From NCBI GenBank assembly GCA_947487165.1, contig CANKWX010000008.1:1-64000 (forward strand): a stretch of 64,000 bases of DNA, given 5' to 3'. Positions 1 through 64,000 of this stretch are shown here, piece after piece. The notes beneath the pieces were generated by a model that was not told the origin of the DNA, did not search any database, and saw only the letters and a list, made by a program, of their open reading frames with translations. The position numbers were made by a program, and so were the translations under genes. Each line of letters starts with the position of its first letter. Positions within the stretch are counted from its first letter, which is position 1. The stretch comes from Burkholderiales bacterium. Lineage in GTDB: Bacteria > Pseudomonadota > Gammaproteobacteria > Burkholderiales > Burkholderiaceae_E.

Positions 1-89
1 CGGAGGCGGAATTCAACAGAGAGGGTCGCACACGCCCGGATGGCGGCGGGGCGATTCTCCCATGCCCTCAGGGGCGGCACCAATCAGGC

Positions 90-141
90 GGCAGCATCAG
101 GTGGCAGCATCAGGTGGCAGCATCAGGTGGCAGCATCAGGC
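90..141. repeat. 13-bp tandem repeat, four copies, over the glk stop codon
   Basis: Four consecutive copies of GGCAGCATCAGG plus T (last copy ends in C), period 13. The repeat covers the last codons and the stop codon of the glucokinase gene on the minus strand. Because 13 is not a multiple of three, a change in copy number would alter only the last few residues and the stop position. Confidence 0.85.
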
Positions 142-1175
142 CGTTCGCGCGGCGCTGAGCCGATATAGGCCGTGGCGGCGCCCCGCAGCGCCGCCCAGGG
201 CGACGCCATCAGATCGAGCGGAACGCCGGCGAGCCAGGGGCGGTAACGGCCCTTGGCCTCGAAGCGGGTGCGCAAGCCCTCGAGTGGCAAAACCCGGGTG
301 AGCCGGGGCATGATCCCGCCGGCAATCACCACACCGCCGCTGGCCTCATAGAGCAGGGCCAGGTCCCCGGCGAAAGCACCGAGCAGTTCGATGAAGCTGC
401 GAGCGGCCCGCACGGAGGCCGCATCGCCGCGGCCGAGGGTCTCGATGACCATGGCCGAGTCAAGGGTATCGGGCACCAGACCCGCCTCGGTCAGGGCGGC
501 ATCGCGCAGCAGCGCCAGGCCCGGTCCGCTCAGCAGCCGCTCCCACGAGACATGGCCGAAACGTGCGGCGGCGAGCTGTGCCGCGGCGTACTCGAAAGGC
601 GTCTCGGGGGCGAAGCTCACATGGCCGCCTTCGGTTGCCAGGGGGTGCCAGCGGCCTGCCGAGCGGATCATCGCGGCCACGCCCAGCCCGGTGCCCGGAC
701 CGACCACGACCCGGTTGCCATCGATCGAGCCTACCGGGCGCCCACGGCCGGCCAGCTCGGCAGCACTGCCCGGTGCGGCGATCAGTTCGTCAGCGTGCAA
801 TGTCGGCAGGGCCCAGGCCAGCGCCGCAAAATCATTGAGCAGATGGACTCGGCCGGGGCGCAGGCCCAGTGCATTGGCGAGCGACTGCGGATCGATCAGC
901 CAGTTGCCGTTGGTCAGTGCGATCTGGCCCTGCTGCAGGCGGCCTGCAGCACCGAGCGAGACGCCGTCGATTCGCAGTCCGGCGCCATGGCGATCGAGAA
1001 AATCACCGCAGGCGTCGGCCAGGTCGGTGAAGCGCTCGCGGGCGAGTTCCTGGGGCACACCGAGCAGCGCCCCGTTGCGGGCCAGCACCAGACGCACGAA
1101 GGTGCCTCCCACATCGCCGGCCAGCACGACATGCTCGCTGCGTTCGTCATGAGTGGTCGGGCCGCCGTCATCCAT
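123..1175 (-). CDS. glk: Glucokinase, Glk family
   Basis: ATP-dependent phosphorylation of glucose to glucose 6-phosphate in the cytoplasm, feeding glycolysis or the Entner-Doudoroff pathway. 350 residues, close to the usual length of about 320-340. The phosphate-binding motif LAGDVGGTFVR is at residues 18-28. LLNDFAALAWAL carries the catalytic Asp of the family, VVVGPGTGLGVA is the second phosphate loop, and TEGGHVSFAP is the conserved sugar-binding stretch. The first 15 residues are a non-conserved polar tail, so a later start is possible. The gene lies 38 bp downstream of the ABC exporter on the same strand and is probably cotranscribed. Its 3' end is built from a 13-bp tandem repeat, giving an unconserved C-terminal tail. 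Confidence 0.93.
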   Translation of the reverse strand: MDDGGPTTHDERSEHVVLAGDVGGTFVRLVLARNGALLGVPQELARERFTDLADACGDFLDRHGAGLRIDGVSLGAAGRLQQGQIALTNGNWLIDPQSLANALGLRPGRVHLLNDFAALAWALPTLHADELIAAPGSAAELAGRGRPVGSIDGNRVVVGPGTGLGVAAMIRSAGRWHPLATEGGHVSFAPETPFEYAAAQLAAARFGHVSWERLLSGPGLALLRDAALTEAGLVPDTLDSAMVIETLGRGDAASVRAARSFIELLGAFAGDLALLYEASGGVVIAGGIMPRLTRVLPLEGLRTRFEAKGRYRPWLAGVPLDLMASPWAALRGAATAYIGSAPRERPDAAT

Positions 1176-1213
1176 CTGGTTGATTGTACGGGCGTGGTGC
1201 CGACCGATGGCTG

Positions 1214-2968
1214 TCAGCGTGCAGGAGGCTGGGTATCCCCGATCACCGCGTCGCCAAGATGCGCGCCGCCGTCTGCAGGGGTCAGATGGCGGCGCAGTCG
1301 ATGAAACTCGGCAACCGAAGGGTCGTGCGCAATGCTGATCACCGCGGCATCGGGCAGACGATCGATCAGCAGCTGGTAGAGCGCCCTGCCGGTTGCCTCA
1401 TCGAGTGCCGAGGTTGCTTCATCCAGAAAGAGCCAATGCGGACGATTCAGCAGCGCCCGGGCGAAGCCGAGCCTTTGCTGTTCGCCGGGCGACAGGCGCC
1501 GGTCCCAGGCGCTCGACTCGTCAAGCTGGCCGCTCAACTGAGGCAACCGGCACTCCCGAAGTGCCGCAATGATCGCTGTGTCGCTGAAGTCGTCGGGCGG
1601 CGATGGGTAGCTTACGCAGGCCCGCAGGGTGCCGATCGGCAAATAGGGTTTTTGAGGCAGAAAGAGGATCTTGCCAGCCGGCTGCTCGACCACCCCGCTG
1701 CCGTAGGGCCAGATGCCCGCCAGTGCCCTGAACAGCGTGCTCTTGCCGCTGCCCGACGGGCCGGTCAGCAGCAGCCGGTCGCCTGCGGCGACCACCAGAT
1801 CGGCATCGGCCACGATCGGTGCGCCGCTCGGCGTATCGAGGCGAACACCATGCAGTGCCGGCGACGCCCCCTCGACCGCATGCAGCAGTGTCGCGGCCTC
1901 GGCATGCAGTTGCGACAGGGTGTCGTCAAAGCTGAGCAGTCGATCGGTGGTGGCCTTCCAGAGCGCCAGGCTTGAATAGGCATCGACAAACCACGACAGA
2001 GCACTTTGCACCTGACCGAAGGCATTGGAGATCTGCATCAGGTCGCCGAGTTTGAGCGGCCCGTTGAAGTAGCGCGGCGCGGCCACCACGAAGGGGAAGA
2101 TCACCGCCAGCTGCCCATAGAAACTCTGGGCCCAGATCAGTTTTTTCTGAGCGCGGATCAGCGTCCAGTAGTTGGTGATCACCCGGCCGAATCGCTCGAG
2201 CAGGCCTGCGCGTTCGGCGTCTTCACCGTGATAAAGCGCGATGCTCTCGGCGTTTTCGCGCACGCGCACCATGCCATAGCGCAGATCGGCTTCGAGTTTT
2301 TGCTGCTGGAAATTCAGCCCGATCAGCGGGCGGCCGATCGCATGCGTGAGCCAGCTGCCGGCAATCGCATAAATCACCGCTACCCAGACCATGTAGCCCG
2401 GAATCGTCACTTCGGTGGCGCCCAGCAGGAAGGTGAGCGGCCCCGATACCGTCCACAGGATCGTGATGAAGGAGCCTAGCGTGACCACTGCATTGAGCAG
2501 ACCCATCGACAGAAAGACCGTGAACTCGGTGAACAGTCGCACGTCTTCGGCAATGCGCTGATCCGGGTTGTCGGCCGGAGTGTCAACCGCGGCATTGCCG
2601 GTGGCAGCGAGCTCAAGGCGGTAGTAGGCGCGCCTTGAAAACCAGCCGTCGATGTAGCGTGCGGTCAGCCAGGCGCGCCAGCGCATCTCGAAGAGCTGGG
2701 TGAGATAGAACTTGTAGGCCGCCACGACGATGAAAGCGCCGGCCAGGATGCCAAACCGCCAGAGCTGGCGCCTGAATTCGGCATAGTCGCGCGATTCGAG
2801 CGAATTGAAGAATTCGCGCTGGAACTCGTTGAGCAGCACGTCGACATAGACCGTGATCAGGTTCAGTGCAATGACCGCGGTCAGCAGCCCGATCGCCTGC
2901 CAGCGCTTTTCACTGGTGAAATAGGGCTTGATCAGACCCCATGTGAGGGCAGCGAATCGGCGATTCAT
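1214..2968 (-). CDS. ABC exporter with fused permease and ATPase, YddA/SbmA-BacA type
   Basis: Half-transporter of the ABC-D-like class (ABC_membrane_2/SbmA-BacA permease followed by an ATPase). Residues 1-310 hold about six membrane segments. In the ATPase part, Walker A GPSGSGKST is at 403-411, FLPQKPYLPIGTLR is the family-typical Q-loop region near 435-450, the signature LSPGEQQRLGFARAL is near 493-507, and Walker B WLFLDE follows. It is expected to act as a homodimer in the inner membrane. Relatives handle peptides, vitamin B12 or long acyl chains; the substrate here cannot be read from sequence. Its start lies 7 bp after the tctA stop, so it is probably in the same transcript. Confidence 0.88.
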   Translation of the reverse strand: MNRRFAALTWGLIKPYFTSEKRWQAIGLLTAVIALNLITVYVDVLLNEFQREFFNSLESRDYAEFRRQLWRFGILAGAFIVVAAYKFYLTQLFEMRWRAWLTARYIDGWFSRRAYYRLELAATGNAAVDTPADNPDQRIAEDVRLFTEFTVFLSMGLLNAVVTLGSFITILWTVSGPLTFLLGATEVTIPGYMVWVAVIYAIAGSWLTHAIGRPLIGLNFQQQKLEADLRYGMVRVRENAESIALYHGEDAERAGLLERFGRVITNYWTLIRAQKKLIWAQSFYGQLAVIFPFVVAAPRYFNGPLKLGDLMQISNAFGQVQSALSWFVDAYSSLALWKATTDRLLSFDDTLSQLHAEAATLLHAVEGASPALHGVRLDTPSGAPIVADADLVVAAGDRLLLTGPSGSGKSTLFRALAGIWPYGSGVVEQPAGKILFLPQKPYLPIGTLRACVSYPSPPDDFSDTAIIAALRECRLPQLSGQLDESSAWDRRLSPGEQQRLGFARALLNRPHWLFLDEATSALDEATGRALYQLLIDRLPDAAVISIAHDPSVAEFHRLRRHLTPADGGAHLGDAVIGDTQPPAR

Positions 2969-2975
2969 GATCCGG

Positions 2976-4481
2976 TCAGCGCGCCTGCAAAGCGCCTGTG
3001 CGGCGCCTGATCAGGCGCGGAATCACCAGCACCGCGACCATGACGCACAGCAGCGCCAGCGACAGCGGCCTGGTCACGAAGACCGACCAGTCGCCTTGCG
3101 AAATCGAGAGCGCATTGCGCAGCTGCTTTTCGGCCATCGGCCCCAGGATCATGCCGACGATGACCGGCGCTACCGGAAAGCCGTAGCGACGCATGGCCAA
3201 TCCCATCAGCCCGATGATGCCGAGCAGCATCAGATCGAACGTCGACTGGCGCAGGCTGTAGGCGCCGAGTGTCGAGAAGATCAGGATGCCGCCGTAGAGC
3301 AGCGGCGTGGGAATGCGCAGCACACGTACCCACAGGCCGACCAGAGGCAGGTTGAGTACCAGCAGCATGACGTTGCCGATGTAGAGCGAGGCAATCAGCG
3401 TCCAGACCAGCGGCCCGGAGGTTTGCAGCAGCGCCGGTCCGGGCTGCAGGTTGTAGTTCTGGAAAGCCGCCAGCAGGATCGCGGTGGTCGCCGAGGTGGG
3501 GATGCCGAGCGTCAGCAGTGGCGCCAGCGCAGCGGTGACGGTAGCGTTGTTGGCGGCCTCCGGGCCGGCCACGCCTTCGATGGCGCCCGGTCCGCCATTG
3601 GGCGAGAACTCATCGGCATGCCTGGACAGTTTTTTCTCGGTGGCATACGACAGAAAGGTCGGAATTTCGGCGCCGCCGGCCGGAATCAGGCCGAAGGGAA
3701 ATCCGATCAGGGTGCCGCGCAGCCAGGCCGGTATCGAGCGACGCCAGTCTGCACGGCTCATGTGGGTCGAGCTCATGCGGTTCATGGTCGCGTCGGCCCC
3801 GCGATAAATCACGCCGTAAAGCGCCTCGCCAACCGCAAAGAGGCCGACTGCGACCACCACGACATCGATCCCATCGAAGAGTTCGGGAACACCGAGCGTA
3901 TAGCGTGTGGTGCCCGACACCGCATCGATGCCGATCAGCCCGATGCCCAGGCCGATGAAGAGGCTGGTCATGCCTTTGAGCACCGACTGGCCGATCACCG
4001 CCGAGACCGTCGTGAAGGCCAGTGCCATGATCATGAAGTACTCGGCCGGTCCGAAGTTGAGCGCAAAGCCTGCCAGCAGCGGCGCAAAGAGCGTCAGCAG
4101 CAGTGTGGCGATGGTGCCTGCAACAAAGGAGCCGATGGCGGCAGTGGCCAGCGCCGGCCCGGCCCGGCCGCTGCGTGCCATCGCATTGCCCTCCATGGCG
4201 GTGACCATGGTGGACGACTCGCCCGGTGTGTTCATCAGGATCGAGGTGGTCGAGCCGCCGAACATCGCGCCGTAGTAGACGCCGGCGAACATGATCAGGG
4301 CAGACGACGGGTCGACCTTGGCGGTGATCGGCAGCAGCATCGCCACCGTCAGCGCCGGCCCGATTCCTGGCAGCACGCCGATGGCCGTCCCGACGAAACA
4401 GCCGATCAGCGCCCAGGCGAGGTTGATGGGCGACACCGCTGCCGCAAAGCCGCCCATCAGCGCGGTCAGGGTGTCGATCAT
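2976..4481 (-). CDS. tctA: Tripartite tricarboxylate transporter large permease TctA
   Basis: Large membrane subunit of a TTT-family secondary carrier that imports carboxylates captured by a Bug/TctC receptor. 501 residues, the usual size, with about eleven to twelve hydrophobic segments. The N-terminal [19 protein letters not shown] and the conserved [13 protein letters not shown] motif are characteristic of TctA. Its ATG overlaps the tctB stop codon in an ATGA arrangement, which implies translational coupling. A receptor and a small subunit lie immediately upstream, so the system is complete. The substrate (citrate, tartrate, aromatic acids and so on) is not predictable. Confidence 0.95.
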
Positions 4482-4960
4482 GACTTCAGCAGCGGCAGCA
4501 GCGGCAGCGAGATGCCAATGACCTTGGAGAACAGCGCCCAGATCGGCACGGTCACGGCCAGCGCCACGATCGCATCGCGAAGTGGCCGGCGGCTGCCGTA
4601 GCCGCGCGCAACGAACACCATCAGCAGGGTGCTGGCGGCGATGAAACCGACCCGCCCGATCAGGGCCATGTGCAGCAGCAGACCGGCAATCAGCCAGAGC
4701 AGGTCGGTGCCGGCGGTGGGCGACAGCGGTGGGGCGTCGCCAAGGGTCGGCGCCTCGTCGTCGCCCGTCACAAAGCGGCTGCGTACGGTCTGGATCATGA
4801 TCGCTGCACCGCAGATCGCCAGGCCCAGCGCGACCATCGTCGGCATGAAGCGGGGCGACAGGCCGGAGTAGCCGCCTGCGCCATCGATTGCCAGCAATCC
4901 GACACCGAATGCGATCGACAGGCCAATGACGGCTGCCCCGATCGCAAAACCTGATTTCAA
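4478..4960 (-). CDS. tctB: Tripartite tricarboxylate transporter small subunit TctB
   Basis: Small four-helix membrane subunit of the TctABC carrier. Hydrophobic segments include [20 protein letters not shown] and [20 protein letters not shown]. The frame is open as far as an ATG at 5053, but that would place 60 bp inside tctC and add a charged, unconserved 31-residue leader. The first start codon after the tctC stop is TTG at 4960, which gives 160 residues, the normal TctB length. No strong ribosome binding site supports it, so the start is inferred. The 3' end overlaps the tctA start by 4 bp. Confidence 0.8.
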
Positions 4961-4991
4961 ACCGGTCTCGGGTCGGCCGTCGATGCCCGGG

Positions 4992-6047
4992 TCACTTGGC
5001 CAGACCGAGATCGCGAAGGATGCCGCCCAGGCGCTTCGATTCCGAATCGACATAGCTTCCGAATTCGGCGCCGGTCTGGACGAAGGGCGCCCACTCGTTG
5101 CGCGCGAGCGTGTCCTTCCATTGTTGAGTCTGAGTGCCTTTGAGCACCGCGTCGATCAGCGCTTTCTGCTGCTCGGGCGTGATCCCCGGCGGGCCCCAGA
5201 CGCCACGCCAGTTGTAGATCTCGACATTCAGGCCGAGCTCCTTGAGCGGCTTGATTCCCTGCACAGGAAAGCCCGACGACACAGCGAGCGCACGCATCTT
5301 GCCATCCTTGATGAAGGGCAGGAACTCCGAGACGCCCGCGATGCCGACTGTGACCTGATTGCCCAGAATCGCCGCGGTGGCTTCGCCGCCGCCGGCAAAC
5401 GCGATGTAGTTGACCTTGGTCGGTTCGACACCCGACTCCTTGGCAATCAGCCCGGCGACCATGTGGTCGGTCGAGCCGCGCGAGCCGCCTGCCCATGACA
5501 CCGCGCCAGGGCTCGCCTTGAGCATCGTCACCAGATCAGCCATCGACTGGAGTTTCGAGCCTGCCGGCACCACCAGCACCATGGCATCGGCAAAGAGTCG
5601 CGCAATCGGCGTGCCGTTCTTCAGTGTCACCGGCGGATGACTCATTTCGATCGCGCCGACCATCACGGCGCCGGTCACGATCAGGGCGTTGGGGTTGCCC
5701 TTTTCGGTATTGACGAATTGCGCCAATCCGATCGTGCCGCCGGCGCCGCCCTTGTTTTCGAAGGTGGCGTTGCGCACGGCACCAGCGGCCTGCATTGCGG
5801 CGGCAATGCTGCGCCCGGTCTGGTCGAAGCCGCCGCCGGGATTCGCGCCGATCATCATCTTGAGCGTATCGATCTGAGCCAACGCGGGTGCGGCGCCAAG
5901 CAGCGTGGCAAACGAGATCAGACATGCGGAGAGAGCGTGCCGTTGGCGGGCACTGACCGAAGACCGGGAAGTCTCGATTGACCGGGCGATGCAGGCGTCG
6001 GACAGGCCGAGGGATCGGAAAATGCGCTGCAGCATGGCGGTCTTCAT
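4992..6047 (-). CDS. tctC: Bug-type tripartite tricarboxylate receptor TctC
   Basis: Periplasmic solute-binding protein that captures a carboxylate and delivers it to TctAB. A hydrophobic export segment, SACLISFATLLGAAPALAQ, ends with an AxA cleavage site, and the mature protein carries Bug-family landmarks (GANPGGGFDQTGRSIAAAM, ENKGGAGGTIG). The signal peptide begins unusually late: about 35 polar residues precede it, and no ATG, GTG or TTG nearer to it is obvious. The true start is therefore uncertain. First gene of the tctCBA set, separated by 98 bp from the CNNM gene upstream. Confidence 0.92.
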   Translation of the reverse strand: MKTAMLQRIFRSLGLSDACIARSIETSRSSVSARQRHALSACLISFATLLGAAPALAQIDTLKMMIGANPGGGFDQTGRSIAAAMQAAGAVRNATFENKGGAGGTIGLAQFVNTEKGNPNALIVTGAVMVGAIEMSHPPVTLKNGTPIARLFADAMVLVVPAGSKLQSMADLVTMLKASPGAVSWAGGSRGSTDHMVAGLIAKESGVEPTKVNYIAFAGGGEATAAILGNQVTVGIAGVSEFLPFIKDGKMRALAVSSGFPVQGIKPLKELGLNVEIYNWRGVWGPPGITPEQQKALIDAVLKGTQTQQWKDTLARNEWAPFVQTGAEFGSYVDSESKRLGGILRDLGLAK

Positions 6048-6145
6048 CGAATGGTCAAGATGCCCGCGATGATACGTCGAGACCGTCTTGCGCGCGCGGA
6101 TGCTCAGATCAGGTCACGAGCTCAATGGCGTCTTCAATAGCGTCT

Positions 6146-7459
6146 TCAGTCGCGCGAGCCAGTCGCCGCCGGCTGCTCGGGCAGCTTCGAGATCAGCACC
6201 TTGTCGACACGGTTGCGGTCCATGTCGACCACTTCAAACCGATAACCCTCGGCATCGAAATGATCGGCCACCGAGGGGATGCGGCCGAGGCAGTGCATCG
6301 CGAAGCCGCCGACGGTATGAAAACTGCGTTCGTCCTCGGCCGGCAGTTCGTCGATCTCGAGCACCGACTTGAGCCGCTCCAGACCGATCGAGCCATCGAC
6401 CAGCAGCGAGCCGTCTTCGCGTCTGACCACGTCGCTGTCGGTGGTCGAGTCGTGCTCCGGCAGTTCGCCGACGATTGACGTCAGCACATCGGTGAGCGAC
6501 ACCAGACCCTTGAGGTCGCCATATTCATCGACGATCAGACCGAACTGGACCCGTTCGCGGCGAAAGCTTTCCAGCAGCTGCGTGGTGCTGATGGTCTCGG
6601 GCAGATAGAGCGCCGGACTCAGATGCCGCTCGACCTCCAGCGGCTCGCCCTGCAATGCAGGGCGCAGCAGATCGACCAGGCGCAGCACGCCCAGGATGTG
6701 TTCGAGTCCGCCGCGGCACACAACCACCCGGGTATGCTGACTTTCAGCGATCTGGGTGCGAACCGCCGCGTCGCCGTCCTCCAGATCGATGGCATAGATA
6801 TCCATGCGCGGCGTCATGATTGCGCCGATGCGCTGGTCGTCAAGGCGCAGCACGTTCGAGACGATCGCCTGCTCGCTCTCATGAAAGATGCCGGCTTCCG
6901 CGCCCTGTCCCATCAGGACCTTGATTTCGTCATCGGTGACCGGTGGTTCTCCGGCGCCGCGTGCGCCGAGCAGTCGCAGCAACATGTTGCTCGACGACGA
7001 GAGCGACCAGACCAGCGGACGAGTGACCCGCGAAAACCAGCCCATCGGACGCGCGACCGCCGAGGCGATCCGCTCGGGGGCGCGCAGTGCCAGCCGCTTG
7101 GGGACCAGTTCGCCGATCACCACCGACAGATAAGTGATGATCGCGACCGCAATCGCCAACGAGAAGCCCTTCACATAGGGCTCGGACAGGTTGAACTGCG
7201 ACAGCCAGCGAGCGATCGGTGCGGCAATCAGCCCTTCGCCGACGATACCGCTGAGGATGCCGATGGTCGTGATGCCGACCTGGATCGTCGAGAGGAAACC
7301 ACCGGGTTCTTCACTGAGCGCCAGGGCTGCAGTCGAACCGGGGTAGCCGTCGTCGGCCATACGCTGGAGTCTGGCCTTGCGGGCCGAGACCACTGCCATC
7401 TCGGACATTGCGAACAGTGCGTTCAGCAACACGAGCAGCAGCAAAAGCAACAGATCCAT
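6146..7459 (-). CDS. CNNM/CorC-family membrane protein (HlyC/CorC transporter)
   Basis: 437 residues. The N-terminal DUF21/CNNM transmembrane domain occupies about residues 1-180 (MDLLLLLLLVLLNALFAMSE, VVIGELVPKRLAL). A pair of CBS domains follows at about 200-325 (IMTPRMDIYAIDLEDGD, LIVDEYGDLKGLVSLTDVL), then a C-terminal CorC_HlyC domain from about 345. Bacterial members are linked to Mg2+/Co2+ efflux or resistance and bind adenine nucleotides at the CBS pair. It sits next to a CDF-type metal exporter on the same strand, which agrees with a metal homeostasis role. Confidence 0.92.
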   Translation of the reverse strand: MDLLLLLLLVLLNALFAMSEMAVVSARKARLQRMADDGYPGSTAALALSEEPGGFLSTIQVGITTIGILSGIVGEGLIAAPIARWLSQFNLSEPYVKGFSLAIAVAIITYLSVVIGELVPKRLALRAPERIASAVARPMGWFSRVTRPLVWSLSSSSNMLLRLLGARGAGEPPVTDDEIKVLMGQGAEAGIFHESEQAIVSNVLRLDDQRIGAIMTPRMDIYAIDLEDGDAAVRTQIAESQHTRVVVCRGGLEHILGVLRLVDLLRPALQGEPLEVERHLSPALYLPETISTTQLLESFRRERVQFGLIVDEYGDLKGLVSLTDVLTSIVGELPEHDSTTDSDVVRREDGSLLVDGSIGLERLKSVLEIDELPAEDERSFHTVGGFAMHCLGRIPSVADHFDAEGYRFEVVDMDRNRVDKVLISKLPEQPAATGSRD

Positions 7460-7528
7460 TGAAGCGATCGAGGGTTGAGATCAGACGAGCATAGCATCTG
7501 CTCTTCGTCAGTCATCGCCCCGCTCGGG

Positions 7529-8566
7529 TCAGTGGTCGCTCGAACAGTCCTGGCGGCAGACTTCTGACGTATCGCCGGTTTCGATCTGCAGCGTGGTGTG
7601 TTCGATACCGAAACGGTGCTTGAGCGAGGCGTTGGCGCTGACGAGAAACGCATCACCCGGGTGTCCCTGCGGAATCGTCAGGTGCGCGCTCAGGTTGGCA
7701 CCGCTGGTGCCGACCGGCCAGATGTGCAGGTCGTGCAGTCCGGTGACGCCAGGCATTGCCAGCAGGTGCAGACGGACCGCGCCCGGGTCGATGCTGGCCG
7801 GCACGCCATCGAGTGCCGCCGACAGCGCGTCGCGCAGCAGGCCGTACGCACTCCATCCGATGAAGAGCGAGACGGCGAGGCTCAAGGCCGGGTCGATGCG
7901 CAGCCATCCGGTTGCCGCCACGCCGAGTGCGCCGATGACCACCGCAGCCGAGATCGCGGCATCGCCCAGCATATGCAAAAAGGCACCACGCAGATTGATG
8001 TCATCACGCTGGCCGCGCATGAAGAGCCAGGCGGTCAGGCCATTGATCAGAATGCCGGTACCTGCCACCACGGTCACCAGTGTCGCGTCGATTGCCACCG
8101 GCGTCGCCAGTCGGGCGACCGATTCAAACGCAATCGCGCCGGCTGCCGCAAGCAGCAGCGCGGCATTGATCAGCGCGGCCAGCAGGGCAGCGCGTCGCCA
8201 GCCCCAGGTAAAGCGCGGGCTGGTGGGCTGGCGTGCTGCCCAGGCGCCACCCCAGGCGAGCGCCAGCGCGAGAACATCACCCAGGTTGTGTCCGGCGTCC
8301 GACAGCAGTGCCATCGAGTCGGCGCGCCAGCCGGCCGCCGCTTCGATGGCAACGAAGCCGGAGTTCAGGACGATGGCTGCGAGGAACAGCCGGCCGTGGC
8401 CGTCGGGTGAGGGATGATGGGCGTGACCGCCGCCGTGGGCATGGCCGGCATGTGAATGCCCGCGATGCTCGTGATGAGCATCATGATCCTGACCGCGATC
8501 ATCACGGTGATCATCCGGATGACCCGGTTCATGGTCGTGCGGGTCGGAATGCGTCGGTCCTGCCAT
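7529..8566 (-). CDS. CDF-family cation efflux protein (CzcD/ZitB-like)
   Basis: Proton-coupled exporter of Zn2+/Co2+/Cd2+ in the inner membrane. 345 residues from the ATG at 8566. A strongly histidine-rich N-terminus (HDHEPGHPDDHRDD, HGGGHAHHPSPDGH) precedes six membrane helices. The conserved site SDAGHNLGDVLALALAWG carries the Asp/His pair of the transport site, with the matching HMLGDAAISAAVV in helix five. A cytoplasmic domain follows, containing LHDLHIWPVG. The frame stays open to 8677, but that start would run into the divergent cardiolipin synthase, so 8566 is preferred. The upstream intergenic region is about 85 bp and divergent. Confidence 0.92.
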   Translation of the reverse strand: MAGPTHSDPHDHEPGHPDDHRDDRGQDHDAHHEHRGHSHAGHAHGGGHAHHPSPDGHGRLFLAAIVLNSGFVAIEAAAGWRADSMALLSDAGHNLGDVLALALAWGGAWAARQPTSPRFTWGWRRAALLAALINAALLLAAAGAIAFESVARLATPVAIDATLVTVVAGTGILINGLTAWLFMRGQRDDINLRGAFLHMLGDAAISAAVVIGALGVAATGWLRIDPALSLAVSLFIGWSAYGLLRDALSAALDGVPASIDPGAVRLHLLAMPGVTGLHDLHIWPVGTSGANLSAHLTIPQGHPGDAFLVSANASLKHRFGIEHTTLQIETGDTSEVCRQDCSSDH

Positions 8567-8651
8567 CCGCCGATTATCGCCAATTGCCGTCAACCTGGGT
8601 CGATCGATGTCATCCGGCCTGGCCGCCGGGATTGGCTTAGACTTCGCAGAC

Positions 8652-10091
8652 ATGCCAATCGCAGCCTTGCTGTTCATTTTTTTTCATGTCGCGGTCTGTC
8701 TCGCGACGACGCTGCGCATCCTGTCGCGGCGCAATCCCCCAGGCGTTGCGATGGCCTGGGTCCTGCTGATCCTGCTGGTGCCGGCGGCTGGCGCTGTGCT
8801 GTACGTGATGGTCGGCGAGCGGCGCCTTGGCCGGCGCTGGATCGAACGCGCCGAGGCCGAGCGTGCCGACCTGGCGCTTCGCTTCGGCGCGCTGTCGGCC
8901 GATTCGACGCGTGATCCGGTCGATGCCGGTCCGGTCGGCGAGCCGGTGGCAAGGCTGACCCGGGCGCTGGCGTCGATCCCGATCATGGGCGGTCACAAGG
9001 TCGAGTTGATCTCCGATACCGGACGCATCCTGCAGGGGCTGATCGACGACATCGATGCCTGTCGCGAACGCTGCTCGCTCGAGTTCTACATCTGGCATCA
9101 GGGCGGGCTGGTCGACGACCTGGTCGAGGCGCTGATCCGCGCGGCCGGGCGTGGCGTGGCGGTCACCGCGCTGATGGATGGTCTGGGCAGTCGCCCGTTC
9201 ATCAGACAAGGTCTTGCCGCGCGAATGCGTGCCGCCGGGATCGTGGTGGTGGTCGTGTTACCCGCCAACGCGCTGCGCATGGTGGTTGCCCGGGTCGATT
9301 TGCGCAACCACCGCAAGATCGCGGTCTTCGATGACCATATCGCCTGGACTGGCAGCTGCAATCTGGCCGATCCGCGCTACTTCAAGAAGGACGCGGGTGT
9401 CGGGCCATGGGTGGATGCGATGGTTCGCATCGAGGGTCCGGTCTGTGCGCTGCTCGGGGCGATCACGAATGCGATGGCCGTCCTGCAGGACGGTCCGCGT
9501 CTGCGCGATGTCCGCACGCCCAAGCTCGGTCACGCCGCCGGCCCGGTGGCGCTGCAGGCCTTGCCCTCGGGGCCGGGCTTTGCGTTTCAGCATGTCGAGT
9601 CGGTGATCCTGACGGCGATCTACAGCGCGCGCCGCGAGCTGATCCTGACCACACCCTATTTTGTGCCGGGCGAGGCGGTTGTCACCGCGCTGCGCTCGGC
9701 TGCGCGTCGTGGCGTCGAGGTGGTGATGGTCGTGCCCTGGCGCTGCGATTCACGCATGGTCCAGTATGCGAGCGCCTCCTATTTCGACGAGCTGCTGTCG
9801 GCCGGGGTGCGGATCCATCGGTTTCGCGGCGGGTTGCTGCATACCAAGAGCATGGTGGTCGATCGCGAACTGGCGGTCTTCGGGACGGTGAATTTCGATC
9901 TGCGCAGTTTTCATCTGAACTTCGAGCTCTCGATGCTGCTCTATGACCGCGTCTTCGCCGAGATGCTGATCAAGCTGCACCACGACTATCTCGCCGAATG
10001 CGAGCCGATGGATCTCACCGTTTGGCGCACCCGGCCGTTTCGCCATCGGGTGATCGAAAACGCCGCCCAGATCGCCTCGCCGCTGCTTTGA
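8652..10091 (+). CDS. cls: Cardiolipin synthase, phospholipase D superfamily
   Basis: Condenses phosphatidylglycerol into cardiolipin at the inner membrane. Two N-terminal membrane helices (residues 3-22 and about 32-52) are followed by two PLD domains. The HKD motifs are HRKIAVFDDHIAWTGSCN with His220 and HTKSMVVDRELAVFGTVN with His397. Length (479) and architecture match E. coli ClsA. The frame opens at an ATG at 8607, but the ATG at 8652 starts directly at the first membrane helix as in known enzymes; neither has a strong ribosome binding site. Divergent from the CDF gene and convergent with the VWA gene. Confidence 0.93.
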   Translation: MPIAALLFIFFHVAVCLATTLRILSRRNPPGVAMAWVLLILLVPAAGAVLYVMVGERRLGRRWIERAEAERADLALRFGALSADSTRDPVDAGPVGEPVARLTRALASIPIMGGHKVELISDTGRILQGLIDDIDACRERCSLEFYIWHQGGLVDDLVEALIRAAGRGVAVTALMDGLGSRPFIRQGLAARMRAAGIVVVVVLPANALRMVVARVDLRNHRKIAVFDDHIAWTGSCNLADPRYFKKDAGVGPWVDAMVRIEGPVCALLGAITNAMAVLQDGPRLRDVRTPKLGHAAGPVALQALPSGPGFAFQHVESVILTAIYSARRELILTTPYFVPGEAVVTALRSAARRGVEVVMVVPWRCDSRMVQYASASYFDELLSAGVRIHRFRGGLLHTKSMVVDRELAVFGTVNFDLRSFHLNFELSMLLYDRVFAEMLIKLHHDYLAECEPMDLTVWRTRPFRHRVIENAAQIASPLL

Positions 10092-10141
10092 CTGTCGCCT
10101 CGGGCGATTACGCTCGGCGACCGAACTGAAACGCGTGCCGA

Positions 10142-12247
10142 TCAGCCGCCGCGGCTGGTGAGCCCTGCATAGATCTCGCCGAGTGCTGCCGGAAGGGCCG
10201 CCACATCGTCGATCACCCGGTAGCGCTCGGGCGAGCACATGCGACGCAGGTAATCGTGGCCGCCCGGGTCGATGGTCACGCAGAAGGTCGCGATCCCGGC
10301 GCGTTCGGCCTCACGCAGCGCCTGCGCAGTGTCCTGGATGCCGTACTCCTCGCTGTTGCGGTCGGGACCGTAGTCGGTGTCCTGCGGATAGCCGTCCGAG
10401 ACCAGGATCAGCAGACGCAGCGGCGACGGCTGGCGGGCCAGCTTGGCCGCGGCATGCCTTATCGCCGGGCCCATTCGGGTCGAGCCACGTGGCTCGATCG
10501 CGGCGAGCGCCGCCCAGACCGCGCGTCTGACCGGTTCGCCGAATTCCTTGGCGATATGGAATTCGACGTTGTCGCGGCCGCTTCCCGAAAATCCGTAGAT
10601 CGCATGAGTGTCGCCCAGCGTGGCCAACCCGTCGGCCATCAGTGCGAGCGAATCCTTGGCGACATCGATGACACGGCGGCGCTTGGTCAGGTTGCCGGCA
10701 TCGGGCGGACTGCCGTAGACCCCGTAAAGCAATGTACCGGCGTCAACTACCGGGGGCGAATCGTCGGCATCGCGTGCGCTTTCGGCAGATGTGGGCGCGT
10801 CGGGCAGAGCGAGTGAGGTCGATGCACTCATGTCGAGCAGGAAGGCTGCTGCGACATCGCGTTCGAGCGGATCGCGCCGGACATGAAGCCGATCATCAGA
10901 GGCGCTGCCGCTGCGACGATCGATTACCGCCGCCACCATGCCTTCGAGATCGAGATCGTCGCCGCTTGCCACACCGCGCACCCGGCGCGGCGCCATCGGG
11001 CGCAGCTGCGCGAAGCGATGGCGGATATCGCGCATCAGATCGGGATAGCGCTTGCGCACGTCCTGCGCAAAATCGAAGTCGGTGCCGCGCAGACGATGCT
11101 CGTGCACCCGACACCAGGCGCGCAGATAGCTGCCTTCGAGGTGATGCCATTCATCGTAGAGGAAGGAGCCGGTCGTGCTGCGCGCACCGGCCCGCCAGCG
11201 TGCGGGCGTGCCGGCGCCGGGCAAGGGCTCCTCCTCGCTGCCCTCGTTGGCGTCGAGTGCATCGGGCGCATCGGCAGGCGTCGTGCCCGAGGCGGCCGGC
11301 GTACCGCCTGCCGCCGACTGGCTGACTGCCTGTGACTTGACGCCCGCCGGTTTCGGGGCGGACGCATCTGGGGTATTCGGGGTGGTTCGGCCGCGACCGG
11401 GGTCCGGCTTGTCGTCATCGTCATCGTCGCCCTGGCCGCCGCGACCGGTGAGGCCGGGGCGATCGCCAGGGATCTGCGGCCCCGGTTCACGATGCATTGC
11501 GCCGGTGACCGTGAAGGTCTTGCGGTCGGGTCGGGGTCGGGTCGCAAAGCCCTCAAGCAGCAGGGCGATGCGGCGGGCGGTGTCGGCGCAATGCTGGGCC
11601 CTCGCGCCGGGCCGTCGCACGGTGTCGGCAAGTGACAGGATCGGTGTCAGGAGCGTGTCGCGGTCGGCCTGCCCGCGCCCAAGGGTCTCGCCCAGCGAGG
11701 CTCGTGCGAGCCCATCGATCAGTGCGGCCAGCGCGCCGCGCGGCACATACGATCCACGCAGCGCCAGCCCGCAGGCCTGCACGCAGGCCAGGTCGGCGCG
11801 TGCGCCCGGGTAGTGACGTTGAATCAGCGCGTCGACCCGCATGCGCTCGAGCAGGCCGAACAGACGCTGCTCGATGCGCCGGGGTTTGTCCGGGGCCGGG
11901 GGTGGTGGTCGCAGCGGATGGCGGGGGCGAGGCGGGGCTGCGGCCGACGAGAAACCCGGCACGTCGCCGCGCAGTGTCTCGCGCATCACCGCGATGCGCA
12001 GGGCGGCGCGATGGTCAGCAGGCGTGCCCAGTCCGCGCATCGCGACCGCGATGCGCAGTGTGGCCGCCTCGGCAGGCATCGGTCGCAGCCAGGCCGAGAC
12101 GGCGCCCGCCGGCGTGGGCGCGAGGCGCACCGGCCGCTGGCCGATCGCCTGCGCAAAGAGCGCCAGTGCGCGGTGGTCCGCATCGAAGCGCGCTCGGCCC
12201 GGATCGACCGCGGTGCTCGAGGTCGCCAGAACCTTCGAGGCGCTCAC
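10142..12247 (-). CDS. VWA-domain protein of the CbbO/NorD type
   Basis: 701 residues from a GTG. The C-terminal third is a von Willebrand A domain: FLLDMSAST supplies the MIDAS DxSxS, STRMGPAIRHA the threonine, and ILVSDGYPQD the Asp. The middle is low complexity, with a DDDDDD run in a Gly/Pro-rich linker. CbbO/NorD proteins act with a MoxR-type ATPase (CbbQ/NorQ) to remodel or load metal into a partner enzyme such as RuBisCO or nitric oxide reductase. The ATPase gene is 55 bp upstream on the same strand. No such client is encoded in this window, so the target is unknown. Confidence 0.82.
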   Translation of the reverse strand: MSASKVLATSSTAVDPGRARFDADHRALALFAQAIGQRPVRLAPTPAGAVSAWLRPMPAEAATLRIAVAMRGLGTPADHRAALRIAVMRETLRGDVPGFSSAAAPPRPRHPLRPPPPAPDKPRRIEQRLFGLLERMRVDALIQRHYPGARADLACVQACGLALRGSYVPRGALAALIDGLARASLGETLGRGQADRDTLLTPILSLADTVRRPGARAQHCADTARRIALLLEGFATRPRPDRKTFTVTGAMHREPGPQIPGDRPGLTGRGGQGDDDDDDKPDPGRGRTTPNTPDASAPKPAGVKSQAVSQSAAGGTPAASGTTPADAPDALDANEGSEEEPLPGAGTPARWRAGARSTTGSFLYDEWHHLEGSYLRAWCRVHEHRLRGTDFDFAQDVRKRYPDLMRDIRHRFAQLRPMAPRRVRGVASGDDLDLEGMVAAVIDRRSGSASDDRLHVRRDPLERDVAAAFLLDMSASTSLALPDAPTSAESARDADDSPPVVDAGTLLYGVYGSPPDAGNLTKRRRVIDVAKDSLALMADGLATLGDTHAIYGFSGSGRDNVEFHIAKEFGEPVRRAVWAALAAIEPRGSTRMGPAIRHAAAKLARQPSPLRLLILVSDGYPQDTDYGPDRNSEEYGIQDTAQALREAERAGIATFCVTIDPGGHDYLRRMCSPERYRVIDDVAALPAALGEIYAGLTSRGG

Positions 12248-12302
12248 CGGGGGCTCACTTTGCGCTCACCGTGCATGTCATCCGACGCGCCCGGGTCTGC
12301 CC

Positions 12303-13190
12303 TCAGGGCAGCAGCACGTCGCACACATCGGTGATCGCCCGCCTGACATCGGCGTCCTCGGTCAGCGCCCGCGCAATCGCGACATCGCAGGCGCGTCGCG
12401 AGTCGATGCCGCCCTGAATCAGCTTGCCGGCATGCACCAGCGCGCGTGTGCCCACACCATCGTCCAGACCGTGTTCATGAAGATGGCGCACCTTCAGGCC
12501 GATGGCAGCGAGCGCCTGTGCGATGGCCGGCTCAGCGCCGCTCTCATGGGCGATGATCGCGGCCTCCTGGGCCGGCGGCGGATAGTCGAAGTCGAGCGCG
12601 ACAAAACGCTGTCGCGTCGAGGGCTTCATGTCCTTGAGCGCACTCTGGTAGCCGGGGTTATAGGACACCACCAGCAGGAAGTCGGGATGAGCATCGAGCA
12701 GTTCGCCGGTCTTGTCGATCGGCAGGACGCGGCGATGGTCGGTCAGTGCGTGGATCACTACCGTCGTGTCCTTGCGGGCTTCGACCACCTCGTCGAGATA
12801 GCAGATCGCGCCGCTGCGAACCGCGCCGGTCAATGGGCCGTCGCGCCAGACAGTGGCGTCGTTCGACAGCAGATAGCGCCCGACCAGGTCGGTGGCGGTG
12901 AGGTCTTCGTGGCAGGCGACCGTGACCAGCGGCACCTCGAGCGAGCGCCGTGGCGTGTCGGCCTGGCGGAACAGGCGCCAGGCCATGTATTCGACGAAGC
13001 GGGTCTTGCCGCAGCCGGTCGGGCCCTTGAGCAGGACTGGCAGGCGAGCGCTGTAGGCGGCTTCGAAGACCTCGACCTCATCGCCCATCGGCAGGTACCA
13101 GGGCTGATCGGACAGGCTGCTGTAGCGCGGCGACGGGGGCGCTGAAGTTGTCACTGACGTTGGCAATGCAGGTGGTGTGGTCGGATTCAT
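12303..13190 (-). CDS. MoxR-family AAA+ ATPase, CbbQ/NorQ type
   Basis: ATP-driven remodelling factor of 295 residues. Walker A GPTGCGKT is at 56-63. Walker B ICYLDE at 129-134 is followed by the sensor region [23 protein letters not shown] and a C-terminal CbbQ_C-like region. Proteins of this type form hexamers with a VWA partner and activate a client complex. Here the partner is the downstream 701-residue VWA gene. RuBisCO, norCB and gas vesicle genes are absent from the window. The start at 13190 is an ATG; the N-terminal 25 residues are Pro/Thr/Ser-rich and unconserved. The 5' end lies only 65 bp from the divergent prfC start. Confidence 0.88.
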
Positions 13191-13255
13191 CAGGCAATGA
13201 TATCGGTCGGGCGACTCGGCACCAGCCGATCGACTGCTACACTTCGCGCCTCCCT

Positions 13256-14843
<1,588 letters not shown>

Positions 14844-14869
<26 letters not shown>

Positions 14870-16079
14870 GGTGAGGCCAAGCGCGGTGGCGGCGCCCTCG
14901 GCTGCCACCACTGCGCTTGGCATCCTGACTGCCGGGCTGGTCACGGTTCTGGTCGGATTTTCGAGTTCCTACCCGATCGTCGTGCAGGCGGGGGCCTCGA
15001 TGGGTCTGACCGCCTCGCAACTGGCCACCATGACCGCAGCGCTCTCGCTCGGCATGGGCCTGACCTGTCTGTTGCCCAGCGTCTGGCTGAGAATCCCGGT
15101 GGTGATTGCCTGGTCGACCCCTGGCGCGGCGCTGCTGGTGGTCAGTCTGCAGGGGGTGCCGCTGCCCCAGGCGATCGGCGCCTTCATCGTCTGCGGCCTC
15201 TTGCTCACGATCGCCGGCGCAAGTGGCCTCTTCGAGCGCTTCATCAGCCGTATTCCCCTGTCGCTTGCCAGCGCGCTGCTCGCCGGCGTGCTGCTGCGCT
15301 TTGGCATCGAGGCCTTCAGCTCGCTGCGCACCGCCGCACAGATCGTCGGCCCGCTGCTGGCGGCCTATCTGATTGCCCGCCGATCGGCGCCGCGCCTGTC
15401 GGTGCCGATCACGCTGGCCGTCGGTCTGATGGCTTTCTGGATCTTTCAGGGTGCTGCTCCGGCCGCCGACATTGCCCGGCTTGGCGATACAGATGCCAGC
15501 CTTGCGCCGCTGGCGTGGCCGCCTCAGTTCTCGCTGCCGGTGCTGCTTGGTGTCACGGTTCCGCTCTTTCTCGTCACGATGGCCTCGCAGAACCTCCCGG
15601 GTGTCGCAGTGCTGCGGGCCGCCGGCTATGAGCGCGCACCGGTCTCGCGACTGCTGACCATCGTCGGTCTGGCCACGCTGGTGCTGGCGCCCTTCGGTGT
15701 CTTTGCGCTCAACCTTGCCGCGATCACGGCCGCGCTGTGCATGGGCCCGGATGCGCATCCCGACCCGGCCAGACGCTGGCTGGCAGCCGCGATGGCCGGG
15801 ATTTTCTATCTTGCGGTTGCGGTTTTTGCAGGCCCGATTGCTGCATGGTTCGCCTCGCTGCCGCGTGAACTCGTGGTGGCGATTGCCGGCGTGGCGCTGC
15901 TGCCCACCATCGGGCGCTCAATGCATGCCGCACTGCTCGATGAATCGCAGCGCGATCCGGCCCTGGTCACCTTGCTGACCACCGCCTCGGGTCTGACGCT
16001 TTTCGGTATCGGGTCGGCCTTCTGGGGGGTGGTGTTCGGTGTGGTGACGATGATCGTCTGGCAGCCCCGCAGCACCTGA
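14844..16079 (+). CDS. benE: BenE-family benzoate/H+ symporter-like protein
   Basis: Inner-membrane transporter with about eleven to twelve helices. [19 protein letters not shown]-type opening sequence, [14 protein letters not shown] and the Ala-rich helices fit the BenE family, whose founding member takes up benzoate with protons. Two in-frame ATGs, 14829 and 14844, both lie within the end of prfC; the second is preferred but no strong ribosome binding site separates them. The overlap means translation is probably coupled to prfC. No benzoate degradation genes are adjacent, so the substrate is not certain. Confidence 0.85.
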
Positions 16080-16136
16080 CATGGACCGATATCGCGCTGC
16101 GAGTGGCGCACATCGAACAGACGAGGACATACCGGT

Positions 16137-16601
16137 ATGGATCTGATTTTGCTTCGACACGCCCAGGCCGAAGACGGCACCCCCGATGCCTCGCGCCGGC
16201 TGACCCGCCGTGGCGAACGCGATGCTGTGCTGATCGCCAACTGGATCGTCAGACGCCTGCCCGAGCGCAACGTGACCATCCTGAGCAGCCCGACCCGGCG
16301 CACCCGACAGACCGCCGATGCGTTTGGCCGGCGATATGAACTGGCCGATCGGATCGGTCCGCCGGCCAGCGTCGAGGACGTGATCGATCTGGTCGATTGG
16401 CCCGATCGTCGCGACGGCGTCCTCATCATCGTCGGTCATCAGCCCTGGATCGGCGAAGTGATCGCCACGCTGGTGACCGGTCAGCCAGAACCCTGGCCAG
16501 TGCGAAAAGGGGCCTTCTGGTGGCTCAGCCCGCCGGCCGACGGCAGCCGCCAGGCGCCGGCTCGGGTCAGAGCGGTGCTCGGCCCTGATCTGCTGCGCTG
16601 A
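16137..16601 (+). CDS. sixA: Phosphohistidine phosphatase SixA
   Basis: Small histidine-phosphatase-fold enzyme of 154 residues. LILLRHAQAED near the N-terminus carries the RHG-type motif with the catalytic histidine, LTRRGERDA and ILSSPTRRTRQTAD carry the phosphate-binding arginines, and IIVGHQPWIGEV the second histidine. SixA dephosphorylates histidine phosphotransfer proteins, in E. coli NPr of the nitrogen phosphotransferase system or ArcB. A GAGG lies about 11 bp before the ATG. It follows benE by 57 bp and is convergent with the SDR gene. Confidence 0.9.
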   Translation: MDLILLRHAQAEDGTPDASRRLTRRGERDAVLIANWIVRRLPERNVTILSSPTRRTRQTADAFGRRYELADRIGPPASVEDVIDLVDWPDRRDGVLIIVGHQPWIGEVIATLVTGQPEPWPVRKGAFWWLSPPADGSRQAPARVRAVLGPDLLR

Positions 16602-16622
16602 GGCGTCTTCCGACGCTTTGCA
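16602..16622 (+). terminator. Weak hairpin after sixA
   Basis: Directly after the sixA stop the sequence GCGTC-TTCC-GACGC folds into a 5-bp GC-rich stem with a TTCC loop, followed by only three T. It sits between convergent genes. A short, weak intrinsic terminator is possible. Confidence 0.3.
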
Positions 16623-16638
16623 TCAGGTGCCTGGCGAC

Positions 16639-17463
16639 TCATGCGCCCAAAATTCTTGCGATTCGCACGCCGAGTCCCTGCAGCCACGGCGCGACATAGC
16701 GCAGCTTCGGTCGCCGGGCCTCGGCGGCCATCACGATCTTGGCGACGATGCTGTCGGTGTTGCGCGCTTCCAGAAAATTGAAGGACTTTGTCTCGCTGGC
16801 CTTCAGCCTGTCGATCTGATCGCGGAAATACGATTCCCTGGCCATCCATTCGTATTTGCGATCGGTCATCGCCTGATTGAAGCCGGTGTGGATCGCCCCC
16901 GGCTCGATCAGTGAAATCTGGATGTTGCGACCGAGCTGATCCATCTCGGATCGCAGCGCGGCACCTGCCGCCGAGAGCGCAAATTTGCTCATCGAATAAG
17001 GCATCAGAAACGGTACCGGCAATCGGCCTGCGACCGAGCTCACAAAGAGCACCGTACCGCGCGAGCGCGCGATCATGCCGGCCAGCACCACCTGCGTCAG
17101 TTCAATCGTTGCAAAGACATTCACCTCGAAAACCTTGCGGATGCGGTCGACATCGACTTCGGCAAGCGAGCCCGAGTCACCGACGCCGGCATTGTTGATC
17201 AGCACGTCAATGTCGCGATTCCGCACCGATTCGCGATCGGTGGCCGAAGTGATGTCGAGCCTGATCACTTCGATGCCTGTGCCCCCGGGGTTCGGCTTCG
17301 CGGCGCACTGCGAGCGCAGGGCAGCCGCCTGTGCCTCATCGAAGGTGGCGGCAATCACCCGGTGGCCGCGCGCGGCGAGCGCAAAGACCGCGTCGCGTCC
17401 GATGCCGCTGCCGGCACCGGTAATGAGAATGGTTTTCTGACGATCGCTCATGGCGGGGCTCAT
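16639..17463 (-). CDS. Short-chain dehydrogenase/reductase
   Basis: NAD(P)-dependent oxidoreductase of the classical SDR family. The cofactor motif TGAGSGIG follows the start, NNAG is present, FVSSVAGRLPVPF supplies the catalytic Ser and YSMSK the Tyr and Lys. Starts at 17463 (274 residues) or 17451 (270 residues) are both ATG. The open frame extends to 17556, but that part lies inside the preceding gene. It is the third gene of a compact operon, 10 bp after the propeller gene and downstream of the tandem DsbA-fold gene. Substrate unknown. Confidence 0.88.
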   Translation of the reverse strand: MSPAMSDRQKTILITGAGSGIGRDAVFALAARGHRVIAATFDEAQAAALRSQCAAKPNPGGTGIEVIRLDITSATDRESVRNRDIDVLINNAGVGDSGSLAEVDVDRIRKVFEVNVFATIELTQVVLAGMIARSRGTVLFVSSVAGRLPVPFLMPYSMSKFALSAAGAALRSEMDQLGRNIQISLIEPGAIHTGFNQAMTDRKYEWMARESYFRDQIDRLKASETKSFNFLEARNTDSIVAKIVMAAEARRPKLRYVAPWLQGLGVRIARILGA

Positions 17464-17473
17464 TGCACAAAGC

Positions 17474-18751
17474 TCAGTGCACAAAAACTCGGGCCAGTCG
17501 GCCGAAGGTGGTCCAGTAAAAATCGCGTCCCCAGCCGGGGCTCGGAAACACGACACCTTGTGTCAGGCCGCCAGTGCGCGCCCTGCCGAGCTCCTCTCCG
17601 GTCTCGATGTCGAGGACCGCGACTTCTTCGGCATTGCGACGATAGTCATTGATGACCAGCTCGCCGGTCTGCGGATACTGCAGCATATGACTGGCGCAGG
17701 CGAAGCCCGGCTTGTCCCATTGTGGTGTCAGCGTGCCGTCCGATGGCTCATATCGCCAGGCACGCAAATAGCGGTTGGCCGAGTCGTAGCCGATGACCAG
17801 TTGGCGTTTGAGGTCGTAGAGCGGCGGATTGGTGATGCTGCCGCCGCGCTGTCCGCCGACCGTCACGATCTGATGATCTCGGGCATCGTGCATCGAGACG
17901 CGGATCAGCCTGTTCGGGGTGGGGCTCACGCCCGCGCCGATCATGCTGCGCAGATAGCGGTGGTGGCCGTTGTCCATGAACCAGGCATTGTCGCCATCGA
18001 GCACCACGTCCCAGCCATAGGTTTGAGCGCTGGTGCCGATGTAGTCGAAGCGCCAGTCGCAATCGAGTTCGAGTGTGCCTCGGCCAGCGTCGAAGTGGTA
18101 ACGCATGATCGACCGCACGCCCACCACGTACACCGTGTTGCCGATGGCCGAGAGTCTGGCGATCGAGGCCTCGGGGCAGACGATATCGGCGCAAATCGGC
18201 CGCAGGCTGTCCGGGTCGATGATCGTCAGATGGGCCGGTGTGCTGTCCGAGAGGTTCTTGGTCACCAGCAGACCGTTGTCCAGGATCACGAAGGAGTTGT
18301 AGGCCTGGTTGATCGGCAGTTCGAGCGCGGCCTGCGCCTCGCACGAGCGCGAGAGGCGATGGGCATAGCGGCCATAGACCACAAAGAGCAGGCCGTTGCG
18401 GTGAATGGCCATGCCGCCCGGCCACATCGGGCCGCCTGCGAGGCTTGGCGAGCACTCGAGGGTGGCGAGCGTGTTCGGATCGATGCGCTCGACTCGGGCG
18501 GTCGTGGGCAAGCCGATGCGCGAGCGCAGCATCGAATGCGTCAGCAGATAAACCTCACCCGGTGCGCCGAGCACGGTCATCGTGCCCATCATGATGTGTC
18601 GGCTGACCCAGCCTAGCGTGCCGCCCGAACGCAGATCGAGCCCTGCCGCACCATGGCCGATCTGCAGACGCCCTGGCCCGCCGTCCTCGCCGGGCCAGGG
18701 GCTGTCGAAGTAAGCCTGCGCACGCGCTGGTTCGATGCTTGCGATGTTCAT
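17474..18751 (-). CDS. Unrecognised protein, probable beta-propeller
   Basis: 425 residues from the ATG at 18751, 10 bp after the DsbA-fold gene stop; the frame is open further upstream but that part lies inside the neighbour. I recognise no family motif. What is visible is a succession of strand-rich segments about 40-50 residues long with Gly/Asp turns and aromatic pairs (ILDNGLLVTKNLSD, IGNTVYVVGVRSIMRYHF, VVLDGDNAWFMDNGHH, LVIGYDSANRYLRAWRYEP, VAVLDIETGEELGRA). This is the periodicity of a six- to eight-bladed propeller such as gluconolactonase/SMP-30 or PQQ-like folds. No signal peptide is visible, so it is probably cytoplasmic. Function unknown; the neighbours suggest a redox or lactone-related step. 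Confidence 0.75.
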   Translation of the reverse strand: MNIASIEPARAQAYFDSPWPGEDGGPGRLQIGHGAAGLDLRSGGTLGWVSRHIMMGTMTVLGAPGEVYLLTHSMLRSRIGLPTTARVERIDPNTLATLECSPSLAGGPMWPGGMAIHRNGLLFVVYGRYAHRLSRSCEAQAALELPINQAYNSFVILDNGLLVTKNLSDSTPAHLTIIDPDSLRPICADIVCPEASIARLSAIGNTVYVVGVRSIMRYHFDAGRGTLELDCDWRFDYIGTSAQTYGWDVVLDGDNAWFMDNGHHRYLRSMIGAGVSPTPNRLIRVSMHDARDHQIVTVGGQRGGSITNPPLYDLKRQLVIGYDSANRYLRAWRYEPSDGTLTPQWDKPGFACASHMLQYPQTGELVINDYRRNAEEVAVLDIETGEELGRARTGGLTQGVVFPSPGWGRDFYWTTFGRLARVFVH

Positions 18752-18761
18752 TCCCCGCTGC

Positions 18762-20150
18762 TCATGCCCTGCTGGGTCCGGGCGACGAGGCCTGCCCGCC
18801 GCCTGCCCGCAGCAGTGCGTCCTGTATCGCCCACAGACGGTCCTGACCCCAGACCGCGGTATCGCCCACGACAAATGAGGGCACGCCCCAGATGCCGCGC
18901 GCGAACATCTCCTGCCGGTTGCGCTCGGCCACCGCCCGCCAGCCCTCGTCCTGCAGGGCGTCCTGGGCATCTGTCCAAGACAGGCCCGCACGCTGCGCGA
19001 TGCTGCGCAGGCCACGGTCGGAGCCGGCATCGATCCCCTCGGCCCACACGCCATGCATGAAGGCGCTCACATAGGCCTCGGCGCGATCGTGCCGTTGTGC
19101 CAGTGGGATCAGCGCCAGGCCGCGTTCGGTGGGCCTGCCGACCGGATCGTTCACACGACCGAAGGGCGTGCCGCGCCAGTGCGCTTCACGCGCGGCATCC
19201 GCCGCGATATAGCCGCGCTTTTCTGCTGGCACCGGCAGACCCCGCATCACCATCGGCAGCAGATAGCGCAGATTCACCCGGGCGCCGGTATGGCGGGCGA
19301 GCGCAAACACCCTTGGTGTCACGATGGCTGAATAAGGGCTGCGAAACGAAAAGAAGAAGTCGATCTCGGGGTTTGGGCCTGCACCATGCACGGTCGCGAG
19401 GTCGTCGCCCGGCGGATACAGCAGGTCGGTAACGCGGTCATGCTGCGCGCCGAGCGACTGCAGTCGACGCTCCAGATGGTGCAGCCGATCGATGCCCCAG
19501 TACCACTCGCCGCCATAAAGGAAAGTCGCGCCGAGGTAATGACCCTGCTTGCGCCGCAGTGCCGCAGACGCGAGCAGATGCGATGCCAGCGCGTCGCTTG
19601 TCGCCAGTGGCGCGCCGGTCGAGTCGCCCTGCAGCATGTCGCCCTGCAGCATGTCGCCCTGCAGCATGTCGCCCTGCTCAGTGTCGCCTTGCCTCATGTC
19701 GCCTCGCCACAAGGCGCGCGAAAGTGTTTCGGTCCGCGTGATGCCATCACCGCGCCCGATCGCGTCGAGCAGAAGGCTGCCGGCCTGCTGTATGCGCTGC
19801 GCGCTGGGTTGTACGCCCGGGTCTGTGAACCACAGTCCATGACGGTGTGCCAGTCGCTGCGCGTCGATGCGGCTGTAGTCGACCAGCATCGCCCGCTCGG
19901 GTGCGGCTGCATCAGCCGGTGGCCCGACCAGGTGGATATCGATCTCGATCTTGTAGCGCTGCGCCAGCAGCGGCAGGCTGCAGGCACTCAGCGCGCTGTA
20001 AGGGTCGTCGATCTGATGAAAATACTGGACGCGGTGGGGCTCGCCGCGTGCTTGCCTGTTACGCTCAACGCGATTGCGCTGTCTTTCGAGACGCTCGCGT
20101 GAGAGCAGGCGTTGCGAGATCACCGGCATCAGCAGGGTTTTGATCGACAC
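18762..20150 (-). CDS. Tandem DsbA-fold protein, HCCA-isomerase-like
   Basis: 462 residues with two DsbA-like thioredoxin-fold halves. The N-terminal half (VQYFHQIDDPYSALSACSLP at 41-60) is divergent. The C-terminal half is typical of the 2-hydroxychromene-2-carboxylate isomerase/DsbA family: FFFSFRSPYSAIVTPRVF at 265-282 places Ser-Pro-Tyr where thiol oxidoreductases have CxxC, and WGVPSF gives the cis-proline loop near the C-terminus. With no CxxC in either half it is more likely a glutathione-dependent isomerase or transferase than an oxidoreductase. The linker holds five GDxxQ pentapeptide repeats (150-174) encoded by a 15-bp tandem repeat. First gene of the operon, divergent from the TetR gene. 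Confidence 0.82.
   Translation of the reverse strand: MSIKTLLMPVISQRLLSRERLERQRNRVERNRQARGEPHRVQYFHQIDDPYSALSACSLPLLAQRYKIEIDIHLVGPPADAAAPERAMLVDYSRIDAQRLAHRHGLWFTDPGVQPSAQRIQQAGSLLLDAIGRGDGITRTETLSRALWRGDMRQGDTEQGDMLQGDMLQGDMLQGDSTGAPLATSDALASHLLASAALRRKQGHYLGATFLYGGEWYWGIDRLHHLERRLQSLGAQHDRVTDLLYPPGDDLATVHGAGPNPEIDFFFSFRSPYSAIVTPRVFALARHTGARVNLRYLLPMVMRGLPVPAEKRGYIAADAAREAHWRGTPFGRVNDPVGRPTERGLALIPLAQRHDRAEAYVSAFMHGVWAEGIDAGSDRGLRSIAQRAGLSWTDAQDALQDEGWRAVAERNRQEMFARGIWGVPSFVVGDTAVWGQDRLWAIQDALLRAGGGQASSPGPSRA
19624..19698. repeat. 15-bp coding tandem repeat in the DsbA-fold gene
   Basis: Five units of 15 bp: three identical copies of TCGCCCTGCAGCATG on the plus strand, then two diverged copies. 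On the coding minus strand they encode GDMLQ three times, preceded by GDTEQ and GDMRQ. The unit length is a multiple of three, so gain or loss of copies keeps the frame. They fall in the linker between the two DsbA-like halves. Confidence 0.9.
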
Positions 20151-20203
20151 GATGAGCTCAAGCCTTCGGTGGCAAATGTCGGTTTGAATCGGGTTTGTCA
20201 GGG

Positions 20204-20235
20204 CATCGTACCATACACTTATGTATGGTACGATG
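20204..20235. promoter_or_regulatory. Perfect 14+4+14 bp palindrome, likely TetR operator
   Basis: Left arm CATCGTACCATACA, spacer CTTA, right arm TGTATGGTACGATG: a perfect inverted repeat between the divergent DsbA-fold gene (start 20150) and the TetR-type gene (start 20281). On the plus strand a TTGTCA at 20195-20200 could be a -35 with the -10 inside the palindrome. On the minus strand TTCATC, 16 bp, TATGGT could play the same roles. A dimeric TetR protein bound here would block both promoters. Confidence 0.8.
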
Positions 20236-20280
20236 AAGCTGGTGCTCTTGCCGACCCCGAACCTTCATCGTGCCTGAACC

Positions 20281-20913
20281 ATGACCCGTACCGACGCTGA
20301 CCCCCGAAAACTTCAGGCGCCGCGCCTCAATCGCGACGACTGGCTCGATGCCGCCTACGAGGTGGTCGCAGAAAGCGGATTCGACGCGGTCAGGGTGCTC
20401 TCGATCGCAGACACCCTCAAGGTTACCCGAGGCAGCTTCTACTGGCATTTCATCGATCATGCCGATCTCATCGCCGCGCTGCTGCAGCGCTGGCGGATCC
20501 GCGAAATCGAAGCCGACAAGCGTCTTCAGGCCGATGCCACCGACGATCCCGAGGCCGATCTGGTCAGGCTGCTCGATACTGCGCTCGCCTATGGTGGGTC
20601 CGACCTGAAGGCGCTGCGATTCGAGCAGGCATTGCGCTCGCTTGGCCGGCGTGATCCCAAGGCTGCCGACATGCTGGCTGAAGTCGATGCGGTGCGAATG
20701 GCGGTTCTCGAAGAAAAATTTCGCCGTCTGACTGGCGATCCCCGCACGGCGAGCGAGCTGGCCGCACTCATCTATCTGGCGGTTGCCGGCGGCTTGCAGG
20801 CGCTTGCCCGGCCTGGCAGTGATGACCGCATCGCCGCCTACCTGCGGCGTGTGATCGCCGACTACCTCATTCATCGGCAGGCGCCTGGCGCAGCCTCATC
20901 GCTGGCAACCTGA
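20281..20913 (+). CDS. TetR/AcrR-family transcriptional regulator
   Basis: 210 residues. An N-terminal three-helix DNA-binding domain with LSIADTLKVTRGSFYWHF at about 40-57 is the TetR helix-turn-helix. The all-helical C-terminal half binds an unknown ligand (a TetR_C domain with LRFEQALRSLGRRDP). Divergent from the DsbA-fold/propeller/SDR operon, with a perfect palindrome in the shared intergenic region, so it most likely represses itself and that operon. The start is the ATG that opens the frame, 46 bp after the palindrome. Confidence 0.92.
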   Translation: MTRTDADPRKLQAPRLNRDDWLDAAYEVVAESGFDAVRVLSIADTLKVTRGSFYWHFIDHADLIAALLQRWRIREIEADKRLQADATDDPEADLVRLLDTALAYGGSDLKALRFEQALRSLGRRDPKAADMLAEVDAVRMAVLEEKFRRLTGDPRTASELAALIYLAVAGGLQALARPGSDDRIAAYLRRVIADYLIHRQAPGAASSLAT

Positions 20914-20929
20914 GCGTCACCGGCCATCG

Positions 20930-21547
20930 TCATCCGAACAGACGGATCAGACCCAGGGCGGCCAGCACAGTCGCCATGCCTGCCATCAGGCGTACTCCGA
21001 ACAGGCTGATGATCGGTTTGACCGGAAAGACATGGGTGTGTTCGATGGCAGCCCACTTGTGCATGAACACGTCGCGCTGTTCGGTCTCGACGACAAAGCG
21101 CAGAAAATCGCGTCGACTGCGGTATCGAACCATCGCGATATAGGTCCAGGGCTGCGATTGCCCGTCATCAATGAAGCGACCGGCGCTCCTGGCGATCATC
21201 ATCACCACGCCCGCGCGCTTGAGCAGCGGCCAGACGATCGCCCGACCATAGCGCTTGTCGGCTGCCCTGACGTCGTCACCGTAGGGCGAGCCGGGCGGAT
21301 AGAGTGCCCTGGCTCGCCAGCGGACCAGATTGTTCATGACGAACTCCCGGCCGTCGTCATTCGACAGCACGGTGCGCAGCTGAGCCAGGCTGGCGGGATC
21401 GGCCTTGTGGGTCGACCCGCCTTCGAGCTGGCCGAGCGCCTGATCGATTTCCGCTTTCGTCAGTGGCGAGCCGCGCCCCCCGTACCAGATCAGAAAGAGC
21501 AGATAGAGCGCAGCCAGCGCAAGCCCGATCGCAAGCGATGTCGACAT
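20930..21547 (-). CDS. Hypothetical protein with terminal membrane segments
   Basis: 205 residues, no family recognised with confidence. One hydrophobic segment at the N-terminus (LAIGLALAALYLLFLIWYGG) and one at the C-terminus (LMAGMATVLAALGLIRLFG) enclose a soluble part with FVMNNLVRWRARALYPPG and YIAMVRYRSRRDFLRFVVE. That pattern resembles dimeric alpha/beta-barrel proteins such as DUF1330 (inference only). It starts 2 bp after the end of the PF10118 gene, so the two are cotranscribed. Convergent with the TetR gene 16 bp away. Confidence 0.75.
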   Translation of the reverse strand: MSTSLAIGLALAALYLLFLIWYGGRGSPLTKAEIDQALGQLEGGSTHKADPASLAQLRTVLSNDDGREFVMNNLVRWRARALYPPGSPYGDDVRAADKRYGRAIVWPLLKRAGVVMMIARSAGRFIDDGQSQPWTYIAMVRYRSRRDFLRFVVETEQRDVFMHKWAAIEHTHVFPVKPIISLFGVRLMAGMATVLAALGLIRLFG

Positions 21548-21549
21548 CG

Positions 21550-22374
21550 TCAGGTCGCGCGGCTGATTTCCATGAACTGAGCCGCATTGACCTCAAGCCA
21601 TTGGCGTGAGCGCGTGTCGTCGTGCTGGTCGGGGTGGAAGTCGGGCGCCAGATAGTCTTTCCAGGCGTCGACATTGCCGCGGATCAGCCCGTCGCGGGCA
21701 AACAGCAGCTTTGCGCCACTGCGCCAGGTGTCCAGCTTGAAGAGGCTGCCGTCGTGCCAAAGATTGCGAACCGTCTGACGCATGACGTCGGTCAGAAAGT
21801 TGACGGTGACCACCTTGAAGACTCTGGTTCGCCACAACTGGTTGCCACCCGCGGCCAGATAGATATTGAAGGCGGTGCTGCGGTGCTCGGACTCTTCTGC
21901 GCTGTGCCATTGCCACAGGGTCTTGAGTCGCGGCTCGGCGCCCTCGAGCACCTCGGGGTGACGCAATATCCAGTCGGCAAAGAGTGCGGTGAAGTGTTCG
22001 GTTGCCGCGGTCGCCGCCAGATGGATCCGCAGATCGCGATCGGCAATTTTCTTCACACGCCGCTGGGCTCGCCCCTCGATCTCGTTGGTAAAGCCCATCG
22101 TGTCGAGGTGCCGATTGAAGAGCGCATGGATGTGCCGGTGCGTAGCTTCCTGGCCGATGAAGCCCTGTACCTCGCGCTCGTAGCGCGACTGCTCGGCCGG
22201 CGACAGCGATTTCATGCCATTGCGCACCGAGTCGATGAAATATTGCTCTCCAAAGGGAAAGCTCATCGACAGGGCATTGAAGAAGGCCGAGCGAAAGGCA
22301 TCGCCGCCATTCCAGCGTGCCGGAAAGGGTTGCTTCAGATCGATCAGCAAACGCCTGACAACCAGATCGCTCAT
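21550..22374 (-). CDS. PF10118 predicted metal-dependent hydrolase (ferritin-like)
   Basis: 274 residues from the ATG at 22374. The frame is open to 22611 but the upstream part has no family similarity and covers the regulatory region. Conserved Glu/His pairs GQEATHRHIH, TEHFTALFADW and HSAEESEHRSTAF form a ferritin-like four-helix metal site typical of the family annotated as predicted metal-dependent hydrolases. These may instead be di-iron oxygenases; the activity has not been settled. Forms a two-gene operon with the small membrane protein downstream. A 12-bp palindrome lies about 80 bp upstream. Confidence 0.85.
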   Translation of the reverse strand: MSDLVVRRLLIDLKQPFPARWNGGDAFRSAFFNALSMSFPFGEQYFIDSVRNGMKSLSPAEQSRYEREVQGFIGQEATHRHIHALFNRHLDTMGFTNEIEGRAQRRVKKIADRDLRIHLAATAATEHFTALFADWILRHPEVLEGAEPRLKTLWQWHSAEESEHRSTAFNIYLAAGGNQLWRTRVFKVVTVNFLTDVMRQTVRNLWHDGSLFKLDTWRSGAKLLFARDGLIRGNVDAWKDYLAPDFHPDQHDDTRSRQWLEVNAAQFMEISRAT

Positions 22375-22454
22375 GACAGAATTCCATAGATGAGAGTGAA
22401 TCCGAGCAACATGACCCGATACCTTCAGGCTCGAGCCCTTTGCCACTATTTCCG

Positions 22455-22466
22455 TACAGTACTGTA
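22455..22466. promoter_or_regulatory. Palindrome TACAGTACTGTA in a divergent intergenic region
   Basis: A perfect 12-bp palindrome between the PF10118 gene (minus, start 22374) and the META-domain lipoprotein reading frame (plus, start about 22495). Size and position fit an operator for a dimeric helix-turn-helix repressor. It differs from the palindrome beside the TetR gene at 20281, so another regulator is probably involved. Confidence 0.5.
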
Positions 22467-22494
22467 TTGTGAACGGCGCGTCAACCGTCCCGGC

Positions 22495-22927
22495 GTGTAC
22501 CGAAAGCGCTTCGCCATCGCCACGGTGCTCGCACTGGTCGGTTGTCAGGCGCAACCGATCGCGCTCGACGGGGTCGGCATACCGAACGAAGCGTCGGTCG
22601 CAGGAACGCAATGGCTGCTCGAAGATCTCGCCGGTCGCGGCGTACTCGATCGCCTGCAGTCGACGCTGCGCTTTGCCGAGACCGGCCGGGTGTCGGGCCG
22701 CGCGGGTTGCAATGACTTTTCCGGCCCGATCCGGTGGGGGGGGCGCTCAAATCACAATCGGTCCCCTGATGGTCACGCGAAAGGCCTGCAGTCCGGCCGT
22801 CACCGATCAGGAGGCCCGTTATCTCGATGCCCTGGCCGGTGCACAACGGGTTCGATCCGATGGCCCATACCTGCTGATCGACACGGCAGTCGCTGGCAAA
22901 CCCCTGCGATTCAGCAGGATGCCCTGA
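22495..22927 (+). pseudogene. META-domain lipoprotein, frameshifted at a G8 run
   Basis: The first part, from a possible GTG at 22495, reads YRKRFAIATVLALVGC, a lipoprotein signal with lipobox LVGC. It continues with WLLEDLAGRGVLDRLQSTL and GRVSGRAGCNDFSG, the start of a META (HslJ-like) domain. At the run of eight G at 22736-22743 the domain jumps to the +1 frame, which carries ITIGPLMVTRKACSP and EARYLDALAGAQ and stops at 22927. With seven or ten G the frame would be continuous at about 144 residues. HslJ-type proteins sit in the outer membrane. It is a broken gene, a phase-variable gene or an assembly error; sequence alone cannot decide. Confidence 0.75.
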
Positions 22928-22966
22928 TTCCCCGAACAAGGGCTCAGCCTCAGGCCGGGTGCTGCC

Positions 22967-24580
22967 TCAGACCCGCCGACAATCGTCAGACTGCGGCCCG
23001 GGCAAAGTCGGCATCGATGCGATGCTGGCGTCGGGCTGCGCCCGGTTGAGTTCGATCACAAAGACCGAGCCCTCGCCAATGACGCTGCGAACACCCAGCG
23101 TGCCGCCCATGTTTTCGACCAGGCTGCGGCTGATGGCCAGACCCAGTCCGCTGCCCTGGTTGGCGCCCGAATGCTCGCCGCGAAAGAAGGGCTCGAAGAT
23201 CTGCCCGATTTCCTGTGCCGAGATGCCACAGCCGCTGTCGGCCACCTCAATGCGCACCCGCCTGTCGTCAGTGGATGCCCTGATCTCGATCGAGCCATCG
23301 ACCCGGTTGTAGCTGACCGCGTTGGACACCAGGTTGATCAGAACCTGTCGAAGCCGGGTCGGATCGGCGATCACCTCGATGTCCGGTGGCACCCGCACCG
23401 ACAGCGAAATCCTGCTGCGCTGTGCGACAGGCTCATTGACCGCGATCGCAGCCTCGCACAACGGCGCGACGCTCACCGCCTGCATGGCAATCTTCAGCCG
23501 ACCCAATGAGATCGTTGCCGCGTCGTGAACATCCGAGACCAGCGTGGCAAGGTGATTGCCGGCCGACAGGATCCGGGAGGCCGACCGCTGGACCTGCTCG
23601 GGGCGGATGTCAGTTGCTCCGCTCATCAGCGCCGCATTCCAGAGGATGGACTGCAGAGGCGATCGCAGATCATGGCTTGCACGGACCAGCAGGTCAGATT
23701 TGCGCCGATTGGCGGCCTGGGCATCGTCGCGCTCCTGTATCGACTTCGCAAGTTCGACTTCGGAGGTCACATCCCTGAGCATGGCCATCACGGTTGTCTG
23801 ACGTCGATCAGGGTTACTGCTGACCACTGTGCTGAATCGCAGCTTGCGTCGAGCCCCGTCCGACCGGGTGATCCAAAGCGCAATATCCATCCTTCTGCGT
23901 TCAAGAATTGCATTGACCAGTCCACGGCGAATCTTGCCGTGATGGCGCTTGTCAAAGCGAGCGAGAACGGTCGCAATCGGGTGGCCTTCATCCCGGTGGG
24001 GCAAGTCGAGGATCGCCTCGGCGGCATGATCGAGTTCGCATTCAGGCCGGCTGACTTGCCAGCGAACAACGCCGATCGCACCGACCTGCGTGGCCACCGA
24101 CAGTTGCTCCGACGCCCCGGCATCGTCGATCTGCAAGCTGATCAGTCGGGTGACATCGGTCAGCGTCGAGATCACGCCGGTCCGCCCGCCGTGTTCAGAC
24201 GGCTCAATCGGACACGCATCGACCAGCGCCCAGACGAGCGCTCGACCTGGTCGGCGAAAGCCCACAAGCTGGCCGACGATGGGCTGCCCGGTGCGGCGGA
24301 CCAACTTGTTTGGCAGTTCCTCGGTCGGCAACGCGCTGCCGTCGATTCGAAGCAGGTGCAGACCGCAGCAGGCGAAGCCGGCATCGCGTGAATGATTGGG
24401 CAGGCTGTCCTGACGCCCGCCGGCACCGATCATGGTCAACGCCGCCTGGTTGGCACTGACAATCGAGCCATCGTCGGCCCAGACGATGATGCCTGATGCA
24501 AGCGATTCGACGATCCGCACGGCAAGCGCCGGATCGAAATCGTGTCCATCGAAGTCAGGCTTGGGGGATGGATTCATCAT
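22967..24580 (-). CDS. PAS-domain sensor histidine kinase
   Basis: About 537 residues from the ATG pair at 24580/24577. The longer start at 24673 would lie inside a hairpin and adds an unconserved leader. Two PAS-like regions are visible: ALAVRIVESLASGIIVWADD near the N-terminus, and about 160-280 ending in DVTSEVEL. They are followed by a HisKA helix with ASHDLRSPLQSI (phospho-acceptor His about 303) and an HATPase_c domain (NLVSNAVSYN, VADSGCGISAQE, GSGLGLAISRSL). No membrane segment is seen, so it is a cytoplasmic sensor. No response regulator lies next to it, making it an orphan kinase. Confidence 0.9.
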   Translation of the reverse strand: MMNPSPKPDFDGHDFDPALAVRIVESLASGIIVWADDGSIVSANQAALTMIGAGGRQDSLPNHSRDAGFACCGLHLLRIDGSALPTEELPNKLVRRTGQPIVGQLVGFRRPGRALVWALVDACPIEPSEHGGRTGVISTLTDVTRLISLQIDDAGASEQLSVATQVGAIGVVRWQVSRPECELDHAAEAILDLPHRDEGHPIATVLARFDKRHHGKIRRGLVNAILERRRMDIALWITRSDGARRKLRFSTVVSSNPDRRQTTVMAMLRDVTSEVELAKSIQERDDAQAANRRKSDLLVRASHDLRSPLQSILWNAALMSGATDIRPEQVQRSASRILSAGNHLATLVSDVHDAATISLGRLKIAMQAVSVAPLCEAAIAVNEPVAQRSRISLSVRVPPDIEVIADPTRLRQVLINLVSNAVSYNRVDGSIEIRASTDDRRVRIEVADSGCGISAQEIGQIFEPFFRGEHSGANQGSGLGLAISRSLVENMGGTLGVRSVIGEGSVFVIELNRAQPDASIASMPTLPGPQSDDCRRV

Positions 24581-24664
24581 GTCGAGAGTGTGTCTCGACA
24601 GCGCAACAGTCAATCGCTCGTTGGGATGGGTGCGACGCAGATTCTTCGAAGCGTCCAGCGCCAG

Positions 24665-24699
24665 GAATCGCACAGCTCGGTCCGTGAGCTGTGCGATTC
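24665..24699. terminator. Perfect 14-bp stem-loop after the Bug receptor gene
   Basis: GAATCGCACAGCTC and its exact complement GAGCTGTGCGATTC flank a 7-nt loop. It lies 18 bp downstream of the Bug receptor stop (24718, minus strand) and upstream of the histidine kinase start. No T-run follows on either strand, so it is not a textbook intrinsic terminator. It may stabilise the 3' end of the receptor mRNA or stop transcription with Rho. Confidence 0.5.
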
Positions 24700-24717
24700 G
24701 CTAGCCCGGCAGGCGGT

Positions 24718-25722
24718 TCAGCTTTCGCTGCGGATATTCCGTTCGCGAATCAGTACAGACCAACGCTCGGTCTCGCTGCGCAGCAGGGCGTCGAACTCAT
24801 CGGCCGAGCCGGGCGTGATCTGTGTGCCCATCTTGTCGAGTCGGGCGACGACTTCGGGCGTGTTCAGCGCCGCCAGGATTTCGTCGGACAGGCGTTTGAC
24901 GATCGGCCTGGGAGTACCTGCCGGCGCGAGAAAACCGTACCAGGGCAGAAACATCGCCGATGCAAAACCGGCCTCGCCGATGGTCGGGAGATCCGGCAAT
25001 TCGCTCCAGCGCTTGGGTGCGCTGATAGCGAGCGCTCGCAGCCTGCCTTCGCGAATATGCGGCAAGGCAAGCGCCGCGGTCAGGGCACCAAACTGAACCT
25101 GCCCGCTGGCGAGGTCGGGGATCATCTGCGGCTGACCCGGATAGCGAACATTGTTCAACTGCAGGCCAGTACCTGCGAAAAAGAGTTCCTGGCCGAGGTG
25201 GTTCGAGGTGCCCACGCCCGGGTTGGTCACATTGAGTTGCCCGGGTCGGGCCTTGGCATATTCGACGAATTCGCGCAGGGTCTTGACCGGCACCGAAGGC
25301 GCCACGACGAACAGGTTCGGCGGCGCCCCGATGAGTCCGACTCCTACGAAATCAGAGGTCTTGAACCGGGTCGATGTGGACAGCAGAGGCTGCGTGACGG
25401 TTGCCGGCGAGCCGGTCAGCAGGGTGTAGCCGTCGGGCGCTGAACGCGCCACCGCCTCGGTGCCGATGTTGCCATTGGCCCCAGGTCGGTCTTCCACCAC
25501 AAAGGGCTGTTTGAAGACCGCGGTCAGGCGGTCGGTGACCGCACGCGTCACCAGATCAACCACGCCACCCGCCGGGAAGGGCACGACCACTTTGACCGGC
25601 CGGGCAGGCCAGGCTTCCTGGGCACCGACCCCGCCGGGTAACAGGCTTGCCGGCAGGATGAGTGAACTGGCGAGCAGGCGCCGCCTTGCAGGGTCAAGGG
25701 CAAGACGCTGATGGGTGGACAT
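24718..25722 (-). CDS. Bug-type solute receptor (TctC family), orphan
   Basis: Periplasmic solute-binding protein of 334 residues. The ATG at 25722 has AAGGAGG 8 bp upstream, which decides the start over the ATG at 25764. A signal with an Arg pair (ARRRLLASSLILPASLLPGG) ends at GAQ. The mature protein shows VKVVVPFPAGGVVDLVTRAV, EDRPGANGNIGTEAVA and APDGYTLLTG, the signature loops of Bug receptors. No TctAB permease is next to it, as is common for Bug paralogues. It follows the nitronate monooxygenase gene, overlapping or 41 bp away depending on the start. Confidence 0.92.
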   Translation of the reverse strand: MSTHQRLALDPARRRLLASSLILPASLLPGGVGAQEAWPARPVKVVVPFPAGGVVDLVTRAVTDRLTAVFKQPFVVEDRPGANGNIGTEAVARSAPDGYTLLTGSPATVTQPLLSTSTRFKTSDFVGVGLIGAPPNLFVVAPSVPVKTLREFVEYAKARPGQLNVTNPGVGTSNHLGQELFFAGTGLQLNNVRYPGQPQMIPDLASGQVQFGALTAALALPHIREGRLRALAISAPKRWSELPDLPTIGEAGFASAMFLPWYGFLAPAGTPRPIVKRLSDEILAALNTPEVVARLDKMGTQITPGSADEFDALLRSETERWSVLIRERNIRSES

Positions 25723-25763
25723 GACGGATGCCTCCTTCAATTCGGTCGGCGCGCGCTGCGTCA

Positions 25764-26747
25764 TCAGGCGGCCTGTCGCTGCGCCACTGCCAGGCCAAGT
25801 CGGGCACGCGCTGCATCGTATTGCCGGGTCAGCCGCTCAACCAGCTCGCCCGCGGTCGGAATATCGTGCAGCGTGCCGATACCCTGGCCACAGCCCCAGA
25901 TGTCACGCCATGCCTTGCTCTTGCCACTGCCGCCCGAGCCGAACTGCATCTTGCTCGGATCGCTTTCGGGAAGATTGTCGGGATCGAGGCCGGCGGCCAC
26001 GATCGACGGGCGCAGATAGTTGCCATGCACGCCGGTGAAGAGATTGGTGTAGACGATGTCGCCGGCAGTCGCGTCGACGATCGCTGCTTTGTAACCGTCG
26101 GCGGCATTCGCTTCGCGTGTCGCGATGAAGGCCGAGCCGATATAGCCGAAGTCGGCGCCCATGGCCTCGGCGGCCAGCACCGATTCGCCCGAGGCAATCG
26201 AGCCCGACAGCGCGATCGGTCCTTTGAACCATTCGCGGGTTTCCTGAACCAGCGCGAAGGGTGACTGCACGCCGGCATGACCGCCTGCGCCCGACGCGAC
26301 CAGGATCAGCCCGTCGGCGCCCTTTTCGATCGCCTTGTGTGCGAACTTCTGGTTGATCACGTCATGCAGCACCATGCCGCCATAGGAATGCACCGCATCG
26401 TTGAGGTCGTCGCGCGCGCCCAGCGAGGTGATGACCAGCGGCACCTTGTACTTCACACACACTGCCAGGTCGTGCTCGAGTCGATCATTCGATTTGTGAA
26501 CGATCTGATTGACCGCATAGGGCGCAGCAGGCCGCTCGGGATGCGCGCGGTTGTATTCGTCGAGTTCGGTATTGATGCGGATCAGCCATTGCTCGAGCAT
26601 TTCTGCCGGGCGGGCGTTGAGTGCTGGAAAGGAGCCTACGATGCCGGCCTTGCACTGAGCGATCACCAGATCGGGTGTCGAGATAATAAAAAGCGGCGAA
26701 CCGATCACCGGGATGGTCAGATTGCGCTTGAGTTCTTGCAGGTTCAC
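25764..26747 (-). CDS. Nitronate monooxygenase (2-nitropropane dioxygenase family)
   Basis: FMN-dependent oxidation of alkyl nitronates or related carbanions. 327 residues. I chose the GTG at 26747 because AGAGGAGA lies 7-8 bp upstream and the protein then begins NLQELKRNLTIPVIGSPLF. The longer open frame to 27020 would run into the divergent oxidoreductase. The FMN and active-site stretch is LILVASGAGGHAG, and GPIALSGSIASGESVLAAEA gives the phosphate-binding loop. Probable operon with the Bug receptor downstream. A second, distinct member is at 47028. Confidence 0.9.
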   Translation of the reverse strand: MNLQELKRNLTIPVIGSPLFIISTPDLVIAQCKAGIVGSFPALNARPAEMLEQWLIRINTELDEYNRAHPERPAAPYAVNQIVHKSNDRLEHDLAVCVKYKVPLVITSLGARDDLNDAVHSYGGMVLHDVINQKFAHKAIEKGADGLILVASGAGGHAGVQSPFALVQETREWFKGPIALSGSIASGESVLAAEAMGADFGYIGSAFIATREANAADGYKAAIVDATAGDIVYTNLFTGVHGNYLRPSIVAAGLDPDNLPESDPSKMQFGSGGSGKSKAWRDIWGCGQGIGTLHDIPTAGELVERLTRQYDAARARLGLAVAQRQAA

Positions 26748-26858
26748 GGTCGGGTCTCCTCTTTGTGAAACTTGAAGGCGACAGGATACACGGGCAATTC
26801 CGGGCCTTCGCATTGCGCAGAAGGTAGACTTTCGGACCGAAATGCAAAGGGGAAAAAA

Positions 26859-27833
26859 ATGAAAGCCGTTCTCTGTAAAGAATGGGGTCCTGCCGAAAAG
26901 CTGGTGGTCGAAGAGCTTGCTGGTCGTGAACCCGGTCCGGGAGAGGTCCGAATCCGAGTCAGGGCGGCCGGCGTGAACTTCCCTGACGTACTGATCATCC
27001 AGAAGAAATATCAGGTGCAACCGACCTTGCCTTTCACCCCGGGATCGGAGGGCGCCGGTGAAGTGATCTCGGTCGGCACCGGCGTGACCAGCGTCAAGGC
27101 TGGCGATCGCGTCATCGTCTACAGCGGCGTTGGCAGTTTCGCCGAAGAGATCATCGCCCCGGCTGAAAAGGTCGTGCCGATGCCGCCCGGCCTGTCATTC
27201 GAGGTCGCAGCCGCATTCACCCTCACTTATGGCACCTCGTGGCATGCGGTCCGCGATCGCGCCGCCTTGAAGCCCGGTGAAACCATGCTGGTGCTCGGTG
27301 CAGCCGGCGGGGTCGGCTTGTCGGCGGTCGAGATCGGTAAGGCCATTGGCGCGCGGGTCATCGCCGCGGCCTCGACCGATGAGAAGCTGGCGATCTGCCG
27401 CGAGCATGGTGCCGATGCGACGATCAACTACGAAAAGGAAGACCTGCGCGAGGCGATCAAGCGCGAGACTGGCGGCAAAGGGCCGGATGTCATTTATGAC
27501 CCGGTCGGCGGCAAGTTTGCCGAGCCGGCGTTTCGGTCGATCGGCTGGCGCGGCCGCTACCTGGTCATCGGATTTGCCAATGGTCAGATTCCTGCGCTGC
27601 CCTTGAACCTGATGCTGCTGAAGGGTGCGTCGGTGGTCGGCGTTTTCTGGGGTGAATTCACCAAGCGCGAACCGGCTGCCAATGCAGCGGGCATGGCCGA
27701 GATGCTGGAATGGCTTGCACAGGGCAGGCTGCGTCCGCATATCTCCGGCACTTACCGCCTCGATCAGGTGGCGCAGGCACTTAACGACATGTCGGCGCGC
27801 AAGGTAACCGGCAAGGTTCTGATCGTGCCCTGA
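26859..27833 (+). CDS. NADPH:quinone oxidoreductase, zinc-independent MDR family
   Basis: 324 residues. The ATG at 26859 is preceded by AAGGGGAAAAAA, which fixes the start over an in-frame codon at 26772. The N-terminal GroES-like domain (RVRAAGVNFPDVLIIQKKY) is followed by the Rossmann nucleotide-binding domain with VLGAAGGVGLSAVEIGKA. It lacks the zinc ligands of alcohol dehydrogenases, consistent with the QOR/crotonase-reductase branch that reduces quinones or enoyl compounds with NADPH. Divergent from the nitronate monooxygenase gene. Confidence 0.9.
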   Translation: MKAVLCKEWGPAEKLVVEELAGREPGPGEVRIRVRAAGVNFPDVLIIQKKYQVQPTLPFTPGSEGAGEVISVGTGVTSVKAGDRVIVYSGVGSFAEEIIAPAEKVVPMPPGLSFEVAAAFTLTYGTSWHAVRDRAALKPGETMLVLGAAGGVGLSAVEIGKAIGARVIAAASTDEKLAICREHGADATINYEKEDLREAIKRETGGKGPDVIYDPVGGKFAEPAFRSIGWRGRYLVIGFANGQIPALPLNLMLLKGASVVGVFWGEFTKREPAANAAGMAEMLEWLAQGRLRPHISGTYRLDQVAQALNDMSARKVTGKVLIVP

Positions 27834-27838
27834 CGTGT

Positions 27839-27859
27839 TGTGAGCGGCTCTGGCTCACA
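27839..27859. terminator. Hairpin between convergent genes
   Basis: TGTGAGC, 7-nt loop, GCTCACA: a perfect 7-bp stem just after the quinone oxidoreductase stop, overlapping the end of the convergent sigma-4-like gene. There is no T-run, so a bidirectional terminator role is tentative. Confidence 0.35.
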
Positions 27860-28139
27860 GCACATCTTCAAGCGATTCGATGCCGCGCTCGCGCATGGCG
27901 GCTCGCATCTTGGCCAGGGCGCTGGCCTCAAGCTGGCTGGCGCGCTGCGTCGAGATGCTCAGCTCACGCGCGATTTCGACCAGTGTCAGGCCGCTGGATG
28001 CATCGCCGGTGCCAAGCCCGAAGCGCAACTGAAGGACGGTTCTTTCGTTGGGAGTCAGCATGTCGTTACCCATTTGAATTGAATGACAGAGCCCGTGCGC
28101 GGGCGCTCGATTCACGCTTTCCATATGAGGATGCTTCAT
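27855..28139 (-). CDS. Small protein resembling sigma-70 region 4 only
   Basis: At most 94 residues. The segment LTPNERTVLQLRFGLGTGD, then LTLVEIARELSISTQRASQL and EASALAKMRAAM, follows the pattern of sigma region 4.2 of RpoD/RpoS (helix-turn-helix that reads the -35 element). Regions 1 to 3 are absent, and no sigma fragment lies upstream. Internal ATGs at 28073 and 28061 would give 72 or 68 residues, and none has a good ribosome binding site. It might compete with sigma factors for RNA polymerase or act as a small regulator (inference). It could also be a gene remnant, but the frame is clean. Confidence 0.65.
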   Translation of the reverse strand: MKHPHMESVNRAPAHGLCHSIQMGNDMLTPNERTVLQLRFGLGTGDASSGLTLVEIARELSISTQRASQLEASALAKMRAAMRERGIESLEDVL

Positions 28140-28283
28140 CGATGGCTCAAGGGGTGAGCCGATGAAAACGCGAGGGAAAATCGGCAGTCCCGCTTGAGGG
28201 TCGGGTTTCAGCCCGTCTGAAAGCTGAGGTAATCTTGGCCCCCCAATTGACCGGCAGCCATCAGCCGCCCAGGAGTTACCCCG

Positions 28284-28895
28284 ATGAAAACACCATTTCG
28301 CAGCATGGCTGCGGCTTTATTGTTGCTGAGCCTGACTGCCGCGCCGGTGTTGGCTCAATCGAAGAAAGAGCTCGTCAACAGGATCGTTCTGCTGCAACAG
28401 CCGGGCGTCGAAGCCATGGCGCGAGGTCTGGCCGAACAGCCCGCCGTCCAGCTGAGCATGCAGGCACGACAACTGATCCAGAATGTTCCTGCCGAAAAGC
28501 GCGATGCGGTCGTCAAGGCCATCGATGCCGACCTCAAGAAATATGCCGACGAAGCGGTGCCGCTGCTGCGGGATCGTGCGGTCAAGCTTGCGCCGTCCGT
28601 GATCGGTACCGAGCTCGACAGCAACTTCAATGAGGATGAACTCAAGCAGCTGATCAACTGGTTCGAGTCGCCGGTCATCAAGCGCTTTCAGCAGCTTGCA
28701 CCGGGCATGCAGCGCACCCTTTCTGAAAAGCTGGTCAATGAGACTCGGACTCAGATCGAGCCCAAGCTGTCGGTGCTCGAGGCGGCAATGGCCAAGCAGC
28801 TTGGCGTGACGCCGGCAAGTGCCGCTGGCGCGCCAGGCTCCGCTCCAGCGGCGATGCCTGGCAATCGCGGCGCAAGCGACAACCCGCGCAAGTAG
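28284..28895 (+). CDS. DUF2059-domain exported protein
   Basis: 203 residues. The signal peptide MKTPFRSMAAALLLLSLTA ends at VLAQ. The mature part is helical with NEDELKQLINWFESPVIKRF, the conserved core of DUF2059 (PF09832), a periplasmic family of unknown function. The C-terminus is an Ala/Gly/Pro-rich tail. An AGGAGTTACCCCG sequence precedes the ATG. Monocistronic, with an upstream intergenic region that also contains a 6-bp inverted repeat TTTCAG/CTGAAA. Confidence 0.88.
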   Translation: MKTPFRSMAAALLLLSLTAAPVLAQSKKELVNRIVLLQQPGVEAMARGLAEQPAVQLSMQARQLIQNVPAEKRDAVVKAIDADLKKYADEAVPLLRDRAVKLAPSVIGTELDSNFNEDELKQLINWFESPVIKRFQQLAPGMQRTLSEKLVNETRTQIEPKLSVLEAAMAKQLGVTPASAAGAPGSAPAAMPGNRGASDNPRK

Positions 28896-28931
28896 TCGCG
28901 CGGGCTCGCAGCTCGGCGCCTTGACCGGCCG

Positions 28932-31229
<2,298 letters not shown>

Positions 31230-31444
31230 GGCAAATCCAGTTGAGAGGCCGGCGGCAATGAGCACCGCCCGGTGGGTTCGACCCGGTTGAGTCAGTGGCT
31301 AGGGGACGTCTTTCAAGGCTGAATCGGGCAACCGGACAATCATATCCCTCGCCGGACAACCAGGGGTTTCGTCAGGCATGAATGCTTTGACGCGGTGTGA
31401 CCGACATGCGTGCGAACCCGTGGTGCGGGCCTGGCAGGAACTGA

Positions 31445-32521
31445 TCAGCGGGTCGCAGCCGCTGTCCCCTTACCCGCTCGCGAACGCAGTGCGTCGACCG
31501 AGAAACCAAGCTCGACATACCGATGGAAGGCGGCGCCCGCCATCGTGCTGGCAACCAGCGCCATGATCAGCCCAAGCCCGTTGGCAAGGTGGCTGCCCCC
31601 AAAAAAGCGCGTCACGCCGGCATTGACGAGCAGGCAGATCGGGTAATGCACGAGAAAGACCGAATAGGAAATCCGGCCGAGCCAGGCGATGAACTGTTCG
31701 CCACGGGTGTGTGATGCCTCGCTGCGTGGCAAAGGCCTGATCAGGCTCGACGCAAAGAGCAGTGCCGCCACAGCCAGAGCTACCGCGATTCGGGTGCGAA
31801 AATCAAGGATCAGGGCGAGGCCGACGATCATCGCGATCAGCGTCGCCATCGTGACCGGGCGCTTTGAGGTGCTTGCCCACCAGGTGAGGGCGCCCAGACC
31901 GTAGCTGCCAAAGAAATAAATGCCCCAGATGTCGAAGGCGGCTTCCCGGTTGAAGTAAAAAAGGGAAGCAGTCATGCCCATCGCAACCAGCATCGGAGCC
32001 AGCCAGTGACCCGGTTGGCGCGAGGCCAGCCACAACAGCGCGCTCAGGCCGCAGTAAAGCTGTAGGTCGATTGCGACGTACCAGAGTCCGGCAGAAAGTG
32101 AGTCCTGGCCGACGATGTTCTGCACCATCAGCAGGTTGGCGAATAGCTGGTAGAGCGACGGCGTGGCAGGGGTTGAATCGAAGTTTGCCCAATGCCGGGC
32201 GATGGCTGCTGCGACGATGGCCACGCCGACGGCTGCTGCATAGGGGATCGACAGCCGCAGGTATCGTCGGATCATGACCGGCAACGGCGACTCGAAGTTC
32301 GCCCTGCCTTGCGGGGCGAGTGCCCGGGCTGCCATGTAGCCTCCCATCACCAGAAACACCTGCACCGCGATGCGTCCGTTCGCACTCAGCCAGTCGATCA
32401 GCCCGCCCAGATACGGGCTCACCACGTCCGACATCGGGCCATAAAACGCAAGGTGATGAAGGACGATCAACTGAGACGCGATACCCTTCAGAGCATCGAT
32501 GACGGGCAGGCGCGCAGGCAT
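31445..32521 (-). CDS. Acyltransferase 3 family membrane protein
   Basis: 358 residues with about ten hydrophobic segments. The N-terminal IDALKGIASQLIVLHHLAFYG carries the conserved His of the acyltransferase 3 family, and GRIAVQVFLVMGGYMAARAL follows the usual second-helix pattern. ISYSVFLVHYPICLLVNAG is the C-terminal signature. These enzymes O-acylate surface polysaccharides, peptidoglycan or secondary metabolites. The start is the ATG at 32521; a GTG at 32605 would add 28 unconserved residues inside the promoter region. No polysaccharide genes are nearby, so the acceptor is unknown. Confidence 0.85.
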   Translation of the reverse strand: MPARLPVIDALKGIASQLIVLHHLAFYGPMSDVVSPYLGGLIDWLSANGRIAVQVFLVMGGYMAARALAPQGRANFESPLPVMIRRYLRLSIPYAAAVGVAIVAAAIARHWANFDSTPATPSLYQLFANLLMVQNIVGQDSLSAGLWYVAIDLQLYCGLSALLWLASRQPGHWLAPMLVAMGMTASLFYFNREAAFDIWGIYFFGSYGLGALTWWASTSKRPVTMATLIAMIVGLALILDFRTRIAVALAVAALLFASSLIRPLPRSEASHTRGEQFIAWLGRISYSVFLVHYPICLLVNAGVTRFFGGSHLANGLGLIMALVASTMAGAAFHRYVELGFSVDALRSRAGKGTAAATR

Positions 32522-32588
32522 AAACACAAGATCCGGATCGATTGGGTAGCTTTCAGACGAACGGCATTCTAGACGACGGTCGGTAATT

Positions 32589-32604
32589 TGACATGTATTT
32601 GTCA
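32589..32604. promoter_or_regulatory. Inverted repeat TGACA-N6-TGTCA upstream of ugpB
   Basis: TGACATGTATTTGTCA lies between the divergent acyltransferase gene and ugpB. It overlaps a TTGACA (32588-32593) that could be a -35 element for ugpB transcription; no clear -10 follows at 17 bp. In other bacteria the ugp genes are controlled by PhoB; this sequence does not resemble a Pho box. Confidence 0.3.
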
Positions 32605-32668
32605 CGGTGGACCGACAGACTCAGCCGCTTTGTCATCCTGGCGCAGACCAGTCCATCAGGGGAAAACA

Positions 32669-33973
32669 ATGAAGTTCAGAGCACTCATCGCGGCGGCGAT
32701 CGTGGCAGTTGCGACGCCGGCTTATGCGCAAGTCGAGATCCAGTGGTGGCATGCAATGGGCGGCGCGCTCGGCGAATGGGTCAACGGGCTGGCCAAGGAC
32801 TTCAATGACCAGCAGAAGGACTACAAGGTCGTCCCGGTTTTCAAGGGCAGTTACGATGAAGCGATGACCGCGGCCGTCGCGGCGTTTCGCGCCGGTAATG
32901 CGCCGCACATCCTGCAGGTTTTCGAGGTCGGCACGGCCACGATGATGGCAAGCAAGGGCGCGATCGTGCCGGTGACCAAGGTGATGAGCGATGCTGGCCT
33001 GAAGTTCGACCCCAAGGCTTATGTGCCGGCAGTCTCCGGCTACTACACAGCGCCTAATGGTCAGATGCTGAGCTTGCCCTTCAATAGCTCGACCCCGGTC
33101 TTCCATTACAACAAGGATGCTTTCAAAGCGGCCGGCATGGACCCAGAGAAGCCGCCGACCACCTGGCCTGAAGTCGCGCTGGCTGCAGCGAAGCTGAAAG
33201 CAAGCGGCCACAAGTGCCCGCTGACAACGAGCTGGATAAGCTGGACGCAGCTCGAGAGTTTCTCTGCATGGCACAACACCGAGTTCGCGACCAAGCGCAA
33301 TGGCTTCAATGGCCTCGACGCGCGCCTGGTCTTCAACACGCCGCTGCATGTCCGTCACATCGAGAATCTGGCCAATCTGTCGCGTCAGGGGCTTTTCTTT
33401 TACAAGGGGCGCGCTGGTGCAGCCGATGCCACTTTCGTGTCCGGCGAATGCGCGATGTATACCGGGTCGTCGGCCGCTTACGGCAATATCAAGCGCAACG
33501 CGAAATTTGCCTCGGGCATTTCCACGCTTCCCTATTACCCGGATGTGCCGGGCACGCCCCAGAACACCGTGATCGGCGGCGCGAGCCTGTGGGTCATGGC
33601 AGGCAAGAAGCCGGTCGACTACAAGGGCGTTGGTGCCTTCTTCGATTACCTGAGCCGCCCTGACGTGCAGGCCAAGAGCCATCAGGCGACCGGCTATCTG
33701 CCGATCACTCTGGCTGCCTTCGAGATGACCGAGAAATCGGGCTTCTATGCCAAGAATCCTGGGTCCGACGTCGCGGTCAACCAGATGATCCGCAAGACCA
33801 CCGACAAGTCGCGTGGCATTCGGCTCGGCAACTTCGTGCAGATCCGCGCGATCATCGACGAGGAGCTTGAAGGTGTGTGGGCGGGCAAGCAGAGTGCCAA
33901 AGAAGCGTTGGATACCGCTGTGCGTCGCGGTAACGAGCAGCTTGAGCGCTTCGAGAAAGCCAACCGCTCCTGA
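32669..33973 (+). CDS. ugpB: sn-glycerol-3-phosphate ABC transporter substrate-binding protein
   Basis: Periplasmic binding protein of 434 residues. The signal peptide KFRALIAAAIVAVATPAYAQ starts at the ATG at 32669, preceded by AGGGGAAAACA. Strong similarity to UgpB in IQWWHAMGGALGEWV, VVPVFKGSYDEAMTAAVAAF, NAPHILQVFEVGTATMMASK and FNSSTPVFHYNKDAF. Imports glycerol 3-phosphate or glycerophosphodiesters with UgpA, UgpE and UgpC. First gene of a five-gene operon. Confidence 0.95.
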   Translation: MKFRALIAAAIVAVATPAYAQVEIQWWHAMGGALGEWVNGLAKDFNDQQKDYKVVPVFKGSYDEAMTAAVAAFRAGNAPHILQVFEVGTATMMASKGAIVPVTKVMSDAGLKFDPKAYVPAVSGYYTAPNGQMLSLPFNSSTPVFHYNKDAFKAAGMDPEKPPTTWPEVALAAAKLKASGHKCPLTTSWISWTQLESFSAWHNTEFATKRNGFNGLDARLVFNTPLHVRHIENLANLSRQGLFFYKGRAGAADATFVSGECAMYTGSSAAYGNIKRNAKFASGISTLPYYPDVPGTPQNTVIGGASLWVMAGKKPVDYKGVGAFFDYLSRPDVQAKSHQATGYLPITLAAFEMTEKSGFYAKNPGSDVAVNQMIRKTTDKSRGIRLGNFVQIRAIIDEELEGVWAGKQSAKEALDTAVRRGNEQLERFEKANRS

Positions 33974-33985
33974 TCCTGCAATCGA

Positions 33986-34873
33986 TTGGCCATCGAAAAG
34001 CGCGTCCGTTTCGGCAACCGCTGGTTGCCGTGGCTCCTGGTCGCGCCCCAGATGGTCATTGTCACGATTTTCTTTTTTTGGCCGGCCGGCAGCGCGCTCT
34101 ACCAGAGCGTGCTGCTGGAAGATGCCTTTGGCGGGTCGACCCAGTTCGTCGGTCTCGAAAATTTCGAGCGGCTCTTCTCGGATGGCAGCTACATGGCGTC
34201 CTTTCGCACGACGGCGGTCTTCTCGCTGCTGGTTGCCTCCTGCGGCATCTGCATAGCCCTCTTGCTGGCGGTCATGGCCAACCGGGTGATCCGTGGCGCC
34301 ACGCTCTACACCACGCTGCTGGTCTGGCCTTATGCGGTGGCGCCGGCGATCGCAGGAGTGCTCTGGCTTTTCATGTTCGCGCCGTCGGTAGGTATCGTGA
34401 GTCATGCGCTTCGCAGCCTTGGCATCGAATGGAATCACCTGCTCAACGGCAACCAGGCGATGGCGCTGATCGTGATGGCGGCGGTCTGGAAACAGATCTC
34501 CTACAACTTCCTGTTTTTTCTGGCGGGTCTGCAGTCGATACCGAAAAGCCTGATTGAAGCCGCAGCGATTGACGGTGCGCGCCCCTGGCATCGTTTCTGG
34601 ACCATCGTCTTTCCCTTGCTGTCGCCGACCACCTTCTTCTTGCTGGTCATCAACATCGTCTACGCCTTCTTCGATACTTTTGCGATCGTCGATGCGGCCA
34701 CGCAGGGTGGCCCGGGCAAGGACACCGCAATCCTGGTCTACAAGGCCTACTACGACGGCTTCAAGGCCATGGACCTCGGCGGATCTGCAGCCCAATCGGT
34801 GATCCTGATGGCGATCGTGATTGCGCTCACCGTTGTGCAGTTTCGCTACGTCGAAAGACGCGTGCAGTACTGA
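33986..34873 (+). CDS. ugpA: Glycerol-3-phosphate ABC transporter permease UgpA
   Basis: Inner-membrane permease of 295 residues and six helices. It starts with TTG at 33986, 12 bp after the ugpB stop; no better start is visible before the first helix [20 protein letters not shown]. The EAA loop [20 protein letters not shown] contacts the ATPase. Pairs with UgpE. Confidence 0.93.
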
Positions 34874-34874
34874 G

Positions 34875-35732
34875 ATGGTTGAACGCCGCCCGGTCATCAC
34901 CCTTGTCGCACATCTGGTGCTGGTGCTCGGCGTTTTGCTGGTCTCGTTCCCGCTCTATGTCACCCTGGTCGCATCGACGCAGACCTCGGAGCAAATCGTG
35001 CAGCAGGCGCCGATGTCACTGTGGCCCGGCTCGAATCTGATTGACACCTATCGGGCGGCGCTCTTTGGCGGACAGACCGCCTCCGGCAGTCGTATTTCGC
35101 CGGTTGCACCGATGCTCAAGGTCAGTTTCATCTGTGCCATGGTGATAGCCCTTGGCAAGATTTCGATCTCGATGCTGTCGGCCTTTGCTTTCGTCTATTT
35201 TCGGTTTCCGGGCCGCACGCTTTGCTTCTGGATGGTGTTCATCACGCTGATGCTGCCGGTCGAAGTGCGGATCGGGCCGACCTATCAGGTGGTTGCCGGC
35301 CTGGGTCTGCTCAATACCTATACCGGTCTGACCGTACCGCTGATCGCTTCGGCTACAGCGACTTTTCTGTTTCGGCAGTTCTTTTTGACCGTCCCTGACG
35401 AGCTGGTCGAGGCCTCGCGCATCGATGGCGCCGGTCCGATGCGTTTTTTCATCGATGTGCTGCTGCCGCTGTCGGCAACCAGTATTGCCGCGCTTTTCGT
35501 GATCCAGTTCATCTATGGCTGGAACCAGTATCTCTGGCCCCTGCTCTTTACGACCGATGAGTCGAAGTATCCGATCGTCATGGGCATCCGGCGCATGCTT
35601 GCCGGCGGTGATGCCGGCAATGAATGGAATGTGGTGATGGCAACCGCGATACTTGCGATGCTGCCGCCGGCGCTGGTCGTCCTTCTGATGCAGAAGTGGT
35701 TCGTCAAGGGTCTGGTCGACGCCGAGAAGTGA
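34875..35732 (+). CDS. ugpE: Glycerol-3-phosphate ABC transporter permease UgpE
   Basis: Second permease, 285 residues, ATG at 34875 one base after the ugpA stop, so translation is coupled. Six helices, with EAA loop EASRIDGAGPMRFFIDVLLP. The sequence IYGWNQYLWPLLFTTDE near the C-terminal helices is typical of UgpE. The long upstream frame to 34821 lies inside ugpA. Confidence 0.93.
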   Translation: MVERRPVITLVAHLVLVLGVLLVSFPLYVTLVASTQTSEQIVQQAPMSLWPGSNLIDTYRAALFGGQTASGSRISPVAPMLKVSFICAMVIALGKISISMLSAFAFVYFRFPGRTLCFWMVFITLMLPVEVRIGPTYQVVAGLGLLNTYTGLTVPLIASATATFLFRQFFLTVPDELVEASRIDGAGPMRFFIDVLLPLSATSIAALFVIQFIYGWNQYLWPLLFTTDESKYPIVMGIRRMLAGGDAGNEWNVVMATAILAMLPPALVVLLMQKWFVKGLVDAEK

Positions 35733-35749
35733 TGATGCAAGGGGAATGA

Positions 35750-36814
35750 ATGGCGGCGCTGTCGATTCGTGATGTGGTGAAAGACTACCGGGCGGGCATC
35801 CGCGTGAATCGGGTGATTCATGGTGTCAGCGCTGAGGTCGCCGACGGTGAGTTCATCGTGATCGTCGGGCCCTCCGGTTGCGGCAAGAGCACCCTGCTGC
35901 GGATGGTTGCAGGGCTCGAGGAAATCACAGGCGGCCAGATTGCCATCGGGCAGCGGGTCGTCAACGACATCGAACCGGCCGAGCGCGATATCGCGATGGT
36001 GTTCCAGAACTACGCGCTTTATCCGCATATGAGCGTGTTCGACAACATGGCTTATGGTTTGAAAATCGCCCGCGTGCCCCGCGACGAGATTTCGGTGCGT
36101 GTGCGCAGGACGGCTGCGATTCTCGAGATCGAAGCCTTTCTCGATCGCAAGCCTGGGCAACTGTCCGGCGGACAGCGCCAGCGCGTGGCAATGGGCCGGG
36201 CCATCGTGCGCGAACCCCAGGTGTTCCTGTTCGATGAGCCGCTGTCCAACCTCGACGCGCGACTGCGAGCTCAGACCCGCATCGAGATCCGCAAGTTGCA
36301 CGCCGAACTCGGTGTGACCTCGCTGTTCGTGACCCATGATCAGGTCGAGGCCATGACACTGGCCCAGCGGGTCATCGTCATGAATGCCGGCCTGATCGAG
36401 CAGATCGGGACGCCAGAGGCGATCTATCAGGCTCCTGAGTCGACCTTCGTTGCCGGCTTTATCGGTGCGCCTCCCATGAACCTCATGCCGGTTCTTGGCG
36501 AGGGTTCGCGCCTGGTTCACGCTGGCTGCGAACTGCCCTTGCAGGAAGATGTTCCGCGTGACGGTGCTTTGATCTTGGGCGTGCGGCCGGAGCATGCACG
36601 GCTCGCCGACCAGGGTTGGCCGATGAAGGTGGAGCTCGTCGAGTTACTCGGTGCCGAGCGACTCATCCATGGCCGAATGGCCGATGCGCCCTTTATTGTT
36701 CGAACCGACGCGCGCCTTGCGGCCCCGAGTCCGGGCCAGATCGTCGGTCTGCAGATTGCGCCCGAAAGCCTGCATTGGTTCGATCCGACAACCCACAAGA
36801 GACTGCCGATATGA
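35750..36814 (+). CDS. ugpC: ABC transporter ATP-binding protein UgpC
   Basis: ATPase of the glycerol-3-phosphate importer, 354 residues. Walker [11 protein letters not shown]-loop [20 protein letters not shown], signature [15 protein letters not shown], Walker [15 protein letters not shown]-loop [12 protein letters not shown]-terminal TOBE-type domain is present (ILGVRPEHA). The ATG follows AAGGGGAATGA, and the stop overlaps the start of the hydrolase gene in an ATGA. Confidence 0.95.
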
Positions 36815-38004
36815 GCCTATCCCCTGCAGCTGACCAAGCGGTTGACGCCCGCCTTCCCGAGCCGCTCGATGCATCGCTGTTGCCGCCTGGGATGCGATCG
36901 CGCTTTGTCGAAAACATCAACGGACTGCGCATGCATGTGCTCGAGGCCGGATTTGAATCTCCCGGGCGGCCCTGCCTGCTGCTGCTGCACGGTTTTCCCG
37001 AGCTCGCCTACAGCTGGCGAAAGCTGATGCCGGCATTGGCCGATGCCGGCTATCACGTGGTGGCACCCGATCAGCGCGGCTATGGACGGACCACGGGCTG
37101 GGATGGTCGTTATGAGGCCGATCTCGATGAATTTCGAATGCTCAATCTGGCGCGTGATGCCATCGGCCTGGTGCACGCCCTGGGGCATCGAAGCGTCAAG
37201 GCGGTCATCGGACACGATTTCGGCTCGCCGGTCGCGGCCTGGTGCGCTCTGGTGCGTCCTGATGTGTTTCGGTCGGTGGTGCTGATGAGCGCGCCTTTCG
37301 GCGGGCCGCCTGCCTTGCCCTTCGACACCGCCATCCAGCCATCCCTCAAACCTTCGCGGGCGCCCGATCTGCAGACCGCGCTGGCCGGATTGCCGCGCGC
37401 GCGCAAGCACTACCAGTGGTACTACTCGACTCCCGAAGCCAATCGCGACATGCTCGATGCGCCGCAGGGGCTTCATGCTTTCCTGCGTGCCTACTATCAC
37501 ATGAAGAGTGCCGATTGGCCTGAAAACCGACCTTATGAGCTCCCCGATTGGTCGGCCACTTCGATGGCAAAGTTGCCTCTCTACTACGTGATGAACCTCG
37601 ACAGCGATATGCCTGCGACGGTCGCGCCTTATATGCCCGGCGCAGAGCAGGTCGCGGCATGCCGCTGGCTGCCCGATCACGAGCTCGCGGTTTATGTCGC
37701 CGACTATGCACGCATCGGATTTCAGGGGGGCCTGCAGTGGTATCGCTGCTCAACCGGCGGTCGCTATGTCGCAGAGCATCAGCTCTTTGCGGGGCGCAAG
37801 ATCGACGTGCCTTGCGCCTACATTGCCGGTGCAAGCGACTGGGGCACCTTCCAGAAGCCCGGTGAACTCAAGGCAATGGTCGCTTCGGGCTGCACGCGGA
37901 TGCTTGGCGTGCATCTGGTCGAAGGCGCCGGGCACTGGATTCAGCAGGAACAAGCGCAAGCGACGCTGTCGCTCATCGACGCTTTCCTGCGCGAGATTGC
38001 TTAG
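36811..38004 (+). CDS. Alpha/beta hydrolase, epoxide-hydrolase-like
   Basis: 397 residues. Oxyanion motif [29 protein letters not shown], and nucleophile elbow [13 protein letters not shown] with Asp as nucleophile, as in epoxide hydrolases and dehalogenases rather than serine esterases. The C-terminal catalytic His lies in [12 protein letters not shown] cap region with [15 protein letters not shown] lies between. Translationally coupled to ugpC by a 4-bp overlap, in the place where some ugp operons carry the phosphodiesterase UgpQ. The function alongside the importer is unknown. Confidence 0.88.
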
Positions 38005-38008
38005 CGCG

Positions 38009-38025
38009 GCCTAAGCCGCTTAGGC
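38009..38025. terminator. Palindromic hairpin between convergent genes
   Basis: GCCTAAGC-C-GCTTAGGC is a perfect 8-bp inverted repeat with a one-base centre, 5 bp after the hydrolase stop. The small minus-strand gene converges from the other side. There is no clear T-run; a bidirectional terminator is possible. Confidence 0.4.
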
Positions 38026-38072
38026 TGATTTGAATCGGTGGTGCCACGCTCAGGTGCCTGAGCCTTGCCGCT

Positions 38073-38300
38073 TCAGTCCCCGTTTCGGGCTTTGACGCTC
38101 AGGATGCGCTCGACGAGTTCATCGATGACTTCGCCCTGGCTGGCAAGCGAGCCGCTCGCCTTGAGTTTTGCAAGTCCATCGCGGGTGGTTGCTTTCACGA
38201 GCACATTGATATAGACCTTGCGTGGCGGGCGTCCACGCCGGGTGGGCACTGCATTAGCCTTGACCGAATTGCTTCTTGCTGCGGGGTGTCGTGTTGCCAT
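38073..38300 (-). CDS. Small protein, possible ribbon-helix-helix type
   Basis: 75 residues. A basic N-terminus (TRRGRPPRK) is followed by a likely strand VYINVLVKA and two helices (TRDGLAKLKASGS, SQGEVIDELVERILSV). This order and the pattern of hydrophobic positions resemble CopG/Arc-like ribbon-helix-helix DNA-binding proteins; the assignment is an inference. Monocistronic, divergent from the DUF937-OmpA gene across a 220-bp intergenic region. No toxin gene is adjacent, so a toxin-antitoxin role is not supported. Confidence 0.6.
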   Translation of the reverse strand: MATRHPAARSNSVKANAVPTRRGRPPRKVYINVLVKATTRDGLAKLKASGSLASQGEVIDELVERILSVKARNGD

Positions 38301-38433
38301 GGTTGTTTGATCCGGGGAACGGCCGCCAGATTAGCATTGGCTTTCTCCCATAGCGAACGTCAGTGCCGAATACTGTCAAACTGCCGACCCAGTCGCCTCA
38401 GGGCAGTAAAAAGTTTTCTCTTTCCGGAATATG

Positions 38434-38449
38434 TGTGAATTAATTCACA
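38434..38449. promoter_or_regulatory. Perfect CRP-type site TGTGA-N6-TCACA
   Basis: TGTGAATTAATTCACA is a perfect 16-bp palindrome matching the CRP consensus TGTGA-N6-TCACA. It is centred about 84 bp before the ATG of the DUF937-OmpA gene and also lies upstream of the divergent small gene at 38300. Some other CRP/FNR-family factors share this half site, so the protein that binds is not certain. Confidence 0.65.
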
Positions 38450-38497
38450 TCTCCCTGATACCATCTCGCCCCGGCAAACCCGTATCAGGTCAGGTTT

Positions 38498-38514
38498 GTA
38501 AAAATCTTTTTTAC
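38498..38514 (+). promoter_or_regulatory. A/T hairpin just before the ribosome binding site
   Basis: GTAAAAA, 3-nt loop, TTTTTAC, ending one base before GGAG at 38515-38518 and 11 bp before the ATG at 38525. Another, looser repeat CCTGATAC/GTATCAGG (38454-38489) lies upstream. A structured leader that modulates translation or a small attenuator is possible. Confidence 0.3.
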
Positions 38515-38524
38515 GGAGAAATTC

Positions 38525-39613
38525 ATGGTCAGCAACATCCTCGAGCTGTTTTCAGGTGGACCGAGTCAGAGCATGGTTGGTGCAGTCAGCAAGATGCTTG
38601 GTGAGAGCGAAGGCGGCGTTCAGTCGGCGGTCACTTCGCTGATTCCGACTTTGCTGGGTGGCATGATGCAGAAATCGTCCACCCCCCAGGGTGCAGGCGA
38701 TCTTTTCAAGTTGGTGACGGGCGCAAACATTGACCCGGGAATGCTGTCGAACATCGCCGGAATCCTTGGCGGCGGTGCACCGACCGACAAATTGCTCTCG
38801 ACCGGGGCCAGTCTCGTCTCCGGTCTGTTCGGTGGCGACAAGGCCTCCGGACTCGCCAGCGCCTTGTCCTCAGTCGCCGGAATCAAGGCGGGTTCGGCAA
38901 GCTCGCTGATCAGCATCGCCTTGCCGTTTCTGTTCGGCATGATCAAGAAGCTCGTCTCCGAACGTGGCCTGGATGCGACTGGGCTGGCGAATCTGCTGCT
39001 TGGTCAGAAGGCCACGCTCGCGAAAGCCAACGTTGATCCCCGACTGACCAGCGCCCTTGGCTTTAGCAGCTTCTCGAACATGCTGGATCGGGTTCCTGCA
39101 TCGCTGGCTGCAGTCGCTGCGCCTGCCATCGCCAAAGCGGTTCCGGCGGCTGCGCCTGCGTCGTCAGGGCTGATGAAGTGGTTGCCCTGGCTGGCCGCGC
39201 TGATCGGTGCTTACCTGCTGTGGCAGGCGTTCTCGCCCAAGGCGCCCGCGCCCGTGCCGGCAGCACCGCCGGCGGCTTCTGCACCGGCACCTGCTGCAGC
39301 GCTTGCGCTTCCTGCCTCGGTCTACTTCGAACTCGACAAGTTCGACATCGGCGCGGAAGGCTCCAAAACCATTGCCGCGGTCGTGGCGCAGGTTTCGAAG
39401 GATGGCAAGTATGCGGTGACCGGCTACACCGACAAGACTGGCGATCCGGCGCGTAACGAAGAACTTGCCAAGAACCGTGCCAAGGCAGTGAAGGACGCAA
39501 TGGTCGCGGCTGGTGTGCCGGAAGCCAACGTCACGATGCAGCCGCCCGAGTATCTGACTGGCAGCTATGAAGATCGAGCCGCTCGCCGGGTCGACATCAA
39601 CAAAGCAAACTGA
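38525..39613 (+). CDS. DUF937-OmpA fusion protein
   Basis: 362 residues. Residues 1-150 are a Gly/Ser/Leu-rich helical domain (NILELFSGGPSQSMVGAVSK, VTSLIPTLLGGMMQK) of the DUF937 type. A single membrane segment at 216-236 (MKWLPWLAALIGAYLLWQAF) and an Ala/Pro linker lead to an OmpA-like peptidoglycan-binding domain at about 265-360 (VYFELDKFDIGAEG, GYTDKTGDPARNEELAKNRA, AARRVDI). With no signal peptide, the DUF937 part is expected in the cytoplasm and the OmpA part in the periplasm. ATG with GGAG 6-7 bp upstream. The CRP-type site upstream suggests control by a CRP-family factor. Confidence 0.88.
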   Translation: MVSNILELFSGGPSQSMVGAVSKMLGESEGGVQSAVTSLIPTLLGGMMQKSSTPQGAGDLFKLVTGANIDPGMLSNIAGILGGGAPTDKLLSTGASLVSGLFGGDKASGLASALSSVAGIKAGSASSLISIALPFLFGMIKKLVSERGLDATGLANLLLGQKATLAKANVDPRLTSALGFSSFSNMLDRVPASLAAVAAPAIAKAVPAAAPASSGLMKWLPWLAALIGAYLLWQAFSPKAPAPVPAAPPAASAPAPAAALALPASVYFELDKFDIGAEGSKTIAAVVAQVSKDGKYAVTGYTDKTGDPARNEELAKNRAKAVKDAMVAAGVPEANVTMQPPEYLTGSYEDRAARRVDINKAN

Positions 39614-39653
39614 GTTCCGCTATTCCCGGGATCCGTCCCGGGTGTGTCGGCAG

Positions 39654-39695
39654 CCGGGCCGATCGCACTGCGTTTGCGATCGGCCCGGTCTTTTT
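39654..39695 (+). terminator. Intrinsic terminator after the DUF937-OmpA gene
   Basis: Perfect 14-bp stem CCGGGCCGATCGCA / TGCGATCGGCCCGG with a 7-nt loop, followed by TCTTTTT. It lies 40 bp after the stop and before the convergent aldo/keto reductase gene. The strongest Rho-independent terminator in the window; a second small GC hairpin (39625-39642) precedes it. Confidence 0.9.
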
Positions 39696-39710
39696 GTGCG
39701 ATCAGATCGC

Positions 39711-40691
39711 TCAGGCGTGACCTGTGACCGCATGGGGCACATAGGGCGCTTCCATCGTTGCGATTTCCTGTGCGCTGAGCGTGATCGAGAGCGCAGCAAC
39801 CGCGTCGTCGAGTTGTTCCAGACGCGTCGCACCGACAATCGGCGCGGTCACCTCAGACTTCTGCAGCACCCAGGCCAGTGCAATCTGAGCGCGCGGCACG
39901 CCGCGGGCCTGTGCCACCTCACCGACGGCTTCGGCCACCTTGCGGTCGGCATCGCCCGTGCGCGCGTAAAGCGTGCGGCCGAATTCATCGGTTTCCAGGC
40001 GTGCTGTCGACTGATCCCATGGGCGGGTCAGCCGACCTCGCGCAAGCGGACTCCATGGAATAACGGCAATACCCTGATCACGGCAAAGCGGCAGCATCTC
40101 GCGCTCTTCTTCGCGGTAGAGCAGGTTCACGAAATTTTGCATCGACACGAATCGCGTCCAGCCGTGGCGCTCGGAGATTGCCAGTGCCTTGGCGAACTGC
40201 CAGGCATACATCGATGAGGCACCGATGTAGCGGGCCTTGCCGGCCTTGACCACATCATGCAGCGCTTCGAGGGTTTCTTCGATCGGGGTGCTGTCATCCC
40301 AGCGATGAATCTGGTAGAGGTCGACATGGTCAGTGCCCAGCCGGCGCAGGCTCGCGTCGATCTCGGTCATGATCGCCTTGCGCGACAGGCCGGCGCCATT
40401 GGGGCCTTTGTGCATCCGACCGTTCACCTTGGTGGCGATGACCACTTCCTCGCGTCGCGCATAGTCGATCAGCGCGCGTCCGACATATTCCTCGCTGGTC
40501 CCGGCAGAGTAGACATTGGCGGTATCGAAAAAGTTGATGCCCAGATCGAGTGCGCGTTTGATGAAGGGGCGGCTCTCGGCCTCACCCATCGACCAGGGAT
40601 GGGTGCCGCGATCAGGTGCGCCATAGCTCATGCATCCGAGGCAAAGGCGCGAGACATCGAGACCGGTGCGGCCAAGTTTCAGGGTTTTCAT
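39711..40691 (-). CDS. Aldo/keto reductase
   Basis: 326 residues, NADPH-dependent (beta/alpha)8 barrel enzyme. The ATG at 40691 has GAGGAAAG 5 bp upstream, better than the frame opening at 40772. The catalytic tetrad is visible: Asp and Tyr in FFDTANVYSAGTSEEYVGRA, Lys in VVIATKVNG, His in LYQIHRWD. The family signature SSMYAWQFAKAL resembles YajO/Tas-like members. Downstream of the CMD-like gene, 10 bp apart, and so in an operon with it. Confidence 0.93.
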   Translation of the reverse strand: MKTLKLGRTGLDVSRLCLGCMSYGAPDRGTHPWSMGEAESRPFIKRALDLGINFFDTANVYSAGTSEEYVGRALIDYARREEVVIATKVNGRMHKGPNGAGLSRKAIMTEIDASLRRLGTDHVDLYQIHRWDDSTPIEETLEALHDVVKAGKARYIGASSMYAWQFAKALAISERHGWTRFVSMQNFVNLLYREEEREMLPLCRDQGIAVIPWSPLARGRLTRPWDQSTARLETDEFGRTLYARTGDADRKVAEAVGEVAQARGVPRAQIALAWVLQKSEVTAPIVGATRLEQLDDAVAALSITLSAQEIATMEAPYVPHAVTGHA

Positions 40692-40701
40692 CTGACTTTC
40701 C

Positions 40702-41286
40702 TCAGTTTTTTTCGTCGTGATAGGCACGCAGATCAGGATCCAGGATCTGTCCTTCGTCGAGCTGCACGCCAAGCGTGTTGAGGATCATCGAGACCTGGGT
40801 GTATTGCCCGGCGGTAAAGACCACGTCCATGCATTGCCTGGGATTGAAGTGCGTCGACAGCGCCTGCCAGGTGGTCGGGGTGATGAACTGATCGGCATGC
40901 AGCTCATCGCAGGCCTTGATCAGCGCGACTTCGGGGGCCACCCAGTTGGAGGCCTGGGCACCCTGCTTGATGGCGGTGATCTCGGCTTTGGTCAGTCCGG
41001 CGCGCTCGCCGATTTCGCAATGCTGGGTCCATTCATAGCCCGAGCGGCACAGGAAACCGATGCGTAACACCACGATTTCGCGCTCGCGAGCGGGCAGGGT
41101 GTTGCGCTTGCTCAGCACATAGCTTGCCCAGCCGAGAAAGCCACGCAGCGCATCGGGATGACCGAGCAGTGTGCGAAAGATATTCAGGATCGGGCCTCGC
41201 GTCATCAGCGGGGCCGCCAGTGTTGCCTGCTCCGTCGTCCAGTCGTTCTGCGGAATCGGCGCAATACGGGGGCTTCTCAGTCTCAT
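40702..41286 (-). CDS. Carboxymuconolactone decarboxylase-like protein
   Basis: 194 residues from the ATG at 41286, which has AAGGAGA 6 bp upstream. The AhpD/CMD fold motif includes LPAREREIVVLRIGFLCRSG, EWTQHCEIGERAGL and the C-terminal CMDVVFTAGQYTQVSMILN. The AhpD CxxC pair is not present; the single Cys and His pattern fits the CMD branch. Members act as decarboxylases or peroxide-linked oxidoreductases. Cotranscribed with the aldo/keto reductase and divergent from the MBL-fold gene. Confidence 0.85.
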   Translation of the reverse strand: MRLRSPRIAPIPQNDWTTEQATLAAPLMTRGPILNIFRTLLGHPDALRGFLGWASYVLSKRNTLPAREREIVVLRIGFLCRSGYEWTQHCEIGERAGLTKAEITAIKQGAQASNWVAPEVALIKACDELHADQFITPTTWQALSTHFNPRQCMDVVFTAGQYTQVSMILNTLGVQLDEGQILDPDLRAYHDEKN

Positions 41287-41399
41287 GCTGTCTCCTTGGG
41301 TCATTGTTCGGATTATTGATCCGCATTCTGCCTGCTGACGGCTGTCCTGCGTGCACGGCTGTGTTACGGTTTTCGCTTTGCCACCCCGAGGAGACACTC

Positions 41400-42254
41400 G
41401 TGCAGACATGGCGCATCGGATCGGTGACCGTTACCAAGATCCTCGAAATCGAATCGGTCGGCGGATCGCGATTCATCCTGCCTCAGGCAACACGCGAGGC
41501 ATGCTGCGAGATTGAGTGGATGAAGCCTCATTTCATGGACGACGAAGGTCGGCTCAAGATGAGCATCCATGCGCTGGTCATCCAGACGCCGACGCGGCGA
41601 ATCATCGTCGACACCTGTCTTGGCAACGACAAGCAGAACCGCGGGGTGCCGGCCTGGAACAACCTGCAGGGGCCTTTCCTTCGCGACCTGGCACAGGCCG
41701 GCTTCGCTCGTGAATCAATCGATACCGTGTTGTGCACCCACCTGCATGTCGATCATGTCGGCTGGAACACCATGTGGGTCGATGGTCAATGGGTGCCGAC
41801 CTTTCCTAATGCGCGCTATCTCATGGCCAGCACCGAATTCAAGTACTGGCAGGGCAAGCGCGATGTGCCCGAGCAGGTGGCGATTTTCGACGATTCGGTC
41901 AAGCCGGTGTTTGATGCCGGACTGGTCGATCTGGTCGATACCTCGTTCCAGATCTGCGATGAGGTCAGCTTGGTGCCGACCGTCGGGCACACGCCGGGCC
42001 ATGTCAGCGTGGCGATCTCCTCGCAGGGCGAAAACGCCCTGATCACAGGCGATTTCATCCATCACCCCTGCCAGCTTGCCTGGCCGGCCTGGGCGTCGAG
42101 CGCCGATTACGACACCGAGCAGTCCACCAGGACCCGTCGCGAAGTGTTCGGCAGACTGGCCGGCACGCCGACGCTGGTCATCGGCACCCATTTCGCGGGC
42201 GCCACTGCGGGTCATATCGTCAAAGACGGCGACGCTTTTCGTCTGGAGGTCTGA
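41400..42254 (+). CDS. Metallo-beta-lactamase-fold hydrolase
   Basis: 284 residues starting at GTG 41400 with CGAGGAGA upstream; the longer upstream frame lies in the divergent CMD-like gene. Metal-binding motif CTHLHVDHVGWN, then GHTPGH, GDFIHHP and a C-terminal GTHF. No signal peptide. In this catabolic setting it may be a lactonase or thioesterase-like hydrolase (inference). It opens a run of eight plus-strand genes; the next gene starts 3 bp after its stop. Confidence 0.9.
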   Translation: MQTWRIGSVTVTKILEIESVGGSRFILPQATREACCEIEWMKPHFMDDEGRLKMSIHALVIQTPTRRIIVDTCLGNDKQNRGVPAWNNLQGPFLRDLAQAGFARESIDTVLCTHLHVDHVGWNTMWVDGQWVPTFPNARYLMASTEFKYWQGKRDVPEQVAIFDDSVKPVFDAGLVDLVDTSFQICDEVSLVPTVGHTPGHVSVAISSQGENALITGDFIHHPCQLAWPAWASSADYDTEQSTRTRREVFGRLAGTPTLVIGTHFAGATAGHIVKDGDAFRLEV

Positions 42255-42257
42255 AAA

Positions 42258-43868
42258 ATGCATCAAGCCATGGTCAGTGCGGCCCAGCCCGAGGCGGTCG
42301 AAGCCGGCCTCGACATTCTTGCCGCCGGCGGCAATGTCATCGACGCCGCCATCGGCGCGGCCCTGGTGCAGACCGCGGTCGATCCGCAGATGTGCGGGGT
42401 GGCCGGGTTCGGTTCGATGCATATCCATCTGCCCGAGCGGGGTGTGCACACCTTCATCGATTTTCACGGTCGGGCGCCGCTGGCGACCCGCCCCGACATG
42501 TGGCAAGACCGGATCGTCGGCGAATGTGATGATGGCTTCGGTTTCGTGCTCGAGGGTGCAGTCAACGAGGTCGGCTATCAGTCGATGACGACGCCGCTCA
42601 CCATCAAGGCCTTCGATGAAGCCCTGCGGCGATTTGGAACCCGCACGCTGGCAGACATGCTCCAGCCGGCAATCAGTTATTGCGAATCCGGTTTTGCGGT
42701 GCGCCCGCATGTGCACAGTTTCTGGATGCAGCCGGCGCAGTCAGGTCGCATCGAGCGCATCAGGGTGCTGACCGATTGCGCGGCCGCTGCAAAGATCTAT
42801 CTCAAACCCGATGGCCAGCCACGCAAGGTGGGCGAGTTGCTGCGCAATCCCGACATGGGGCGCACCTATCGCCGGATCGCAGAACACGGCGTCGATGATT
42901 TCTATCATGGCGAGATTGCGCATCTGATCGACGCCGACATGAAGGCCCACGGCGGGCTGATCACTCTGGCCGATCTGGCGGCCTGTGCCACCGAGTCGGT
43001 CGATCCGTTGTGGACCACCTACCGGGGCTATCGGGTGGCCACCAACCAGCCGCCTGGCGGCGGTCTGATGATCGTACTGATGCTCAATATCCTCGAGCAT
43101 TTCGATCTGGCTGCGATGGGTCACAACTCGCCCGATTACATCGCGACGGTCAGCGAAGCGATGAAGATCGCGACCGTCGATAAAGACGAGCGCATGGGCG
43201 ATCCGCGATTTGTCGACATTCCGATGGCCGAGCTCACCTCCAAGGAGTACGCCGCTCGCATGGCGGCTCGCATTCGCAGCGGTGAAAAGACGCGTGTGCC
43301 CCGCATGAATGCCGGTGGCCCCGAGAGCAAGGAGACCACGCATATCTGCGTGGCTGACGCCAAAGGCGCCTGCGTGTCTTTGACCCATTCGCTTGGCTCG
43401 AGTTCGGGCGTGGTCACCGACGGCCTGGGCTTCATGTACAACAATTGCATGATGGTCTTCGATCCGCGTCCCGGCCGAGCCGGCTCGCTGGCACCCGGCA
43501 AAGCGCGCTTTTCGGCGATGTCCCCGACCATGGTCTTCAAGGGCGACAAACCCTTTTTCATCGTCGGCTCGCCCGGTGGCACCACGATCACGATGGGCAA
43601 CCTGCAGGCCATTCTCAATGCGGTCGACTTCGGCATGAATGCTCAGGAGGCGGTCGAGGCGCCGCGCTTTTGCACCACCTCCGATACCATCGAAGTGACC
43701 AACCGCATTCTGCGATCGACGCAGCGTGCACTCGAGGCCAGGGGCTATCCGGTGATGCGGCATGCCTTCAGCCACATGTTTCCGCTCGTTCATGCCATCC
43801 GCCTCAATGATGGCAAGCTCGACGGCGGTGCCGACCCGGCCGGCGACGGCATGGCCGCTGCAATCTGA
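42258..43868 (+). CDS. Gamma-glutamyltransferase-family protein (Ntn hydrolase)
   Basis: 536 residues. Conserved family regions EAGLDILAAGGNVIDAAIG and KARFSAMSPTMVF are present, and the processing site KETTHICVADAKGACV places the nucleophile Thr at 360, as in E. coli GGT (TTHYSVV). Autocleavage would yield large and small subunits. No signal peptide is visible, unlike classical periplasmic GGT, so it is probably cytoplasmic. The exact substrate is uncertain; related proteins act on glutaryl or acyl amides. Three bases after the MBL gene. Confidence 0.88.
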   Translation: MHQAMVSAAQPEAVEAGLDILAAGGNVIDAAIGAALVQTAVDPQMCGVAGFGSMHIHLPERGVHTFIDFHGRAPLATRPDMWQDRIVGECDDGFGFVLEGAVNEVGYQSMTTPLTIKAFDEALRRFGTRTLADMLQPAISYCESGFAVRPHVHSFWMQPAQSGRIERIRVLTDCAAAAKIYLKPDGQPRKVGELLRNPDMGRTYRRIAEHGVDDFYHGEIAHLIDADMKAHGGLITLADLAACATESVDPLWTTYRGYRVATNQPPGGGLMIVLMLNILEHFDLAAMGHNSPDYIATVSEAMKIATVDKDERMGDPRFVDIPMAELTSKEYAARMAARIRSGEKTRVPRMNAGGPESKETTHICVADAKGACVSLTHSLGSSSGVVTDGLGFMYNNCMMVFDPRPGRAGSLAPGKARFSAMSPTMVFKGDKPFFIVGSPGGTTITMGNLQAILNAVDFGMNAQEAVEAPRFCTTSDTIEVTNRILRSTQRALEARGYPVMRHAFSHMFPLVHAIRLNDGKLDGGADPAGDGMAAAI

Positions 43869-43887
43869 CACGCAGGAGTCCACTTTC

Positions 43888-45120
43888 ATGACCCAAGCCA
43901 TCCTCCAGGGTTTCGCCCGGGACCGCCTTTCGCGCATCGATCGCTTCATCGATGACAAATACGTCAAGACCGGCAAGCTGCCGGGGGCGCAGTTGCAGAT
44001 CCTGCGCAAGGGCGAACTGGTTCATCAGATGGTGCTGGGTCATGCCGACCTCGAGCGCGGCATCCCGGTCACGCCCGAGACCGTCTATCGCATCTATTCG
44101 ATGACCAAGCCGATCACCAGCCTCGCGTTCATGATGCTGGTCGAGCAAGGACTGGTGGCGCTCGACGATCCGGTCAGCCGCTTTATCCCTGAGTTCAAGG
44201 CTCTGGCAGTCTTCAGCGCCGGCATCGGCCCCTACATCACGACCCGGGTGTCGCGCGAGATGCAGATGGTCGACCTGCTTCGGCACACCTCAGGCCTCAC
44301 CTATGGCTTCCAGTTTCGAAGCAACATTGATGCGGCCTATCGCAAGAAGGTGCTGTCCGACCGAGCAGGACCGCTCGATATGGCGGGTTTCGTCGATGCG
44401 CTGGCTAATCTGCCGCTCGAGTTTTCGCCCGGCGATGCCTGGAATTACTCGGTCTCGACCGATGTGCTCGGGGTGCTGGTGCAGCGGATCTCAGGGCAGT
44501 CCTTTGAGTCTTTCGTCAAAGAGCGCATCGTCGATCCGCTTGGCATGACCGAAACCTCGTTCCAGGTTCGTGAAGATCAGCGGTCGCGCTTTGCCGCCTG
44601 CTATTTGCCGACGCCCGAGGCCGGCCTGAAGCTGCAGGATGATCCCCAGACCAGCGTCTATCTCACGCCGCCGGTCTTCCATTCCGGCGGCGGTGGTCTG
44701 GTGTCGACCATCGGTGACTATGCGAAGTTTTGCCAGATGCTGGTCGATCGTGGCCAATACAAAGGCCATCACTTCGTGTCGCCGGCCACCCTGCGCATGA
44801 TGACTGCCAATCAGCTGCCTGGCGGCGCAGACCTCGCCAGCATGTCGCGCTCGATGTTCTCCGAGGCGACCAATGCTGGCGTAGGGTTCGGTCTCGGATT
44901 TGCGGTGGTATTCGATCCGGTGAAAGCGCTGGTGCCCTCAAGCGTCGGCGAATTTTATTGGGGGGGCGCGGCGTCGACTGCTTTCTGGATCGATCCGGTC
45001 GAGGACATTGCGGTGATCTTCATGACCCAGCTGATGGGTTCGTCCACCTATCCGGTGCGCCGTGAGTTGCGCACCCTGGTCTATTCGGCACTGGTCGAGC
45101 CGAACAGCCCACGCTATTGA
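43888..45120 (+). CDS. Serine hydrolase of the class C beta-lactamase/EstB family
   Basis: 410 residues from the ATG at 43888, with CGCAGGAGT upstream. The SxxK motif is Ser71-Met-Thr-Lys74 in YRIYSMTKPITSLAF; YSVST provides the Tyr, and HSGGGGLVSTIGDYAKF is the third box. No signal peptide. The family includes esterases and lactonases that open 4- to 6-membered rings. Its neighbours make an ester- or lactone-hydrolysing role more likely than antibiotic resistance. 45 bp before the MaoC gene. Confidence 0.9.
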   Translation: MTQAILQGFARDRLSRIDRFIDDKYVKTGKLPGAQLQILRKGELVHQMVLGHADLERGIPVTPETVYRIYSMTKPITSLAFMMLVEQGLVALDDPVSRFIPEFKALAVFSAGIGPYITTRVSREMQMVDLLRHTSGLTYGFQFRSNIDAAYRKKVLSDRAGPLDMAGFVDALANLPLEFSPGDAWNYSVSTDVLGVLVQRISGQSFESFVKERIVDPLGMTETSFQVREDQRSRFAACYLPTPEAGLKLQDDPQTSVYLTPPVFHSGGGGLVSTIGDYAKFCQMLVDRGQYKGHHFVSPATLRMMTANQLPGGADLASMSRSMFSEATNAGVGFGLGFAVVFDPVKALVPSSVGEFYWGGAASTAFWIDPVEDIAVIFMTQLMGSSTYPVRRELRTLVYSALVEPNSPRY

Positions 45121-45164
45121 GTTTTCGACATTTCAACAACTTCAGAACCACAGGAGACAAAAAG

Positions 45165-46016
45165 ATGGGACTCGACAGGGATGCAGTCGGCCGCACGGCC
45201 GGACCTTCAGAGGTCAGCTGGGACTCACGCGATGCAATGCTCTATGCGCTGGGCGTCGGCGCAGGACAGGCAGATCCGTTCGGTGAGCTGAATCTGACCA
45301 CCGAGAACTCGGCCGACCAGGAACTGGTGATGCTGCCAGCCTATGGTGTGGTCCTGACCCAGCGCGCGGCTGCGCGCCCCGATCTTGGCCCGATCGACCG
45401 AACCAAGCTCGTTCATGCCGAGCAGGGATTCACCCTGCACAAGCCGCTGCCCTTGCAGGGAACGGTCCGGGTCAGCGGCAAGATCACCGGCATCTTCGAT
45501 AAAGGATCGGGAGCGCTGGTGACCTCGACGGCCGATGTGGTCGATGCCGCATCGGGTGAGCTGCTGGTCGAGACCAATTCGGCAGTGTTTATTCGCGGCG
45601 AGGGTGGCTGGGGCGGTGACAAGGGCCCGGCGGGTCCGGCACCGGTGCCGCAGCGCGCGCCCGACTTTGAGGTGGTTTGCCCCACGCGTGCCGACCAGGC
45701 ACTGCTCTATCGCCTGAGCGGCGATCGCAACCCTTTGCACAGCGACCCTGAATTTGCCCGGCGCGGCGGTTTCGAAAAACCGATTCTGCATGGCATGTGC
45801 ACTTATGGCATCACCAGCCGGGTGCTGATCAAGTCACTGTGCGGCGGCGATCCCAAGCGGCTCAAGTCGATGTCGGCGCGCTTCACGCGTCCGGTGATGC
45901 CGGGTGACGAGCTGACGGTTCAGGCCTGGAAAGAAGGCGGCACGATCCGTTTCCGGACACTGGGCGCAGGCGGTCATCCGGTGCTTGATTTCGGTACGCT
46001 GTCGCTGGCTGCGTGA
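45165..46016 (+). CDS. MaoC-family double hot-dog enoyl-CoA hydratase
   Basis: 283 residues, ATG at 45165 with ACAGGAGACAAAAAG upstream. Two hot-dog folds. The C-terminal one carries the hydratase 2 motif YRLSGDRNPLHSDPEFARR with catalytic Asp and His, followed by HGMCTYGITSR. This type of about 280 residues is the (R)-specific trans-2-enoyl-CoA hydratase (MFE-2-like), hydrating enoyl-CoA in beta-oxidation of branched or steroid-like acyl groups. It points to a CoA-linked stage in the pathway encoded here. Confidence 0.92.
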   Translation: MGLDRDAVGRTAGPSEVSWDSRDAMLYALGVGAGQADPFGELNLTTENSADQELVMLPAYGVVLTQRAAARPDLGPIDRTKLVHAEQGFTLHKPLPLQGTVRVSGKITGIFDKGSGALVTSTADVVDAASGELLVETNSAVFIRGEGGWGGDKGPAGPAPVPQRAPDFEVVCPTRADQALLYRLSGDRNPLHSDPEFARRGGFEKPILHGMCTYGITSRVLIKSLCGGDPKRLKSMSARFTRPVMPGDELTVQAWKEGGTIRFRTLGAGGHPVLDFGTLSLAA

Positions 46017-46022
46017 AGCGGT

Positions 46023-46038
46023 GAGGCCTGCGGGCCTC
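46023..46038 (+). terminator. Short GC hairpin after the MaoC gene
   Basis: GAGGCC-TGCG-GGCCTC forms a 6-bp GC stem with a 4-nt loop in the 50-bp gap between the MaoC and alpha/beta hydrolase genes. It is followed by GTT only, so it may be an mRNA-processing or weak attenuation site. Confidence 0.3.
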
Positions 46039-46069
46039 GTTCCACCCTCGACATCAGCGAGTGATCCCG

Positions 46070-46945
46070 ATGAGCGTTTCCGAACAGCCTGCGTTGCACC
46101 GAATCGCTACCCGCAGCGGCCTGGTCTTCGATGCCTGGGTCGCCGGACCGACCGAAGGCGATCTGGTCGTGCTCTTGCACGGCTATCCGCAGTCGCGGCA
46201 TGCCTGGCGGGACCAGATTCCGGCGCTCGCCGGGGCGGGCTTTCGGGTCGTCGCGCCCGATCAGCGAGGCTATTCGCCAGGCGCGCGCCCCGACCCTGCC
46301 GATCTGTCCAACTATCACTACGATCGGCTGGTGTCCGATGTACTCGATCTGGCGGCTGCCTGCGGCCATGAGGCAGGTCGTTTCCATCTGGCGGGCCATG
46401 ACTGGGGTGGGCAGGTGTCCTGGGGGGTGGCTGATCGACATCCCGATCGCCTGGCGTCGCTCACCATCCTGTCGCGGCCCCATCCTTCGGCCTTTGCGAA
46501 GGCCTTGCAGGCACCCGACGGCGATCAGAAATATCGCTCCCGTCATCACCGCGCATTTCTCGATCCTGCTACAGCGGGGCTGCTGCTCGAGGATGGCGCG
46601 CGACGACTTCGCGAGCGGCTGGCCGAATCTGGTGTGCCGCCGTCAGCCGTCGACATGTATCTTTCGGTGCTTGGAACGCCTGCGGCGCTCGAGGCAGCGC
46701 TCGCCTGGTATCGCGCGCAGCATGATCTGCGCGTGAGCATGGGCGCGATCCGCGTACCCACGCTCTTCGTGTGGGGTGATGCCGATGCCACCGTTGGCAA
46801 CACCGCCGCGCGGTCCACTGCCGATTTCGTCAGTGCGCCATTCCGATTCGTGGTGCTCGATGGCGTCGGACATTTTTCAACCGATGAGCAGCCGCAACGA
46901 ATCGGCGAGCTTCTTCTCGAGCAGCTTACGCTTTATCCGGTCTGA
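46070..46945 (+). CDS. Alpha/beta hydrolase, Asp-nucleophile type
   Basis: 291 residues. The ATG at 46070 is preferred over the GTG at 46061. Oxyanion motif [28 protein letters not shown], and elbow HLAGHDWGGQVSW with Asp as the predicted nucleophile, as in epoxide hydrolases and haloalkane dehalogenases. The catalytic His lies in LDGVGHFSTDEQP and an acidic residue in WGDADATVGN. It is distinct from the hydrolase at 36811. Within the catabolic cluster it could cleave an ester, epoxide or diketone. Confidence 0.9.
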   Translation: MSVSEQPALHRIATRSGLVFDAWVAGPTEGDLVVLLHGYPQSRHAWRDQIPALAGAGFRVVAPDQRGYSPGARPDPADLSNYHYDRLVSDVLDLAAACGHEAGRFHLAGHDWGGQVSWGVADRHPDRLASLTILSRPHPSAFAKALQAPDGDQKYRSRHHRAFLDPATAGLLLEDGARRLRERLAESGVPPSAVDMYLSVLGTPAALEAALAWYRAQHDLRVSMGAIRVPTLFVWGDADATVGNTAARSTADFVSAPFRFVVLDGVGHFSTDEQPQRIGELLLEQLTLYPV

Positions 46946-46964
46946 GTCGCGCGAGCGGGGCTGA

Positions 46965-48170
<1,206 letters not shown>

Positions 48171-48214
48171 GCCCGGCTGAGCCAGTAAACTGGCACCAAA
48201 CGGAGACTTCTGCC

Positions 48215-49735
48215 ATGACAATGACCGCAACCGCCGAGCCAGGCACCCGGGCAGCTTCAAAGCCCGACCCATCGGGCGAAACCTTCGACATGCTGATCGT
48301 AGGCGCCGGAATCTCCGGTATCGGCGCCGCATGGCATCTCAAGACGCGATCGCCCGGAACCCGTTTCGTCATTCTTGAGACCCAGGATGACTACGGCGGC
48401 ACCTGGCGCACCCACCGCTATCCCGGTATCCGCTCCGACAGCGATCTCTACACCTTCGGTTATCGCTTCAAGCCCTGGACCGGCGCACCGATCGCCTCGG
48501 CCGACAAGATCCTGACCTACATGAAAGAGGTCATCGATGAAAATGATCTGAGCCGCCATATCCGTTACCGGCATCGCATCGATTCGGCCAGCTGGTCGGG
48601 GGTAGACCGGCTGTGGCGGCTCGAGGTCACACGCCTTGACACCGGCGAGTCACTGCAAATCGCCACGCGTTTCTTGTGGATGTGCCAGGGCTACTACCGC
48701 CATTCGCAGGGCTATACGCCGCAGTGGCCGGGCATGGACCGTTTCAAGGGTCAGATCGTCCATCCCCAGAACTGGCCCGACGACCTCGATCTGAGCGGCA
48801 AGCGGGTAGTGGTGATCGGCTCGGGCGCCACCGCGGCCACGATCGTGCCGGCGATCGCCGCGCAATGCGGCCACGTGACGCTGCTGCAGCGCTCGCCCAC
48901 CTACTTCATCACCGGTCGCAATGCCAATGTGCTCGCCGATACCCTGCGCGAGCTCGATATTGACGAAACCTGGATTCACGAGATCGTTCGCCGCAAGATC
49001 CTGCACGATCAGTCGGTCTTTACCCGTCGCTGCGAGACCGAGCCGGAAGTGGTTACCCGCGAACTGCTTGGCGGCGTGAAGGCCTATCTCGGTGAGGACT
49101 ACGACGTTGCCAGGCATTTCACGCCGCGTTATGCGCCCTGGAAGCAGCGCATCGCCTTCATCCCTGATGGTGATCTTTTTCGCGGCATCCGCAGCGGCAA
49201 GGCCTCGGTGGTCACCGATGAGATCGACACCTACAACGAGACCGGGCTGCTGCTGAAATCAGGCGAGCAGCTCGATGCCGATGTGATCATCACCGCCACC
49301 GGTTTCGATCTCAATGTGCTGGGCGACATTGCATTTTCGATCGACGGCAAGCCCCTCGATTTCGCCAGCACCGTGAGCTACCGTGGCCTGATGTTCACCG
49401 GTGTGCCGAATATGCTTTGGGTCTTCGGCTATTTCAGGGCGAGCTGGACGCTGCGCGTCGATATCGTTGCTGATTTCATTTGCCGTCTGCTCAAAGAGAT
49501 GGAAGCTCGGCAGGCCACGGTCGTGACCCCGGCGCTGCGGCCGCAGGATCAGGGGATGTCCCTGTCGCCCTGGGTCGATCCGGGCAATTTCAATCCGGGC
49601 TACATCATGCGTGGTCTGCACCTGATGCCCAGACAGGGCGATCACCACCCCTGGAAGCACGGTCAGGATTACATGACCGAAAAAGATGAACTGCCGGTTG
49701 CCGATCTCGGCGACGGTGCCCTGATTTTCAAGTGA
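48215..49735 (+). CDS. Flavin-containing/Baeyer-Villiger monooxygenase, EthA-like
   Basis: 506 residues. FAD site IVGAGISGIGAAWHL, then ILETQDDYGGTWRTHRYPGI. The Baeyer-Villiger-type motif FKGQIVHPQNWP (FxGxxxHxxxW) follows, and VVVIGSGATAATIVPAIA is the NADPH-binding Rossmann. Spacing and the YPGIRSDSDLYTFGY stretch are like EthA-type monooxygenases that oxidise ketones and thioamides. It likely inserts oxygen next to a carbonyl, giving an ester. Followed after 13 bp by a second monooxygenase. Confidence 0.92.
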   Translation: MTMTATAEPGTRAASKPDPSGETFDMLIVGAGISGIGAAWHLKTRSPGTRFVILETQDDYGGTWRTHRYPGIRSDSDLYTFGYRFKPWTGAPIASADKILTYMKEVIDENDLSRHIRYRHRIDSASWSGVDRLWRLEVTRLDTGESLQIATRFLWMCQGYYRHSQGYTPQWPGMDRFKGQIVHPQNWPDDLDLSGKRVVVIGSGATAATIVPAIAAQCGHVTLLQRSPTYFITGRNANVLADTLRELDIDETWIHEIVRRKILHDQSVFTRRCETEPEVVTRELLGGVKAYLGEDYDVARHFTPRYAPWKQRIAFIPDGDLFRGIRSGKASVVTDEIDTYNETGLLLKSGEQLDADVIITATGFDLNVLGDIAFSIDGKPLDFASTVSYRGLMFTGVPNMLWVFGYFRASWTLRVDIVADFICRLLKEMEARQATVVTPALRPQDQGMSLSPWVDPGNFNPGYIMRGLHLMPRQGDHHPWKHGQDYMTEKDELPVADLGDGALIFK

Positions 49736-49748
49736 CCGCGGAGTAATG

Positions 49749-51368
<1,620 letters not shown>

Positions 51369-51474
51369 GCGAGTCTGAGCGACCGAGCGAATGGGGCGCA
51401 TCGTCAAACTCTCGGGCGCAAGGGTCGAGTAAAAGTCGGTGTCTCCCCCGGTTTCGGTGGACAATGGAGGGCTG

Positions 51475-53898
<2,424 letters not shown>

Positions 53899-53968
53899 TA
53901 TCGTCCTGCGGATGGCTTTGGGTAACCCCTTCGGCCATACCCACCAAAACAATGATCGGAGACACCAG

Positions 53969-54967
53969 ATGGCAGCAGGCAAGGGATTTTCGCGTCGATC
54001 GCTGATGGGAGCGTCGGTTGCGGCGCTGATGACCACCCTCGCGCCGATGGCCAGAGGCCAGTCGTGGCCCGGCAAACCGATTCGTCTGGTGACCGGATTT
54101 CCGCCCGGCAGTGCCACCGATGGGGTTGCCCGGGTGCTGGCCGAGCAGATTCGCATCAAGCTTGGCCAGCCGGTGGTGGTCGAGAACAGGCCGGGCGCCA
54201 ATGGCGCACTTGGCGCAGCCGAAGTGGCCCGTTCTGCATCCGATGGCTACACCCTGCTGGTCACCAACTCAAGCAGCATCACGGTCAATCCGCAGGTCTA
54301 TAAAAAGCTCGGCTATCTGCCCGAGCGCGATTTCACGCCGGTCTCGATGGTCGTGTCAGCGCCCTTCATCATGACAATCAACCCCGCCAATGAGCGCTTG
54401 GCCGGCGTCAATACCGTGGCCGATCTGGTCGCGCTGGCCAAGCGCAAGCCGGGCGAGATCACGTATGGCTCGGGCGGACCGGGCAATCTCGCCCATCTGG
54501 GCTTCGAGCTGATCAATCAGCGTGCCGGCATCAAGACGACGCACGTCCCCTACAAGAGTGGTGTGAATGCGCAGCTCGGTGTGATCGGCAAGGAAATCGA
54601 TGTGCTGCTCGATACGCCCAATACCGTGCCCAACGTCAAGTCGGGCAAGCTCAAGGCGCTCGCGGTCTCGACCGCGGCACGCTGGCGCGATCTGCCCGAT
54701 GTACCGACCATGATCGAGTCGGGCTACCTCGGCTTTGATGTGCCTTTCTGGCTGGGTGTACTCGCGCCCGCCAAGACGCCGTCAGCGATCATCGATACGC
54801 TCTATGCAGCGATACTGGGCTCGCGTGACGATCCGGCTGCGGTGCAGGGGCTGCTCAATCAGGGAAAGATCGAATTGCTCGACCCGCAGACCTTCGCCGG
54901 TCGAATTCGGGCAGAGACCACCCAATGGGGTGAGGTGATCAGGCGCGAGAATATCCAGCTCGACTGA
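53969..54967 (+). CDS. Bug-type solute receptor, Tat-like signal
   Basis: 332 residues. ATG at 53969 with CGGAGACACC upstream; the longer frame lies inside ygiQ. The N-terminus GKGFSRRSLMGASVAALMT has an RR pair before the hydrophobic core, as in a twin-arginine signal, and ends at ARGQS. Mature Bug motifs IRLVTGFPPGSATDGVAR, VVVENRPGANGALGAAEVAR and ASDGYTLLVTNS. No permease is adjacent. It may bring the substrate of the monooxygenase block to the cell, by position only. Confidence 0.92.
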   Translation: MAAGKGFSRRSLMGASVAALMTTLAPMARGQSWPGKPIRLVTGFPPGSATDGVARVLAEQIRIKLGQPVVVENRPGANGALGAAEVARSASDGYTLLVTNSSSITVNPQVYKKLGYLPERDFTPVSMVVSAPFIMTINPANERLAGVNTVADLVALAKRKPGEITYGSGGPGNLAHLGFELINQRAGIKTTHVPYKSGVNAQLGVIGKEIDVLLDTPNTVPNVKSGKLKALAVSTAARWRDLPDVPTMIESGYLGFDVPFWLGVLAPAKTPSAIIDTLYAAILGSRDDPAAVQGLLNQGKIELLDPQTFAGRIRAETTQWGEVIRRENIQLD

Positions 54968-54984
54968 GCGGCGCTGGATACCTG

Positions 54985-56424
54985 TCAAGGATTGGCGGCG
55001 GCGTCGATCCAGCTGCCACCCATCGCCAGATAGACCTTGACCACCGCGGCAAGTGATTGGCCGAGGTCCTGGGCATAGGCGAGCTCAGCCGGAAACAGTT
55101 GCTGCTGGGCGTAGAGGACCGAGAGGTAGTCGGTGTAGCCGCCGTTATAGCGCAGGGTCGACAGGCGCAAGGTTTCGCTCAGTGCATCAACCCGCTTTTT
55201 CTCGGCCCTGACCTGTTCGCCCAGTTTGATGCGACCGATGAGCGCATTATTGACGTCGGCAAACGCCGATTGCACCACCGACAGGTAGTTGAACATCGCG
55301 GCTTTTTGCTGCGCTTGCGCCTGATTGACCTGCCCTTCGATCAGGCCGCCGGTGAACAGCGGTCCGGTGATCGTGGCACCGAGCGCGGTAGTGATCTTTC
55401 CGCCCGATATCAGATTCGACAGCTGGCTGCTCGAGGCACCAAGGCCGCCGGTGAGCGAAATGCTCGGGTAATAGAGTGCCTTGGCAGCCCCGATGAGGGC
55501 ATTGGCGGCAATCAGCTGCTGTTCGGCCTGATCGATGTCCGGGCGCCGCTCGAGCAATTGGGAGGGCAGTCCGGTGGGTACCGCCGGGCGCATGAGTGCG
55601 GTCAGAGTCTTGCCCCGCGCGATCGGTCCCGGATTGCGACCCAGCAGCGCCGACAGACTGTTTTCAGTGACCGCGATGCTGTTTTCGATCTGAGGAATGA
55701 CCGCCGCTGCGGCCTCGTACTGCGAGCGCGACTGCTCAAGCGTAAGCAGAGAGATCTGGCCATACTTGAATTGCAGTTCGAAGAGGCGCACCGATTCGGC
55801 ATAGGTGCCCAGGGTACGCTTGGCGATCGCGAGCTGTTCATCGAGTGAGCGCAGCTGGATATAGGCATTGGCGACCGATCCGACCAGCGACAGCACGACG
55901 CCGCGGCGGGTCGCATCGTTTGCCAGGATATTGGCCTGGGCCGATTCCGAGAGCCGGCGAATGCGCCCCCACAGATCGAGCTCCCAGCTGGCACTGAGCA
56001 TCAGGCTGTAAGTAGTCTGCGAGTTCGGCGCAGTCGATCCAAGCTGCACGCCATTGATCTCCGACTGATTGCTCAGGTTCAGGTGCTGTCCTTTGCCCTG
56101 GTAACCGATCTGCGGAAAGAATGCCGAGCGCTGCTGCATCAGAATGGCCGAGGCAGCGTCCACATTGGCGAGCGCGACTTTGACCGAGTAATTGCCGGCA
56201 ACCGCTTCGGTGATCAGCGCGTCGAGCACCGGATCGCCGAACTGCTTCCACCAGGCGAGTTCGGCGAGATCGCGCGCGGTGGGGTCGGTCTCGCGGTAGG
56301 ACGCAGGCGCGTCAATCGCCGGGCGGGAATAATCAGGCCCGACCACCATGCAGCCGCTCAGGCCCGCACTCAGGCCCGCGACCACGGTCAGGCACAGGCT
56401 GGACAGCCCCAGAGCACGGCGCAT
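54985..56424 (-). CDS. RND efflux outer-membrane lipoprotein, NodT/OprM family
   Basis: 479 residues from the ATG at 56424, which touches the stop of the pump gene. Lipoprotein signal GLSSLCLTVVAGLSAGLSGC with lipobox LSGC, then VVGPDYSRPAIDAP. Two repeats of the TolC-like helical barrel (ELAWWKQFGDPVLDALITEA, RPDIDQAEQQLIAANALIGA) follow. Forms the outer-membrane channel of the tripartite pump encoded upstream. Confidence 0.93.
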   Translation of the reverse strand: MRRALGLSSLCLTVVAGLSAGLSGCMVVGPDYSRPAIDAPASYRETDPTARDLAELAWWKQFGDPVLDALITEAVAGNYSVKVALANVDAASAILMQQRSAFFPQIGYQGKGQHLNLSNQSEINGVQLGSTAPNSQTTYSLMLSASWELDLWGRIRRLSESAQANILANDATRRGVVLSLVGSVANAYIQLRSLDEQLAIAKRTLGTYAESVRLFELQFKYGQISLLTLEQSRSQYEAAAAVIPQIENSIAVTENSLSALLGRNPGPIARGKTLTALMRPAVPTGLPSQLLERRPDIDQAEQQLIAANALIGAAKALYYPSISLTGGLGASSSQLSNLISGGKITTALGATITGPLFTGGLIEGQVNQAQAQQKAAMFNYLSVVQSAFADVNNALIGRIKLGEQVRAEKKRVDALSETLRLSTLRYNGGYTDYLSVLYAQQQLFPAELAYAQDLGQSLAAVVKVYLAMGGSWIDAAANP

Positions 56425-56425
56425 C

Positions 56426-59400
56426 TCACTCGTCCTTGTCGCGAGACGCCACGCGATGGGGCGCTTGCCCGTCATCGGCCAAACCCTCGGCGGCGGCAGG
56501 CGCCTCTCGCCTGGACAGTTTGTCAAAGAGCAGGAAAAAGAGCGGCACGAAGAGCAGGGCGAGCGTGCTGGCCCCGATCATGCCGCCGATGATTCCGGTG
56601 CCCAGCGAATGACGTGAATTTGCGCCGGCACCCACCGAAATCGCCAGCGGAACGCAGCCGAGGATGAAGGCGAGCGAGGTCATGATGATCGGGCGCAATC
56701 GCAGCTCGCCGGCCTCGACCGCAGCCTCGAGCGCCGACTTGCCCTGCTGTCTGAGTTCGACTGCGAACTCGACGATCAGAATCGCGTTTTTCGCGGCAAG
56801 ACCGACCAGCACCAGCAGGCCGATCTGGAAGTAGACATCGTTCTCCAGCCCGCGTGCCCAGGTGGCCAGCAGTGCACCAATGATGCCGAAGGGCACGGCA
56901 GTCAGCACCGCACCCGGCAGAGCCCAGGATTCATACATCGCAGCCAGGATGAGGAAGACGATCAGGATGCCGAAGGCAAAGGCGAAGGCCGAGCTGCTGC
57001 CCGCCTGCAGTTCCTGATAGGCCATGCCCGACCAGGCGAAGTCATAGCCTGCCGGCAAGGATGTGCGGGCGGTTTCCTGCATGGCCTTGATCGCATCGCC
57101 CGAGCTGTAGCCGGGCGCGGCACCGCCGGTGACCTGAGCCGCCGGAAAGCCGTTGAAGTGCGGCATGAGGTCGGGGCCGACGACATATTCGGTGGTGACC
57201 ATCGCCGACAGCGGCACCATCTGGCCACTGTTCGATCGGGTATAGAGCTTGGTCAGATCGGTGGGGGTTTGCCGATAGGGCGCATCGGCCTGCAGGATCA
57301 CGTTCCAGACCCGGCTGTATTCGGTGAACTGGCTCACCACAATCGAGCCGAACTGAGCCTGTAGTGCGGCATTCACATCGCTGATCGGCACATTGAGCAG
57401 TAGCGCGCGCGACCGGTCGACATTGACCCTGAGCTGTTGCGAGACCGCCTTGAAGGTGGTTCGCACGCCGGAGAGTTCGGGGCGGTTGCCGAGGTCGGCA
57501 ATGAATTTCTGGGTGACCTCGTTGAGTTTTGCCGGGTCGCCCGATGCCTTGTCCTGAATCCAGAATTCGAAGCCGCCGGTGGTGCCGATACCCGGTATCG
57601 CGGGTGGTGCGATCGGGATCATCACGCCGGTCTCGACGGTGTCGCGCGCCTCGATCGCAGCCCCCATCAGGATCGCCCGGGCGTTCTCGGCGCGGGCTTT
57701 CTCGGTCGTGGCGTAACGATCCTTGAAGTCGGTGAAGGTGATGAAGAGCGTCGAGGTGTTGGCTTTGAACTGGCCGTCGATCAGGCTGAAGCCATTGATG
57801 ATCGTGCGATTGGCCACCGCTGGGTTTTTCGCAAAGATCGCATCGATCTGCTCGCCGGTTTTTGCGGTACGCGGCAGCGTGGCCGAGTCGGGCATGATGA
57901 TCTGACCGAGCACATAGCCCTGATCTTCATTGGGTACGAAGCTCGTGGGCAGATCGCGAAAAAGAATGAAGATGCCGGCGATCATGATCGCGATCACCAC
58001 ACCCGACACCAGCAGTCGTCGAATGAAGAACTGGACGCTGCGGCCGTAGGATTTGGTCAGGCGCTCGAACCACCGGTTGAAGGCGGCGAAAAAACCGCGC
58101 TGCGGTTTGTCAGAGTGCTTGAGCAGCAGCGCCGACATGGCCGGTGTCAGCGTCAGCGCCACGAAGCCGGAGAGCGCCACCGACAGCACGATGGTGAGCG
58201 CAAACTGCTTGTAGAGCTGGCCGGTCGTGCCGGGCAGGAACGCTGCAGGAATGAAGACCGCGGCCATCACCAGCACCACGGCAATCACCGGACCCGACAC
58301 CTCTTGCATGGCTCTGATTGAGGCAGCTTTGGCGTCCAGGTGATGCTCGACCATATTGCGTTCGACGTTTTCGACCACCACGATCGCATCGTCCACCACG
58401 ATGCCGATGGCCAGTACCAGGCCGAACAGCGTGAGCTGATTGATCGAAAAGCCAAGCGCCAGCATGCCGGCGAAGGTGCCGATCAGCGACACGAAGATGG
58501 CGACGATGCAGATGAGGGTGGCGCGCAGGTTCTGAAGGAACAGGTAGACCACCAGGACCACCAGCACGATGGCTTCGAGCAGTGTGTGCAGGACCTCCTC
58601 GATCGACAGGCGAACGAAGTCGGTCGTGTCGAGGGCGATCACATAGTCGATGCCTGCCGGCATCGTCTTCTTGAGATCTTCCATCGCCTTGCGCACCGCC
58701 TTCGAGACATCAAGGCCGTTGGCGCCCGGCTGCTGATAGATCGCAATCGGTGTGGCCGGCATGCCGTTGAGGCGGTTGTCGTCGATGTAGGCGCGGCGCC
58801 CGGTTTCGGCGCGGGCGACATCCTTGAGGCGAACGATGGCGCTGCCGTCGGCATTGGCGCGCAGGATGATGTTTTCGTATTTTCGCGGGTCGATGAAGGG
58901 CGACTGGGTCAGCACCGGAAAGTTCAGATCGACTTGCCCGGTGGAAGGCTCCTGATTGATCTGGCCTGCGCCGATCACCGCGTTCTGGCTCGAGACAGCG
59001 GACTGGATATCGGAGGTGGTGATGCCGAGCGACGCCATGCGATCGGGGTTCATCCAAAGGCGCATGGCCTGGTCGGGCACACCGAAGATCTGCGCCTGAC
59101 CGGCGCCCTCGATCCGCTTGATCGCATCGAGCACATAGACATTCGCATAATTGCGGACGTAATCGGGCGAGTAACGGGCGTCCTTGTCGTAGAGCCCGAT
59201 GATCATCAGCGTGCTGGCCGACTTCTTTTGCACCGATACGCCGTATTGCGCCACCGCGCTTGGCAGTTGAGGTGCGGCGAGGTTCACCCGGTTCTGGACC
59301 TGGACCTGCGCAGTGTCCGGATCGGTGTCGAGCGTGAAATAGACGGTGATCGTCAGCTGCCCGGTATTCGAGCTCACCGACGTCATGTACATCATGTTGT

Positions 59401-59620
59401 CGACGCCGTTGATCTGGGCCTCAATCGGCGAGGCCACCGAGTCACCGACAGTTTTGGCATCCGCACCGGGGTAGGTGGTGGTGACCGTAATCTGTACCGG
59501 GGTGATGTTCGGATACTGCGCCACCGGCAAGGCGGTCACCGAGACCAGTCCGGCCACCACGATCAGCAGCGACAGCACGGTCGCAAAGATCGGGCGCTCG
59601 ATGAAGAACCTTGAGAACAT
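56426..59620 (-). CDS. RND multidrug efflux pump, HAE1 family (AcrB/MexB-like)
   Basis: 1064 residues, the normal size of AcrB/MexB homologues. The N-terminal MFSRFFIERPIFATVLSLLI is the conserved start of the family. Twelve membrane helices are arranged as 1+5 and 1+5, with two large periplasmic loops. Helix 4 LVLAIGIVVDDAIVVVENVE carries the Asp pair of the proton relay. Exports toxic hydrophobic compounds with the adaptor and channel encoded beside it. Starts 18 bp after the adaptor gene. Confidence 0.96.
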   Translation of the reverse strand: MFSRFFIERPIFATVLSLLIVVAGLVSVTALPVAQYPNITPVQITVTTTYPGADAKTVGDSVASPIEAQINGVDNMMYMTSVSSNTGQLTITVYFTLDTDPDTAQVQVQNRVNLAAPQLPSAVAQYGVSVQKKSASTLMIIGLYDKDARYSPDYVRNYANVYVLDAIKRIEGAGQAQIFGVPDQAMRLWMNPDRMASLGITTSDIQSAVSSQNAVIGAGQINQEPSTGQVDLNFPVLTQSPFIDPRKYENIILRANADGSAIVRLKDVARAETGRRAYIDDNRLNGMPATPIAIYQQPGANGLDVSKAVRKAMEDLKKTMPAGIDYVIALDTTDFVRLSIEEVLHTLLEAIVLVVLVVYLFLQNLRATLICIVAIFVSLIGTFAGMLALGFSINQLTLFGLVLAIGIVVDDAIVVVENVERNMVEHHLDAKAASIRAMQEVSGPVIAVVLVMAAVFIPAAFLPGTTGQLYKQFALTIVLSVALSGFVALTLTPAMSALLLKHSDKPQRGFFAAFNRWFERLTKSYGRSVQFFIRRLLVSGVVIAIMIAGIFILFRDLPTSFVPNEDQGYVLGQIIMPDSATLPRTAKTGEQIDAIFAKNPAVANRTIINGFSLIDGQFKANTSTLFITFTDFKDRYATTEKARAENARAILMGAAIEARDTVETGVMIPIAPPAIPGIGTTGGFEFWIQDKASGDPAKLNEVTQKFIADLGNRPELSGVRTTFKAVSQQLRVNVDRSRALLLNVPISDVNAALQAQFGSIVVSQFTEYSRVWNVILQADAPYRQTPTDLTKLYTRSNSGQMVPLSAMVTTEYVVGPDLMPHFNGFPAAQVTGGAAPGYSSGDAIKAMQETARTSLPAGYDFAWSGMAYQELQAGSSSAFAFAFGILIVFLILAAMYESWALPGAVLTAVPFGIIGALLATWARGLENDVYFQIGLLVLVGLAAKNAILIVEFAVELRQQGKSALEAAVEAGELRLRPIIMTSLAFILGCVPLAISVGAGANSRHSLGTGIIGGMIGASTLALLFVPLFFLLFDKLSRREAPAAAEGLADDGQAPHRVASRDKDE

Positions 59621-59638
59621 GCTTGCGTCCGACCGGCG

Positions 59639-60814
59639 TCAGGGTTTTCTTGCTGCAGCAGCCGGTGCGGCCGGTGCCGCTGCCGACACTTTTGCGGTAT
59701 CGCCCGCTCTCAGCTTCAGACCGCCATCGACCACCACCTGATCGCCCGCCTTCAGGCCATCGTTGATGAACCACTGGTCCCCATACCAGTCGCCAACCGC
59801 AACCGGACGATTTTCAACCCGGCCATCAGCATCGATCACCCAGACGAAATGGCCCTTGGAGCCCTGTTGCACGGCGCGCTGAGGCACGAGGATCGCGTTA
59901 GGTCGGGTTGCGCCCTTCAGACGCACCTTCACATACTGATTGGGCCGCAGTTCGCCTTCCGGGTTGCTTACCGTGACCCGGATCAGGAAGGTGCCTGTCT
60001 GCGGGTTATAGGCCGGATCGATGAACGAGATCGAGCCGGAATGCGCAAACGCGGTGCCGTCGCTCAACACGATTTCGGCCGAAAGCGCCTTGTTTTGCGG
60101 GCCTTTCAGCCGCCCGGCGCGGACTTCATTACGCAGGTCCGACAGCTCGTTTTCGGAAATGCTGAAGTTGGCCCACATCGGGTTGAGCGACGAGACCGTA
60201 GTCAGCAGATTGTTCTGTGCGCTGAGATAAGCGCCTTCCTTTTGCTGAGCCGCGGCGGCCACGCCCCGCAAGGGCGACTCGATGGTGGTGTACGACAGAT
60301 TGAGTTTTGCGGTCTCGACACTGGCCGTGGCCTGCTCAAGCGAGGCCTTGGTCGTCTGCTCCTGGCCGGTTGCATCGTCAAGGTCTTTTTGCGACAGCGC
60401 GTTGAGCTCGACCAGTGGTTTGACGCGCTTCAGATTGGCGAGCGCAGTGTCATGGGCGGCTCTGGCGCTTGCCTGTGAGGCCCGGGCGCCATCGAGTTGC
60501 ACGATGAAGGGCTTCTTGTCCATTTCGAACAAGATCTGCCCGGGCTTGACCACGGTCCCCTCGGTGTAGCGCTGTTTGTCGAGAAAACCACTGACCCGCG
60601 CGACGATGCTGACCTGCTGCGGGCTTTGCGTCAGCGCTACAAATTCGTTGACCACCGGCGTATCGCGAACCTCGACCTTGGTCACGGTCACTTCCGGCGG
60701 TGGTGGTGGCGGTGGCGATGCTGTCTGCTTCTCGCAGCCTGCGGCGAAAAGCAGCACTGACAGACATGCAGCGCGCAGCGAGTTCTGCAGTGTGCAATCG
60801 AGGCGACGAATCAT
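59639..60814 (-). CDS. RND efflux periplasmic adaptor (MFP), lipoprotein
   Basis: 391 residues. Signal SLRAACLSVLLFAAGC ends in lipobox FAAGC, followed by a run of eight Pro. The adaptor core contains VSIVARVSGFLDKQRYTEGT, then the coiled-coil hairpin (residues about 110-185), lipoyl and beta-barrel domains (IRVTVSNPEGELRPNQYVKV). Links the pump to the outer-membrane channel. First gene of the three-gene efflux operon. No regulator gene is adjacent. Confidence 0.94.
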   Translation of the reverse strand: MIRRLDCTLQNSLRAACLSVLLFAAGCEKQTASPPPPPPPEVTVTKVEVRDTPVVNEFVALTQSPQQVSIVARVSGFLDKQRYTEGTVVKPGQILFEMDKKPFIVQLDGARASQASARAAHDTALANLKRVKPLVELNALSQKDLDDATGQEQTTKASLEQATASVETAKLNLSYTTIESPLRGVAAAAQQKEGAYLSAQNNLLTTVSSLNPMWANFSISENELSDLRNEVRAGRLKGPQNKALSAEIVLSDGTAFAHSGSISFIDPAYNPQTGTFLIRVTVSNPEGELRPNQYVKVRLKGATRPNAILVPQRAVQQGSKGHFVWVIDADGRVENRPVAVGDWYGDQWFINDGLKAGDQVVVDGGLKLRAGDTAKVSAAAPAAPAAAARKP

Positions 60815-61149
60815 TCAGTTCTCGAGAGAAAGCAGAAGGTGTGTGCAGGACGACCCGCTATGACCAACCCGAGTCGCGACGCAGTATAGCTCAGGCTCGT
60901 CGTCACGGCTTTTGCAGCGCTTTTTCGGCTCATTTCGCCTGACGCATCGATTCCACGACGCTGTTGATCAGACGCTCATCAATGATCAATCGATCAGCGC
61001 CAAAGGGTCGACCGGGAATCAGATGCTGGCTGAGGCTCTGGTAACCTAAGGACATTGATCATGACTAACCCGGAGACATTCTGTCCCGGATCCAGGCATG
61101 GCGGGCTTTATTGATCTCGGCAGGAAGCGATGGTCGAAGTGATGAACCG
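60815..61149. other. Intergenic region between efflux operon and hybrid kinase
   Basis: 335 bp without a convincing gene, divergent promoters on both sides. A minus-strand TATACT (60883-60888) could be the -10 of the efflux operon, with a 5' leader of about 70 bp. Three copies of the palindromic hexamer TGATCA occur at 60965-60970, 60983-60988 and 61056-61061; no regulator can be assigned. A TTG that extends the kinase frame lies at 61111. Confidence 0.5.
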
Positions 61150-63909
61150 ATGAGCCCCACCTCGCCAGCACAATCTCGGTCGCCAAGGAGACTGCTCGAC
61201 GGTCTCAGTATCAGGAGTCGCGTACTGTTGCTGTCAGCCCTGCTTCTGGCAGGATTGATCGGGTCGACGCTACACCTCACCTCGACGCTGAAGAGCAACC
61301 TCGCACAGATCAATCGTGATGCCGAGATGGCCAGGCGAATCGATCTGATTGCAGGCATCCGAAGCAGTTTTGGCGACTACCGTCATTGGGTCACCGACAC
61401 AGCGGTCAGTTGGTTGCTTTCGGGTTTTGCGGTGTCCCGGGCGATCCAGTCCGAATTGGAGGCCAAACAGACGCGCAAGGAGCTCGACCAGAAACTCACC
61501 GAGCTCGCTCAAAGCAGTCCTGAACTGGCGAAGGTGATTACGGCAGAAGTCGAGCGTTACGCAAAATCGGCGCGTGAGGCGGTCGCGGCTTATGCCGACG
61601 ACAAGCGTGATGCCGGCAATGATCTGTTTGCGCTGTCAAGAATGGATGGTTTGGCAGTCGATGCGCATCTGAACGCACTGACCGATCAGATCGGTGTCGA
61701 AGCGAGCCTCTCTCGTCAGGCGATGGTGATGGCCATCGAGAAATCGACACGCGATGCAATGGTCATGATGGCATTGGCGAGTCTGCTTGGCATCATCGCG
61801 ACCTGGATCGTGCTGCGCTCGATTCTGAAGCCTCTCGATCAGGTGGTCATCGCCATCAATGGCATTACCGCGGGTGATCTCGATACCCCGATTCCGCCGG
61901 CGGGGCGCGACGAAATCGGCGCCATGGCGGGCACCCTGCAGCTGTTTCGGCAAAGCATTGTCGATCGCGAGCGCATTGCTCGAATCTCGCAGACTCAGCA
62001 GCAGATGATGAGCACAGCGATCGAGACGACTTCGGACGGCTTTGCGGTCTTCGATCGGGAGGGCCGCATCATCGTCTGCAACGCGAAGTTCAGGGAGCTC
62101 TATCCCGGAATCGCTGATCTGGCCGAACCTGGCATCGCACTGGCATCGATCATTTCGGCTCTGGTCGATCGTGATCTGGTAGACACCGGTGGTCTGAGCG
62201 GGCAGGCCTGGGTCGAAAAGCAATGGAGTCTTCCAGGATCCGAGGCGGCGTTTTCCTGTTATCGCCACCCTGACACGTTTATTCGGATCAGCGAGCGGGC
62301 CACGCCGGACGGCGGGCTGGTGTCGGTCTATACCGATGTGACTGAACTCAAACGGCGTCAGCAGGAGCTTGAAGCGGCGATGGTCGAGGCCGAAGCCGCG
62401 AATGTGGCCAAGTCGTCCTTCCTCGCCAATATGAGTCATGAACTGCGCACACCGCTCAACGCGATCATCGGCTACAGCGAGATCCTCCAGGAGATGGCGC
62501 AGGACGACGGTCTCGATGAATACTCGCGTGACCTCACAAAGATTCAGTCTGCCGGGCGCCATTTGCTCAATCTGATCAGCGACATCCTCGATCTGTCGAA
62601 GATCGAGGCCGGCAAGATGGATCTTTACCTTGAGGATATCTCGATCCCGGGCCTGCTCGATGAGATCGGTGCAATCGTCAAACCGCTGGTCGAGAAGAAC
62701 GGCAACCAGCTTGAGATTCATTGTCCGGACAACATCGGCACGCTGCATTCCGATCGCACGAAACTCAAGCAGAATCTGCTGAATTTGCTCAGTAACGCCA
62801 CGAAATTCACGTCGTCGGGCACCATCACCCTCACGATCGATCGCGACCTGTCGAGACCTGATTCACCGGTGACTTTCAGAGTGCAGGACACTGGCATCGG
62901 CATGACGCCCGAGCAGGTCGCCAAGCTGTTTTCGCCTTTCGCGCAGGCCGATGCCTCGACCACGAAACGCTATGGCGGGACCGGACTTGGCCTGGCGATC
63001 ACCCGGCATTTCTGCGAGATCCTGGGTGGCTCGATCAGGGTCGACAGTACCGCGGGTGTCGGGTCGACGTTCACGATGGTCCTGCCCAGTCGCTTGCCCC
63101 CTGCGGCGGCAGGCGCCGAGCCATCAGCGCGAATGACAGAGGATGAGGGTGACGTGAATGCACCCCTGGTCATGGTGGTCGATGACGACAGCTCGTCACG
63201 CGAGCTGATGGCGATCGTGCTGCGCAAGGAAGGCTGGCGAGTGGTCGAGGCAGGCAGCGGCGAAGTGGCGCTCGAGATGGCGCGCAAATTGAAGCCGTCG
63301 GCAATCACGCTCGACATCATGATGCCCAAAATGGACGGTTGGTCGGTGCTGACCGCCCTCAAGGCAGATCCCGAGCTCGCCGCGATTCCTGTGGTGGTGG
63401 TCACGGTGGCGGCCGACCGCGGTTTCGCGTTCTCGCTCGGTGCGAATGATTTCATGACCAAGCCGATCGATCGTGTGCAGTTGGGCTCCCTGATGCATCA
63501 CCTGCTTGACGAGGCTGCAACGATCCTGATGGTGGACGACGATCCGCAGAGCCGCGAATTGGTCCAGCACCAGCTCAAGCTTGCCAAGATCGCGTTTTTT
63601 GAAGCGGGAAGCGGCAAAGAGGCGGTTCAATGGCTGTCGACGAATGAGCCGCCGTCGCTCATCTTGCTCGATCTGATGATGCCGGACATGGATGGCTTCA
63701 TGTTCCTGCAGGAAATTGCACGCCATGCCGAGTGGCAGTCGATCCCGGTGGTGGTCCTGAGCGCCAAGGAATTGACCTCGCAGGAGCGCGAATGGTTAGG
63801 TGAGCATGCACGGGCGGTGATCGCCAAGAGCGCGGGATCATCCCGCGACCTGCGCACCGAGGTGCGGCTTGCCCTGCGAGCCCCCGGGCGCAGTGGGCAT
63901 TCAGCCTGA
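61150..63909 (+). CDS. Hybrid sensor histidine kinase with two receiver domains
   Basis: 919 residues from the ATG at 61150 (a TTG at 61111 extends the frame). TM helix 1 at about 24-43 ([18 protein letters not shown]) and TM2 at about 203-222 enclose a periplasmic sensor. Then HAMP, a PAS-like domain (about 290-400, [14 protein letters not shown]), HisKA with [20 protein letters not shown] (His430), and HATPase ([17 protein letters not shown]). Two receivers follow in tandem: [16 protein letters not shown] with phospho-Asp in [11 protein letters not shown], and [12 protein letters not shown] with [12 protein letters not shown]. Ends just before a response regulator. Confidence 0.93.
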
Positions 63910-63942
63910 TACCGCTGCAGTCTGTTTTGAGAGGTAAAGATT

Positions 63943-64000
63943 TTGAAAATCCTGCTGGTCGAAGATAACGAGATGAATCGCGACATGCTGTCTCGGCGCC
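63943..64000 (+). CDS. Response regulator, receiver domain (partial)
   Basis: Start of a gene cut by the window edge, 19 codons. TTG with GAGAGGTAAAG upstream, then KILLVEDNEMNRDMLSRR, the beginning of a CheY-like receiver with the acidic pair Glu-Asp. Located 33 bp after the hybrid kinase, hence probably its partner. Effector domain, if any, is outside the window. Confidence 0.8.
   Translation, partial: MKILLVEDNEMNRDMLSRR

Follow-up and report, generated by a model that had tools for sequence, protein, structure and literature searches.

A beta-propeller operon as a candidate limb of a TetR-controlled sulfatase and dehalogenase regulon in Burkholderiales

Introduction

What is the function of a compact operon that joins a tandem DsbA-fold protein, a beta-propeller outside the known families and an SDR oxidoreductase, and does the operon act alone? 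The locus lies in a 64,000-nucleotide stretch of a Burkholderiales contig (CANKWX010000008.1), the whole of which is referred to here as the window. An earlier note on this DNA proposed a dedicated inducible pathway, perhaps a glutathione-dependent isomerisation with a subsequent reduction of a lactone or keto group. The analysis below indicates that the gene system is wider than the three-gene operon described there and favours, at a probability of roughly 0.6, the reading that the operon belongs, as one limb, to a catabolic regulon under TetR control, whose substrate would be a sulfated and halogenated aliphatic, most likely the chlorosulfolipids of freshwater chrysophytes.

To our knowledge, the natural substrates of most haloalkane dehalogenases are not known. 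According to an excerpt of a review (PMC6299022), these enzymes are common among organisms for which degradation of synthetic organohalogens has not been recorded, and likely act on natural 1-chloro-n-alkanes. Chlorosulfolipids of freshwater algae have been known since the 1960s and have been reported in Ochromonas and Poterioochromonas, two fresh-water chrysophytes (PMC13413282, in excerpt). No account of their breakdown appeared in the titles or abstract openings among the matches listed, in a search whose coverage lies outside most subscription journals.

Results

The operon is read from the minus strand and comprises the genes for the tandem DsbA-fold protein DSB2 (20150-18762), the beta-propeller (18751-17474) and the SDR oxidoreductase (17463-16639). 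The 10-bp gaps described previously are reproduced at both junctions if the SDR gene starts at ATG 17463; an alternative start lies at 17451. Assignment of the last gene as an SDR also holds, with 140.5 bits to adh_short (cut-off 26.6) and the motifs TGAGSGIG and YSMSK, of the TGxxxGxG/YxxxK type, within that domain. Divergently, on the plus strand, lies the gene for a TetR-family regulator (20281-20913) with a TetR_N helix-turn-helix domain (PF00440, 41.0 bits, cut-off 24), and between the start codons of the TetR and DSB2 genes is the perfect 14+4+14 palindrome at 20204-20235, CATCGTACCATACA-CTTA-TGTATGGTACGATG, the arms of which match at 100% and the core of which is CCATACA-N4-TGTATGG (20211-20228). 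Two further minus-strand genes and a second operator were absent from the earlier description: a recurrent neighbour encoding a 205-residue protein without a family model (DUF, 20930-21547), a PF10118 'predicted metal-dependent hydrolase' (21550-22374; 247.7 bits for the longer ORF scanned), whose start was put at ATG 22374 after comparison with relatives, and an operator with 2 mismatches at 22452-22469, 77 bp ahead of that start codon.

In the Pfam scan of DSB2 the C-terminal half alone was recognised (DSBA, 88.1 bits). Profiles of the two halves nevertheless align by hhalign over 184-191 columns at a probability of 84-89% (E 7.5e-6 local and 2.9e-7 global, vs 0.92 for a reversed control), and in the place of CxxC one half carries DDPY and the other SxRSPY, in 36 of 36 rows each. 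A separate DSB2 alignment takes in 28 of the 35 DSB2 rows and the window. The earlier view of a double DsbA/HCCA-like protein lacking CxxC is thereby upheld, and a role as a DsbA thiol oxidoreductase was rejected given the same motifs. In the predicted structure (pLDDT 85.9) the C half gives Z 17.5 to the kappa GST 3rpp and 17.1 to the HCCA isomerase 2imd, combining a DsbA-type fold with a Ser motif in place of CxxC, which we take to mark the HCCA isomerase / kappa GST class. A glutathione-using step is likely, judging from this motif and from a GST match in 33 of 79 propeller loci, some of them remote; this part of the chemistry proposed earlier survives.

The AlphaFold2 model of the propeller (pLDDT 87.8, pTM 0.88) has 32 strands, which would fit eight four-stranded blades, and its best PDB matches are propellers, with Z 36.2 to 9p3g (Rv3035) and 35.5 to YxaL (7dxn). 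In agreement with the suggestion of a propeller outside known families, no Pfam or NCBIfam family reached its cut-off. Compared at the level of fold and family with PQQ-dependent quinoprotein propellers, the protein shares the fold, and no PQQ family was found for it in Pfam up to E 1. No signal peptide was seen by eye. The protein has its own set of 85 invariant columns across 41 rows, representing 40 of the 79 loci and the window; rows L068, L073, L077, L096 and L103 were left out, an in-frame stop being the reason for L073 only. A distant arylsulfotransferase was considered and rejected: the arylsulfotransferase propeller is six-bladed, whereas 32 strands are modelled here, and the Pfam scan gave no arylsulfotransferase family.

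Six exact peptide patterns retrieved 93 stretches, of which 79 were confirmed as propeller loci, mostly from Burkholderiales metagenome bins; because only exact patterns were searched, this set is not exhaustive. The habitat of the carriers is presumably fresh water, going in part by record titles. Had the genes been found in unrelated contexts in relatives, a shared pathway would have been doubtful, but recurrent partners are present in most of the 79 loci. The most constant is the sulfatase SULa, found in 67 of the 79; of the 72 loci with enough flank, 61 have it as the closest cluster gene on the upstream side. Of the 79, 12 have no sulfatase in the examined DNA. HLD is matched in 36 loci and the window-type TetR in 43 (both in the sequence examined), SDR in 34, DUF in 26 (some at 30-35% identity), PF10118 in 23, acyl-CoA dehydrogenase in 17, an outer-membrane protein of PF13557 (Phenol_MetA_deg, 'MetA-pathway of phenol degradation') in 15 and acyl-CoA ligase in 14 (four at only 26%), while flavin monooxygenases, second sulfatases and the formylglycine-generating enzyme (FGE) also recur beside the propeller. 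Among the 47 loci of at least 15 kb, SULa occurs in 42, TetR in 30, DSB2 in 29, SULb in 28, HLD and MBL in 26 each, GST in 25, and SDR and FGE in 24 each, and 25 of the 26 with HLD also have a sulfatase. The 21-kb locus of Pseudomonas sp. N040 has the propeller and GST only, among the genes sought. These counts are of tblastn matches of at least 60 bits in loci of uneven length, with the HLD query HLD2_L093 left out, and take in remote matches (down to 25% identity for GST, 30% for DUF, 32% for SULb and 46% for HLD). Among the stretches translated for the residue comparisons below, stops occur in 9/76 SULa, 4/17 acyl-CoA dehydrogenase, 2/23 PF10118, 2/43 HLD, 1/43 TetR, 1/41 DSB2 and 1/79 propeller.

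Both recurrent sulfatases are formylglycine sulfatases by the Cys of a CxPxR-type motif. The modified Cys is present in 72 of 72 SULa rows with a residue there (72/75 in all, the rest gapped) and in 34 of 34 such SULb rows (34/35 in all, the rest gapped), where the third motif position is Pro in 18, Val in 15 and Ala in 1; the FGE Cys pair is present in 34 of 34 rows with the query counted twice. Window-genome paralogues of the sulfatases, FGE and MBL are among the rows of these residue counts. SULa gives 427 bits to the arylsulfatase 1hdh. HLD scores 438.1 bits to NF002043, haloalkane dehalogenase (one member, cut-off 265), has a haloalkane dehalogenase as its best PDB match (376.1 bits) and carries the pentad D134, W135, W175, D261 and H291 in 41 of 41 rows, the window-genome copy having been read too. 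We take these residues to be the nucleophile Asp, the acid, the His and the two halide-binding Trp. By its catalytic residues HLD is thus classed as a haloalkane dehalogenase with putative halide release, although belonging to this family is no proof that the substrate is halogenated.

As a control, 20 loci around ordinary HLD genes of the same order (40-46% identical) were examined, and in none did a sulfatase of this kind lie within roughly 8 kb. In a rarity test the propeller was found in one of 349 genomes of the order, and HLD of at least 60% identity in that same single genome, with copies at 40-46% in 27 others; this co-occurrence, n=1, is in line with linkage.

Within the window the palindrome is the sole match at up to 3 mismatches (0.00 expected, 100 shuffles). 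Of 49 intergenic regions, 45 have the core next to the TetR gene, vs 4.0 expected from shuffles that preserve single-base composition only; this count is not an independent test because the core was picked after viewing the window and a set of palindromes. Closer to such a test are the genome and congener scans. In the 3.78 Mb scanned of the window genome the palindrome occurs at 4 places with at most 2 mismatches, three of which precede DSB2-propeller-SDR, the PF10118 gene and the MBL-HLD-SULb operon on contig C18. The fourth, C21:19571, lies inside a thiolase-like ORF and was rejected as a regulon member; it recurs in genomes G002 and G005. The operator at 22452 has counterparts in G001, G002 and G005. 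SULa, the main one of 10 sulfatases in the window genome, is on contig C2 with only a 4-mismatch site ahead of the gene, and this weaker site is kept in 5 of 5 propeller-bearing congeners, in all of which the HLD operon carries an operator with 1 or 2 mismatches. The parts of the system in the window genome, although scattered over several contigs, are linked by a common palindrome; in six of seven propeller-less congeners DSB2-SULa-(SDR)-(MBL)-HLD stand in one row. TetR relatives of at least 61% identity occur in 9 of 12 genus genomes, the window's included. The cluster of G007 has neither an operator at the cluster nor a close TetR. A promoter scan gave one promoter-like site on the right strand at 22452, overlapping the second operator, and none at the main operator or the C18 operator. 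For the predicted binding of TetR to the palindrome, the recurrence of the core beside the TetR gene (45/49) is footprint evidence, and the idea of a dedicated TetR-controlled pathway gains from this and from the core at other operons of the genome.

Discussion

Gene families, sulfatase and dehalogenase catalytic residues, recurrent clustering and common operator-like sites are direct readings of the sequence, and they suggest a pathway for which chlorosulfolipids such as danicalipin A and malhamensilipin A, presumably shed by freshwater chrysophytes, are most likely the best-fitting substrates. In the order of steps that we infer, the putatively exported formylglycine sulfatases SULa and SULb, matured by FGE, would strip the sulfate groups, and the desulfated alcohol would then enter the cell. 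The SDR could oxidise the alcohol to a ketone or aldehyde adjoining C-Cl bonds, HLD would remove chlorine hydrolytically, and the glutathione-dependent proteins GST and DSB2 may act on alpha-chloroketone intermediates. The propeller would act inside the cell on an intermediate, and the chain would be completed, in many of the relatives, by a flavin monooxygenase together with acyl-CoA ligase, acyl-CoA dehydrogenase and ETF. TetR is proposed to keep all limbs repressed via the palindrome, a block that would be lifted once TetR binds an intermediate.

The strongest alternative is a TetR regulon whose substrate is a lipid or steroid-like compound that bears sulfate but no halogen, and in which the HLD-type enzyme is some other alpha/beta hydrolase acting on an ester or epoxide. 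SULa is indeed a more constant partner than HLD (67/79 vs 36/79), and acyl-CoA enzymes together with a flavin monooxygenase would be in keeping with substrates of that kind. However, this scenario is unlikely, given the halide-binding Trp and the rest of the pentad in all 41 HLD rows, the operator at the HLD operon in every propeller-bearing congener and the two HLD copies in five Sphingomonadales loci (L093, L094, L096, L097 and L100).

A role in the breakdown of chlorinated or sulfated pollutants of human origin, for instance alkyl sulfate surfactants and chloroalkanes, is improbable. It has a precedent in the known alkyl sulfate (SDS) module, with a sulfatase, an alcohol dehydrogenase and a fatty-acid-CoA synthetase, but as excerpted that module consists of an AraC-type regulator and four genes with no dehalogenase among them, although haloalkane dehalogenase is mentioned once elsewhere in the paper (PMC10779009). 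Furthermore, the propeller is spread over several orders, its best segments beyond the genus being 47-78% identical, which suggests an old natural function and counts against a pollutant. Least probable of all is the part of the earlier proposal that found little support, in which an aromatic or enone compound would be isomerised with glutathione and a lactone or keto group then reduced, as the fold and motif of the DSB2 C half, the SDR gene that follows and the PF13557 protein in 15 loci are set against recurrent partners that are sulfatases, FGE, HLD and, in some loci, acyl-CoA enzymes, and a ring-cleavage family in none of 21 neighbour proteins scanned, the PF13557 protein being one of these.

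Returning to the sulfated, halogenated aliphatic as substrate, this may, more tentatively, be the first recognised bacterial chlorosulfolipid pathway, by which lake bacteria would desulfate and dechlorinate chrysophyte membrane lipids with one TetR repressor over the sulfatases, HLD, DSB2 and the propeller. If so, the heavily studied haloalkane dehalogenase family would gain a natural substrate and the new propeller family a place in a pathway. How organochlorine and sulfur in lake lipids are turned over would also become directly testable in a named isolate, Limnohabitans sp. G3-2, which carries most of the gene set and in whose examined locus DNA no window-type TetR was found.

Among known systems, the slfCHSL alkyl sulfate (SDS) module of the Psychrobacter plasmid pP62BP1 is likewise a dedicated inducible operon with its own regulator; it also has a sulfatase and alcohol oxidation, and its fatty-acid-CoA synthetase may be likened to the acyl-CoA enzymes of the regulon, but its regulator is of the AraC type and the genes listed in the excerpt include no HLD, propeller, tandem kappa/HCCA protein or FGE (PMC10779009). 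SULa has the modified Cys motif in common with formylglycine sulfatases such as 1hdh and differs in gene context. HLD shares the catalytic pentad and overall sequence with the haloalkane dehalogenases 6f9o, 5esr and 1edb, which we take to be DpcA, DccA and DhlA of 'subfamily I', whereas its gene lies in a recurrent sulfatase cluster. The propeller has the fold of Rv3035 (9p3g), YxaL (7dxn), tetrathionate hydrolase (7cqy) and BamB (Z 28-36), all presumably eight-bladed, yet is only 10-14% identical to them, shows no signal peptide by eye and has its own invariant columns. Finally, the C half of DSB2 shares fold and Ser-type motif with HCCA isomerase and kappa-class GST (2imd, 3fz5 and 3rpp), whereas DSB2 as a whole is duplicated in tandem and carries another half that has diverged.

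Results

The three minus-strand genes for the tandem DsbA-fold protein (DSB2, 462 residues, 20150-18762), the propeller (425 residues, 18751-17474) and the SDR (17463-16639) are separated by 10-bp gaps, as described in the earlier note, and the divergent TetR gene (20281-20913) and perfect 14+4+14 palindrome (20204-20235) claimed there were both found, the latter being the sole one of its kind within the window. The finding is real and of more interest than first stated; with a probability of roughly 0.85, the operon is part of a TetR-governed sulfatase-dehalogenase regulon. Two more genes belong to the system, and both recur near the propeller in other loci: one (20930-21547) encodes a 205-residue protein (DUF), the other (22374-21550) a PF10118 protein (247.7 bits).

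Propeller loci were sought with six peptide patterns across 84,980 species genomes and the propeller was confirmed in 79 loci, the best segment being 47-92% identical. The carriers, as labelled, are mainly Burkholderiales metagenome bins; Sphingomonadales, Caulobacterales, Halieaceae, Sulfuritalea and Pseudomonas are also represented, and many of the isolates are named for lakes and ponds. Partners were identified by clustering neighbouring ORFs and scanning 21 distinct proteins from the neighbourhood against family profiles. The usual order in a tblastn map is PF10118-DUF-(GST)-sulfatase b-FGE-TetR(divergent)-DSB2-sulfatase a-propeller-(FMO)-SDR-MBL-haloalkane dehalogenase, FGE being the formylglycine-generating enzyme and FMO a flavin monooxygenase; the complete order is present in few loci and differs in some. 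Matches among the 79 loci were to sulfatase a (SULa, 67), TetR (43), MBL (40), DSB2 (39), the haloalkane dehalogenase (HLD, 36), sulfatase b (SULb, 36), SDR (34), GST (33), FGE (31), DUF (26), PF10118 (23), FMO (23), acyl-CoA dehydrogenase (17), a PF13557 outer-membrane protein (15) and acyl-CoA ligase (14). The acyl-CoA ligase match close to the cluster in L078, L079, L080 and L102 is a remote one (26%), adjoined in L102 by a sigma-70-family gene with related ORFs in the other three.

No sulfatase was found at 12 of the 79 loci: seven (L032, L088, L091, L098, L104, L106, L107) are pieces shorter than 15 kb, three (L029-L031) are from congeners whose sulfatase is elsewhere and two (L049, L092) are long. 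As a control, 20 of the 27 ordinary HLD genes found in other genomes from this order were examined for what lies within about 8 kb; tblastn (E up to 1e-5) revealed no gene like SULa or SULb, and no operator was present at up to two mismatches. Since the positives were found via the propeller, this comparison speaks to association, not to the frequency of such dehalogenases without sulfatases.

The window genome (3.8 Mb) has 10 sulfatase matches, with SULa (71% identical) on contig C2 and an MBL-HLD-SULb operon (59, 62 and 50% identical, respectively) on contig C18. A relative of the FMO (45%) lies within the window at 48278-49729; two neighbouring stretches akin to this enzyme (45% and 27% identity) together span 48278-50939. 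Locus L118 of the same genome (G000:C42) carries two more sulfatases and an FGE-like gene at 8417-14278. Across the 12 genomes of the genus, the propeller occurs in five and an HLD at 61% or above in 11, one cut copy included, while six of the seven propeller-less genomes have a DSB2-SULa-(SDR)-(MBL)-HLD row; in the seventh (G009) no such HLD, close TetR (34%) or operator site was found. Propeller-less congeners also have a gene of about 280 residues between operator and SULb, DJ-1/PfpI amidotransferase-like by eye (L127 15482-16399, L130 6180-7013, L126 about 262-1200).

Of 49 TetR intergenic regions, 45 contain the operator core CCATACA-N4-TGTATGG at up to four mismatches, where letter shuffles predict 4.0; many of the regions are from kindred genomes, and some were in view when the core was picked. 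At up to two mismatches, the window genome has the core at four places and the reversed-pattern control at one; because the control yields 0 to 4 places per genome (four against four in G002), this level alone is unspecific. The four places are the main operator upstream of DSB2, 22452 (77 bp upstream of the PF10118 start), C18:40462 (154 bp upstream of the MBL start) and G000:C21:19571, inside a thiolase-like ORF. This last operator-like sequence is common to three congeners (also G002:C68:10835 and G005:C45:88812). At up to one mismatch the 12 genomes have 17 places, 16 of which precede cluster operons by comparison with the locus maps, one of these, in G006, falling on the first codons of an early-start ORF call. 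Every one of the nine genomes whose TetR reaches 61% has such a place at cluster genes; none was found there in G007 (best TetR 41%) or G009, and G003, a fragmented assembly in which TetR was not found, has one, at MBL. A weaker site (four mismatches), conserved in all five propeller-bearing congeners, lies on C2, 48 bp upstream of an ORF for a small membrane protein, itself followed by SULa. Since predicted operator sites precede them, four transcription units on three contigs are tied to one putative repressor.

Discussion

The presence of sulfatases together with their maturation enzyme means that the predicted substrate is a sulfate ester. Among SULa-type rows 72 of 75 have the formylglycine-forming Cys, as do 34 of 35 SULb-type rows, the rest being gapped at that position; the rows take in paralogues from the window genome. 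The Cys pair of FGE is present in 34/34, and a signal-peptide-like N-terminal stretch is seen by eye in SULa of the window genome and in SULa and SULb of L054. The complete dehalogenase pentad, conserved in 41/41 rows and the window genome copy, suggests carbon-halogen bonds; one member, the HLD of L033, scores 438.1 bits against an NCBIfam haloalkane dehalogenase cut-off of 265 and its closest solved relative is a haloalkane dehalogenase. The HxHxDH motif of MBL is likewise conserved (41/41). Given the acyl-CoA ligase, acyl-CoA dehydrogenase and ETF at some loci, an aliphatic substrate is suggested; the PF13557 family takes its name from phenol degradation, which would favour an aromatic one, but this name tells little about what is transported.

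The substrate is probably a sulfated organohalogen lipid and, more tentatively, may be a chlorosulfolipid. In danicalipin A, a C22 1,14-disulfate bearing six chlorines, oxidation of the C14 alcohol after desulfation would give an alpha-chloroketone, and alpha-chloroketones can be dechlorinated by glutathione-dependent enzymes. A Baeyer-Villiger step could cleave the chain; the best NCBIfam match of the FMO is the pentalenolactone D synthase family, at 92.5 bits, far under cut-off. No report of chlorosulfolipid breakdown was found in the literature searched. Both Ochromonas danica and Poterioochromonas malhamensis, chrysophytes of fresh water, are sources of described chlorosulfolipids (PMC13413282). 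Algal exudates support growth of two Limnohabitans species, and a strain G3-2, site Gosau 3, is also listed (PMC3591437). The G3-2 record (L057) matches DSB2, SULa, propeller, SDR, HLD, SULb, MBL, FGE and FMO; the window-type TetR was not found in the stretch examined.

In DSB2, Pfam matches DSBA in the C half only. Nevertheless, the duplication looks real, since comparison of the half-profiles gave an alignment of 184-191 columns (E 7.5e-6 local and 2.9e-7 global, against 0.92 for a reversed control). CxxC is absent from either half, and DDPY and SxRSPY are conserved (36/36 rows). The C half matches kappa GST (Z 17.5) and HCCA isomerase (Z 17.1) in structure. In-frame 15-bp tandem repeats at 19623-19727 encode GDMLQ-like units in a part of the protein that is modelled with low confidence (residues 153-177), and the length of the ORF varies between congeners.

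The propeller reaches no family cut-off in Pfam or NCBIfam. Its 41-row alignment has 85 invariant columns, many of them polar, which suggests a putative active or binding site. The predicted model (pLDDT 87.8, 32 strands) resembles known propellers, namely 9p3g (Z 36.2), 7dxn (Z 35.5), tetrathionate hydrolase 7cqy (Z 30.0) and the designed eight-bladed Tako8 and BamB (Z 28.9), values of a size that is a mark of shared fold and no indication of function. SULa, for its part, is similar to arylsulfatase 1hdh (427 bits).
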